39,679 nucleotides of DNA from an uncultured Prevotella sp. (GTDB lineage: Bacteria; Bacteroidota; Bacteroidia; Bacteroidales; Bacteroidaceae). Where the stretch lies: NCBI GenBank assembly GCA_934120735.1, contig CAKOVA010000013.1:1-39679 (forward strand). The letters run 5' to 3'. The position numbers were made by a program, and so were the translations under genes. The notes under the pieces are model-generated. The model worked only from the letters and a program-made list of their open reading frames with translations, had not been told where the DNA came from and searched no databases. Of the stretch, positions 1-39,679 are shown in pieces. The first letter of the stretch is position 1. Each line of letters begins with the position of its first letter.

Positions 1-1016
1 ACATCCAAGCGTTGTTGAATGGGCGTTACGTCCTTTAACGGAAACACCATCCAGCGGCGAAGCATACGTCCTCCCATAGGCGTAATGGTCTTATCGATGA
101 TATTCAGCAACGACCGTCCCCCCTCTTGCATGGTGTCAATCAGCTCGAGCGAATGAATGGTAAACTTGTCCAACCGCACATAGCGTTCTTCTTCAATGCG
201 GGCAAGCGACGTGATGTGCCCGATATTGGTATGTTGGGTAATCTCCAAATACTGCAAAATGGCGCCCGATGCCACGATACCGCTTTTCATTTGCTCTACG
301 CCAAAGCCTTTCAGCGACTTGGTACCAAAGTGTTTCAGCAGTCGTTGGCGTGCGCTCTGCTCGGTAAACACCCAGTCTTCCAATTCAAAGACACAGTATT
401 TGGTGCCAAAATGGGTATCAAAATCGCGCTTGTTGTTGCGGTCGTACAACACTTCTTTGGGTGCAAAGCTGCCCAATAGTTTCTCCACATAGTCATAAGT
501 ACCCTCACCCGTGAGAAATTCGCCCGTCGAAATGTCTAAAAAACTCACGCCACAAGCCGCCTTGCCAAAATGCACCGCTGCCAGGAAGTTGTTTTCCTTG
601 TAGTTCAAAACGTTATCCCCCATCGCCACACCCGGTGTCACCAACTCGGTGATGCCACGTTTCACCATCTTATCGGTGGCGGAAAGTCCCTTCTTGCCTT
701 TCAGTTCCTCTCGCTTTTTCTTAGGGTCTTCCAATTGGTCGCAAATAGCCACACGTTTGCCTGCCCTTATCAGTTTAGGCAGATACGTATCGAGAGCGTG
801 GTGCGGAAAACCAGCCATAGCCGTTTCGCCACTATTGCCCCCATTGTTTCTTTTCGTGAGTGTGATGCCCAAGATGCGTGAACCCTCAATGGCATCGTCG
901 CCATACGTCTCATAAAAGTCGCCACACCGAAAGAGCAACAGCGCATCGGGATGCTGCCGCTTCATGCTGAAAAACTGTTTCATCATTGGTGTAAGACCTT
1001 TATCTTTCTGTGCCAT
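1..1016 (-). CDS. mutS: DNA mismatch repair protein MutS, N-terminal part (runs off the window)
   Basis: This is the mismatch-recognition ATPase of methyl-independent mismatch repair. Only the first 338 codons are present; the gene continues past the left edge. The protein starts [20 protein letters not shown] and soon shows the mismatch-binding Phe-x-Glu motif inside [11 protein letters not shown], followed by family sequence such as [13 protein letters not shown] and [13 protein letters not shown]. These belong to the mismatch-binding and connector domains. The final visible stretch, around [19 protein letters not shown], is the start of the core lever domain. The ATPase domain lies outside the window. 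The start at 1016 follows a well-formed promoter by about 20 nt. No frameshift is seen in the visible part. The identification is secure. Confidence 0.95.
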
Positions 1017-1040
1017 AGGGGAATATTTCTATTGAATTTA

Positions 1041-1071
1041 CAAAGTTATCAAAAAACGGTTGGTAGGCAAA
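1041..1071 (-). promoter_or_regulatory. mutS promoter (Bacteroidetes type)
   Basis: On the minus strand TTTG (1068-1071) is followed after exactly 19 nt by TAACTTTG (1041-1048), a full match to the Bacteroidetes -33/-7 consensus TTTG-N19/21-TAnnTTTG. The predicted transcript start is near 1035, giving a leader of about 20 nt. Confidence 0.75.
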
Positions 1072-1221
1072 ATAATTGAGTCATTTTTAGAATATCAGCC
1101 GCCTTGGCGGGGAACTTACAATTCTACCAATTGTTTCGTTATCTGTGGGAAAAACATTGGTAATAAGTGGTTCGTTACAAATGAAATCTATAATATTTCC
1201 TTAACATAATCATTAATTTAC

Positions 1222-1425
1222 TTTCTCTTGCCTTTCAAGCCCATTTCCAATTCCTCAATAGTCGGCATGGAAGACTTGAAGTCTTTCGGGAAGAGTTTGG
1301 ACAATTGATATTCTGATATTCCCATTGGTTCCTTATATGATTCCAAGGCGTATTTTGCCACCACATTATTTCTAAGATACGGCAATGGTGTCCCCAAGGA
1401 ACCAGAAACAACAAACTGAAATCGT
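1222..1425 (-). pseudogene. C-terminal remnant of a DUF1016/YhcG-type PDDEXK nuclease
   Basis: The minus strand has an open frame ending in TAA at about 1222 that reads NNVVAKYALESYKEPMGISE and then YQLSKLFPKDFKSSMPTIEE. This matches the conserved C-terminus of DUF1016 (YhcG-like) nucleases, where KPxGVSEYQL and LPSIEELE are typical. Just upstream, in a different frame, PWGHHCRIL appears, which resembles the PWGHH motif of the same family. An in-frame stop (TGA near 1424) precedes the fragment and no start is present. I read it as a frameshifted, internally deleted gene in a gene-poor gap. Such nucleases often travel with restriction or defence islands, so this may be the scar of a lost accessory segment. 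The family call rests on motif memory only. Confidence 0.55.
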
Positions 1426-1430
1426 CAACA

Positions 1431-1776
1431 GGTTGTTGACGTTTTTGTTTGTAGTCTGAAACTTGCTGAATATCTGTATTATATGTATCGTTATATTTTT
1501 TATTTGTGGCATAAATATACTATTTTATCGTGATAAATCATTATTAGCAAAAGACTTTTTGAATAAGATGGCAACTATTTAGGGAATTTCAGCTAATTCC
1601 CTACATTAGTTTGTTAATTCTAATGTAATCAACAGCCACTACATTATGTAGGTGAAGACAGTTCATGATGATGAATTTTCTTGACAACGCACCGCTTCAT
1701 ATTTCGCTTATTTCAAAACAACTTTGGTTGTTGGTGCAAATTCGCCCAAAATAGGCCGTATTCTTATTTAGTTGAT
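1431..1776. other. AT-rich intergenic stretch with nothing recognised
   Basis: There is no open frame with plausible protein features, no convincing promoter and no RNA gene. The stretch lies between the DUF1016 remnant and the composite repeat. It may be decayed coding DNA from the same lost segment. Confidence 0.5.
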
Positions 1777-2060
1777 TATTAATGCATTACGTCAACATGG
1801 TGATAATATGTGTCCATCTTTCATGCGTTTCTACGGTAAAAGCATTGCTATTAGGGTGAAATATGTATGCTTTTGCCTGCTTAGACCATACAGATTGGTG
1901 GTCAAAATGATGCTTTTAATGGTGTAAAAACAAAGATTTGAGAATGAAAATCGATTTTTCTTGCCACAATAACTGCTTGTATGCATCCTCCAAGCCTATT
2001 GATTTTTTCCAGAATGAAAGTAGGAAAGGGCTGTTTTAAGGCTGTTTTTTGGATAAAAAA
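1777..2060 (+). repeat. Composite dispersed repeat, copy 1 (inverted relative to 35424-35702)
   Basis: This intergenic block resembles the reverse complement of 35424-35702. Shared landmarks in order are a cATTACG region, CATGCGTTT, AAAAGCATTGCT, a degenerate array of roughly 22-bp units (about 1829-1926), a conserved core with ATTTTTCTTGCCA, the identical 19-mer GCCTATTGATTTTTTCCAG (1994-2012), and GTTTTAAGG. The block has no coding frame. Copies differ by many substitutions and small indels, as in an old dispersed element. Its family is not known to me. Confidence 0.7.
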
Positions 2061-2195
2061 TTAAACAATTTTTGGCGTGCAAATGCGCTCGTTCGGGCAA
2101 ACACGGATGTATATTGTGAAACTCGTGAAGAACGGTTAAAGCGGGCAGATGCGATGACCTGCCCCGTCATACTGCCGGCTGATCGCCTGCTTGGG

Positions 2196-4172
2196 TCAGG
2201 GCATCAGCTGGTCGTTCTCCATCCTGTACATGTATTGTTGGATGATGGCTTTCAGTTCTTGCTCCATCTTGTGCTGTTCCTTCACCTTCCCTTTCAGGTT
2301 GTGGCGCATCAGCAGGTCGTCCAAGGCATAGATGCCACGCGTTTGCTGACCGTCGAACTGCAACACATAGCCATACTTACAATACTGATAGATGCCGTTG
2401 AGATAGTTCACGGCGTAGGTTTCTGCGGCGGGAGTGGTCATCAAGTCGCAACCGAACGACAAGAAGGGCTTGTCGTAGCCCAACAGACTCAGCACGGTGG
2501 GCAGGATGTCTATCTGCTGCGCAATGCCGTCGTGCATGCCCACTGGCACCTCTCCGCTGGGATCAAAGATGATGAGTGGCGCCGAAAATCCGCCGATGTC
2601 GGTCTGATACTGCGCATGGTCGCTCAGGTTGGTGTGGTCGCTGGTCAGCACGAAGAGGGTGTTCTTGTACCACGGTTGCTGCTTGGCCGCTTCGAAAAAC
2701 TTGCCAATGGCCATGTCGGTATAGCGTATGCACTTGTGGATGGGCAACCCCTCTTCGGGATACACGTCCTTGTATTTTTTCGGAATAACGTAGGGCGTGT
2801 GGCTCGACACGGTGAAACAGGCCGTCATGAAGGGTTCTTTCATCTCGCCAATCTTCGCACACCAGTATTGCAGGAAAGGCTCATCCCAGATGCCCCAGTG
2901 CCCATCAAAGTCGGCATCGCCACCAAATCGGTGGTCGGCGGCATAGTCTTGTCGGCCATAGTACGCCTGGAACCCCACCTTGTTGGCAAAAGCCAGGAAT
3001 CCCATGCTGCCACGGTTGGCACCGTGGAAGAATGCCGTGTGGTAGCCCTCGCGCGCCAACAGGCCGGCCATGCTGGTGTAATCGTTCATCGAGGCGTTGG
3101 TGAGCACGAACGGTTCTTTAAACATAGGAATGCCACAGAGCACGGATGGCATGCCATCGATGCTCTTCCGTCCGTTGCAGAACGAGTATTTGTAGGTGGC
3201 ACTTTGACTGATAAGCTGATCAACGTATGGGGTGTAGCCCTTGTACCGACCGTTTTCGAGCTGTTGGTTGAATGCTCCGATATACTCGCGGCCAAAACTT
3301 TCGACGATCAGCACCACCACGTTCTTCTTTTGGAACGCATGCGTGGGCTTTGGACGGTGTATGGGCGTGAACACTTTGGCTGCGGCCTCGAGGTTGGGAT
3401 AGTAGGTGGGAACGTCGAAAACGTTCTTCCCAATGGTTCTGATCAATGAGAACGGCGTGTTGAGCACCAGCGCACACTCGGTTGGACGGCGCACGTATTG
3501 GTTGGCGTTGTTGACGGTGATGGGGCGTATTCCCGACCCCAGGCCGCCCCGGCAAGCACCGATGATGAGGGGAGTGAGCAAGGCCAGCAGCACAAACTGG
3601 ATGAGGCCGAACTTCCATCGCTGCGTGGCGGTGGCGTAATGTGTGTGTACGGTGCGGGGCATGACGTAGAGTTTCCACAGCAGGGTGATGACTACGATGG
3701 CCAACAGCACGAGATACCAGTGGCCCACAAACTCGCCCCAAAATACGTCGGCGAGGTTGTTTTCGTTGCGAAATTCGCTGAATACGCTCGTCGTGGTGCG
3801 CCGCAGGGTGTAAGGAAAGTACACCGAGTCGCACAAGTTGATGATCAGCGTCAGCGCATTGATGACCACAAACACCCATTTGCACATCAGATGATAGCCT
3901 CTGCGCTCCTTGATCCACAGCGGAAAGAGCATCAGCAGGATGTACAGGGCATTGGTGTAGGCGATGGCGGAGCGGTCGAAGATGTAGCCACCGTAGAGCA
4001 ATTCGGTCAGATGGGACGCCGACAGGTTGCCGGAGAAATAGCTGTAATTCTCGAAAAGGAATTCCACGCGGGCAATGAAGTATACCGCGAATGCCATCAA
4101 CAGGTTGAGAATCATGGCGCCGAAAGGCCCGAAAGAAGTGTGTAGGAATGTTGCTTTTACTTGTTTCATCAT
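2196..4172 (-). CDS. LTA synthase family (alkaline phosphatase superfamily) membrane enzyme
   Basis: Members transfer phosphoglycerol or phosphoethanolamine groups, or hydrolyse such esters, on the outer face of the inner membrane. With the start at 4172 the product is 658 residues: about five hydrophobic segments in the first 210 residues, then a periplasmic sulfatase-fold domain. The domain opens with NVVVLIVESFGRE (metal-binding Glu near residue 291). GRKSIDGMPS carries the probable Ser nucleophile near 337, and LFVLTSDHTN is the late metal-binding Asp-His. I chose the Met at 4172, 4 nt after the stop of the upstream ABC gene, over 4226, which would overlap that gene by 50 bp. The tight spacing implies co-transcription with the exporter. 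The substrate is unknown; a Gram-negative cell has no lipoteichoic acid, so lipid A or glycan decoration is more likely (inference). Confidence 0.85.
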   Translation of the reverse strand: MMKQVKATFLHTSFGPFGAMILNLLMAFAVYFIARVEFLFENYSYFSGNLSASHLTELLYGGYIFDRSAIAYTNALYILLMLFPLWIKERRGYHLMCKWVFVVINALTLIINLCDSVYFPYTLRRTTTSVFSEFRNENNLADVFWGEFVGHWYLVLLAIVVITLLWKLYVMPRTVHTHYATATQRWKFGLIQFVLLALLTPLIIGACRGGLGSGIRPITVNNANQYVRRPTECALVLNTPFSLIRTIGKNVFDVPTYYPNLEAAAKVFTPIHRPKPTHAFQKKNVVVLIVESFGREYIGAFNQQLENGRYKGYTPYVDQLISQSATYKYSFCNGRKSIDGMPSVLCGIPMFKEPFVLTNASMNDYTSMAGLLAREGYHTAFFHGANRGSMGFLAFANKVGFQAYYGRQDYAADHRFGGDADFDGHWGIWDEPFLQYWCAKIGEMKEPFMTACFTVSSHTPYVIPKKYKDVYPEEGLPIHKCIRYTDMAIGKFFEAAKQQPWYKNTLFVLTSDHTNLSDHAQYQTDIGGFSAPLIIFDPSGEVPVGMHDGIAQQIDILPTVLSLLGYDKPFLSFGCDLMTTPAAETYAVNYLNGIYQYCKYGYVLQFDGQQTRGIYALDDLLMRHNLKGKVKEQHKMEQELKAIIQQYMYRMENDQLMP

Positions 4173-4176
4173 TGCC

Positions 4177-6009
4177 TTAAACCTCTTGCATGTCATGCAG
4201 TTTTTTGTAATAGCCCTCTTTGGCAATCAGTTCTTCGTGCGTACCCCGCTCCACGATGCGTCCTTCGTGCAGCACACAGATTTCGTCAGCGTGCTTGATG
4301 GTGGACAGGCGGTGCGCGATGGCCACCGTGGTGCGGGTGCTCATGAGCCGTTCCAGCGCGTCTTGCACCAAGCGTTCGCTCTCGGTGTCGAGTGCACTGG
4401 TGGCCTCGTCGAGTATCAGGATGGGCGGATTTTTGAGGATGGCGCGGGCGATGGAGATACGCTGACGCTGTCCGCCGCTTAACTTGCTGCCCCGATCTCC
4501 GATGTTCGTGTCGAATTTTTCCTCTGACTCCATGATAAATTCGTAGGCGTTGGCGATGCGAGCGGCTTGGTCTACCTCTTCTTGCGTGGCATGTTCAACG
4601 CCGAAGGTGATGTTGTTAAAGAACGTGTCGTTGAACAAAATGGCCTCTTGGTTGACGTTTCCGATGAGGTGTCGCAAGCTGCGAACACCCAAGTCACGCA
4701 CGTTGATGCCGTCGATGAGCACCTCACCCTCCTGCACGTCATAGTAGCGCGGAATCAAGTCGACCAAGGTTGACTTGCCACTGCCGCTCTGTCCCACCAA
4801 CGCCACGGTCTTTCCTTTGGGAATCACCAGGTTGATGTCGCGCAACACCCACTGCTCCGCATATCTGAACGATACGTGGCGGAACTCGATTTGATGTTCA
4901 AAGCTGTTGATGTGAATCGGTTTTTCGGGATCTTTAATGGCTACTTCGGCCATCAATATCTTGTCTACCCGCTCGATGGATGCCAGTCCTTTCATGATGG
5001 CATAGCTCGCCTTTGACAGTTCTTTCAACGGGTTGATGATGCTGTAGAGCATCACGAGGTAGTAAATGAACGTGGGGCCGCTGAGCACTTGCTCGTTCAA
5101 GACCAGCGTACCACCAAACCATAACACGATGACAATCATCACCGTACCCAGAAACTCGCTCATGGGGTGGGCCAATTGTTGCCGTATGGTGACCTTGAGG
5201 ATGCTGTCTCGGTAGTTGGAGTTAATCTTGTCAAAGCGCGCATTCATCTTTTCTTCGGCCGAAAAGGCCTTGATGATGCGCAGTCCGCCCAACGTTTCTT
5301 CCACCTGACTCATGGTGTCGCTCCACAAGTTTTGCGCCTTCACGCTGTTTTGTTTCAACTTTCGTCCCACCAACCCCATGAACCAGCCGAAGAGAGGAAC
5401 GAAGAGAATGGTGAACAGGGTGAGCTCCCACGAGATGATGAGCAGTGTGGTGAAGTAGGCAATGACGAGGATGGGGTTCTTGAACAGCATGTCCAGCGAG
5501 GCCATGATGGAGTTTTCAATCTCCTGAACGTCGCCACTCATGCGGGCGATGATGTCGCCTTTGCGCTCCTCGGAGAAGAAGCCAAGCGACAGACTCGTAA
5601 TCTTTTGGTACAGTTGGTTGCGTATATCGCGCACCACACCCGTCCTGATGGGCATCACACTGGCTGAGGCAAGAAAGTAAGAACCTGTCTTGAGAAACGT
5701 CATAAAGGCCAAAAACAAGCCGATGAACAGCAGGGTGGTAGTGGCTCCGTAATGGTCAATCATCGTCTGTACATAGTAGTTGGCATTATTACTCAGTACG
5801 TCGGGCAGTTCATTCATCGACGAAGGCCATGGCATCAGCGTGGTTACGCGCTCCTGACCAATATTGAAAAGGATGTTAAGAATGGGGATGAGGGCTGCGA
5901 AAGAGAAAATGTTCAATACCGCAGACAATATGTTGAACAGTACGGAAAACCCTAAATAACGCTTGTAGGGTGCTACAAAGCGTCGCAAAACCTGTATGAA
6001 TTCTTTCAT
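4177..6009 (-). CDS. ABC transporter, fused permease and ATPase (MsbA-like exporter)
   Basis: This is a homodimeric half-transporter exporter of the MsbA / multidrug type, in the inner membrane, probably flipping a lipid or lipid-linked substrate. It has 610 residues from the Met at 6009: a six-helix transmembrane domain up to about 330, then the nucleotide-binding domain with Walker A GQSGSGKST near 406-414, signature LSGGQ near 510, Walker B ILILDEATSALD with the catalytic Glu near 535, and the switch His in IAHRLS near 566. All ATPase motifs are intact. An upstream TTG start at 6087 would fall inside the promoter, so 6009 is preferred. It is followed after 4 nt by the LtaS-like gene. Lipid A export is the default guess for this family, but the gene pairing suggests a more specific envelope substrate. 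Confidence 0.88.
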   Translation of the reverse strand: MKEFIQVLRRFVAPYKRYLGFSVLFNILSAVLNIFSFAALIPILNILFNIGQERVTTLMPWPSSMNELPDVLSNNANYYVQTMIDHYGATTTLLFIGLFLAFMTFLKTGSYFLASASVMPIRTGVVRDIRNQLYQKITSLSLGFFSEERKGDIIARMSGDVQEIENSIMASLDMLFKNPILVIAYFTTLLIISWELTLFTILFVPLFGWFMGLVGRKLKQNSVKAQNLWSDTMSQVEETLGGLRIIKAFSAEEKMNARFDKINSNYRDSILKVTIRQQLAHPMSEFLGTVMIVIVLWFGGTLVLNEQVLSGPTFIYYLVMLYSIINPLKELSKASYAIMKGLASIERVDKILMAEVAIKDPEKPIHINSFEHQIEFRHVSFRYAEQWVLRDINLVIPKGKTVALVGQSGSGKSTLVDLIPRYYDVQEGEVLIDGINVRDLGVRSLRHLIGNVNQEAILFNDTFFNNITFGVEHATQEEVDQAARIANAYEFIMESEEKFDTNIGDRGSKLSGGQRQRISIARAILKNPPILILDEATSALDTESERLVQDALERLMSTRTTVAIAHRLSTIKHADEICVLHEGRIVERGTHEELIAKEGYYKKLHDMQEV

Positions 6010-6084
6010 GTAATAACAGAATGATGCGGAAAGCAGAAAGCCGCAACCTCTCTTTCCGAATGCTGGAACGTAGTTTATGCGCTG

Positions 6085-6116
6085 CAAAGATAAACCAATT
6101 ATTTAGAAATGACAAC
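6085..6116 (-). promoter_or_regulatory. Promoter of the ABC exporter / LtaS-like operon
   Basis: The minus strand has TTG (6113-6115), then about 20 nt, then TATCTTTG (6085-6092). The predicted transcript start is near 6078, leaving a leader of about 70 nt before the ATG at 6009. Confidence 0.65.
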
Positions 6117-6183
6117 TTTGCCTTTATATTTTTGGTACACAGCAGCATGGTGCACAACGTGTTGCCGGCAATCGTTTTCTTTG

Positions 6184-6215
6184 TTTGTGCATGTCGTTTG
6201 GTTTGCTTATCTTTG
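6184..6215 (+). promoter_or_regulatory. Promoter of the MaoC-type dehydratase gene
   Basis: TTTG (6184-6187) is followed after 20 nt by TATCTTTG (6208-6215), a full consensus match, divergent from the exporter promoter. The predicted start near 6222 gives a leader of about 85 nt. Confidence 0.7.
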
Positions 6216-6307
6216 TCGTCTGAATGAACAACATAAAGCCTTTCGCACCTGATTGCAGGCGGATGATGAAGGGCATCCATAGGTATTGAATATCAAAAGA
6301 GACAAGT

Positions 6308-6772
6308 ATGAGTAAATTAGTAGTCAACTCTTACGACGAGTTTGCAGCCTTTGAGGGCAAAGAATTGGGTGCATCCGACTGGTTGCTGATTGACCAGGAA
6401 CGTATTAATCTATTTGCTGACGCGACATTGGACCATCAATGGATTCACGTGGACACTGAACGTGCCAAGAAAGAGAGTCCGTATCAAAGCACCATCGCAC
6501 ATGGCTATCTGACGTTGTCACTGCTGCCTTACCTCTGGTCACAAATCATCGAGGTGAACAACATCAAGATGTTGGTCAATTATGGCATGGACAAGATGCG
6601 CTTTGGACAGGCGGTTGTCACGGGCAGTAGGGTACGCATGGTGACCAAGCTGCATGCCATCAGTAACCTACGCGGCATCTGCAAGACCGAAATCGACTTC
6701 AAAATAGAGATTGAAGGGCAGCGCAAACCGGCCTTGGAAGGTATCGCCACCTTCTTGTATTATTTCGAATAG
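6308..6772 (+). CDS. MaoC family dehydratase ((R)-specific enoyl-CoA hydratase-like)
   Basis: This single hot-dog-fold protein of 154 residues probably adds water to a trans-2-enoyl thioester. The hydratase signature is present: ATLDHQWIHVD with the catalytic Asp and His five residues apart (about 42 and 47), followed by SPYQSTIAHGYLTLSL, the helix-contacting loop of the family. The length is normal for the monodomain type. It is transcribed from its own consensus promoter, and no fatty-acid or polyhydroxyalkanoate genes sit beside it. The physiological substrate is therefore open. The downstream pseudouridine synthase is 123 bp away and could share the transcript. Confidence 0.88.
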   Translation: MSKLVVNSYDEFAAFEGKELGASDWLLIDQERINLFADATLDHQWIHVDTERAKKESPYQSTIAHGYLTLSLLPYLWSQIIEVNNIKMLVNYGMDKMRFGQAVVTGSRVRMVTKLHAISNLRGICKTEIDFKIEIEGQRKPALEGIATFLYYFE

Positions 6773-6895
6773 CGCGCCATGGTCAGGCTTGTGCGCCGAT
6801 GAGAGGGTGACGAATGTCCATTCTTCTCTGCCCCTTATTGGGCGCATGGCGTGTATCATGCTTGTTCCTTTGCGCATGTTTTCAAATGAAGTAGT

Positions 6896-8566
6896 ATGCC
6901 CAATCATCCCCAGTCGCATCCCTCATCCTTCACAAACTCGTGTTTTCATCCATTGAACACGGACGTGGAGCAACCGTTGAGGCTGAACAATCCCTTTCAT
7001 TATCAGCCCCATCCTTTGGCTTTGTTGGCCATGAAGCACGTCCAAGCGTACATTCAGGGCATGCAAACGTGGCAGGAAGAGGTGGAAAAAGGGAAGATGT
7101 TCGGAGTTTTAGTCGTTGAAAATCAGCAGCAACAGCTGGGCTTTTTGGCGGCTTATTCAGGACAAATCGAGGGCAAGAGCGATTGGGCGGGCTTCGTTCC
7201 CGCCGTGTTCGATTACCTACAGCCGCAAGGTTATTTCAAAAAACATGAAGAACAGATCACGCATATCAATGCACTGGTAGAGCAAGAGGAAACAGATGCT
7301 GGCTATTTGACGTTGAAACAAGGGCTAAAATGCTTGGAAGAAGAGGCGCAACAAGCACTTGCAGCGTTTCAAAACCGCATGAAAGAGGCCAAACAGAATC
7401 GTGACCATCTGCGACAAACTTCCTCGCTTTCGGCCGAAAAAGAGGCCGAACTCATTCGGGAAAGTCAGTTCATGAAGGCCGAACTGCGCCGCCTCAAGCA
7501 CCGATGGGAGGCTGTATTGGCTGACAAACGAGCCGAGTTGGCGCAGCATGATGAGCGCATGAGGCGACTGAAAGACCAGCGCAAGCAGCAGTCAGACGCA
7601 CTGCAACGGTGGTTGTTTACTCATTTCGTGATGCTCAACGCACGGGGTGAGCAGCGCAATCTCTTGGATATTTTCGCTGAAACGCCACAACATGTTCCGC
7701 CTGCGGGGGCGGGAGAGTGCTGCGCTCCCAAGCTGTTGCAGTATGCTTATCAGCACCATTACAAGCCAATCACCATGGCTGAGTTCTGGTGGGGAGCCTC
7801 TCCGAAAGCCACCATACGGCACCATGGCGAATGTTATCCAGCCTGTCGAGGCAAATGCCTGCCCATTCTTCGTTTCATGTTGCAAGGTCTTGAGGTGGAC
7901 GATGAATATCCAGAAGATGCTGAACCCATGCAGCTTCAAATGGTATATGAGGATGATGACCTCGTTGTTGTGAACAAACCAGCCGGATTGTTGTCTGTTC
8001 CAGGACGATCAAGTCGTCCCTCTGTCCTGTCCATCTTGCGGGAGATGATGCCAGATGACATGCCGTTGCATGCCGTACATCGTTTGGACATGGCAACATC
8101 TGGACTGCTTATCGTGGCCAAGAACATGAAGGTTTACCATCATTTACAAGCCCAATTCAAGGCTCACACCATCCAAAAGGAATACATCGCCGTACTGGAT
8201 GGCGAGGTAACACAGAAAGAAGGTTCCATTAACCTGCCGCTTCGCCCCGATTTACTCGACCGTCCAAGACAAATAGTCGACCACGTTCATGGCAAACCGG
8301 CCATCACTTTCTATCGCGTGTTGGCTGTACATCAGGGGAAAACGCTGCTTGCTCTCTCGCCCAAGACAGGCCGTACGCATCAGTTGCGCATGCACTGTGC
8401 CCATCAAGAGGGGCTGAATTGTCCCATCCTGGGCGATGAACTTTACGGCCATCAGGCTGACAGACTTTACCTACATGCAGCTTCCATCACCTTTATTCAT
8501 CCCACCTCTGGCAAGCACATGACGCTGAAAGCTCCCATACCCGACTGCTTTAACAACGTAAAATAG
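6896..8566 (+). CDS. RluA family pseudouridine synthase, long form with N-terminal extension
   Basis: The enzyme isomerises uridine to pseudouridine in structured RNA (rRNA or tRNA). The C-terminal half is a standard RluA catalytic domain: it begins near 345 with VYEDDDLVVVNKPAGLLSVP, has the catalytic motif HRLDMATSG (Asp near 398) and ends with the KTGRTHQLRMH motif. The first 340 residues are not the usual S4 domain. They comprise a conserved GKMFGVLVV segment, a charged coiled coil at about 130-240, and a Cys/His-rich stretch (ECCAPK, HHGECYPACRGKC) near 280-325. This long architecture is known in Bacteroidetes and some proteobacteria, but the role of the extension is not established. The first ATG at 6896 gives 556 residues; the start could lie somewhat further in. 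Confidence 0.87.
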   Translation: MPNHPQSHPSSFTNSCFHPLNTDVEQPLRLNNPFHYQPHPLALLAMKHVQAYIQGMQTWQEEVEKGKMFGVLVVENQQQQLGFLAAYSGQIEGKSDWAGFVPAVFDYLQPQGYFKKHEEQITHINALVEQEETDAGYLTLKQGLKCLEEEAQQALAAFQNRMKEAKQNRDHLRQTSSLSAEKEAELIRESQFMKAELRRLKHRWEAVLADKRAELAQHDERMRRLKDQRKQQSDALQRWLFTHFVMLNARGEQRNLLDIFAETPQHVPPAGAGECCAPKLLQYAYQHHYKPITMAEFWWGASPKATIRHHGECYPACRGKCLPILRFMLQGLEVDDEYPEDAEPMQLQMVYEDDDLVVVNKPAGLLSVPGRSSRPSVLSILREMMPDDMPLHAVHRLDMATSGLLIVAKNMKVYHHLQAQFKAHTIQKEYIAVLDGEVTQKEGSINLPLRPDLLDRPRQIVDHVHGKPAITFYRVLAVHQGKTLLALSPKTGRTHQLRMHCAHQEGLNCPILGDELYGHQADRLYLHAASITFIHPTSGKHMTLKAPIPDCFNNVK

Positions 8567-8612
8567 GCTGCTTCAGACAGCAATCCATTTGTTTTTGCCA
8601 ACTGAAACAGCC
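8566..8612. terminator. Hairpin between convergent genes
   Basis: GGCTGCTTCAG (8566-8576) pairs with CTGAAACAGCC (8602-8612) with one mismatch in 11. Read on the minus strand it is followed by a T-rich stretch, so it could end transcription of the minus-strand operon. The plus strand has no T run. Confidence 0.4.
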
Positions 8613-8650
8613 CATGTCGCGAGTGATGTGAAAGGCTATTCTCTGCGAAC

Positions 8651-10534
8651 TCAATGCCTGTTGCCCTCTTTCACAGGCTCTGTAGCCAACCGATCGATGG
8701 TATCATAAATCTTTTGCAGGTAGGCTTTCCCCCGCTTGAGATTCTTCCCAGGCCGCTTACCTCGGTCCAAAACAACCTTCTTCGACTCGTTATTGAAGAC
8801 CACCTGATTGTCTTCATCCACCAAACCAAAGGCATCTGGGAACGTGAAGAACGCAAAATGAGGGGATGACGGATTGAACATGTCCTTGCTATAGGTAAAC
8901 TCGTGATGCGCAATTCCCATCTGTCCCAACAGCGTGGCGGCAATGTCAGTCTGCGAACCATGGATGTCTACCGTGCCAGGCCCTTTGAGTGCACCTCCCA
9001 AGAAGATGAGCGGAATTTGATAACGCTCTACGGATAGGTTGTCAATGTCCTGGGGATAGCAACCCAAATGGTCGGGAACAAGTACCACAAGCGTGTTCTT
9101 CCACAGCGGCAATTTCTTCAATTCGTCCACAAAGTGACCCACGCAACTGTCGGTATAAGCAAACGCATTGAGTACTTTGTCATTCAAACGATGGTATGGA
9201 ACATCAAAAGGTTCGTGACTACTTGATGTCTGTACCACCTTGAACCACGGCTTTTGATGCTTGTTTTGCTGCAAGTTCGATAGCACCTTCTCGAACAACA
9301 GGTGGTCGGGGGCTCCCCATTTGCTGAGCCTGTCCGACACAGGAAAGTCTTCATCACACACAATCTTCTCAAATCCTGTACCCTTCAAGTACGACCGCAT
9401 GTTGGTAAAATCGGCATCGCCACCATAATAATAATCGGCCGTATAGCCCACCTTGCGTAAACTTGCGGCAAGGGATGGCAAACTTTGAGACACTTTTGGC
9501 ATCTTCATGATGCTGGTGGTGGGCTGCGAAGGGAATCCGCTGAGGATGGAAACAAGTCCTCTGTCGGTTCGAAAACTCGTGGCATAGAAGTGGCGGAACA
9601 GCAATCCTTCGGCCGAAAGTCGGTCCAGATTGACCGCCACATTGCGCTCTCCGCCCAGTGACGCCATGAGTTTGGAGGAGAAACTCTCCATCACCACGAA
9701 CAGAATGTTAGGCCGAGCGGTGGTCAATATCCATTGCTGGGGTGCCTGATAAGACCGATGTACAACGTCCTGGTCGTACATCTGTGCCACCAACTTGTTG
9801 GCTTCGTCATCCTTCATGAAGCGATATTGCTGCTTAAAGCTTACTTGTTTTTGCGATGAAGCCAGCAGACTGAACAGCGGATTGGTCGCAGCATGGTTCA
9901 AACGCATGTTCTCACTGAAATACACTTTGCCTATATTCATGGTCGACACCTTGAATCCGCCACGGATAGGGATGAACAAGGCCGCCCAAAGCAGCACGAA
10001 AAGGAAGGTAAAGAAGGGCCGGTTGAGGGGCAAGAGCTTCTTTTCGAGCACGTCATCTCTCAGCAACAAATAAAACAGGGCATAGAGGAGGGCGGTCATC
10101 AGCAGCAAAGCCACGATGCCACCGATAAGTTCCCATGCGCTGGCACTGGCCAATGCGTCCCCCGGAGAGGAGCAGAAATAGAACAAAGGCGTGGTGTCTA
10201 ATCGGAATCCCCAATACCGATAGAGGCCCAGGTCGATGACAAAGACAGCCGACAGGACGATGGCAATGACGGCAAAATAGGCTTTTGCCAGTCTTCTCCA
10301 CAAACGTTTGCGCGACCAGATGGTGCAAATCAACAACAATCCAGGTATGAGCGTGAGGTAGCCAGCCAACGAAAAATCCAGCGGCAAGCCATGGTAAGGC
10401 ACCAAAAACCAATCTTTCCACGTCGCCTCTTTGAACAAAGGCAGGTGGTAAAGCATGAACAGAGGTTTCTGAATGATAAAGATTAGGACAAAGAAAACGT
10501 AGGTAAGAAAGAAATACTTAAAACGAGTTTTCAT
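8651..10534 (-). CDS. Second LTA synthase family (sulfatase-fold) membrane enzyme
   Basis: This is a 627-residue integral membrane phospho-transferase or phosphatase of the alkaline phosphatase superfamily, paralogous in fold to the product of 2196-4172. Hydrophobic segments occupy about residues 1-200. The periplasmic domain begins with NILFVVMESFSSK (metal Glu). SFRTDRGLVSILSG carries the probable Thr nucleophile, YYYGGDADFTNM is a typical family segment, and VVLVPDHLGCYP supplies the late Asp-His pair. The start at 10534 (MKTRFKYFFLTY) lies 8 nt beyond the stop of the transporter gene. Starts further upstream would read antiportable but non-family sequence inside that gene. Co-transcription with the transporter is likely. 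The nucleophile is Thr here but Ser in the first paralogue, and sequence identity is low, so the two probably act on different acceptors (inference). Confidence 0.85.
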   Translation of the reverse strand: MKTRFKYFFLTYVFFVLIFIIQKPLFMLYHLPLFKEATWKDWFLVPYHGLPLDFSLAGYLTLIPGLLLICTIWSRKRLWRRLAKAYFAVIAIVLSAVFVIDLGLYRYWGFRLDTTPLFYFCSSPGDALASASAWELIGGIVALLLMTALLYALFYLLLRDDVLEKKLLPLNRPFFTFLFVLLWAALFIPIRGGFKVSTMNIGKVYFSENMRLNHAATNPLFSLLASSQKQVSFKQQYRFMKDDEANKLVAQMYDQDVVHRSYQAPQQWILTTARPNILFVVMESFSSKLMASLGGERNVAVNLDRLSAEGLLFRHFYATSFRTDRGLVSILSGFPSQPTTSIMKMPKVSQSLPSLAASLRKVGYTADYYYGGDADFTNMRSYLKGTGFEKIVCDEDFPVSDRLSKWGAPDHLLFEKVLSNLQQNKHQKPWFKVVQTSSSHEPFDVPYHRLNDKVLNAFAYTDSCVGHFVDELKKLPLWKNTLVVLVPDHLGCYPQDIDNLSVERYQIPLIFLGGALKGPGTVDIHGSQTDIAATLLGQMGIAHHEFTYSKDMFNPSSPHFAFFTFPDAFGLVDEDNQVVFNNESKKVVLDRGKRPGKNLKRGKAYLQKIYDTIDRLATEPVKEGNRH

Positions 10535-10542
10535 TATTTTTG

Positions 10543-12213
10543 TCACACAAAGAACATGATTAATACTTGGGCTATGATGACCCGAATAAACATTCCGATG
10601 GGGTAAACCGTGGCATAGCTGATGCTGGGTGTATCCCCTTCGATGGTGTCGTTGGCATACGACAGTGCCATCGGGTTGGCCATGGCTCCGCAAAGGATGC
10701 CGCAAATGGTTCCGTAGTCAAGCTTTTTGGTGCGCAAGGCAATGCAACCCACGATTAAAACGGGTACGATGGTGAGCAGTGCACCGATGCCTACCCACAG
10801 CAATCCTTCAGGACGAAACACCGTACTGAAGAAATCTTTGCCCGCATCAAGCCCCAGACAGGCCAGATACATCGCCAACCCCAACCGGCGAAGCATGAGG
10901 GAGGCTGAGCGGGTAGTGTACGAAATGAAGTGCATGTGTGGTCCCAACGCACCTACGAGGATGCCCATGATGATGGGACCGCCGGCAATTCCCAGTCGAA
11001 TGGGCGAGTCCATGCCAGGGAAACTGATGGGGATGGCGCCCAAGGCCAGTCCTAAGATCATGCCAAAGAAGATGCTTCCCACGTTCGGTTCGTTGAGTGT
11101 CTTGACCGAATTGCCCAAGAAGTGCTCGGCACTGTCTACTCTTTTCGGCTCACCCACAACCGTCAGGCGGTCACCATACTGCAACCTGAGGTCTTTGGTG
11201 GCCAGCAATTTGACGTCACCACGGGTGACACGGCTGACATTGACACCAAAACTGTCGCGCAAGTGGATTCTTCCCAGTAGCTTACCATTGAGGGCTGTAC
11301 GGGTTAATACGATGACACGCGACTCTACCTTGCGGTCGATATGATTCCAGTCAATCTCCTCATTGTTCCAATCACGTTCCACTCTTTGGCCGAAAAGAAT
11401 CTCCAGGCCAGACACATCTTCACGGTTGGTCACCACCATGAGGTTGTCGCCCGTGTGCAGATGCGTTGAGGCACCCGGCACCAACACTTCATCCTGTCGC
11501 CAAACGCGTGAGACAATGAACCTTAAAGGAGTGCTCATGGCCAGCTCACCGATGGTTCGTCCTTCAATAGCTGGGTTGACAATGAGGAACTGGCACACGA
11601 ACGTGTGGTCTTCGTCCACAGGAGATTTTGGCACCAAATCTGCCGGCTTGACAAATAACTTGCGCATGATCAGAATGCCCAGGATAACGCCTACGACACC
11701 CAGCGGATAGGTTACGGCAGTGGCCAGGGCCACTCCGCCGGTTGGAAGGTTCATGTGTTCCAATGCTTGTTGAGCCGCACCGAGTGCCGGTGTGTTGGTG
11801 GTGGCACCGCACAACAAGCCCACCATCGTGGGAAGGGAGATGCCCGTCAGCGGGCACAGTGCCACTGCCATCACCGTTCCTACGACGATGACGGCCAACC
11901 CCCATAGGTTAAAGCTGGTCCCCTCGTGGCGGAAAGCACCGAAAAAGTTGGGCCCCACGTACAATCCAAGCGTGTATACGAACAAGACCAAACCAAAGGT
12001 TTCGGCATAGTTGAGAGCCGATGAATCGACGGAAAGCCCCAGGTTTCCGGCGATGATGCCGATGAAGAAAACAAACGACACACCAAGAGAAACTCCCATG
12101 AACTTGATCTTGCTCAATGCCGTGCCAACAGCGATGATCAGAGAGATGACCACCACTGCCTGTACTGGGGACGGAATTGTAAAAAGAGCGTTAATCCAAT
12201 CCAACGTTATCAA
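10543..12213 (-). CDS. AspT/YidE/YbjL-type putative transporter with two TrkA-C domains
   Basis: This 556-residue inner-membrane antiporter-like protein belongs to the aspartate-alanine exchanger group. It has two membrane halves of about five or six helices each (roughly 15-185 and 380-556). They are separated by two cytosolic RCK/TrkA-C type domains, seen as PAIEGRTIGELAMSTPLRFI and NGKLLGRIHLRDSFGVNVSR. The duplicated repeat with Gly-rich segments (GLLCGATTNTPAL and GILCGAMANPMALSYA) is characteristic. Substrates are known for few members; dicarboxylates and amino acids are the precedents. It is first in its operon, under a consensus promoter that overlaps a perfect palindrome, with the LtaS-like gene downstream. 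Confidence 0.87.
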   Translation of the reverse strand: MITLDWINALFTIPSPVQAVVVISLIIAVGTALSKIKFMGVSLGVSFVFFIGIIAGNLGLSVDSSALNYAETFGLVLFVYTLGLYVGPNFFGAFRHEGTSFNLWGLAVIVVGTVMAVALCPLTGISLPTMVGLLCGATTNTPALGAAQQALEHMNLPTGGVALATAVTYPLGVVGVILGILIMRKLFVKPADLVPKSPVDEDHTFVCQFLIVNPAIEGRTIGELAMSTPLRFIVSRVWRQDEVLVPGASTHLHTGDNLMVVTNREDVSGLEILFGQRVERDWNNEEIDWNHIDRKVESRVIVLTRTALNGKLLGRIHLRDSFGVNVSRVTRGDVKLLATKDLRLQYGDRLTVVGEPKRVDSAEHFLGNSVKTLNEPNVGSIFFGMILGLALGAIPISFPGMDSPIRLGIAGGPIIMGILVGALGPHMHFISYTTRSASLMLRRLGLAMYLACLGLDAGKDFFSTVFRPEGLLWVGIGALLTIVPVLIVGCIALRTKKLDYGTICGILCGAMANPMALSYANDTIEGDTPSISYATVYPIGMFIRVIIAQVLIMFFV

Positions 12214-12277
12214 CTTTTATGATACATCAAACACAAGTGTTATGTATCTATTTATCAACTGGTTTGCTATTGATGGG

Positions 12278-12308
12278 CAAAGGTACTGTAAATTAAAGAA
12301 CCAGCAAA
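12278..12308 (-). promoter_or_regulatory. Promoter of the transporter / LtaS-like operon
   Basis: The minus strand has TTTG (12305-12308), then 19 nt, then TACCTTTG (12278-12285), a full consensus match. The predicted start near 12271 gives a leader of about 60 nt. Confidence 0.75.
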
Positions 12309-12327
12309 ACAATTGGTGCCAATTGTT
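12308..12327. promoter_or_regulatory. Perfect palindrome abutting the -33 box (candidate operator)
   Basis: AACAATTGG and CCAATTGTT are perfect 9-bp inverted arms separated by TG. The palindrome begins at the outer edge of the -33 element of the transporter promoter. That position suits an activator or a repressor. It also lies 29 bp past the stop of the cytidylyltransferase gene. Confidence 0.55.
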
Positions 12328-12355
12328 GACTGGTGTGGGCTTGCAAGGCTTTATT

Positions 12356-13522
12356 TTACCTACTGCCCAGCAGATATTGGTCAATAAACTCACGTACGCA
12401 CCCCTCGCCGCCGGCTTTTTGCATGATGATGATGCCCGGAATTTCTTGAATGGGGCGCATCGCATCGGCCGGACAGGCGCAAATTCCAACGGCACTCAGC
12501 AGTTGTTGGCAGTTGACGTCATCGCCGATGTAAGCCACGTCGCACAACGTGATGCCCATCTGGTCGCAAATTTCCTGAGCCGCCTCAAGTTTCCCACCAT
12601 GTCGCTTGCCCTGAACGAGAAAATCGACCTTCAGTTTTTTAGCCCTGTTCTCTACCAGCTTGGTGTTTTCAGAGGTGATGATGCCCACCTTGACACCTTG
12701 CGCCTGCAAGAGTTGTAGCCCCATGCCGTCGCGTGTGTTGAACTTCTTCAGCTCGTCACCGCTTTCCGCATAATACATGCCGCCATCGGTCAGCGTGCCG
12801 TCAACGTCGCACAAGAAGAGCTTTACGGATTTCTTCAGACTGTCCGCCGCACGGTTCAAAACATGCTTTCGCATGAGATGTTCCAGGAATGACCAATCGT
12901 CTGGCTCTTCAATCGCCATGCCCGTGTAAGCTGGCATCTCATAGATTCCGATGTGACCACTTAGCCTGTTGCCCGATGATAGGATGTTCTCCACCTTATT
13001 TATATAGAGCGCGCCGTTCTCCATGAGCGTTCCTTCGAAGTTTTGCCGATGCGGGCGGTGTGTGTAGTCGTAGTTCATGCTGGTGCCATCGGCGTTCCAA
13101 AAGAACTGGTAATTGCGCACACAGGAGAGGATGGAGTCGTATCGGGCGGTGTTGTATAGTGCCAAGGCCTCACTGAAATGCTTCGTTTGCGTCATGGGCG
13201 ACGTGGCTTGCACCAGCATGAAGCAAGCCTCGGGTGCCAGATTGGCGGCATGGATGTACGCCAGCATCACGCTCTCGACAGAGATGGCGTCGCTGGCATT
13301 CTCGACAGAGTGGCGATAAATCTCGGTCTTTTTGTATGAGCGGGAAGCCACTACCCGTTCTATCTCGTCCGAATCGGTGGCCACAATCACCTTGTCCACC
13401 TCGCGGCAGGCCTCCAAAGCCTCGATGCTCCAACACAAAAGGGGCTTTCCGCAAAAGAGCTTGATGTTCTTCTGGGGGATTGACTTGCTGCCATCCAGCA
13501 CAGGAATGAATGCTATGACCAT
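12356..13522 (-). CDS. CMP-sialate synthetase (acylneuraminate cytidylyltransferase) fused to a KdsC-type HAD phosphatase
   Basis: The N-terminal domain (about 1-225) activates a nonulosonic acid with CTP. IPVLDGSKSIPQKNIK (residues 6-21) is the nucleotide-binding loop, with family segments SVESVMLAYI and LVQATSPMTQ after it. The C-terminal domain (about 232-388) is a HAD phosphatase with the catalytic pair DVDGT (Asp239, Asp241), a Thr/Ser in IITSEN, Lys near 311 and GDDVNC (Asp334, Asp335). The fusion would couple 9-phosphate (or 8-phosphate) removal to CMP transfer, as in known Bacteroides and vertebrate CMAS-like arrangements. The sugar (Neu5Ac, KDN, legionaminate or similar) cannot be read from sequence. 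No neuB-like synthase is adjacent. The first loop has LD where most relatives have AR, and Gln where Arg is usual before Lys-Asn. Confidence 0.85.
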   Translation of the reverse strand: MVIAFIPVLDGSKSIPQKNIKLFCGKPLLCWSIEALEACREVDKVIVATDSDEIERVVASRSYKKTEIYRHSVENASDAISVESVMLAYIHAANLAPEACFMLVQATSPMTQTKHFSEALALYNTARYDSILSCVRNYQFFWNADGTSMNYDYTHRPHRQNFEGTLMENGALYINKVENILSSGNRLSGHIGIYEMPAYTGMAIEEPDDWSFLEHLMRKHVLNRAADSLKKSVKLFLCDVDGTLTDGGMYYAESGDELKKFNTRDGMGLQLLQAQGVKVGIITSENTKLVENRAKKLKVDFLVQGKRHGGKLEAAQEICDQMGITLCDVAYIGDDVNCQQLLSAVGICACPADAMRPIQEIPGIIIMQKAGGEGCVREFIDQYLLGSR

Positions 13523-13817
13523 CTTAACTTGATTCTTTTAAAGTTTGTCGCACTGCACGTTTTGATATCCAGAACAGTCCACACAATTCCCTGTTGAGGT
13601 TATCGGCCAACGGAATCTTCATCCTCCGAGGTCTCGATGTGCAGATTTCTGCTTGTAAGCCTTCGTGCTACTTGGCTGTGCTTGCAAATATATAAAATAA
13701 TCACTCATTGACGGAATGAAACGACATGTTTTTTTTGTTGCGTGCGCCAACAATGGGAGTTGAATAGGCAAGAATCAACCTGTTTGAACAAAGAGGATGA
13801 CACATGCGTTTCAATAG
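13523..13817. other. Leader and upstream region of the cytidylyltransferase gene
   Basis: No gene is visible. On the minus strand TATATTTG (13685-13692) could be a -7 element for the cytidylyltransferase gene, giving a long leader of about 155 nt, but no matching -33 box lies 19-21 nt upstream. Nothing else was recognised. Confidence 0.4.
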
Positions 13818-13890
13818 CATTGACTTTGGACGCTAAACTCATTGACTTTGGACGTCAAACTCAATGAGTTTGGACACCAAAGTCAATGAG
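13818..13890. repeat. 22-bp-period array A
   Basis: Three units of exactly 22 bp start at 13818, 13840 and 13862, each opening with CATTGAC or CAATGAG; a seventh-length partial unit (CAATGAG) closes the array at 13890. The outer ends are complementary (CATTGACTTTGG against CCAAAGTCAATG), so the array is also an imperfect palindrome. A second copy is at 30175-30247; I count 62 of 73 identical positions. There is no coding frame and there are no unique spacers. Confidence 0.85.
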
Positions 13891-13941
13891 ATTATAAGGT
13901 ATTCAGCGACAGTGTGTTATGGAAAGTTTGACAGCTCTGCG

Positions 13942-14805
13942 TCATAAGGCATGCTCGGGCTTTACTTCGCCGTTTCTTATTTCGCTGGGTGTGCCGCCAA
14001 GTGTCTCTTTACAGAATGTGGAAAGACGCTGTACGGAGGAGAACTTGAACTGATTGGCTATCTCCTCTAACGTGTCATTGGTGTCGCGTAGGGCTTTGAA
14101 TAGTGCCTCGCCTTTCACCTTGCTCACCCAAGCCTTGGGCGTTTCGCCAAAGCATTGTTTGAAGTGGCGTATGAATGTGGGGCGGCTCATGCACACCTTT
14201 TCTGCCATTTCGTCAATAGAAGGATAGGTGCGCGACATCGCAATGATGGTGTCCTGAAACGTCAAATCCACCCCATAGAGCGGAACCAAAAATGGCACCA
14301 GCTCGTCTTTGGAGTAATAGGCCTGCATGACGGCCGTGAACTCGCGCTGCTTGATCAGCTGGATGTCACAACAGAGCAGTCCGTCTATGACATAGTCGGC
14401 CGTCTGCCGAGCCAGCACTACCACTGGTTTAATCATGTCCAAGGCAAACAACCAGTCGGCACGCTTGGGCGCATTTTTAATCATCTCATCCGTGATGATG
14501 TTATGACAGAACTTGAATTTGCTGTCAATAAAGTAAAGCACCAATGCCAAGCTGTCCTCCATAAAGCGAATGGAGTTGTCTACACCGGCTGGCATGGGAA
14601 ACATCTGGTTGGCATGGACGGTGAAACCGGGAAACCGTTTGCCTTCCACATGCAAGGCACCTTCCAGCATGAAGATCATGGCCGTACGCGAGGCAGCGGT
14701 GTGTGCCACCACGCCTTTCTTTTCCCTTATAACCCTGAAGCCTACAGGGGAGTTACCTTGGTAATGCTCGCACATGAGGTGCTTGTTAAGATAGTACACT
14801 TGCAT
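13942..14805 (-). CDS. AraC family transcriptional regulator
   Basis: This 287-residue DNA-binding regulator has an N-terminal cupin-like sensing domain (about 20-120, with an AMIFMLEGALHVEGKRF strand pair). The C-terminal part carries two helix-turn-helix motifs (about 195-280). The first is in SIDEMAEKVCMSRPTFIRHF and the second in TLEEIANQFKFSSVQRLSTF, followed by the usual GGTPSEIR tail. It is divergent from the small-peptide/lipoprotein pair across a 480-bp region containing a strong dyad. Regulation of that pair, of itself, or of both is plausible (inference). The inducer is unknown. The start at 14805 follows a TATTTTTG -7 candidate by about 30 nt. Confidence 0.88.
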   Translation of the reverse strand: MQVYYLNKHLMCEHYQGNSPVGFRVIREKKGVVAHTAASRTAMIFMLEGALHVEGKRFPGFTVHANQMFPMPAGVDNSIRFMEDSLALVLYFIDSKFKFCHNIITDEMIKNAPKRADWLFALDMIKPVVVLARQTADYVIDGLLCCDIQLIKQREFTAVMQAYYSKDELVPFLVPLYGVDLTFQDTIIAMSRTYPSIDEMAEKVCMSRPTFIRHFKQCFGETPKAWVSKVKGEALFKALRDTNDTLEEIANQFKFSSVQRLSTFCKETLGGTPSEIRNGEVKPEHAL

Positions 14806-14834
14806 AGGATGCTTGTAAAAATAAGATTATTATG

Positions 14835-14842
14835 CAAAAATA
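14835..14842 (-). promoter_or_regulatory. Candidate -7 element of the AraC-type gene
   Basis: TATTTTTG on the minus strand fits TAnnTTTG. No good TTTG lies 19-21 nt upstream, which would suit a promoter that depends on an activator. The leader would be about 23 nt. Confidence 0.4.
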
Positions 14843-14935
14843 GTGCAAGCCGAAAACAAAGAAAGTTTACTTGCTTTGTTGAGGCGATGCCTATTTTATG
14901 CAAATATACACGATAAATTAATATGTGCTTCAAGT

Positions 14936-14981
14936 GTTAACAAATATTACAAAATATATGGGGGGGGTAACATTTGTTAAC
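14936..14981. promoter_or_regulatory. Large dyad with a G8 run in its spacer (candidate operator)
   Basis: GTTAACAAATATTAC (14936-14950) and GTAACATTTGTTAAC (14967-14981) are inverted arms matching at 14 of 15 positions. The 16-nt spacer ends in G, giving a run of eight G at 14960-14967 that enters the second arm. It lies between the divergent AraC gene and the peptide/lipoprotein genes. Confidence 0.6.
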
Positions 14982-15162
14982 TATTTATGCCGTTGATTTG
15001 TTCTGAAATCCTGTCTTTTGCCCTCGCGTATATAAAGATGTGGACAATGGATGATTTTGGTGTATTTCATTCTGATATTGTAAATATTGCAGTATATATA
15101 GATTGATACAAAATTGTAATCTTTTGAAACAATTTGTTATGTGCCATATTTTCGAAGATGTC

Positions 15163-15170
15163 TACCTTTG
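15163..15170 (+). promoter_or_regulatory. Candidate -7 element for the peptide/lipoprotein transcript
   Basis: TACCTTTG matches TAnnTTTG. The nearest TTTG (15133-15136) is 26 nt upstream, longer than the usual 19-21, again suggesting a promoter needing help from a regulator. The transcript would begin near 15177, with a leader of about 108 nt. Confidence 0.5.
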
Positions 15171-15241
15171 CAAGCACAAGAAATACAGAGGAATTATACC
15201 GTAAAAAAAGAGATAAGATAACGAATCATAAAATAATAAGA

Positions 15242-15265
15242 ATCAACTAATCAACTAATCAACTA
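15242..15265 (+). repeat. Three tandem copies of ATCAACTA in the leader
   Basis: Exact 8-bp units lie at 15242, 15250 and 15258, just before a Shine-Dalgarno-like GAGGAG and the start codon at 15285. Slippage could change the leader length. Confidence 0.7.
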
Positions 15266-15284
15266 AAACGAGGAGTATTTATGT

Positions 15285-15476
15285 ATGAAGAAAGAATATG
15301 TAAGTCCAAGGGTGGATATTATTTATCTGATGATGGAAGAGGAGATGTTAGCAGGCTCTAATGGTGGAGGTCATCTACCTGGAGGGCCAGACGGTGCTAA
15401 AGCCTATGATTTTGATCAGAATGATTTTTCTGGTGAATCTTTGTGGAATGATGAAATAGATGAAAACAACGAATAA
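15285..15476 (+). CDS. Small acidic peptide of 63 residues, function unknown
   Basis: The peptide opens MKKEYVSPRVDIIYLMMEEE, followed by MLAGSNGGG and a Gly/Asp/Asn-rich acidic tail ending DEIDENNE. The MKKxYxxP opening followed by a hydrophobic-acidic stretch and a small-residue LAGS site is shared, as far as I recall, with many short unannotated Prevotella and Porphyromonas peptides whose tails vary. It has no classical signal peptide. A GAGGAG ribosome site lies 10 nt upstream, unusual in a phylum that mostly lacks strong sites. The lipoprotein gene starts 26 bp downstream, so the two are probably co-transcribed. A peptide cleaved after the LAGS/GGG region is conceivable, but no maturation enzyme is adjacent. 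Confidence 0.7.
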   Translation: MKKEYVSPRVDIIYLMMEEEMLAGSNGGGHLPGGPDGAKAYDFDQNDFSGESLWNDEIDENNE

Positions 15477-15502
15477 CAAACGATTAAAAAAACAAAACTA
15501 CT

Positions 15503-17275
15503 ATGAAGATTAAAGCAATAAAAGGTATTTTTACCTTGATAACCATCAGCTTGTTATGCTTTCTGACTGGCTGCTCTGAGAATGATGTGCTAAACGACAT
15601 GCAAGGAGCCGAAGCCGATCAGGCTTCGAATGTCATTTCTGGAACGGCATCGTTCGATACCGATGAGGTGGATGCTATGTTCAATATGACTCCTGAAACG
15701 AGAACAGCAGTGCGTTACAATAGCCAAAAGAAGTTGAATTATCACTGGAAAAAAGGTGATAGGATTCCTGTATTCATGTGCTACAAGCAAGGCTACAAAA
15801 AGCGGGTTGTCAAAGAAGAGGTGTTTGTTGAGGCTGACAACATGATATCTTTCAAGTTGAGAATACCGGCAGGCTTCGACCGGAGACGGGGTGACTTGTA
15901 TATGGGAGCTGTCATGGGTAAGCAAGCAGGTGTGAACAATGGTGCATGGGCAAGCACTATGACGTCCGATGGTAAGTTCAAGATAGAATCTTCAAAGACG
16001 ATAGACATCACGTCAGAACAGTTCAACCTGCCTTTCTATTCCTCACCGATGCTTGTTAGTCGCAGTGGTGATGTTAATCTTCATTTCAAACCGCTTGGCA
16101 GTTGGTTTGTCGTGACGTTGAAGACGCAGCAAGCTGTTGTCCCCACTTCCGTGGTTGTAAACTCGGACATTGTGTCTACCAATGGCTCATTAGACTTATC
16201 CGCTTCTACGAATGATGTGATTGCGTGGGAACCTGCGGCAACAACACAGCAAGACACGAAGTTTGATGTGAGAAACTTTCAGGTGAGGGCAAATGAGGAG
16301 AGCATGCCAGTGTTGGTATGGTTCATGCCTATCCTTGACAAAGAAGCACAGCTGGCCACAACCGTGAGTTTGAGAACACAGGCAACTTACTCAGGTAATG
16401 CGCGGCCTTTTACCAAGAAAGCTATTGGGAAAGGCGAGAAAGCTGTTAACCACAAGGTATATCGCGTTGAGATAAGTGAGGAAAAGACACCAGACGTTCA
16501 TCCTTGTGAAAAAGGCTTGGTGATTACACAATTCTGGTCAACACAGAAGAGCAAAAAATGCAACCGTAATGTTCTTCAGATTACCAATATCAGCGATCAT
16601 GACATCAGTTTGGAGGGTTATTATCTCGTTCGCTCTGTATTTGGTAGTGCTGAAACGCCTTCTGGCGTGATTGACTTGGGTAAATTGGAAGAAAACAATG
16701 CACAGTTCTTGTACAATCATCGCCAAAAGAAAGTACTGCCAAGTGGCGCTTCGCTCCTGATTACCGGCTTTAATAGAAGAGTTGCTGAAGGTGCTTTCGA
16801 TTACTGCGAAGACGAAATTTATCAAATAGCACTCCTTGGAGAAGATGAAAACCTGCTGCAACAGTTTGTTCCGGAGGGTAATCGTGACCGCTGGGGACGA
16901 GAGTCGAACTGCCATTTCTGCAACGCTTATTTCCTTACTTTTAACGGTACAGATATCTCTTTGTCAAAGCCAAACGACATTGTAGACAACTTTGGACGCG
17001 ATGCTTGTGGCAGAATCTATAACTTCCAGTTCTTGAACCGCACCTACTATCGTATACCTTATTGTTATATCTATATGGGCGAGCAAGGTCTTGGTGGCGA
17101 AGCTACTCATCTTTATAAGCCAGAAAGACGAGTAAATTATATAGGTTCGTACTGGGGACCGATGGAGAACTTTAGCACATGTTCCTGGAGATTTGAGAAC
17201 GAGAACAAGATTACGTCATTAGGTTTCTGGGGAAAATACGGTGATATTCCCATGTTCAGAAATAATATGTACTAA
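15503..17275 (+). CDS. Large surface lipoprotein with fimbrillin-like N-terminal part and lamin-tail-like C-terminal part
   Basis: The product has 590 residues, with a signal peptide and the lipobox FLTGC (Cys near 24), so it is anchored in the outer membrane or exported to the surface. Residues 40-330 resemble fimbrillin-type domains of Bacteroidetes (ETRTAVRY, WKKGDRIPVFM, FKPLGSWFVVTLKT). From about 340 on, LQITNISDHDISLEGYYLVR and VLPSGASLLITGFNRR look like the beta-sandwich seen in lamin-tail and DUF4876-type lipoproteins. The C-terminus is rich in aromatic and Cys residues (CHFCNAYF, ACGRIYNF). A role as adhesin or fimbrial accessory is possible but not shown. The gene is next to an AraC regulator and the small peptide, and is followed by two hairpins. 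Confidence 0.72.
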   Translation: MKIKAIKGIFTLITISLLCFLTGCSENDVLNDMQGAEADQASNVISGTASFDTDEVDAMFNMTPETRTAVRYNSQKKLNYHWKKGDRIPVFMCYKQGYKKRVVKEEVFVEADNMISFKLRIPAGFDRRRGDLYMGAVMGKQAGVNNGAWASTMTSDGKFKIESSKTIDITSEQFNLPFYSSPMLVSRSGDVNLHFKPLGSWFVVTLKTQQAVVPTSVVVNSDIVSTNGSLDLSASTNDVIAWEPAATTQQDTKFDVRNFQVRANEESMPVLVWFMPILDKEAQLATTVSLRTQATYSGNARPFTKKAIGKGEKAVNHKVYRVEISEEKTPDVHPCEKGLVITQFWSTQKSKKCNRNVLQITNISDHDISLEGYYLVRSVFGSAETPSGVIDLGKLEENNAQFLYNHRQKKVLPSGASLLITGFNRRVAEGAFDYCEDEIYQIALLGEDENLLQQFVPEGNRDRWGRESNCHFCNAYFLTFNGTDISLSKPNDIVDNFGRDACGRIYNFQFLNRTYYRIPYCYIYMGEQGLGGEATHLYKPERRVNYIGSYWGPMENFSTCSWRFENENKITSLGFWGKYGDIPMFRNNMY

Positions 17276-17311
17276 TTGTCATTGATGATTTCAATGAAGG
17301 TGTATTAAACA

Positions 17312-17336
17312 AGTGGGGTGATAAAGACACCCCACT
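17312..17336 (+). terminator. First of two tandem hairpins after the lipoprotein gene
   Basis: AGTGGGGTG (17312-17320) and CACCCCACT (17328-17336) form a perfect 9-bp stem with a 7-nt loop. No T run follows directly; it sits six bases before the next hairpin. Confidence 0.5.
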
Positions 17337-17341
17337 CATGT

Positions 17342-17395
17342 AAAACCGTTGGCGAAAAGGATGATGCCATCATTCTTTTCGCCAACGGTTTTTTA
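17342..17395. terminator. Strong bidirectional terminator
   Basis: AAAACCGTTGGCGAAAAG pairs perfectly over 18 bp with CTTTTCGCCAACGGTTTT, with further pairing inside, and a T6 tract follows on the plus strand. It lies between the convergent lipoprotein and RNase H genes. Confidence 0.85.
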
Positions 17396-17472
17396 TGTCA
17401 TGTGCCGCATGTGGACGTGGAAAATGCACAACCTCATGGGTGCAAGGGATAAAAAGTAGGGTGTAAATGGAT

Positions 17473-17943
17473 TTACTTTCTGCCGAAATCAGCGGGAATT
17501 TCACCCCATTCGGCTGTCTCCCATTTCACGACAGGGTTACGATAAGCGTGCGTTTTCAGCCATTGTTCGGCGCGCGAGATAATCTGATAGAGTTGCTCTG
17601 TTTGTGGTGTTCGCTTCAACTTTGTTTTACATTGCTTCTTCTTCACCCACAAAATGGCGTTGTAGCTATCCGAATAAATGGTTTTTTGCGTATCGCCCTG
17701 TTTCCATAACAAGGCCAACGCATGCACGATAGCCAAGAACTCACCTACGTTATTGGTGCCATGTACGGGACCAAAGTGAAAGATTTCCGCTCCTGTTGAC
17801 AAGTCAATTCCCCGATATTCCATAGGTCCAGGGTTGCCTGAACACGCCGCATCGACCGCCCATGCCGAAGCCTGAACAGCTAATGGCAGAGGCAGTACGG
17901 TGTCATGTCGGTTCTCGGGTGGATTTATACAGTTATCTTTCAT
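17473..17943 (-). CDS. Ribonuclease H-like protein (RNase HI family)
   Basis: The protein has 156 residues and probably cleaves the RNA strand of RNA-DNA hybrids. The four acidic catalytic positions are visible: Asp31 in DAACSGNPG, Glu68 in NNVGEFLAI, Asp92 in YSDSYNAI and Asp152 in IPADFGRK. The conserved Gly-Thr-Asn-Asn segment before the Glu is intact. It has a short N-terminal extension rather than a hybrid-binding domain. The gene begins 14 bp after the stop of argS on the same strand, so the two are probably co-transcribed. Confidence 0.88.
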   Translation of the reverse strand: MKDNCINPPENRHDTVLPLPLAVQASAWAVDAACSGNPGPMEYRGIDLSTGAEIFHFGPVHGTNNVGEFLAIVHALALLWKQGDTQKTIYSDSYNAILWVKKKQCKTKLKRTPQTEQLYQIISRAEQWLKTHAYRNPVVKWETAEWGEIPADFGRK

Positions 17944-17957
17944 TTTACACGAAACGC

Positions 17958-19778
17958 CTACATCCTCTCAGGAACCTCTATACCAAGCAGCAGCATGCCG
18001 TTCTTGATAATCTTTGCCACGTTGTTGGCAAGCACCAACCGAGTGAGTTTCTCCTCTTGCGTGTCGGCGTTCAGAATGCTGTAGTCGTGGTAGAACTGGT
18101 TGAAGTCTTTGGTCAACTCGTAGCAATAGTTGGCAATACCGCTCGGACTGTAATCCGTTGCAGCCTGTTCTATCACCGCACCAAAGTCGTTCATCTTCTG
18201 TATCAATGCAATTTCCTTGTCGTTCAGTGGCGCATCGGTGGGCAGTTGTGCGGGCAATGCCATGCCCTCTGCCGCCGCTTTGCGCATGATGGAGCGGATG
18301 CGGGCGTAAGTATATTGGATGAACGGACCCGTGTTGCCATTGAAGTCGATAGACTCTTCTGGATTGAACAGCATGTTTTTGCGCGCATCTACCTTCAAAA
18401 TGAAGTATTTCAGTGCGCCCAATCCAACCATGCGGGCAATTTCACGCTTTTCTTCCTCGCTCATATCCTTGAACTTACCCAGCTCGTCACTGGTCTTGCG
18501 GGCATCGTCTATCATGGTTGCTATCAACTCATCGGCATCCACCACCGTGCCTTCGCGGCTCTTCATCTTACCGTTTGGCAATTCAACCATGCCGTATGAG
18601 AAGTGTACCAACTCCTTACCCCACTTGAATCCCAAGCGGTCGAGCAAGATGGAAAGTACCTGAAAATGATAATTCTGCTCGTTGCCAACAACATATATCA
18701 TCTTGTCGATGGGAAAATCCTTGAACCGCATGTCTGCCGTGCCAATGTCTTGCGTCATGTACACGCTGGTGCCGTCAGAACGAAGCAACAGCTTTTGGTC
18801 CAAACCCTCTTGTGTCAAGTCTGCCCATACGCTGTTGTCATCCTTTCGGAAGAAAAGACCTTTCTCCAGTCCTTCTTCTACCTTAGCCTTTCCCTCGAGG
18901 TAAGTATCTGATTCATAATATATCTTGTCAAAGCTCACGCCTAACGTCTTGTACGTTTCATCAAAGCCGGCGTAAACCCAATTGTTCATTTTTTGCCACA
19001 AAGCGCGCACCTCTTCATCGCCCTGTTCCCACTTCACGAGCATTTGGCGCGCCTCTTTCATCAGCGGAGCCTCTTCTTTCGCCTTGTTCTCGGCGGCCTC
19101 TTCGTCCAGTCCTTCGTCTGTCATGAACTTGTTTTTCAGCTCTGCCACCTCGGCTCTGTAGTGCTTGTCAAACGCCACATAGTAATCGCCGATGAGGTGA
19201 TCGCCTTTCTTTCCGCTCGATTCGGGTGTCTCTCCGTTGCCCCATTTCAGCCAAGCCAGCATTGATTTGCAAATATGAATGCCTCGGTCGTTCACGATGT
19301 TGGTCTTCACCACCTTGTTGCCATTGGCCTCCATGATTTGCGCCAACGACCATCCCAACAAGTTGTTGCGCACATGACCCAAGTGAAGTGGCTTGTTGGT
19401 GTTAGGCGATGAATATTCAATCATCACCAAAGGCGATTGGTCTGTGACGGGTTTTTCTCCGAATTTCTCATCCGCATGCATGTCATTGAGCAATCCCACC
19501 CACGCCTCTTTGGCGATGTTGAGGTTCAAGAACCCCTTCACGACGTTGAAACTGTCTACGGCCGAACAATCTCGCACCAGCAACTCGCCGATGGCTTGCG
19601 CCGTTTCTTCGGGTTTCTGGCGTGATATTTTCAGGAAAGGAAACACCACTAACGTGAGGTTTCCTTCAAAGTTACTCTTTGTTTTTTGCAGTTGTACCAT
19701 CGACATGGGTACATCTTGTCCGTAGAGTTCTTTCACTGAAGCAATGACAGAACTGGCTATTTGGTTCTCAATATTCAT
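17958..19778 (-). CDS. argS: Arginyl-tRNA synthetase
   Basis: This class I synthetase charges tRNA-Arg. It has 606 residues. The N-terminal additional domain occupies about 1-110, followed by SSPNTNKPLHLGHVRNN with the HIGH-type motif HLGH (132-135). GMVELPNGKMKSREGTVVDA holds the KMSKS counterpart, which as usual in ArgS lacks the canonical Lys. The anticodon-binding domain ends with the expected NGMLLLGIEVPERM. The length and motifs are complete. It is followed closely by the RNase H gene. Its leader carries two alternative small hairpins. Confidence 0.95.
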   Translation of the reverse strand: MNIENQIASSVIASVKELYGQDVPMSMVQLQKTKSNFEGNLTLVVFPFLKISRQKPEETAQAIGELLVRDCSAVDSFNVVKGFLNLNIAKEAWVGLLNDMHADEKFGEKPVTDQSPLVMIEYSSPNTNKPLHLGHVRNNLLGWSLAQIMEANGNKVVKTNIVNDRGIHICKSMLAWLKWGNGETPESSGKKGDHLIGDYYVAFDKHYRAEVAELKNKFMTDEGLDEEAAENKAKEEAPLMKEARQMLVKWEQGDEEVRALWQKMNNWVYAGFDETYKTLGVSFDKIYYESDTYLEGKAKVEEGLEKGLFFRKDDNSVWADLTQEGLDQKLLLRSDGTSVYMTQDIGTADMRFKDFPIDKMIYVVGNEQNYHFQVLSILLDRLGFKWGKELVHFSYGMVELPNGKMKSREGTVVDADELIATMIDDARKTSDELGKFKDMSEEEKREIARMVGLGALKYFILKVDARKNMLFNPEESIDFNGNTGPFIQYTYARIRSIMRKAAAEGMALPAQLPTDAPLNDKEIALIQKMNDFGAVIEQAATDYSPSGIANYCYELTKDFNQFYHDYSILNADTQEEKLTRLVLANNVAKIIKNGMLLLGIEVPERM

Positions 19779-19819
19779 GCTAATAAAAAATAAAATTTAC
19801 TGACACTGAAACAATCTTC

Positions 19820-19889
19820 ATGCTTAAAAAGCATACCTATCAACGTTTTTGATGCTTTATCAATAGAAGATTTATGCCCTGCAAAGGTA
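19820..19889 (-). promoter_or_regulatory. argS -7 element and leader with mutually exclusive hairpins
   Basis: TACCTTTG on the minus strand (19882-19889) is a consensus -7 element; the -33 box is unclear. In the predicted leader, AAAGCAT (19858-19852), ATGCTTT (19834-19828) and AAGCAT (19825-19820) allow the middle arm to pair either with the first or with the third arm, but not with both. Confidence 0.5.
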
Positions 19890-19928
19890 CAACATTTAAT
19901 TCAAAACAACCGGGTAACCGCTGTTTTT

Positions 19929-20006
19929 TATCCCACTTCCCATCCACATCTCTTAAAATACAGTCAGTAGATGGTCGTGCACCATGCGCTATACGCCATC
20001 GATTCT
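19929..20006 (+). repeat. Dispersed repeat D, copy 1
   Basis: This is a direct copy, about 75% identical by eye over 78 bp, of 21281-21358, both in gene-free gaps. Landmarks are ATCCCAC, CATCTC and AATACAGTCAGT. If read in the frame that is open in copy 2, this copy has an in-frame TAG. Confidence 0.65.
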
Positions 20007-20130
20007 TCTACCCAGCGTTTGGCATGGCGAAGATACAAATCAATAATCATCGAAACAATCCTCCTTTTGGGTGAATGTTCTGCTTGATACAATCAGATTA
20101 TTTTTATCTTGTATCAGCCGTAATTATAGC

Positions 20131-20646
20131 TCAAGGAATTTCTACGACCACTGCTTTTCCTGTAAACTTGTAAGGCTCGGTTGTGAGAATAGAATTGTAT
20201 TTCTCCACCTTCCTGCCATTGATATCGATGTCCTCAAGTGCAAAAATAAAAGTCGTGGCGTTCTCTTCGCTTTCTCCTTTGCAGGCGACAGCAACCTTTG
20301 TTTTGTAGTCTTTACGGCAAATGACATTGAAATCGATGGCCCCACTGCTGTTTACCGAACGAACACTTTTGCTCCCGTCGAACGCGAAAGGAAGGTCATT
20401 ACTTAGTTGGTGCGCATGCCCATCTATATATAAGGTGATGTTTCCCTCAACAGGTAACAAAAAACGTTGATAGTTTGAAAAGTCAGAAAAAGTACTTTCT
20501 GTGAGGTGAATCACCGCTGACGATATCCGTAAGTCGAAGTTTCGCTCTGCAAGACTACTGTCGCGAGGGAGGATGAACAGCTCTCTGGTGATGCCGCCGC
20601 TCCATTTGTTTACCTTATAATCTGACTGTTGAATAATTTTGAACAT
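20131..20646 (-). CDS. HutD/Ves family cupin-like protein
   Basis: The protein has 171 residues from the Met at 20646. It starts MFKIIQQSDYKVNKWSGGIT; the NKWSGGxTxEL pattern is the signature of the HutD/Ves bicupin family, whose strand-rich core continues with DLRISSAVI and FLLPVEGNITLYIDG. The family is linked to histidine use or cold stress in other bacteria, but its biochemical role is not settled. No hut genes are nearby. The upstream start at 20700 is less likely because the added residues do not fit the family. The gene stands alone between two repeat-bearing gaps. Confidence 0.78.
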   Translation of the reverse strand: MFKIIQQSDYKVNKWSGGITRELFILPRDSSLAERNFDLRISSAVIHLTESTFSDFSNYQRFLLPVEGNITLYIDGHAHQLSNDLPFAFDGSKSVRSVNSSGAIDFNVICRKDYKTKVAVACKGESEENATTFIFALEDIDINGRKVEKYNSILTTEPYKFTGKAVVVEIP

Positions 20647-21020
20647 CTTTTGTTGGTTTTGATGATAGAAGAATAGCTTTGTCCCAAAGTTGAAGCGCAA
20701 GCCACTTTCTCAATGAACGATGTGGCGAAGATACAAATAAAATGGAAAGGTACGCACGCTTATCAAAGATTTTTATGCGATGACGAATCCGCAAAGGAGC
20801 TTTTAGTTTTTAAATCAAACGCAACGTTCTTCCGTGAAACATCTGCTCTCGCAACGTGTTTTTTAACACAAATGCCGGGCATTTTTTCAACCAACACGTT
20901 CGAGTGTTGTAAATAGGCTCATTATGAGAGAGTTTTGTTATCTGATTTATTGTCAGTATTTTATGCCGTTTTTAAGTCTAAGTTGAAATCGAATAGCAAC
21001 GTGTTTGGGGCAAAAAGCCC
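20647..21020. other. Intergenic stretch without a supported gene
   Basis: Short open frames here show no protein-like features. GCGAAGATACAAAT occurs both at 20725-20738 and at about 20028-20041. Its minus-strand reading, TTTGTATCTTCGC, is promoter-like (TATCTTCG deviates by one base from TAnnTTTG) and may serve the HutD gene. Nothing else was recognised. Confidence 0.4.
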
Positions 21021-21108
21021 TTCAATATGATGCTAATTGGACGGTTAAAGCATGCATATTGGGTGGTTAAGTCATGCATATTGGAGGGCAAAAGCATGGT
21101 GATTGCCC
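21021..21108 (+). repeat. 22-bp-period array C
   Basis: Four degenerate units of 22 bp start at 21021, 21043, 21065 and 21087. Units 2 and 3 share GGTTAA and CATGCATATTGG; unit 4 reads GGCAAAAGCATG. In the phase starting at 21039 a unit matches array A (13828-13849) at 14 of 22 positions without gaps, including GGACG, CAT and the final TT. There are no spacers and no coding frame. Confidence 0.7.
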
Positions 21109-21280
21109 ATTTACTGCATGTGAATAGTGTACAAAAGGCTGAGTTTAAGACTTTAAATGCCTTAAAAATCTCCTCATTTTGTCTATTTCTCGATTTTATT
21201 TTGTCAAAGAAAATGAATTGATTTAACAAACGAAAGGTTTGTTAACAAACGGAGCATAAGAAGCCCTGCGCATGTATAAA

Positions 21281-21358
21281 AATCCCACATCCCACCCTCA
21301 TCTCAAAGAATACAGTCAGTTGACGGTCGTGCTACATGCTCTTTGCGCCGTGCATTCG
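21281..21358 (+). repeat. Dispersed repeat D, copy 2
   Basis: This is the partner of 19929-20006. The frame is open here and would read PTSHPHLKEYSQ, while copy 1 reads PTSHPHLLKYSQ before its stop. The open frame continues to 21565 but then overlaps the DIP1984 gene antisense, so I do not call a gene. Confidence 0.65.
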
Positions 21359-21531
21359 TATGCTGATGTGCTGAACCTGCACCGTGACTTGATTCTAAAT
21401 AGAATCATGCTGTTGGTTCCGAACAGCGCATTCGATCATACGTTTCTTTTTCAACTCGCCCTGTATTACGAGACTACGCCCATAAAATGTCATTGCGCAA
21501 CCCGCAGGTTGCGTTTATTGTTGGTGCGACT

Positions 21532-21984
21532 TTATACCAAGTCTACCTCAAAATTGGTGGCCTGAATTTGCATGTCCAGCTTGCGCAACTCCTGCGAGAA
21601 GTGGTCAATCTGTTTGTTCAGTGCCTTGATATCGATTGTTGAAACGTATTTAATCTCGGTACGCGAATAGCGGTCTTGTGTCTGAGTTGCAGCTTCAAAA
21701 GCCCCTCTGAGAATGCCAATGCGCTTGGTCAGCACGTCCCGTTCGGCCATCATGGCGGTCAGGGTGCGCCCATTGCGCTCTGTCTTCAGGTTGGTGATGT
21801 TGATTTTCAGAATCAGTTCTTCGAGCTGTTTCAAGCATTCGTCCAGCACTTTGAGCAGCTCTTCCGGCTGTTCGGCAGGCTCGTCGCCCTCCTGGATTTT
21901 CACGTTTTGCGTCAGTCGACTGCTCAATTGATCAATCTTTTTCTGCAAATCTTTTCTCAAACTTAATGCTTCTGCCAGTTTCAT
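21532..21984 (-). CDS. DIP1984 family protein
   Basis: This small cytosolic protein of 150 residues is mostly helical, with heptad-like Leu/Ile spacing. It starts MKLAEALSLRKDLQKKIDQL, and later carries NITNLKTERNGRTLTAMMAE and the family ending ATNFEVDLV. The match is to DIP1984-type proteins, whose function is unknown despite an old septicolysin label in some databases. No partner is obvious; the Nudix gene lies 26 bp upstream on the same strand and may be co-transcribed. Confidence 0.82.
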   Translation of the reverse strand: MKLAEALSLRKDLQKKIDQLSSRLTQNVKIQEGDEPAEQPEELLKVLDECLKQLEELILKINITNLKTERNGRTLTAMMAERDVLTKRIGILRGAFEAATQTQDRYSRTEIKYVSTIDIKALNKQIDHFSQELRKLDMQIQATNFEVDLV

Positions 21985-22010
21985 GATGATATATTTTTAT
22001 TGATTTTTGT

Positions 22011-22574
22011 TCATTTGTTTGGTTTATTGCCTACGTTTGTCCAACCCATTTCGCTGGCTCTTTCCAGGAAAATGCGCAAACCTTGGCGGATAGAACGCAG
22101 TCCGAACTGCTCGGTGCGGATCTCATTTAGCGGCAACCACAAGGCTGCATCGGCATCGTCACCAGCTTTCAGACAGGATGTGTCGCTCACTTCGCAACGG
22201 AAAAACATGTCAAGTGTAGGGATATCCAGTCCGCTGTAGCGGTACTTGTTGGGCAAACTGAACACATATTCCGCACGGTTTACCTGCAAATTCGTTTCCT
22301 CTTTCACCTCCCTGATGATGGCTTCTTCGCCCGTTTCGTTTGCATCGGTGAATCCACCGGGAAGGTCCAGCGTTCCTTTGCCGGGCTCGTTGCGCCGCTT
22401 CTCAACCAACAATTCCCCACGTTCGTTGAGGATGAAGGCCACGTTGGCGGCGCTTGGGTTCATGAAATACACAAAGTCACAGTTCTCACATCGTTTGCTT
22501 TTCTCGTTATTTTCCACGAAGTGTTGGCTCCCACACACTGGGCAGAACTTGAATTTTTCCAAAAAATGCATCAT
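22011..22574 (-). CDS. Nudix hydrolase with N-terminal zinc ribbon
   Basis: The product has 187 residues. Four cysteines (11, 14, 29 and 32; CPVC and CENC) form a NudC-like zinc ribbon. A Nudix box runs from Gly74 with Glu80 and REVKEE (88-93), the residues that bind the catalytic metal. The Gly near the end of the consensus box is Asn here, which is tolerated in many members. Substrates could be NADH-like or other nucleoside diphosphate derivatives, but sequence does not decide. The second Met is also a possible start. It is divergent from the SpmA/B-type gene. Confidence 0.85.
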   Translation of the reverse strand: MMHFLEKFKFCPVCGSQHFVENNEKSKRCENCDFVYFMNPSAANVAFILNERGELLVEKRRNEPGKGTLDLPGGFTDANETGEEAIIREVKEETNLQVNRAEYVFSLPNKYRYSGLDIPTLDMFFRCEVSDTSCLKAGDDADAALWLPLNEIRTEQFGLRSIRQGLRIFLERASEMGWTNVGNKPNK

Positions 22575-22720
22575 AGTTAGTCATTCTTATCTTGTTGGAC
22601 ACTATCCAAATACAAATTTAGACAAAATATTTGAATTAGAGGTCTGTTTTGATGAAAATCGAGAAAGGACCTTGATTTACCCCCGTACATCGTGCATTGC
22701 TGGTAAAAAATATCCTTTTA

Positions 22721-22752
22721 CTTGGGTGAACCGCCATTTTTATATAATTTTG
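22721..22752 (+). promoter_or_regulatory. Promoter of the SpmA/B-type gene, nearly touching the start codon
   Basis: CTTG (22721-22724) is followed after 20 nt by TAATTTTG (22745-22752). Only 6 nt separate the -7 element from the ATG at 22759, so transcription should begin at or within a base or two of the start codon. Confidence 0.6.
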
Positions 22753-22758
22753 CACCAA

Positions 22759-23991
22759 ATGGTATTGAACTATATTTGGGTTTCATTTTTCATCCTTGCC
22801 TTTGTTATCGCTTTGGCAAGAATGGTTTTCATGGGTGACATGGAGGTGTTTCCGGCCATGATGAATTCTACGTTTGACTCGTCCAAGACGGCTTTCGAGA
22901 TATCGTTGGGACTGACGGGCGTGCTTTCCTTGTGGCTCGGTATCATGAAGATAGGCGAGCGGGGAGGCGTCATCAACGTCTTGGCTCGTATGCTTTCACC
23001 CGTATTCTCTAAGGTGTTTCCCGACATACCGAAGGGACATCCCGTCACAGGTTCTATCTTTATGAACATGGCGGCCAACATGTTGGGGCTTGACAATGCC
23101 GCCACGCCGTTGGGATTGAAGGCGATGGAACAGCTACAGGAGCTGAACACGAGGAAGGACACGGCCACCAATCCGATGATTATGTTCCTGGTTCTCAACA
23201 CCTCGGGACTGACATTGATACCCGTGAGTATCATGGTGTACCGCTCACAACTGGGAGCTGCGCAGCCCACCGATATCTTCATCCCCATTCTGCTGGCTAC
23301 TTTTTTCTCTACCATTGCCGGTCTTATCATCACATCTATCTATCAGAAGATCAATCTGCTCAACAAGGTGATGGTGCTCACCCTTGGCGGAATGGCGGCC
23401 ATCGTGTCGCTCGTCATCTGGGGATTCGGGCAGATGAGCAAGGACACGATGAACGTGGTGAGTACCAGTGTGGCCAACATCTTGCTCATGACCATCATTG
23501 TGCTGTTCATCTTCGCTGGCTTACGCAAGAAAGTGAATGTCTACGATGCCTTTATCGAAGGGGCGAAAGACGGGTTTACCACGGCTGTGCGTATCATACC
23601 TTATTTAGTAGCCATCCTCGTGGGCATCGGTGTGTTCCGTGCATCGGGTGCTATGGACATGTTGGTCGACGGCATTGGATGGTGCGTGTCGGCGGTAGGA
23701 GGCGACAATCAGTTTGTGGGAGCCTTGCCAACGGCCCTCATGAAGCCACTCTCGGGCAGTGGTGCGCGTGGCATGATGGTCGACGCGATGACCACATACG
23801 GTGCCGATTCGTTCGTTGGTCGCTTGAGTTGCATCTTCCAAGGCTCCACCGACACCACCTTTTATATATTGGCTGTCTACTTCGGCAGTGTCAACATTCG
23901 CTACACACGTCATGCCGTGGCGTGCGGATTGCTGGCCGATCTGGCGGGTGTTGTGGCGGCGATAGCTATCGCATACATGTTTTTTGGATAG
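22759..23991 (+). CDS. Spore maturation protein A/B-like fusion (nucleoside recognition / Gate domains)
   Basis: This is a polytopic inner-membrane protein of 410 residues with two Gate (nucleoside-recognition) halves. The first (about 40-200) has GLTGVLSLWLGIMKIGERGG and NMLGLDNAATPLGLKAM, typical of SpmA. The second (about 250-410) has RIIPYLVAILVGIGVFRASG and ALPTALMKPLSGSGARGMM, typical of SpmB. The fused form is common in non-sporulating Bacteroidetes, where its role is unknown; transport of a small solute is the usual guess. I reject longer starts, which would read antisense to the Nudix gene. MVLNYIW at 22759 fits the family start. Confidence 0.87.
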   Translation: MVLNYIWVSFFILAFVIALARMVFMGDMEVFPAMMNSTFDSSKTAFEISLGLTGVLSLWLGIMKIGERGGVINVLARMLSPVFSKVFPDIPKGHPVTGSIFMNMAANMLGLDNAATPLGLKAMEQLQELNTRKDTATNPMIMFLVLNTSGLTLIPVSIMVYRSQLGAAQPTDIFIPILLATFFSTIAGLIITSIYQKINLLNKVMVLTLGGMAAIVSLVIWGFGQMSKDTMNVVSTSVANILLMTIIVLFIFAGLRKKVNVYDAFIEGAKDGFTTAVRIIPYLVAILVGIGVFRASGAMDMLVDGIGWCVSAVGGDNQFVGALPTALMKPLSGSGARGMMVDAMTTYGADSFVGRLSCIFQGSTDTTFYILAVYFGSVNIRYTRHAVACGLLADLAGVVAAIAIAYMFFG

Positions 23992-24006
23992 AAGCCTCTC
24001 CCCCAG

Positions 24007-24027
24007 CCCCTCCCCGAAAGGGAGGGG
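24007..24027. repeat. C-rich palindromic element
   Basis: CCCCTCCC and GGGAGGGG form an 8-bp stem with a CGAAA loop. Elements of this type recur in many Bacteroidetes genomes (from memory). There is no T tract, so I do not call it a terminator. Confidence 0.55.
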
Positions 24028-24047
24028 AGTGGTTAGCTGTATGATGT

Positions 24048-24100
24048 TGTAGGACTATCAACTTGTGAACTTGTCAACTCGTCTACTTGTAAACTCATAA
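24048..24100 (+). repeat. Degenerate CTTGT/CAACT tandem in the leader of the flippase gene
   Basis: About four imperfect 11-13-nt units based on CAACTTGTGAACTTGT lie immediately before the start codon at 24104. This resembles in position and composition the ATCAACTA triplet before 15285. Confidence 0.5.
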
Positions 24101-24103
24101 ACT

Positions 24104-25597
24104 ATGTCGAATCTAAAGTCTTTGGTCAAGGATACTGCCATTTATGGACTGAGCAGCATTGTCGGTCGTTTTCTCAACTACCTGCTCACTCCCCTGTACA
24201 CCATCAAGCTGGCATCGGCCAGCGGCGAGTATGGCATCATGACCAACATGTATGCCGTAACGGCATTGATACTCGTGATATTGACATTCGGATTGGAGAC
24301 CACCTTTTTCCGTTTTTCCAACAAGTCGGGCGAGGACCCGCGCAAGGTCTATTCCACAACGCTGATTGCCGTTGGCTCTGGTGCGCTGAGTTTCTTCCTG
24401 TTGGTGCTGATGTTCTTGTCACCCATCGCCTCGTTCATGGGCTATGCCGACCATCAATCGTATATATGGGTTATGGCACTCACGGTGGCCATTGACTCGT
24501 TCCTGTGCATTCCGTTCGATTACCTGCGTTTTAAGAACCGTCCTATCAAGTTTGCATCTCTCAAATTGTTCGCCATCGTGTTGAGCATAGCCTTGAACTT
24601 AGTGTACTATCTCTTGTTGCCAGCACTCTACGAGCGTCATCCAGAGGTGGTGGGAATGGTCTACAGTCCGTCTGTTGGCGTGGGCTATGCGTTCTACATC
24701 AACCTGGTTTGCTCGGCGCTTACCATTCCTTTGTTGTGGAAAGAGTTGACCTGCGTGAGCTATGTTTTCGACAAAAAACTGATGAGGCGCATGCTTTCGT
24801 ACAGTTGGCCCATCCTTGTGCTGGGGTTGGCGGGCATCCTGAACCAAACAGCCGATAAGATATTGTTTCCACATATCTATCAAGGAGCCGACAGTTTGGC
24901 CCAGCTTGGCATCTATGGAGCTGCCAGTAAGATAGCCATGATCATGGCCATGATTACACAAGCCTTTCGCTTTGCCTACGAACCCTTTGTCTTTGGCAAA
25001 GCAGAGGAACGCGACAACCGAGAAACCTATGCCAAAGCCATGAAATATTTCATCATTTTCACCCTGCTGGCCTTCCTTGTTGTGGTGGGCTATCTGGACA
25101 TCTTGCGCTATCTCATCGGCAAGGATTACTGGGAAGGGCTGCGCGTGGTGCCCATTGTTATGGCCGCCGAAATCATGATGGGCGTTTATTTCAACCTCTC
25201 ATTCTGGTACAAACTCATCGATAAGACCATCTGGGGAGCGTATTTCTCGGGCATTGGTTGTGCGGTACTCATTGCCATCAATGTCATCTTTGTGCCCCGT
25301 TATGGCTACATAGCCTGTTCGTGGGCTGGCTTTGCGGGCTACGGCGTGGCCATGATTCTGTCGTATGTTGTCGGACAGAAGATGTATCCCATCCGCTATC
25401 CTATGCGCAGCATCCTCACCTATGTGGCGTTGGCAGCGGCTTGTTTCTTTGTTATGACAGCCTTTAATGATGTACTTACCACAGTGGGTGCGCTGGCTGT
25501 CAACACACTGCTCATCGCGTTGTTTGTGGCTTACATCATCAAGTTCGACTTCCCATTGCGCCAATTGCCCATCGTAGGCAAATATTTTAGAAAATAA
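24104..25597 (+). CDS. Polysaccharide/lipid-linked oligosaccharide flippase (Wzx-like, MOP superfamily)
   Basis: This integral membrane protein has 497 residues and about 12-14 helices. It opens with KDTAIYGLSSIVGRFLNYLL, the characteristic N-terminus of Wzx/RfbX-type exporters, and has LGLAGILNQTADKILFP and FRFAYEPFVFG in the middle helices. It probably flips undecaprenyl-linked glycans across the inner membrane for capsule, O-antigen or exopolysaccharide. No glycosyltransferases are adjacent, so the glycan cannot be assigned. The S46 peptidase gene follows after 15 bp and may be co-transcribed although functionally unrelated. Confidence 0.85.
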   Translation: MSNLKSLVKDTAIYGLSSIVGRFLNYLLTPLYTIKLASASGEYGIMTNMYAVTALILVILTFGLETTFFRFSNKSGEDPRKVYSTTLIAVGSGALSFFLLVLMFLSPIASFMGYADHQSYIWVMALTVAIDSFLCIPFDYLRFKNRPIKFASLKLFAIVLSIALNLVYYLLLPALYERHPEVVGMVYSPSVGVGYAFYINLVCSALTIPLLWKELTCVSYVFDKKLMRRMLSYSWPILVLGLAGILNQTADKILFPHIYQGADSLAQLGIYGAASKIAMIMAMITQAFRFAYEPFVFGKAEERDNRETYAKAMKYFIIFTLLAFLVVVGYLDILRYLIGKDYWEGLRVVPIVMAAEIMMGVYFNLSFWYKLIDKTIWGAYFSGIGCAVLIAINVIFVPRYGYIACSWAGFAGYGVAMILSYVVGQKMYPIRYPMRSILTYVALAAACFFVMTAFNDVLTTVGALAVNTLLIALFVAYIIKFDFPLRQLPIVGKYFRK

Positions 25598-25612
25598 ATC
25601 AATCACAATAAT

Positions 25613-27724
25613 ATGAAAAAATCAACATTACTTATTGCCGGACTGCTTGCTGCCAGCGTAGCAAGTGCCGACGAAGGCATGTGGACCTTGTACAACTTGC
25701 CGCAAGCTGTGTATGAGCAGATGCAGGCACAGGGCTTTCAGGTTCCTTACAACGACTTGTACTATGGCGATCAGGCCATGAAGAATGCGGTGGTCAACTT
25801 CTCCGGTTATTGTACCGGCGTGGTGGTCTCGCCAGACGGATTGGTATTCACCAACCACCATTGTGGCTTTGAAGGCATCCGCAGTCACTCCACTGTGGAG
25901 CACGATTACATGAAAAATGGCTTTTATGCCAAGAGCTATGAGGAGGAGCTGCCTAACAAAGACATGTTCGTGAGCTTCATGGTTGAGCAGAAAGACATTA
26001 CCGACAAGCTGAGAAAGTTAGACTTTGACAATTTCACTACCGAGCGACAAGACGCGATACTCGACTCGCTACAGAACGCCATGAGCGACTCCATCAAGCG
26101 CATTGACAAGACACTGCACATAGGGATTGACGCTTTTTACGAGGGCAACACTTACTATGCCACTACCTATCGGCAGTTCAACGACCTGCGACTGGTGTTC
26201 GCTGTGCCCAAGTCGATGGGCAAATTCGGTGGCGAAACCGATAACTGGATGTGGCCACGGCAAACCTGCGACTTCTCCGTGTTCCGCATTTATGCCGACA
26301 AGAAGACCAACGGACCAGCCGAATATTCAAAGGATAACGTGCCATATCATCCTAAGAAATGGGCACAGGTAAGTCTGCAAGGCTACAAGGATGGGGACTA
26401 TTCTATGACGATTGGTTATCCTGGGTCGACCAGCCGCTACCTCTCGTCGTATGGTATTCGTGAGCGTAGGGATGCACTCAATGCTCCCCGTGCGCAAGTG
26501 CGCGGCGTGAAACAAGCCATTATGACCCGACACATGCGGGCAGACGACGGCGTACGTATCAAGTATGATTCGAAGTTTGCGCAGAGTTCCAATTACTGGA
26601 AGAACTCCATCGGCATGAACAAATGTATCGACTCCATCGGCATTATCCAGCAAAAGCAGCAATACGAGCAGAAAATACGCCAATGGCAACAGCAAACGGG
26701 GTACCTGAAAGGCAAGCTCGACTTTGATACCATGGCCCGACTTTACAACCAACGCCTCGATGTCATGAAGGCTTTTATGTTCTTCCGTGAGACATTTGGC
26801 CGCACCAACGAGTTCACTACCCGTGCCATGCAGTTGAACAATAAGGAAATACTCGGCCCCAAAAACAACCCGAAGAAGCAGTATATCCTCTTCAAGGACA
26901 ACAGCGACGAGTGGGATGAGGCATTGGATAAGGAGGTGATGGCTGCGCTGCTCAAGAACTATAAAGACAAGGTGGCGGCCAAATATCTACCTAAATTCTA
27001 CCAAACCATCACCAACAAGTTCGGCGGCGACTACACCCGCTATGTCAATGAGCTGTACAAAAAGTCGTTCCTGATGAAGAGTGGCAAGCGAATCTACGCC
27101 AACAAGAAAAGCTACCAGCGTGACCCAGGCGTCGTATATAGTCTTGATTTGCTGGAGACCATGGGTGAATTTACAGCCGATTTGTCGGCATTCGAGGACA
27201 GTATCAAGCTCCAAGAGAAATATCTCTGTGCCGCTAAGCTGCGCATGGAGGAAGACATGCCCCACTATTCGGATGCCAACTTCACCATGCGGTTGAGTTA
27301 TGGACAGGTAGGAGGCTTCCTGTTGGGCGGTAAACCTTCGGGCTATTACACCACGGCAGAAAGCATGGTGGAGAAAATGAACCAAGCTGATAAGGTGTAC
27401 GAGTACCAGGCAGAACCCGTGATGAAAGAGATTCTCAGTGCCAAGGATTTCGGTCCATACCAGGACAAGCTGACGGGTAAGATGCAACTTTGCTTCCTCA
27501 CCAACAACGACATCACGGGTGGCAACAGCGGAAGTCCAATGTTCGACGGCCAAGGACGGCTCATCGGACTGGCTTTCGACGGCAACTGGGACAGTCTTTC
27601 GAGTGACATCAATTTCGATTCTCGCCTGGCTCGCTGCATTGGAGTGGACATCCGTTATGTGCTGTTGATGATGGATCGCTGGGGACATGCTGACCGTTTG
27701 CTCAAAGAAATCAACGCCCAGTAA
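25613..27724 (+). CDS. S46 family dipeptidyl-peptidase, DPP7-like subtype
   Basis: This periplasmic serine exopeptidase removes dipeptides from the N-terminus of peptides and supports amino-acid-based growth. It has 703 residues, with a signal peptide (cut near Ala19-Asp20). The chymotrypsin-like core shows GVVVSPDGLVFTNHHCG (catalytic His83), GGETDNWMWPRQTCDFSVFR (catalytic Asp in DNW or DF) and TGGNSGSPMFDG (Ser639). A helical S46 domain is inserted between them. Eighteen residues after the catalytic Ser the sequence reads FDGN: Gly at this place is the DPP7 state (hydrophobic P1), whereas DPP11 enzymes have Arg and prefer Asp/Glu. The subtype call is inference from that one residue. The length is normal and the gene intact. 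Confidence 0.9.
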   Translation: MKKSTLLIAGLLAASVASADEGMWTLYNLPQAVYEQMQAQGFQVPYNDLYYGDQAMKNAVVNFSGYCTGVVVSPDGLVFTNHHCGFEGIRSHSTVEHDYMKNGFYAKSYEEELPNKDMFVSFMVEQKDITDKLRKLDFDNFTTERQDAILDSLQNAMSDSIKRIDKTLHIGIDAFYEGNTYYATTYRQFNDLRLVFAVPKSMGKFGGETDNWMWPRQTCDFSVFRIYADKKTNGPAEYSKDNVPYHPKKWAQVSLQGYKDGDYSMTIGYPGSTSRYLSSYGIRERRDALNAPRAQVRGVKQAIMTRHMRADDGVRIKYDSKFAQSSNYWKNSIGMNKCIDSIGIIQQKQQYEQKIRQWQQQTGYLKGKLDFDTMARLYNQRLDVMKAFMFFRETFGRTNEFTTRAMQLNNKEILGPKNNPKKQYILFKDNSDEWDEALDKEVMAALLKNYKDKVAAKYLPKFYQTITNKFGGDYTRYVNELYKKSFLMKSGKRIYANKKSYQRDPGVVYSLDLLETMGEFTADLSAFEDSIKLQEKYLCAAKLRMEEDMPHYSDANFTMRLSYGQVGGFLLGGKPSGYYTTAESMVEKMNQADKVYEYQAEPVMKEILSAKDFGPYQDKLTGKMQLCFLTNNDITGGNSGSPMFDGQGRLIGLAFDGNWDSLSSDINFDSRLARCIGVDIRYVLLMMDRWGHADRLLKEINAQ

Positions 27725-27826
27725 AGCACTGCTTATATGATAGCGGTGATAAGTCACATGGGCAGGATGAAACGTGAAGCGGATTGCCTACCATGTTTCA
27801 TTTCGCCTTGCACCCTATCTTCACAC

Positions 27827-27888
27827 AAACTGTTTTCCTTGCTCAGCGAATTGCCTGAACGAGGAAGACAGTTTTTCTTGTTTTTTCA
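27827..27888 (+). terminator. Terminator after the S46 peptidase gene
   Basis: AAACTGTTTTCCT pairs with AGGAAGACAGTTT across a loop of about 20 nt, with one G-U pair, followed by T5 and then T6. The distance from the stop codon is about 100 bp. Confidence 0.6.
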
Positions 27889-27964
27889 TGGCTCGTCGAG
27901 CGTTATTTGACTGTCACTTGCCTCCAAAAAATGATACATCATCCTAAAAAAAGTGTTTGATATT

Positions 27965-27991
27965 TGTAACACAATCTGCATTTTCTACGTC
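27965..27991 (+). promoter_or_regulatory. ECF sigma-type promoter before the DUF4252 / sigma operon
   Basis: TGTAAC (27965-27970) is followed after exactly 17 nt by CGTC (27988-27991), the arrangement recognised by many ECF sigma factors (for example the Bacillus SigX consensus). It lies 74 bp before the first gene of an operon that itself encodes an ECF sigma factor. No TAnnTTTG element fits better here. Confidence 0.6.
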
Positions 27992-28065
27992 TGACGAAAT
28001 AGAACACCACCATGATAGCGTGTTTTTGAAGTAGCACAACATAATTCATTCAAAATTAAATACGT

Positions 28066-28545
28066 ATGAAAAAAGTGATGATGATGGCAGCATTGGCATT
28101 CATGACCATGACTGTTCAAGCCCAAATGTCGGTAGACCGTTTGATGAGGAAGTACAAACATTCGCCCAAGGCGGAATATGTTCATGTGCCGAAACTGATG
28201 ATGTCTCTTGCCAAGACAATAATGACCAACGATGACGACGACTATACGAAATACATCAAGCATATCAACAGTATCAAAGTCCTGGACATGGAGGATTGCT
28301 CAAAAGCTATTAAACAACAGTTCTTCAAGGATGTTGCGCGTCTGAAAACAGTAGGTTATGAGGAGTTGATGACGGCTAAGGAAGCAGATGAGCAAACCGT
28401 AATCATGGTGAAGAGGAGCAGAACTGGGATTAAAGAGCTCGTCATCGTTGATTCGGGTGATGACGATGCCGCATTAATCCAAATCATGGGTAACATCAAG
28501 GATTCAGAGATACAGAAGATTATTGCGGAGGAAAAGAAGAAATAA
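28066..28545 (+). CDS. DUF4252 family exported protein (first of two)
   Basis: The protein has 159 residues with a signal peptide ending near VQAQ (residue 20), so it is periplasmic. The domain fits DUF4252: an opening MSVDRLMRKYKHSPKAEYVH, a central repeat of short helices (DYTKYIKHINSIKVLDMEDC) and the ending ALIQIMGNIKDSEIQKII. The family is found in Bacteroidetes, commonly beside an ECF sigma factor, and its function is unknown. The gene leads a four-gene run with a paralogue at the other end. A role as target or sensor of the envelope sigma system is inferred from context only. Confidence 0.82.
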   Translation: MKKVMMMAALAFMTMTVQAQMSVDRLMRKYKHSPKAEYVHVPKLMMSLAKTIMTNDDDDYTKYIKHINSIKVLDMEDCSKAIKQQFFKDVARLKTVGYEELMTAKEADEQTVIMVKRSRTGIKELVIVDSGDDDAALIQIMGNIKDSEIQKIIAEEKKK

Positions 28546-28579
28546 TCAGCTCCCCAACCCACTCAACCTTACCAGCTGT

Positions 28580-29092
28580 ATGGATGCCTCACAATTTAAA
28601 CAGTGTTTCTTGCCATGTCATGCACAAATGTACCGCATGGCATGGCGGCTCACGGGCAATGCGCAGGCGGCCGAAGACCTGGTGCAGGAGGCTTTCCTAA
28701 AGCTGTGGATCAAGCGCGATGGACTGCAAATTACCGACTCGGCCGAGGCTTTCTGCGTCACCACGGTGAAGAACCTGTTCTATGACCAGTTGCGAAAGCG
28801 GCGCCCACAGACCACGAATCATACCCCAGAGGAGTTGCAGATACCCCACGATGACGATGCCGGCAGGGCGATGGAACAGGCAGAAGACCGGCAGATGGCG
28901 TGGCAGCTCATCAGTCGTCTGCCCGAGCAGCAACGGCAAATCGTGATGATGAGGGACATTGGCGAGATGGCGTATCGGGACATAGAGCGGCAAACGGGCC
29001 TCACGGCGGTAAACATCAGGGTACTACTGAGCCGTGCCCGCAAGCAGATGAGAGAACAACTAAAACAGATGAAAGACAATGGATACAGATAA
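28580..29092 (+). CDS. RNA polymerase sigma factor, ECF subfamily
   Basis: The product has 170 residues. The sigma-2 region spans about 5-75 (YRMAWRLTGNAQAAEDLVQE then AFLKLW) and the sigma-4 region about 110-165 (LISRLPEQQRQIVMMRDIGE, then YRDIERQTGLTAVNIRVLLS, the promoter-reading helix-turn-helix). I start at the Met at 28580, the first residue of the family-like MDASQFKQ; a start at 28523 would overlap the DUF4252 gene. It overlaps the next gene by 14 bp, implying translational coupling to a putative anti-sigma factor. The upstream TGTAAC-N17-CGTC site suggests it transcribes its own operon. Confidence 0.9.
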   Translation: MDASQFKQCFLPCHAQMYRMAWRLTGNAQAAEDLVQEAFLKLWIKRDGLQITDSAEAFCVTTVKNLFYDQLRKRRPQTTNHTPEELQIPHDDDAGRAMEQAEDRQMAWQLISRLPEQQRQIVMMRDIGEMAYRDIERQTGLTAVNIRVLLSRARKQMREQLKQMKDNGYR

Positions 29093-29552
29093 AATCAGGC
29101 AACTTCTTGACCGCTACTATGACGGGCAGACCAGCGAGCGCGAGGAACAAGTGCTGAAAGACTATTTCCTTCAGGATGACGTTCCGACTCAGTGGGCGAC
29201 CGACCAACAGCTGTTCCGGCAGTTGTATGGTGCGAATATGCCGGCCATTGACGGTCTGGAGCAGCGGTTGTCGCGGCAGATTGACAGTTGGAACCGCGTG
29301 GAGAAGACGGCCAATCGGCGTACCCGCACCATCGGTCTGCGGTGGATAGCCGGCATTGCGGCCTCCTTGTTGTTGCTGTTTGCCATCGGTCTTCTGGTCG
29401 ACAGGCAGCAAAAGCAAGAGCAATATGCCGTGCAGCAAGATACATTCGACGACCCGAGGGATGCGTATGCCGAAACACAGAAGGCCTTGATGATGTTTTC
29501 CAAGTCGATTAACAAAGGTTTAAATAAAGTAGAAAATGTTACACAAGAGTAA
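29079..29552 (+). CDS. Single-pass membrane protein, probable anti-sigma factor
   Basis: The protein has 157 residues. The cytosolic N-terminal part (1-88) is rich in charged residues (DKIRQLLDRYYDGQTSEREE), as in zinc-free anti-sigma domains; the opening resembles a degenerate anti-sigma helix bundle. One membrane span lies at about 89-107 (IAGIAASLLLLFAIGLLV), followed by a short periplasmic tail. It overlaps the sigma gene by 14 bp and the next gene by 17 bp. No enzyme motif is visible. The anti-sigma role is inferred from topology and gene order. Confidence 0.7.
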   Translation: MDTDKIRQLLDRYYDGQTSEREEQVLKDYFLQDDVPTQWATDQQLFRQLYGANMPAIDGLEQRLSRQIDSWNRVEKTANRRTRTIGLRWIAGIAASLLLLFAIGLLVDRQQKQEQYAVQQDTFDDPRDAYAETQKALMMFSKSINKGLNKVENVTQE

Positions 29553-30018
29553 TTTGACCGCATGGCTGAGAACATTGTCCCTGGCCATTTGCCTTGTATG
29601 GGGCTGTGTGTCGCTGTCGGCGCAGGACCGTTTGTTCAAGCAGTTTGAGAACACCAAGGGCGTGTCTACCGTGTACATCTCGCCCGCGATGTTTAAGCTG
29701 ATGCCCAAACTCGACGTGGGTGACAAGGATTTGGCCAAGCTGGCCTCCCGGCTGACGCGCCTGCAAATCCTGCAATGCGAACGCCCATCGCTGATTCCTT
29801 CTATCAAGAAGCAAGCGCAGGCATACTATGACAACAACCGCTATGAAGTGATTATGCGGGTGAAAGACGACGACGAGCGTACCACCATCTACCAGAAAGT
29901 GGTTGGAAAGGGCAACAATGAGTTTGTTCTTCTTAATGAAGAGAAAGACGAGCTGTCACTCATCCACCTCATTGGGAACATCACTTTGGAGGACATCAAA
30001 GGCCTCTACGACCGATAG
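29536..30018 (+). CDS. DUF4252 family exported protein (second of two)
   Basis: The protein has 160 residues with a signal peptide ending near LSAQ (residue 30). It has the DUF4252 pattern with GVSTVYISPAMFKLMPKLDV, a middle IYQKVVGKGNNEFVLLNEEK and the ending LIHLIGNITLEDIKGLY. It is related to, but clearly diverged from, the product of 28066-28545. It overlaps the anti-sigma-like gene by 17 bp, so it is translated from the same message. The cassette closes with a strong terminator. The function is unknown. Confidence 0.82.
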   Translation: MLHKSNLTAWLRTLSLAICLVWGCVSLSAQDRLFKQFENTKGVSTVYISPAMFKLMPKLDVGDKDLAKLASRLTRLQILQCERPSLIPSIKKQAQAYYDNNRYEVIMRVKDDDERTTIYQKVVGKGNNEFVLLNEEKDELSLIHLIGNITLEDIKGLYDR

Positions 30019-30036
30019 TTGACGGATGTGTCATAC

Positions 30037-30077
30037 AAAAGAAGGCTGGTTTGAATGGACAAACCAGCCTTCTTTTT
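30037..30077 (+). terminator. Terminator of the sigma / DUF4252 operon
   Basis: AAAAGAAGGCTGGTTTG pairs perfectly with CAAACCAGCCTTCTTTT around a 6-nt loop and runs into a T5 tract, 18 nt after the last stop codon. Confidence 0.9.
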
Positions 30078-30174
30078 GCGATGGAGGATGCGCATGGATG
30101 AGATGGAGGGTTGCGCATGGACTCATAGCTTGACGTATAGTCGTAACTTGTTGTCATCTAACGCCTTGCAATTG

Positions 30175-30247
30175 CATTGACTTTGGACGCCAAACCCATT
30201 GACATTGGCTGCCAAACCCATTGAGTTTGACGACCAAAGTCAATGAG
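30175..30247. repeat. 22-bp-period array B
   Basis: Units of 22 bp start at 30175, 30197 and 30219, with the partial CAATGAG at 30241-30247: the same layout, orientation and total length (73 bp) as array A at 13818. The outer 12-mers are again complementary. Most differences from array A fall in the middle units, while the terminal segments are identical. Confidence 0.85.
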
Positions 30248-30399
30248 TTTGAAAACCGACTAACCGTTCTTTGGCTAAGAATCCTTTTCTCATGAAAAAT
30301 GTTGTTTTTGGTTATTACATTTGGTTTTGTCGTAATGATAGCACTTTCAAGTTAAACCCAACAACGAAAATGATGCAAAAACAGAAATAAAGGCGTATT

Positions 30400-30433
30400 T
30401 TTTCGTTCCTTTCTATTTATTTTCATACCTTTG
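30400..30433 (+). promoter_or_regulatory. pnp promoter
   Basis: TACCTTTG (30426-30433) is a consensus -7 element; TTTCG (30400-30404) sits 21 nt upstream as a weak -33. The leader would be about 150 nt. Confidence 0.6.
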
Positions 30434-30476
30434 CGGGGTTTTGGGATGGGAAGGTGAATGACCTAAACGATACAGG

Positions 30477-30497
30477 GAGATGTCGGTAGGACATCTC
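30477..30497 (+). promoter_or_regulatory. Hairpin in the pnp leader
   Basis: GAGATGTC and GACATCTC form a perfect 8-bp stem with the loop GGTAG. It lies about 40 nt into the predicted leader and 93 nt before the start codon, with no T tract, so it is a leader structure and not a terminator. Confidence 0.6.
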
Positions 30498-30589
30498 GAA
30501 TGAGCAGAAAAGTAGCCTGAATGAAAATTCCAAATTGGATGAAATATTAGATGATAGACAAGACAATAAGTATTATTTATTTTTTTTAG

Positions 30590-32926
30590 ATGAACGTAAT
30601 TACGAAAACAGTTCAATTGCCTGATGGCAGAACCATCAGCATTGAAACCGGGAAAGTTGCAAAACAGGCCGATGGCTCAGCGGTAGTTCGCTTGGGTAAC
30701 ACGGTGCTCCTCGCAACTGTTTGTGCAGCAAAGGATGCAGTTCCCGGAACAGATTTTATGCCTTTGCAAGTTGATTATCGCGAGCAGTACAGTGCCGCAG
30801 GCCGTTTTCCAGGTGGATTCACCAAGCGCGAAGGCAAGCCTAGTGATAATGAAATCTTAACTTCTCGATTGGTGGATCGTGCCCTTCGTCCACTTTTCCC
30901 GTCCAATTATCACGCCGAAGTATATGTGCAAATCATGCTTCTTTCTGCCGATGGCGTAGATCAGCCCGATGCTTTAGCTGGGTTGGCAGCATCAGCAGCC
31001 ATGGCATGTTCAGATATTCCTTTCGATTTCTATATCAGTGAGGTTCGTGTGGCACGCATCAATGGCGAGTATGTCATCAACCCAACCACCGAACAGATGA
31101 AACAAGCCGACATGGACTTGATGGTAGGTGCCACCAAGGACAACATCATGATGGTGGAAGGCGAAATGAAAGAAGTGTCTGAGCTCGACCTGATTAACGC
31201 TTTGAAGGCTGCACACGAGGCCATCAAGCCTATGTGTACCGTTCAAGATGAGTTGAACAAGGAGCTGGGTAAGGATGTGAAGCGCGAGTATGATCACGAG
31301 GTGAACGATGAAGACTTGCGTGAAAAGATGAACAACGAGCTGTACCAGCCCGTGTATGACATCACCAAACAGGCTCTTCCTAAGCAAGAACGTCACGACG
31401 CTTTCGACAAAGTACTCACTGATTTCTTGGAAGAATACGATGCTGCTCACGCTGCCGATCTGACCGAAGAGGAACTGGAGGAGAAGCATGCCGAGGCTAC
31501 ACGCTACTATGATGACGTGTTGAAGAATGCCATGCGTCGTTGTGTTTTGGATGAAGGTAAGCGTTTGGACGGTCGTAAGACCGATGAGATTCGTCCTATC
31601 TGGTGCGAGGTTAGCCCGCTGCCAATGCCTCACGGAAGTGCAATCTTTACGCGTGGTGAGACGCAGTCGTTGTCAACTTGTACGTTAGGAACCAAACTTG
31701 ACGAGAAAATGGTAGACGATGTCTTGGACAAGAGCTATCAACGTTTCCTGTTGCATTACAACTTCCCCCCATTCTCTACAGGTGAAGCCAAGGCTCAACG
31801 TGGCGTTGGTCGCCGCGAAATAGGGCATGGACACTTGGCATGGCGAGGCTTAAAGGGTCAATTACCTGATGACTTCCCCTACACAGTGCGCTTGGTGAGC
31901 CAGATATTGGAAAGCAACGGCTCGTCTTCCATGGCCACTGTTTGTGCCGGTACGCTGGCTTTGATGGATGCAGGTGTACCTATGAAGAAGCCTGTTAGCG
32001 GCATTGCCATGGGCTTGATCAAGAACCCAGGCGAAGATAAATATGCCGTTTTGAGCGATATCCTTGGTGATGAGGATCATTTGGGCGACATGGATTTCAA
32101 GACAACAGGTACGCGCGACGGATTGACCGCTACGCAGATGGACATCAAGTGCGATGGCTTGAGCTTTGAAATCTTGGAGAAAGCGTTGTTGCAAGCAAAG
32201 GCAGGGCGCGAACATATCTTGGACAAAATGCTCGAAACGATAGCAGAACCTCGTCCAGAGATGAAGCCTCAGGTGCCACGCATCGAAGCGTTTGAGATAC
32301 CGAAAGAGTTTATTGGAGCCGTTATCGGGCCTGGTGGAAAGATTATCCAGCAGATGCAGGAAGATACAGGAGCTACCATTACGATTGATGAGGTTGACAA
32401 TGTGGGTAAAATACAAGTGAGTGCGCCCAACAAAGAGTCAATTGATGCGGCCATTAACAAAATCAAATCCATCGTTGCCATCCCTGAAGTAGGCGAGATA
32501 TACGAAGGAACGGTACGCTCTATCATGCCATACGGCTGCTTTGTAGAGATACTTCCGGGCAAAGATGGCTTATTGCATATCTCTGAAATAGATTGGAAAC
32601 GCCTTGAAACGGTAGAGGATGCCGGCATTCATGAGGGTGACAAGATCAGGGTGAAGTTGTTGGAAATCGATCCAAAGACTGGCAAATACAAGCTCTCTCG
32701 CCGTGTGTTGTTAGAAAAACCCGAAGGCTATGTAGAGCGCGAACGTCGTCCTCGCCGCGAGAATGGTGGTGAGCGTCGCCCACGTCGTGATGACAATCGT
32801 GAGGGACATCGTCATTATGAGAATGGTGATCGTCAACCTCGTCGCTTTGAACATCGCAACGGAGGCTCTGATCGTGCTTACAACAACGAGTCCAACGAGT
32901 TTAACGATACGTTTGATGCAGAGTAA
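30590..32926 (+). CDS. pnp: Polyribonucleotide nucleotidyltransferase (PNPase)
   Basis: This is the phosphorolytic 3'-5' exoribonuclease of mRNA decay. It has 778 residues. Two RNase PH-like domains span about 10-230 and 325-545; the second has [20 protein letters not shown], which holds the phosphate and RNA contacts. A KH domain starts near 563 ([19 protein letters not shown], with the GxxG loop) and an S1 domain lies at about 635-705 ([20 protein letters not shown]). The C-terminal tail of about 60 residues (718-778) is rich in Arg, Gly, Asn and Asp ([17 protein letters not shown]), an RGG-like extension that may add RNA or partner binding. The promoter and structured leader are described separately. 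The identification is secure. Confidence 0.96.
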
Positions 32927-32969
32927 AAATCACACATTAATCGTGCGCATCAAGCATTGACTATTGATA

Positions 32970-32987
32970 GTCCCAACGATTTGGGAC
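32970..32987 (+). other. Small hairpin after pnp
   Basis: GTCCCAA and TTGGGAC form a perfect 7-bp stem with a CGAT loop, 43 nt after the pnp stop and just ahead of the main terminator. It may protect the 3' end or be incidental. Confidence 0.4.
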
Positions 32988-32992
32988 GCTGA

Positions 32993-33040
32993 AATAAGGG
33001 GTGAATGGCAAGCATGCTGTTCACCCCTTATTAGTTTTTT
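32993..33040. terminator. Terminator between pnp and the convergent GH25 gene
   Basis: AATAAGGGGTGAA pairs perfectly over 13 bp with TTCACCCCTTATT, followed by AGTTTTTT on the plus strand. It can serve pnp and perhaps the convergent operon. Confidence 0.85.
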
Positions 33041-33070
33041 AAGCCCGAATGGACGTGGACAAGGCGAAGT

Positions 33071-34282
33071 TTACCTAATTCGTTCGTTCTGCAAGAAGTC
33101 TTCGTAATGGTCTTGGTAACCATTGAAAACATTGATGTCTACATCTCCTTTGATTCCACTCACTCGCCCGTCAGGGCTCAATTGCCATATCACCAGGTGT
33201 ACATCTGGCTTGTATTCGCCATAACGAGCTATCCATACGTTGTAGTTTTCCATGAGGTCGGGTGCCTCGGGCAAATACTTGTTCACAAACGTTTGACTGA
33301 TGTATAATATCGGTTTCACGCCCACGCGCCTCTCTACGGCCTGGAGCCACGCTCTCACCTCGGTGAACAAGGCCTTGGTACCACCCATCCTTTTGATTTG
33401 ACTGGGGAAGGGTTCAACGTCGAGAACGGGTGGAAAATCGCCTTTTTCAAAGCGAGTGTGCCGTATGAAATAGGCTGCTTGCGCCTTACCACTGGTCCGG
33501 GTGGAGAAGAAATGATAAGCTCCGCAATGGATGCCGTGTCGCTTTGCCGCCCGATAGTCGCTCATGAAGTACCTGTTCCGGATGGTCGTTCCTTCGGTTG
33601 ACTTGATGTAACAAAACGAAATGGGATAGCTCACGGTGCCTCGTATGCGTTTCTTACTGATGGTACCGAGGTGCGTAATGCGCAGTTTGTTCCAATGAAT
33701 GAGGTAGTGTTTCTTGCCAATATCGTGCTGATGTCGAGAGATATCGATACCATAAATGCGCTGGTCGGTATACACCAGTCGTTCACCCAAGTACCTGTCG
33801 GCTTTCCATTCGCCCAAACGTAGCTTCTTGGAAGACGACGAAAAGCCGAACCCCCAGCGCTGATTATCCCGCCAATAGCCATGATAATAAGTGCCGTCGT
33901 GCGATTGGTAAGTGCCTGCACCCTCAGCCAAACCTTCTTGATTCAGCTGCCCATGGTAGGTTCCGTCAGCGTCGGTACGTGTTCCATGCATCAACGTGTC
34001 TGCCTTCCATTCGCCCACGATGCGCCGTCCATGTGCGTCGTAACTCACACCCATTCCCTCTCGCCTACCCGCTTTCCACTGACCTGCGTACACGATACTA
34101 TCCTTGTACCGCATTTCACCGTAGCCTTCGTATACACCATTCGCCACCGAACCCCTGTAGGTGTAATCTCCATGGCGCACCAACTCTTGTTCGTCTGGCT
34201 GAATGTTACAGCTGAAAAGGAACAGCGTTAATGTCGCTACCATGACATGAGCCCATTTCAAAACAAGTAGCTGGCGTTTCAT
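33071..34282 (-). CDS. Lipoprotein with MORN repeats and a GH25 lysozyme domain
   Basis: This is a probable peptidoglycan muramidase held to a membrane by a lipid. It has 403 residues: a signal peptide with Cys25 in LFSC, then four or five MORN-type repeats from about 38 to 165 (for example YEGYGEMRYKDS, YAGQWKAGRREGMGVSY, HGYWRDNQRWGFGF). A GH25 domain follows from about 177 to the end. It opens with YGIDISRHQ (Asp180), has FPPVLDVEPF with the catalytic Asp288 and Glu290, and ends in DVDINVFNG. All three acidic residues expected of GH25 are present, so it should be active. MORN repeats often bind membranes or other proteins. It overlaps the upstream gene by 4 bp (ATGA), so the two are translationally coupled. 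Confidence 0.86.
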   Translation of the reverse strand: MKRQLLVLKWAHVMVATLTLFLFSCNIQPDEQELVRHGDYTYRGSVANGVYEGYGEMRYKDSIVYAGQWKAGRREGMGVSYDAHGRRIVGEWKADTLMHGTRTDADGTYHGQLNQEGLAEGAGTYQSHDGTYYHGYWRDNQRWGFGFSSSSKKLRLGEWKADRYLGERLVYTDQRIYGIDISRHQHDIGKKHYLIHWNKLRITHLGTISKKRIRGTVSYPISFCYIKSTEGTTIRNRYFMSDYRAAKRHGIHCGAYHFFSTRTSGKAQAAYFIRHTRFEKGDFPPVLDVEPFPSQIKRMGGTKALFTEVRAWLQAVERRVGVKPILYISQTFVNKYLPEAPDLMENYNVWIARYGEYKPDVHLVIWQLSPDGRVSGIKGDVDINVFNGYQDHYEDFLQNERIR

Positions 34283-35289
34283 GGTTGCTTCTCCTTTCTC
34301 AACAGACCGCGCAGTTGGCTCCGTGTGATGACCTCATGCCCTCGGGTGATGCCGATGAAATAACCGCGTGTGCTGAATACAGGCGACCCATCACCGCCCA
34401 ACACCGCCGGCAAATCGTGCCGGTTGTCATGAAGTGTTGTTGGGATGATGCTGCACGAAGCATGGGTGGTGGCCAGCTCCTTCACGCCAAGTCCGCCGTA
34501 GCCCACAGCGAGTGCTGCACCGTGCGACTTGCCATTTACAAAGAAGATGGACAACGGAGCCACGCCCGTGGGCGTCTTTCGTCCAACCGTTTGCAGCAAA
34601 ACCGTCTGGCATTGCTTGGAAGAGCCAACCTCACGCATGCGTACTTGCTGGCATTTACCATTCGGAAGACGGTAGTAAGCGGTATAAACCGCCTTGCGTA
34701 TCAGCTGCGGACGGTCGGTTTGCCGCACCGTATCAAACAGCCATGCCAGCCTCATGCAATGAGCTTTTTCATCTTCTTTTTCGTAAGCGTATGCCGCCAC
34801 CGTGTTATATCCCTCGTCATGAACATTGTTAATGCGCAGGTAGTAATTCAGTTCTTTCAACTGATCACGCAGCTGACGTATTCTTTTCTGATTTCTTTCT
34901 TTCTCCTTCTCAATCAGCTTCCATGCATCTTGCCGATTGATTTCGTCTGGCTTTGTCATGACAGTGAGCATTCTTCCTCGGCATGAAGGCATGAAAGCAT
35001 ATCTGTTCACCCACACGCCTGTCGAATAAGTGGTGCGTACGCATGAATCTTGTTGCAAGGAGGGACGCACCAAGGCGGTGTCGGCAGCGATGTCGGCAAA
35101 ATAGAGTATCGTCTTTCCTTTGCACACCATTTCGTACCACGACTGGCATGCGACAATGGCCACCGAGCGCTTCATCTGTCGTGCAGATGAAGGCCAAAAG
35201 CTCCATGCCACCCATGCGATGATGGCAGATAGCAGGATGACCAGGGTAATGAGCTTCAAACGGGGGAAGTGTCGACGTCTTTGTTTCAT
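34279..35289 (-). CDS. Membrane-anchored trypsin-like protein, apparently without catalytic residues
   Basis: The protein has 336 residues from the Met at 35289, with one N-terminal membrane span (about 10-32), a helical coiled segment (about 120-155, EKEKERNQKRIRQLRDQLKE) and a C-terminal part that looks like the second half of a trypsin-like fold. LPAVLGGDGSPVFSTRGYFI aligns with the GNSGSP region of serine proteases, but the nucleophile position is Asp. The first half has STGVWVNRYAFMPSCRGR where a protease would have a TNxH motif, with no His. I infer a pseudo-protease, perhaps a binding subunit for the GH25 lipoprotein encoded 4 bp into its end. The fold itself is inferred from short motifs. 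Confidence 0.6.
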   Translation of the reverse strand: MKQRRRHFPRLKLITLVILLSAIIAWVAWSFWPSSARQMKRSVAIVACQSWYEMVCKGKTILYFADIAADTALVRPSLQQDSCVRTTYSTGVWVNRYAFMPSCRGRMLTVMTKPDEINRQDAWKLIEKEKERNQKRIRQLRDQLKELNYYLRINNVHDEGYNTVAAYAYEKEDEKAHCMRLAWLFDTVRQTDRPQLIRKAVYTAYYRLPNGKCQQVRMREVGSSKQCQTVLLQTVGRKTPTGVAPLSIFFVNGKSHGAALAVGYGGLGVKELATTHASCSIIPTTLHDNRHDLPAVLGGDGSPVFSTRGYFIGITRGHEVITRSQLRGLLRKEKQP

Positions 35290-35423
35290 GCCATGCAAAG
35301 TTAGTTGAAAAACCAGATAACGCAAAATGTTGTTTGTTTAATTATCAAGATGTACTTTTCAGCCATGCATCACGCCAGAACAAGAAGGGAAGAGGAATGG
35401 CATAAATTGTTAGAATTTTTGCT
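35290..35423. other. Short intergenic stretch before the composite repeat
   Basis: No gene or RNA is visible. It presumably holds the promoter of the minus-strand pair, but I found no good TAnnTTTG. Confidence 0.35.
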
Positions 35424-35702
35424 CGTTTTAGACCCTTAAAACGGCACTTCAAAACTGCTCATCTGGAAAAAATCAATAGGCAACGAGGATGCAAGATGGA
35501 GATAATTTGGCAAGAAAAATGGATTTTCGGACTTAAAACAACGAGTTTGCTGCCCTATAACTATGCTTTTGATGGTCAATTTACATGCACTTATTGCGTA
35601 AGAGCATGCAGATTGCCCTTTAAAAGCAATGCTTTTGTCAGAAAACGCATGATTTTCGGGAGTTAATAGTTGGTGAAAACCCGTAATGTGTTGTGTATTA
35701 AC
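35424..35702 (-). repeat. Composite dispersed repeat, copy 2
   Basis: This is the reverse-oriented partner of 1777-2060. The identical 19-mer lies at 35463-35481 on the minus strand. The part at about 35566-35661 is a degenerate array with units of 20-23 bp carrying GCATG or GCAATGC cores (for example GAGCATGCAGATTGCCC). The copy sits in the gap between the divergent pseudo-protease gene and the TonB receptor remnant. Confidence 0.7.
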
Positions 35703-35922
35703 GAGATGTAAAAGTCGCTCATGCTTGGCTTATTTGCGCTCAACATCCAGGTTGTTTACAAATTCGCCAAGGAGAGAAGGGTATCGTGTCAAGAAAATTC
35801 GCATGGATCAATCTTCGCTGTTTCCAGTCAGTCGGCAGACCATATTTACCTATTTTTAGGTATTGGGTGGGGGCTTTATTGTTTCTACCTTTTCACCTCG
35901 CCAAAAATAATGATTATAAATG

Positions 35923-37349
35923 ATGAGAAAACTACTATTTATTTTAATCGCATTATGCGGTATGGTGGTGTCTTATGCCCAAAAAACAGACGCCATGCTC
36001 TTCGGAGACGTGAAGAGCAAAACCACGGACAAGCACTTGCCTTATGCCATCATCAGCGCAAGGCCACCAACGACAGCTTCTTAAGCGACTACATGGCCAC
36101 GCATGACGGAAAGACACCTGACGTGCAGTCGATGCGTCCTTACATGGCCAAGGAGAACACGTTTACCACCTCACTGACCTTCGGAAGTCGGCTGGGCGAC
36201 CACAACTTACTGGTTGGCGCACAGGCCTATTTGACCAAACTGCGTGAAACGGGCATGTACTGCATTGCCGATGAAACTTCTCAATACCTGGGAGAAGCCT
36301 ATACATCGCTGGGCAAGAAGCACGCAACCGAGTTTGGCTTCTTCGCACAGGACGAGTGGAACATCCTGGACAACCTGTCCGTAGTGCCGGGAGTGCGCCT
36401 CGATACGCATCGTTCGGGTGAGGAATACGAGTCGAGCAAGAAGGTTTTTGACAGTGCGTTCCCTGACACGCATTTCAATGAGACGAGCGTCAATCCCCGT
36501 TTGGCCATAAAATACGAAGTGAACCCATCGTTGGTATTGCGTGCGAACCTTGGCACAGGCTTTAGAGCACCTTACGGATTCAGTGAAGATTTGCACCTTT
36601 GCTCCGGTTCACCGCGTGTGTGGAAATCGTCTAACCTGAAGGCAGAAAAGTCGATGAGCTTCAATCTGTCGGCAGATTATTATGGCAAGAACTACCAACT
36701 GAGTGCCAATCTCTTCCGTACCAACTTGAAAAATAAGATTGAATTTTCTGATGCCGACGAACAAGTACGCCGCTTGGGTTATACATATCAGTGGGAAAAC
36801 GTGGACGATGCGTATGTTCAGGGAGTTGAACTGAGCGTGAAATACAATCCCATACGCGACATCAAACTGGGCGTGAACTGGACCTTCAACCAGGGACAGT
36901 ACAAGCATGAGCGCGCAGACTGGACCGACCGTCTGGAATTGGTGAAGGCGAAAGCGCCAAAACTGGTACAACAATATGAGCAGTATGCCAAGGACAGCAA
37001 GAACGTTTCGCGCTTCCCAGCCATGACAGGTGACTTTGTGGCAGAGTACACGCCTGGCACCTGGACCTTCTCACTCATCGGTTCACTGCAGGGCAAGATG
37101 TACATTGATTATACGTTTGATGGCGAAAACGACTTGGCAATCGCCCAAAATTCAAAGATCAAGCAAACCGAAACCTTCACCACATGGAATCTGCGCGTGG
37201 CCAAGCGATTGGGTAATTTCACCCTATATGCCGGCGGCAAGAACATTTTCAGCTACATTCAGGATGAGAAGCATCTTGACGATGCAGCCTTCATGTATGC
37301 GCCCGTGTATGGAGCCACATGGTATGGTGGGGTAAGCATCAAGCTGTAG
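35923..37349 (+). pseudogene. TonB-dependent receptor, internally deleted and frameshifted
   Basis: The first frame starts at 35923: a signal peptide (MRKLLFILIALCGMVVSYAQ) and then the opening of a carboxypeptidase-regulatory-like domain (MLFGDVKSKTTDKHLPYAII). It runs into a stop at 36084 after 53 residues. From about 36060 a different frame is open to 37349 and encodes the C-terminal part of an outer-membrane beta-barrel: FFAQDEWNILDNLSVVPGVR, NPRLAIKYEVNPSLVLRANL, GTGFRAPYGFSEDLHLCSGS, ending in VYGATWYGGVSIKL. The plug domain and the first barrel strands are missing, roughly 250-300 residues. The barrel resembles FecA/BtuB-type siderophore, haem or vitamin receptors. The barrel frame is otherwise free of stops, so the loss appears recent. 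Confidence 0.75.
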
Positions 37350-37487
37350 AAGCAGGGAGAGAAAGGCTCTTTGCATGAACCTTTACCCAGCTTTTCGGGT
37401 CTTATGCGGCTGACCCTGTATAAGGCCTTGATGGATACGCTCAATTCCTCGGAGGTTGATAAGTGTTTTGACCTATGAAACAAAATA

Positions 37488-37525
37488 GGAGGTAAATGCC
37501 CTTGTTAACGAGCATTTACCTCCTA
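37488..37525 (-). terminator. Terminator of the SusD-lipoprotein operon
   Basis: AGGAGGTAAATGC and GCATTTACCTCCT are perfect 13-bp arms. Read on the minus strand the stem is followed by ATTTTG, so it ends the operon that stops at 37544. Confidence 0.7.
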
Positions 37526-37543
37526 AGCGATGAGTTGACCTAA

Positions 37544-38821
37544 TTACTTGATTTGTTTGAAATGCAACCTAATCGGGCCGTCTAACATATAAGGTGGTTC
37601 TGAATAAGAATATTTCATCATTTCTACTAATTCATGCCAACTTGGTTCAGAAGGTTCAATATCATAAATAGATACTTCTAAGATTTTTTCCTTTTGAGGA
37701 GTCTTCAACAAGCGGAAACCTATGAGCGCTTTACGCACATTGGTATGCCCCTCATCAAAGGCCACATTGACCTTCTCCAACTCATATTCGGTGAGTGAAA
37801 TCTTTGGCGGACGACCGACAGCACCCTCAAAAAAATAGGACTGACGCTCACCCACAAACTTCGCTTTCGTAGGAGCTATGAAGTAATTCTTCAGTTTGCC
37901 ATCGAAATGAGGAGTCAACTGATAGCCTTCTGCAGGTGTTCCTTCGAGTTCCATTCGATCGGTCTGCACGGTGTCTATGAGCACGGCAGGGTCGTATCCC
38001 CAAGAGTTAATAAACCAGTCTTTATTGGTAATGCCCTGGAAACTCCACTTGCCCGACAAGTTGTCTGGACCCATGATGCGAATATCTGTGGTAGGATTGG
38101 TGCCAGGCAACAAGCCTGTATTCTCTGCTAAACGTAGGATGATATGATCTTTCCCTTTTTCGTATTTTAAGAATTCAAGAGTTACCGTACCTGTGTTCTG
38201 TCCTGCGCGGAACACTGCCTGCTTCGCATCGTTCATAAATCTGAAGTGTACACCTTCTTGTGCTGTAGAAGCTGGATCGACAACTACGTCGAGTCTTGTC
38301 TTTTTAGTAAACGAGAAGGCACTTCCACGAGCCGTTCTTAGGCGTATCACACAATCGCGCGTCAACCCCAACTCACCCTCTTTGTCTTCAAAACTATAGA
38401 TGTTTTGCCCCAAGAGTTCTACTTCTATATAATTGAGCGCACCAATTTTAACACCTTCTACCGGTAACAACGTCAATAAGAAGGATTTGGGTTTAGACAC
38501 CGCTTTACGCGTCACCTTCAGATAAGCCACCGAGTCGCCCTCGTGGAGGGTAAACGCGCTATCAGAAAGTTCATAGTCTTGATGCAATACCGCATTGGAT
38601 GAAGAGGACAAACGATAAGGAATGCGTACGGTTGATGCCGCCTTTCCTTCGGTGACAATAGCCACAATAACCGTATCGCCCACCACATTACCTAAGATAT
38701 AATGTGGCTCTTCCAAGCTCAACTCGGTATGATAATTGATCGATTCGTCTTTCGAGCATGACACCACCACCAGTGCCAGTATCAATAGACAAAATCGGAT
38801 AAATGTTTTCTTCATTGTCAT
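37544..38821 (-). CDS. SusD-associated lipoprotein with Calx-beta-like repeats
   Basis: The product has 425 residues from the Met at 38821, with the lipobox VVVSC (Cys22) and an acidic SKDES start, consistent with surface export of a Bacteroidetes lipoprotein. Residues 30-145 and 150-250 look like two beta-sandwich repeats with Calx-beta/DUF-type patterns (VRIPYRLSSSSN, HQDYELSDSAFTLHEGDSVA; TRLDVVVDPASTAQEGVHFR). The remainder has a conserved-looking LSGKWSFQGITNKDWFINSW. A DUF4843-like role next to SusD is possible; I cannot assign a family firmly. It probably binds the ligand of the SusCD pair. The start at 38872 is rejected because it would overlap the preceding gene. Confidence 0.68.
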   Translation of the reverse strand: MTMKKTFIRFCLLILALVVVSCSKDESINYHTELSLEEPHYILGNVVGDTVIVAIVTEGKAASTVRIPYRLSSSSNAVLHQDYELSDSAFTLHEGDSVAYLKVTRKAVSKPKSFLLTLLPVEGVKIGALNYIEVELLGQNIYSFEDKEGELGLTRDCVIRLRTARGSAFSFTKKTRLDVVVDPASTAQEGVHFRFMNDAKQAVFRAGQNTGTVTLEFLKYEKGKDHIILRLAENTGLLPGTNPTTDIRIMGPDNLSGKWSFQGITNKDWFINSWGYDPAVLIDTVQTDRMELEGTPAEGYQLTPHFDGKLKNYFIAPTKAKFVGERQSYFFEGAVGRPPKISLTEYELEKVNVAFDEGHTNVRKALIGFRLLKTPQKEKILEVSIYDIEPSEPSWHELVEMMKYSYSEPPYMLDGPIRLHFKQIK

Positions 38822-38828
38822 CATAATT

Positions 38829-39062
38829 TTAATGATTGTTGGTTGACTTATTATATTCATCCTTAATGGCATCCACCTCTTGTTTATCGGCGGAAGACAA
38901 ATCCTCTGGTTCAGGCATTTTATATACCTTTTTCAGGTAATTACTTGTTTCGCGTGGAGGTACCTCGTCTTCCTGTTGACAGGAGACAGACCCCATTGCT
39001 GTCATCAACATGATGACCGCAGGAAGAAATATTTTGAGATATTGTTTCATCTTCATTGTCAT
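38829..39062 (-). CDS. Small lipoprotein of the SusD operon, 77 residues
   Basis: The protein has a signal peptide with the lipobox GSVSC (Cys28), then a short acidic tail (QQEDEVPPRETSNYLKKVYK, ending EYNKSTNNH). No domain is recognised. It lies between the susD gene (5 bp upstream) and the larger lipoprotein gene (7 bp downstream), so all three are on one transcript. Its start context ATGACAATGAA is the same as in the next gene. It could be a small accessory of the outer-membrane complex; that is a guess. Confidence 0.65.
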   Translation of the reverse strand: MTMKMKQYLKIFLPAVIMLMTAMGSVSCQQEDEVPPRETSNYLKKVYKMPEPEDLSSADKQEVDAIKDEYNKSTNNH

Positions 39063-39067
39063 TTTAA

Positions 39068-39679
39068 TTAGTAAGTAATGATTTTGTCATACCCTGGGTT
39101 CTGTTTCAAACCGCTAATTTTCTCTATTTCGGCAATAGGGATGGGGAAAGTGTACATGTACTTGCGTGTGGTGTACTTCATAGACTGGTAAGCTGTCCAG
39201 AATTCTGGTGTTCCATTGCGCTTTAACTCAAAGAATCTGTCTCCCTCTAAAAACAACTCTTTACGTCTTTCCTGTAAGATGGCAGAAATCAAAGGATTGA
39301 GAGGCTTACCCTCAGCGTCCTCCTGAATCACCTCATAGGAATTGGCAGGAGGCAGCGTTGCCAGGGTCCATGCTTGCGCATCTTTTACACGCGCCAACCG
39401 AAGGTCATTGAGTTCGGCTAAAGCCTCGTTGGTTTTACCCAGGTGGTAATAGCTTTCGGCTTGCATGAGCTTCAGCTCTTCAGAGCGCAACCCACAGAAG
39501 AATGTTTTGACTGCCACACGCTCAGGGGTGACATAGAATTTGTAACGAACATCTTTTGCCGTGTCAGCGACACTAAAACTATTCAAAAAACGGATACTTA
39601 CAGGGCGGTATTTGATTTCTGTCGTAGTGGCAAGGAAATCCTGATTGTTTCCCGAAGACGTACTGTAAGCCTTGATGAG
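39068..39679 (-). CDS. RagB/SusD family nutrient-binding lipoprotein, C-terminal part (runs off the window)
   Basis: This is the outer-membrane SusD partner that delivers ligand to a SusC transporter. Only the last 203 residues are visible; the frame stays open to the right edge. The conserved SusD C-terminal segments are present: RSEELKLMQAESYYHLGKTN (a TPR-like helix pair), ALAELNDLRLARV, AILQERRKELFLEGDRFFEL and the ending YMYTFPIPIAEIEKISGLKQ before NPGY. The ligand cannot be inferred. The upstream SusC gene lies outside the window. Confidence 0.9.
   Translation of the reverse strand, partial: LIKAYSTSSGNNQDFLATTTEIKYRPVSIRFLNSFSVADTAKDVRYKFYVTPERVAVKTFFCGLRSEELKLMQAESYYHLGKTNEALAELNDLRLARVKDAQAWTLATLPPANSYEVIQEDAEGKPLNPLISAILQERRKELFLEGDRFFELKRNGTPEFWTAYQSMKYTTRKYMYTFPIPIAEIEKISGLKQNPGYDKIITY

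Follow-up and report, generated by a model that had tools for sequence, protein, structure and literature searches.

The window, by which we mean the whole 39,679-nucleotide stretch of Prevotella DNA analyzed here, contains two tandem arrays, A and B, in separate gaps between genes. The preliminary description had reported two intergenic 73-bp blocks with a period of 22 bp at 13818 and 30175, identical at 62 of 73 positions and bearing complementary outer 12-mers, all of which was recovered; Tandem Repeats Finder likewise reported both blocks. These blocks proved to be clipped, in that the outer sites reach past the coordinates first given: A and B each consist of four 17-bp quasi-palindromic sites (CAAASTCAWTGASTTTG) separated by variable 5-bp spacers at a strict 22-bp step, the full element measuring 83 bp. 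The arrays, their sites, and their neighbors are as follows.

12356..13522, minus strand: cytidylyltransferase/HAD gene (Pfam), its start about 290 bp from array A, which is upstream
13812..13894, no strand: array A, four 17-bp sites with 5-bp spacers
13812..13828, no strand: A site 1, 14/17 match to CAAASTCAWTGASTTTG
13834..13850, no strand: A site 2, 16/17 match to CAAASTCAWTGASTTTG
13856..13872, no strand: A site 3, 17/17 match to CAAASTCAWTGASTTTG
13878..13894, no strand: A site 4, 15/17 match to CAAASTCAWTGASTTTG
13942..14805, minus strand: AraC-family regulator gene (Pfam HTH_AraC, HTH_18), its 3' end facing array A
29536..30018, plus strand: DUF4252 gene (Pfam), upstream of array B
30169..30251, no strand: array B, four 17-bp sites with 5-bp spacers
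30169..30185, no strand: B site 1, 14/17 match to CAAASTCAWTGASTTTG
30191..30207, no strand: B site 2, 15/17 match to CAAASTCAWTGASTTTG
30213..30229, no strand: B site 3, 16/17 match to CAAASTCAWTGASTTTG
30235..30251, no strand: B site 4, 17/17 match to CAAASTCAWTGASTTTG
30252..30272, no strand: junction at which the window lacks a 2.3-kb stretch that is present after array B in the related genomes G001, G071, and G216
30590..32926, plus strand: pnp, polynucleotide phosphorylase (Pfam RNase_PH, KH_1, S1, PNPase), downstream of array B

The observations of the preliminary description were confirmed in part. Its three exact units per block did not hold, as units 2 and 3 are 91% and 77% identical to unit 1 in A and 86% and 68% identical in B. 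As for its view that the differences cluster in the middle, all 11 fall at block positions 17-58, 6 of them in the spacer; conservation across the family recurs every 22 bp and is not limited to the ends.

Array A has orthologues in G071, in G216, and, contracted to one core, in G001; array B has orthologues in all three. In each of these genomes the 2.3-kb stretch lies between array B and pnp and carries a gene that we take, from its motif, to be alpha-galactosidase-like; the break in the window falls about 12 bp from the 73-bp block. A perfect 17-bp hairpin followed by a T run, likely an ordinary terminator, was observed at 30037-30076, after the DUF4252 gene and just upstream of array B. 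A separate multicopy repeat was also observed at about 14830-14908, upstream of the AraC gene, with many matches in G001, G071, and G216, five in G013, and copies often about 66-70 bp apart.

Both arrays are members of an intergenic repeat family of the Hoylesella buccalis group, a lineage of mouth bacteria. In the nearest relative, G001, the pattern CATTGASTTTGGNNNCCAAA with at most 2 mismatches gave 122 forward and 120 reverse matches, whereas its reversed control under the same tolerance gave 0 forward and 0 reverse, so that the unit pattern in this genome is not due to chance. A 21-letter unit pattern (at most 1 mismatch) matched 27 of 398 genomes in a sample of the GTDB genus, with more than 5 matches only in G001, G071, and G216. 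The complete genome G425, labelled as the same species as G001, held 129 units under a looser pattern with one mismatch, and 0 units were found in G030 and G479, which rank next by pnp identity (93%, among 165 genomes). Named genomes scanned with the exact pattern yielded ten stretches: four in H. buccalis ATCC 35310, four in Prevotella sp. BV3P1, one in MAG SUG2085, and one in a rumen Prevotellaceae genome. In the rumen Prevotellaceae genome RUG624 (L046 7188-7240), a related array was seen with TTGGTCACCAAA cores 22 bp apart. In total, 158 arrays were collected (56 from G001, 53 from G071, 47 from G216, and the 2 of the window) by way of the listed matches with at most 1 mismatch and a few BLAST matches, a route that misses degenerate arrays and a set that leaves out the G425 arrays and at least 7 listed G216 places. 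Far from occurring only at the two loci of the window, the units thus occupy 47 to 56 loci per genome in three genomes, and they are not the ends of a known insertion sequence (IS), though an IS inserts in or beside them.

Exactly four sites were counted in 103 of 156 arrays and five in 33 (17-mers at 22-bp steps, a site being counted at 10 or more of 17 letters, a threshold that a random position reaches with 1.3%). The site frame, CAAA-N9-TTTG, is 17 bp long and dyad-symmetric, and the 5-bp spacers between sites are hypervariable; information content is 0.9 to 1.8 bits per letter in CAWTG and TTT/AAA and about 0.1 bit in the central NNN. With one array taken per locus and ORFs called by a simple length rule, 34 arrays fell in tandem, 19 in convergent, and 10 in divergent gaps, and 4 were inside ORFs. 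Divergent gaps were weakly underrepresented (10/63 arrays versus 15/46 neighboring gaps, p 0.06), and no preference for convergent gaps was detected in the buccalis group (19/63 versus 11/46 neighboring gaps, p 0.52). For the repeat of G109 (possibly P. intermedia group), convergent gaps held 8 of 15 elements versus 16 of 86 gaps (p 0.007), the count of 15 being exclusive of 7 further elements inside called short ORFs. The earlier suggestion of a replication-linked site was not borne out: the 36 exact-match arrays of the complete G425 genome showed no departure from evenness around the genome (Rayleigh p ~0.48), in a test made independently of origin and terminus positions. Synteny breaks numbered 15 on 10 locus sides within 35 bp of array edges (2.05 per kb) and amounted to 0.12 and 0.06 per kb further out (217 flanks), an enrichment that is a lead only, because conserved arrays also serve as alignment anchors.

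Flank comparison grouped the arrays into 68 loci, of which 52 are common to at least two genomes of these sister species; the 16 seen in one genome only are an upper limit, since degenerate or uncollected arrays are missed. Nine arrays with common flanks form a single component, entered as one locus among the 68 and excluded when rates and breaks were counted. The element of which arrays A and B are copies is dispersed between genes and has been inherited mostly by vertical descent. Dispersal, intergenic placement, defined size, and inverted symmetry would also suit a mobile element of MITE-like or minisatellite type that a transposase had moved in trans and that is now largely fixed, for which BrickBuilt of Porphyromonas gingivalis offers a model: 23-nt tandem bricks in 19 copies, described with a leader and a tail, terminal inverted repeats, and 1 to 22.8 repeats per element, no copy being reported there as bisected by a full transposon (PMC4596501). 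The likeness lies in intergenic tandem repeats of 22-23 nt within the same bacterial order; 22-, 23-, and 41-nt tandem direct repeats are mentioned for P. gingivalis W83, those of 22 nt without sequence or place in that account (PMC4596501). In contrast, the buccalis arrays have no leader or tail, and their end profiles revealed nothing clearly conserved beyond the outer sites; a search of 56 G001 arrays for target-site duplications (lengths 3-9, offsets 0-29) found no excess over shuffled partners. Nor do they have terminal repeats matching those of the array-adjoining IS, the only IS compared, which has its own TGTC..GACA ends, different from the array ends, and whose IS-free orthologue also has an array. 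With so many loci shared between species and the fixed copies strongly constrained, we consider a mobile element of this kind unlikely.

That constraint was measured on orthologous arrays of equal unit number, compared in pairs among three genomes that are not independent: TT/AA letters had changed at 11 of 1131 positions (1%), box letters at 79 of 1835, and the central NNN spacer at 184 of 846 (22%), set against 2285 of 17966 (12.7%) in intergenic and 807 of 11312 in coding flanks. Dropping the best-matching units, as a safeguard against search bias, made little difference (10/675 TT/AA, 39/760 box, and 113/505 NNN, with Fisher p versus flank of 2e-26, 1e-11, and 4e-9, respectively). The outermost letters of the site, the G of TTTG and the C of CAAA, changed at 32/282 (11%) and 35/282 (12%), near the flank rate, so that the inner 15 letters make up the constrained core of the site. 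Gene conversion could in part account for the low TT/AA change, but conversion should also equalize the spacers. Slippage with a 22-bp preference, producing a neutral minisatellite, would fit the unequal unit number of 28 of 112 orthologue pairs, the recent unit copies visible in some arrays (e.g., L145, L147), and the occurrence of period 22 with many unrelated sequences, yet it would be expected neither to yield rates so nonuniform inside one 22-bp unit nor the sharp mode at four sites, and it too is unlikely.

The element that adjoins the arrays is 1.6 kb long, with an rve-type transposase, and is presumably of the IS3 family, judging from that transposase and a 3-bp repeat. Comparison of a G425 insertion with the IS-free G001 orthologue revealed a clean insertion with CTT on both sides, the break lying inside the last TTTG of a site. 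At all 16 readable left ends of this IS (12 contig-terminal copies and one relic in G216, two full copies in G425, and one relic in G071), array boxes were in 22-bp phase and the left end faced the array, with a register of -9/-31/-53 in 13 and one base off in 3. Six weak IS matches and the contig-terminal full copy G216:C28, which have no readable left flank, were not scored; the 18 right-end flanks stood outside the scoring, and two of these (L199, L280) visibly continue an array. In seven cases (L200, L210, L303, L304, L305, L309, and L310) no good box lay nearest the IS (3 or fewer of 5 letters) but phase was kept, which suggests that the array fixes the point of insertion from some way off; the nearest box position of L200 is taken up by an older IS end, and L310, with two good boxes in the nearest four positions, is the weakest case. 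Such phase and polarity could mean that the arrays are a selfish landing pad, persisting only because the IS and its relatives insert there harmlessly. However, the arrays are constrained across G001, G071, and G216, whereas no match longer than about 100 bp turned up when G001 and G071 were searched for the IS, and a benefit to the IS does not alone conserve target letters in the host; we regard this explanation as quite improbable.

Among 203 units from G001 and the window, no significant positive covariation was found across the core or box dyad. Complementary pairs at the S positions were fewer than expected (45/203 versus 80.9, z -5.3), as were those of the 12/16 pair (z -2.2); this deficit may in part stem from the recurrence of one S letter along an array, probably by tandem duplication, and is therefore used only against a conserved stem. 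Of the 36 pairs of the whole-element dyad, one reached p 0.03 (31 arrays), a result counted against the binding-site model, as are the unequal unit numbers of orthologues, the contraction of the G001 copy of A to one core, the high rate of change of the outermost G and C, and the weak gene context. Although a TTTG-N5-CAAA stem can be drawn for each unit and the elements are mostly intergenic, an RNA-level hairpin acting as a terminator or mRNA stabilizer is very improbable, given that the dyad changes are not compensatory, that no Rfam family matched in the window at gathering score, and that the separate hairpin and T run at 30037-30076 probably already provide a terminator upstream of array B.

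The constraint on TT/AA, together with the absence of compensatory pairing and of target duplication, favors binding sites for a dimeric protein over an RNA hairpin, a MITE, or a neutral minisatellite, and constrained palindromic sites, free spacers, and a fixed step of two turns are most simply accounted for by dimers lined up along one face of the DNA. A protein array on one helical face had been part of the preliminary interpretation, which is supported to that extent and not as a whole: the dyad sites, the 22-bp step, the constraint between orthologues, and the in-phase IS all point to it as the favored reading. On this comparative sequence evidence, we put at roughly 0.58 the probability that the element is a mostly vertically inherited, putative multi-site protein block, with four dimers on 22-bp sites, that also serves as an IS landing site. 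A single dedicated DNA-binding protein would occupy each site as a dimer. With 22 bp making two helical turns, about four such dimers could stack on one DNA face and form a small nucleoprotein block in the gap between transcription units, and the transposase would land on the array or on the protein bound there. The class may be Prevotella-wide, with the N9 specific to each clade. Our best guess is that the role of such a block would be REP/BIME-like, in DNA topology or in transcription insulation at gene boundaries.

As dispersed, mostly intergenic palindromes attracting an IS (of presumed IS3 family), the buccalis arrays do recall REP/BIME. The latter are described as palindromic units dispersed between genes in small arrays, which some IS3-family elements target and which have been linked to strain-specific blocks of genes (PMC1525189). 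The differences are several. The GTAG/CGTC tag is not conserved in the buccalis unit, end, or site profiles, and the buccalis arrays have a fixed 22-bp lattice, with pairing not kept by covariation. The Y1 (RAYT) transposase (PF01797) was found in none of the 4 array-bearing genomes by a search that did find it in G030 and in 5 of 14 control genomes, though not in G479. Moreover, the IS lies at the buccalis array edge in register, whereas REP-targeting IS are described as inserting into the REP sequence (PMC1525189). A further parallel is the TAACTGA direct repeats of Beggiatoaceae and some Bacteroidetes, short repeats in numerous intergenic sets for which a binding-site function has been proposed; these differ in having a 7-nt motif, a proposed post-transcriptional role, and, in that account, a place mostly just upstream of start codons (PMC4679880).

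Two TTTGGNNNCCAAA cores 22 bp apart (two mismatches) matched in 38 of 398 family genomes, many with other linkers, by a pattern whose backward-read control is no null in other genomes, giving up to 101 matches in G109. CAAA-N9-TTTG sites at step 22 with another N9 formed 53 runs in 11 other genomes, 36 of them with exactly four sites, and none occurred at steps of 19, 20, 21, 23, 24, or 25 in the same 11 genomes; 25 of the 53 runs come from G109, and part of the regions had been chosen because the two-core pattern matched there. Arbitrary placement gave a similar picture, with a period-22 array in 13 of 19 Prevotella stretches of 20 kb (one arbitrary coordinate in each of 20 genomes with few contigs, G425 being dropped). 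Six of the 19 (G171, G157, G373, G409, G086, and G443) were previously known lattice carriers by the two-core pattern, and such arrays were present in 9 of the 13 stretches with no prior lattice match. Across the 19 stretches, tandem arrays had a period of 22 more often than any other (21 of 69), and intergenic self-similarity stood out at lag 22 in 17 cases, at lag 21 in one, and at lag 23 in none, the other prominent lags being 41 (9) and 44 (7). None of four E. coli K-12 stretches (200 kb) held a period-22 array, a weak period control because tandem arrays of any period are few there (2 in 200 kb); the neighboring lags in Prevotella are the better control. Dyad symmetry was significant in 6 of 21 period-22 arrays from the arbitrary stretches and in 19 of 50 overall (other Prevotella), and with many such arrays having no clear dyad, the 22-bp step may be more general than the CAAA-N9-TTTG frame. 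Searches of open-licence literature returned no title or abstract opening describing a 22-bp lattice in Prevotella.

From these data we tentatively consider, as possible though not probable, a general Prevotella docking device: four palindromic sites on a strict 22-bp lattice, differing between clades in site sequence but not in step or number, which would be recognized both by a rapidly evolving family of proteins and by a transposase measuring its insertion point from the array in 22-bp steps. If one protein family does underlie a constant step with interchangeable sequences, Prevotella would have chromosome-wide multi-site nucleoprotein blocks that are so far unnamed; many intergenic repeats would be explained at once, and an insertion sequence would have its target rule.

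A published repeat close to these arrays is PINSR of the P. intermedia group, described as a clade-restricted, 188-bp intergenic repeat with 177 and 184 copies in two strains, about three quarters of the locations being common to both, with no terminal inverted repeats and with some suggested role in rearrangements (PMC4755523). In G109, four sites occur in largely fixed order inside a conserved repeat of about 200 bp that often overlaps short ORFs. This repeat resembles PINSR in length and short-ORF overlap and has exactly four CAAA-N9-TTTG sites at 22-bp steps; the two would match by length and ORF overlap, not by consensus, and the 25 G109 copies in 200 kb extrapolate to more copies than published. 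PINSR may contain a period-22 array, though the passages on the repeat in its published account mention no 22-bp structure (PMC4755523). The buccalis element differs from it in having only the 83-bp four-site core, no conserved flank, and a different N9.

Several further short-period arrays were observed. A third period-22 array of the window, of another family with CATGCAWATTGGNNGGTTAAAG-like units, was reported by Tandem Repeats Finder at 21036-21098; period-22 arrays lie at the corresponding place in G001, G071, and G216, and G001 has further matches. G216 has another 22-bp array, of unit TATACTTTAGTGGCCCACTACT, in a stretch not aligning to the window (L164 18352-18406). The arrays of L373 (G152) have a period of 21, not 22, with palindromic CGTAACATAGTATGTTATGAA units. 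Finally, L377 (G147) has intergenic arrays of periods 41, 44, and 22, the first of which recalls the 41-nt repeats of P. gingivalis MITE464/PgRS.
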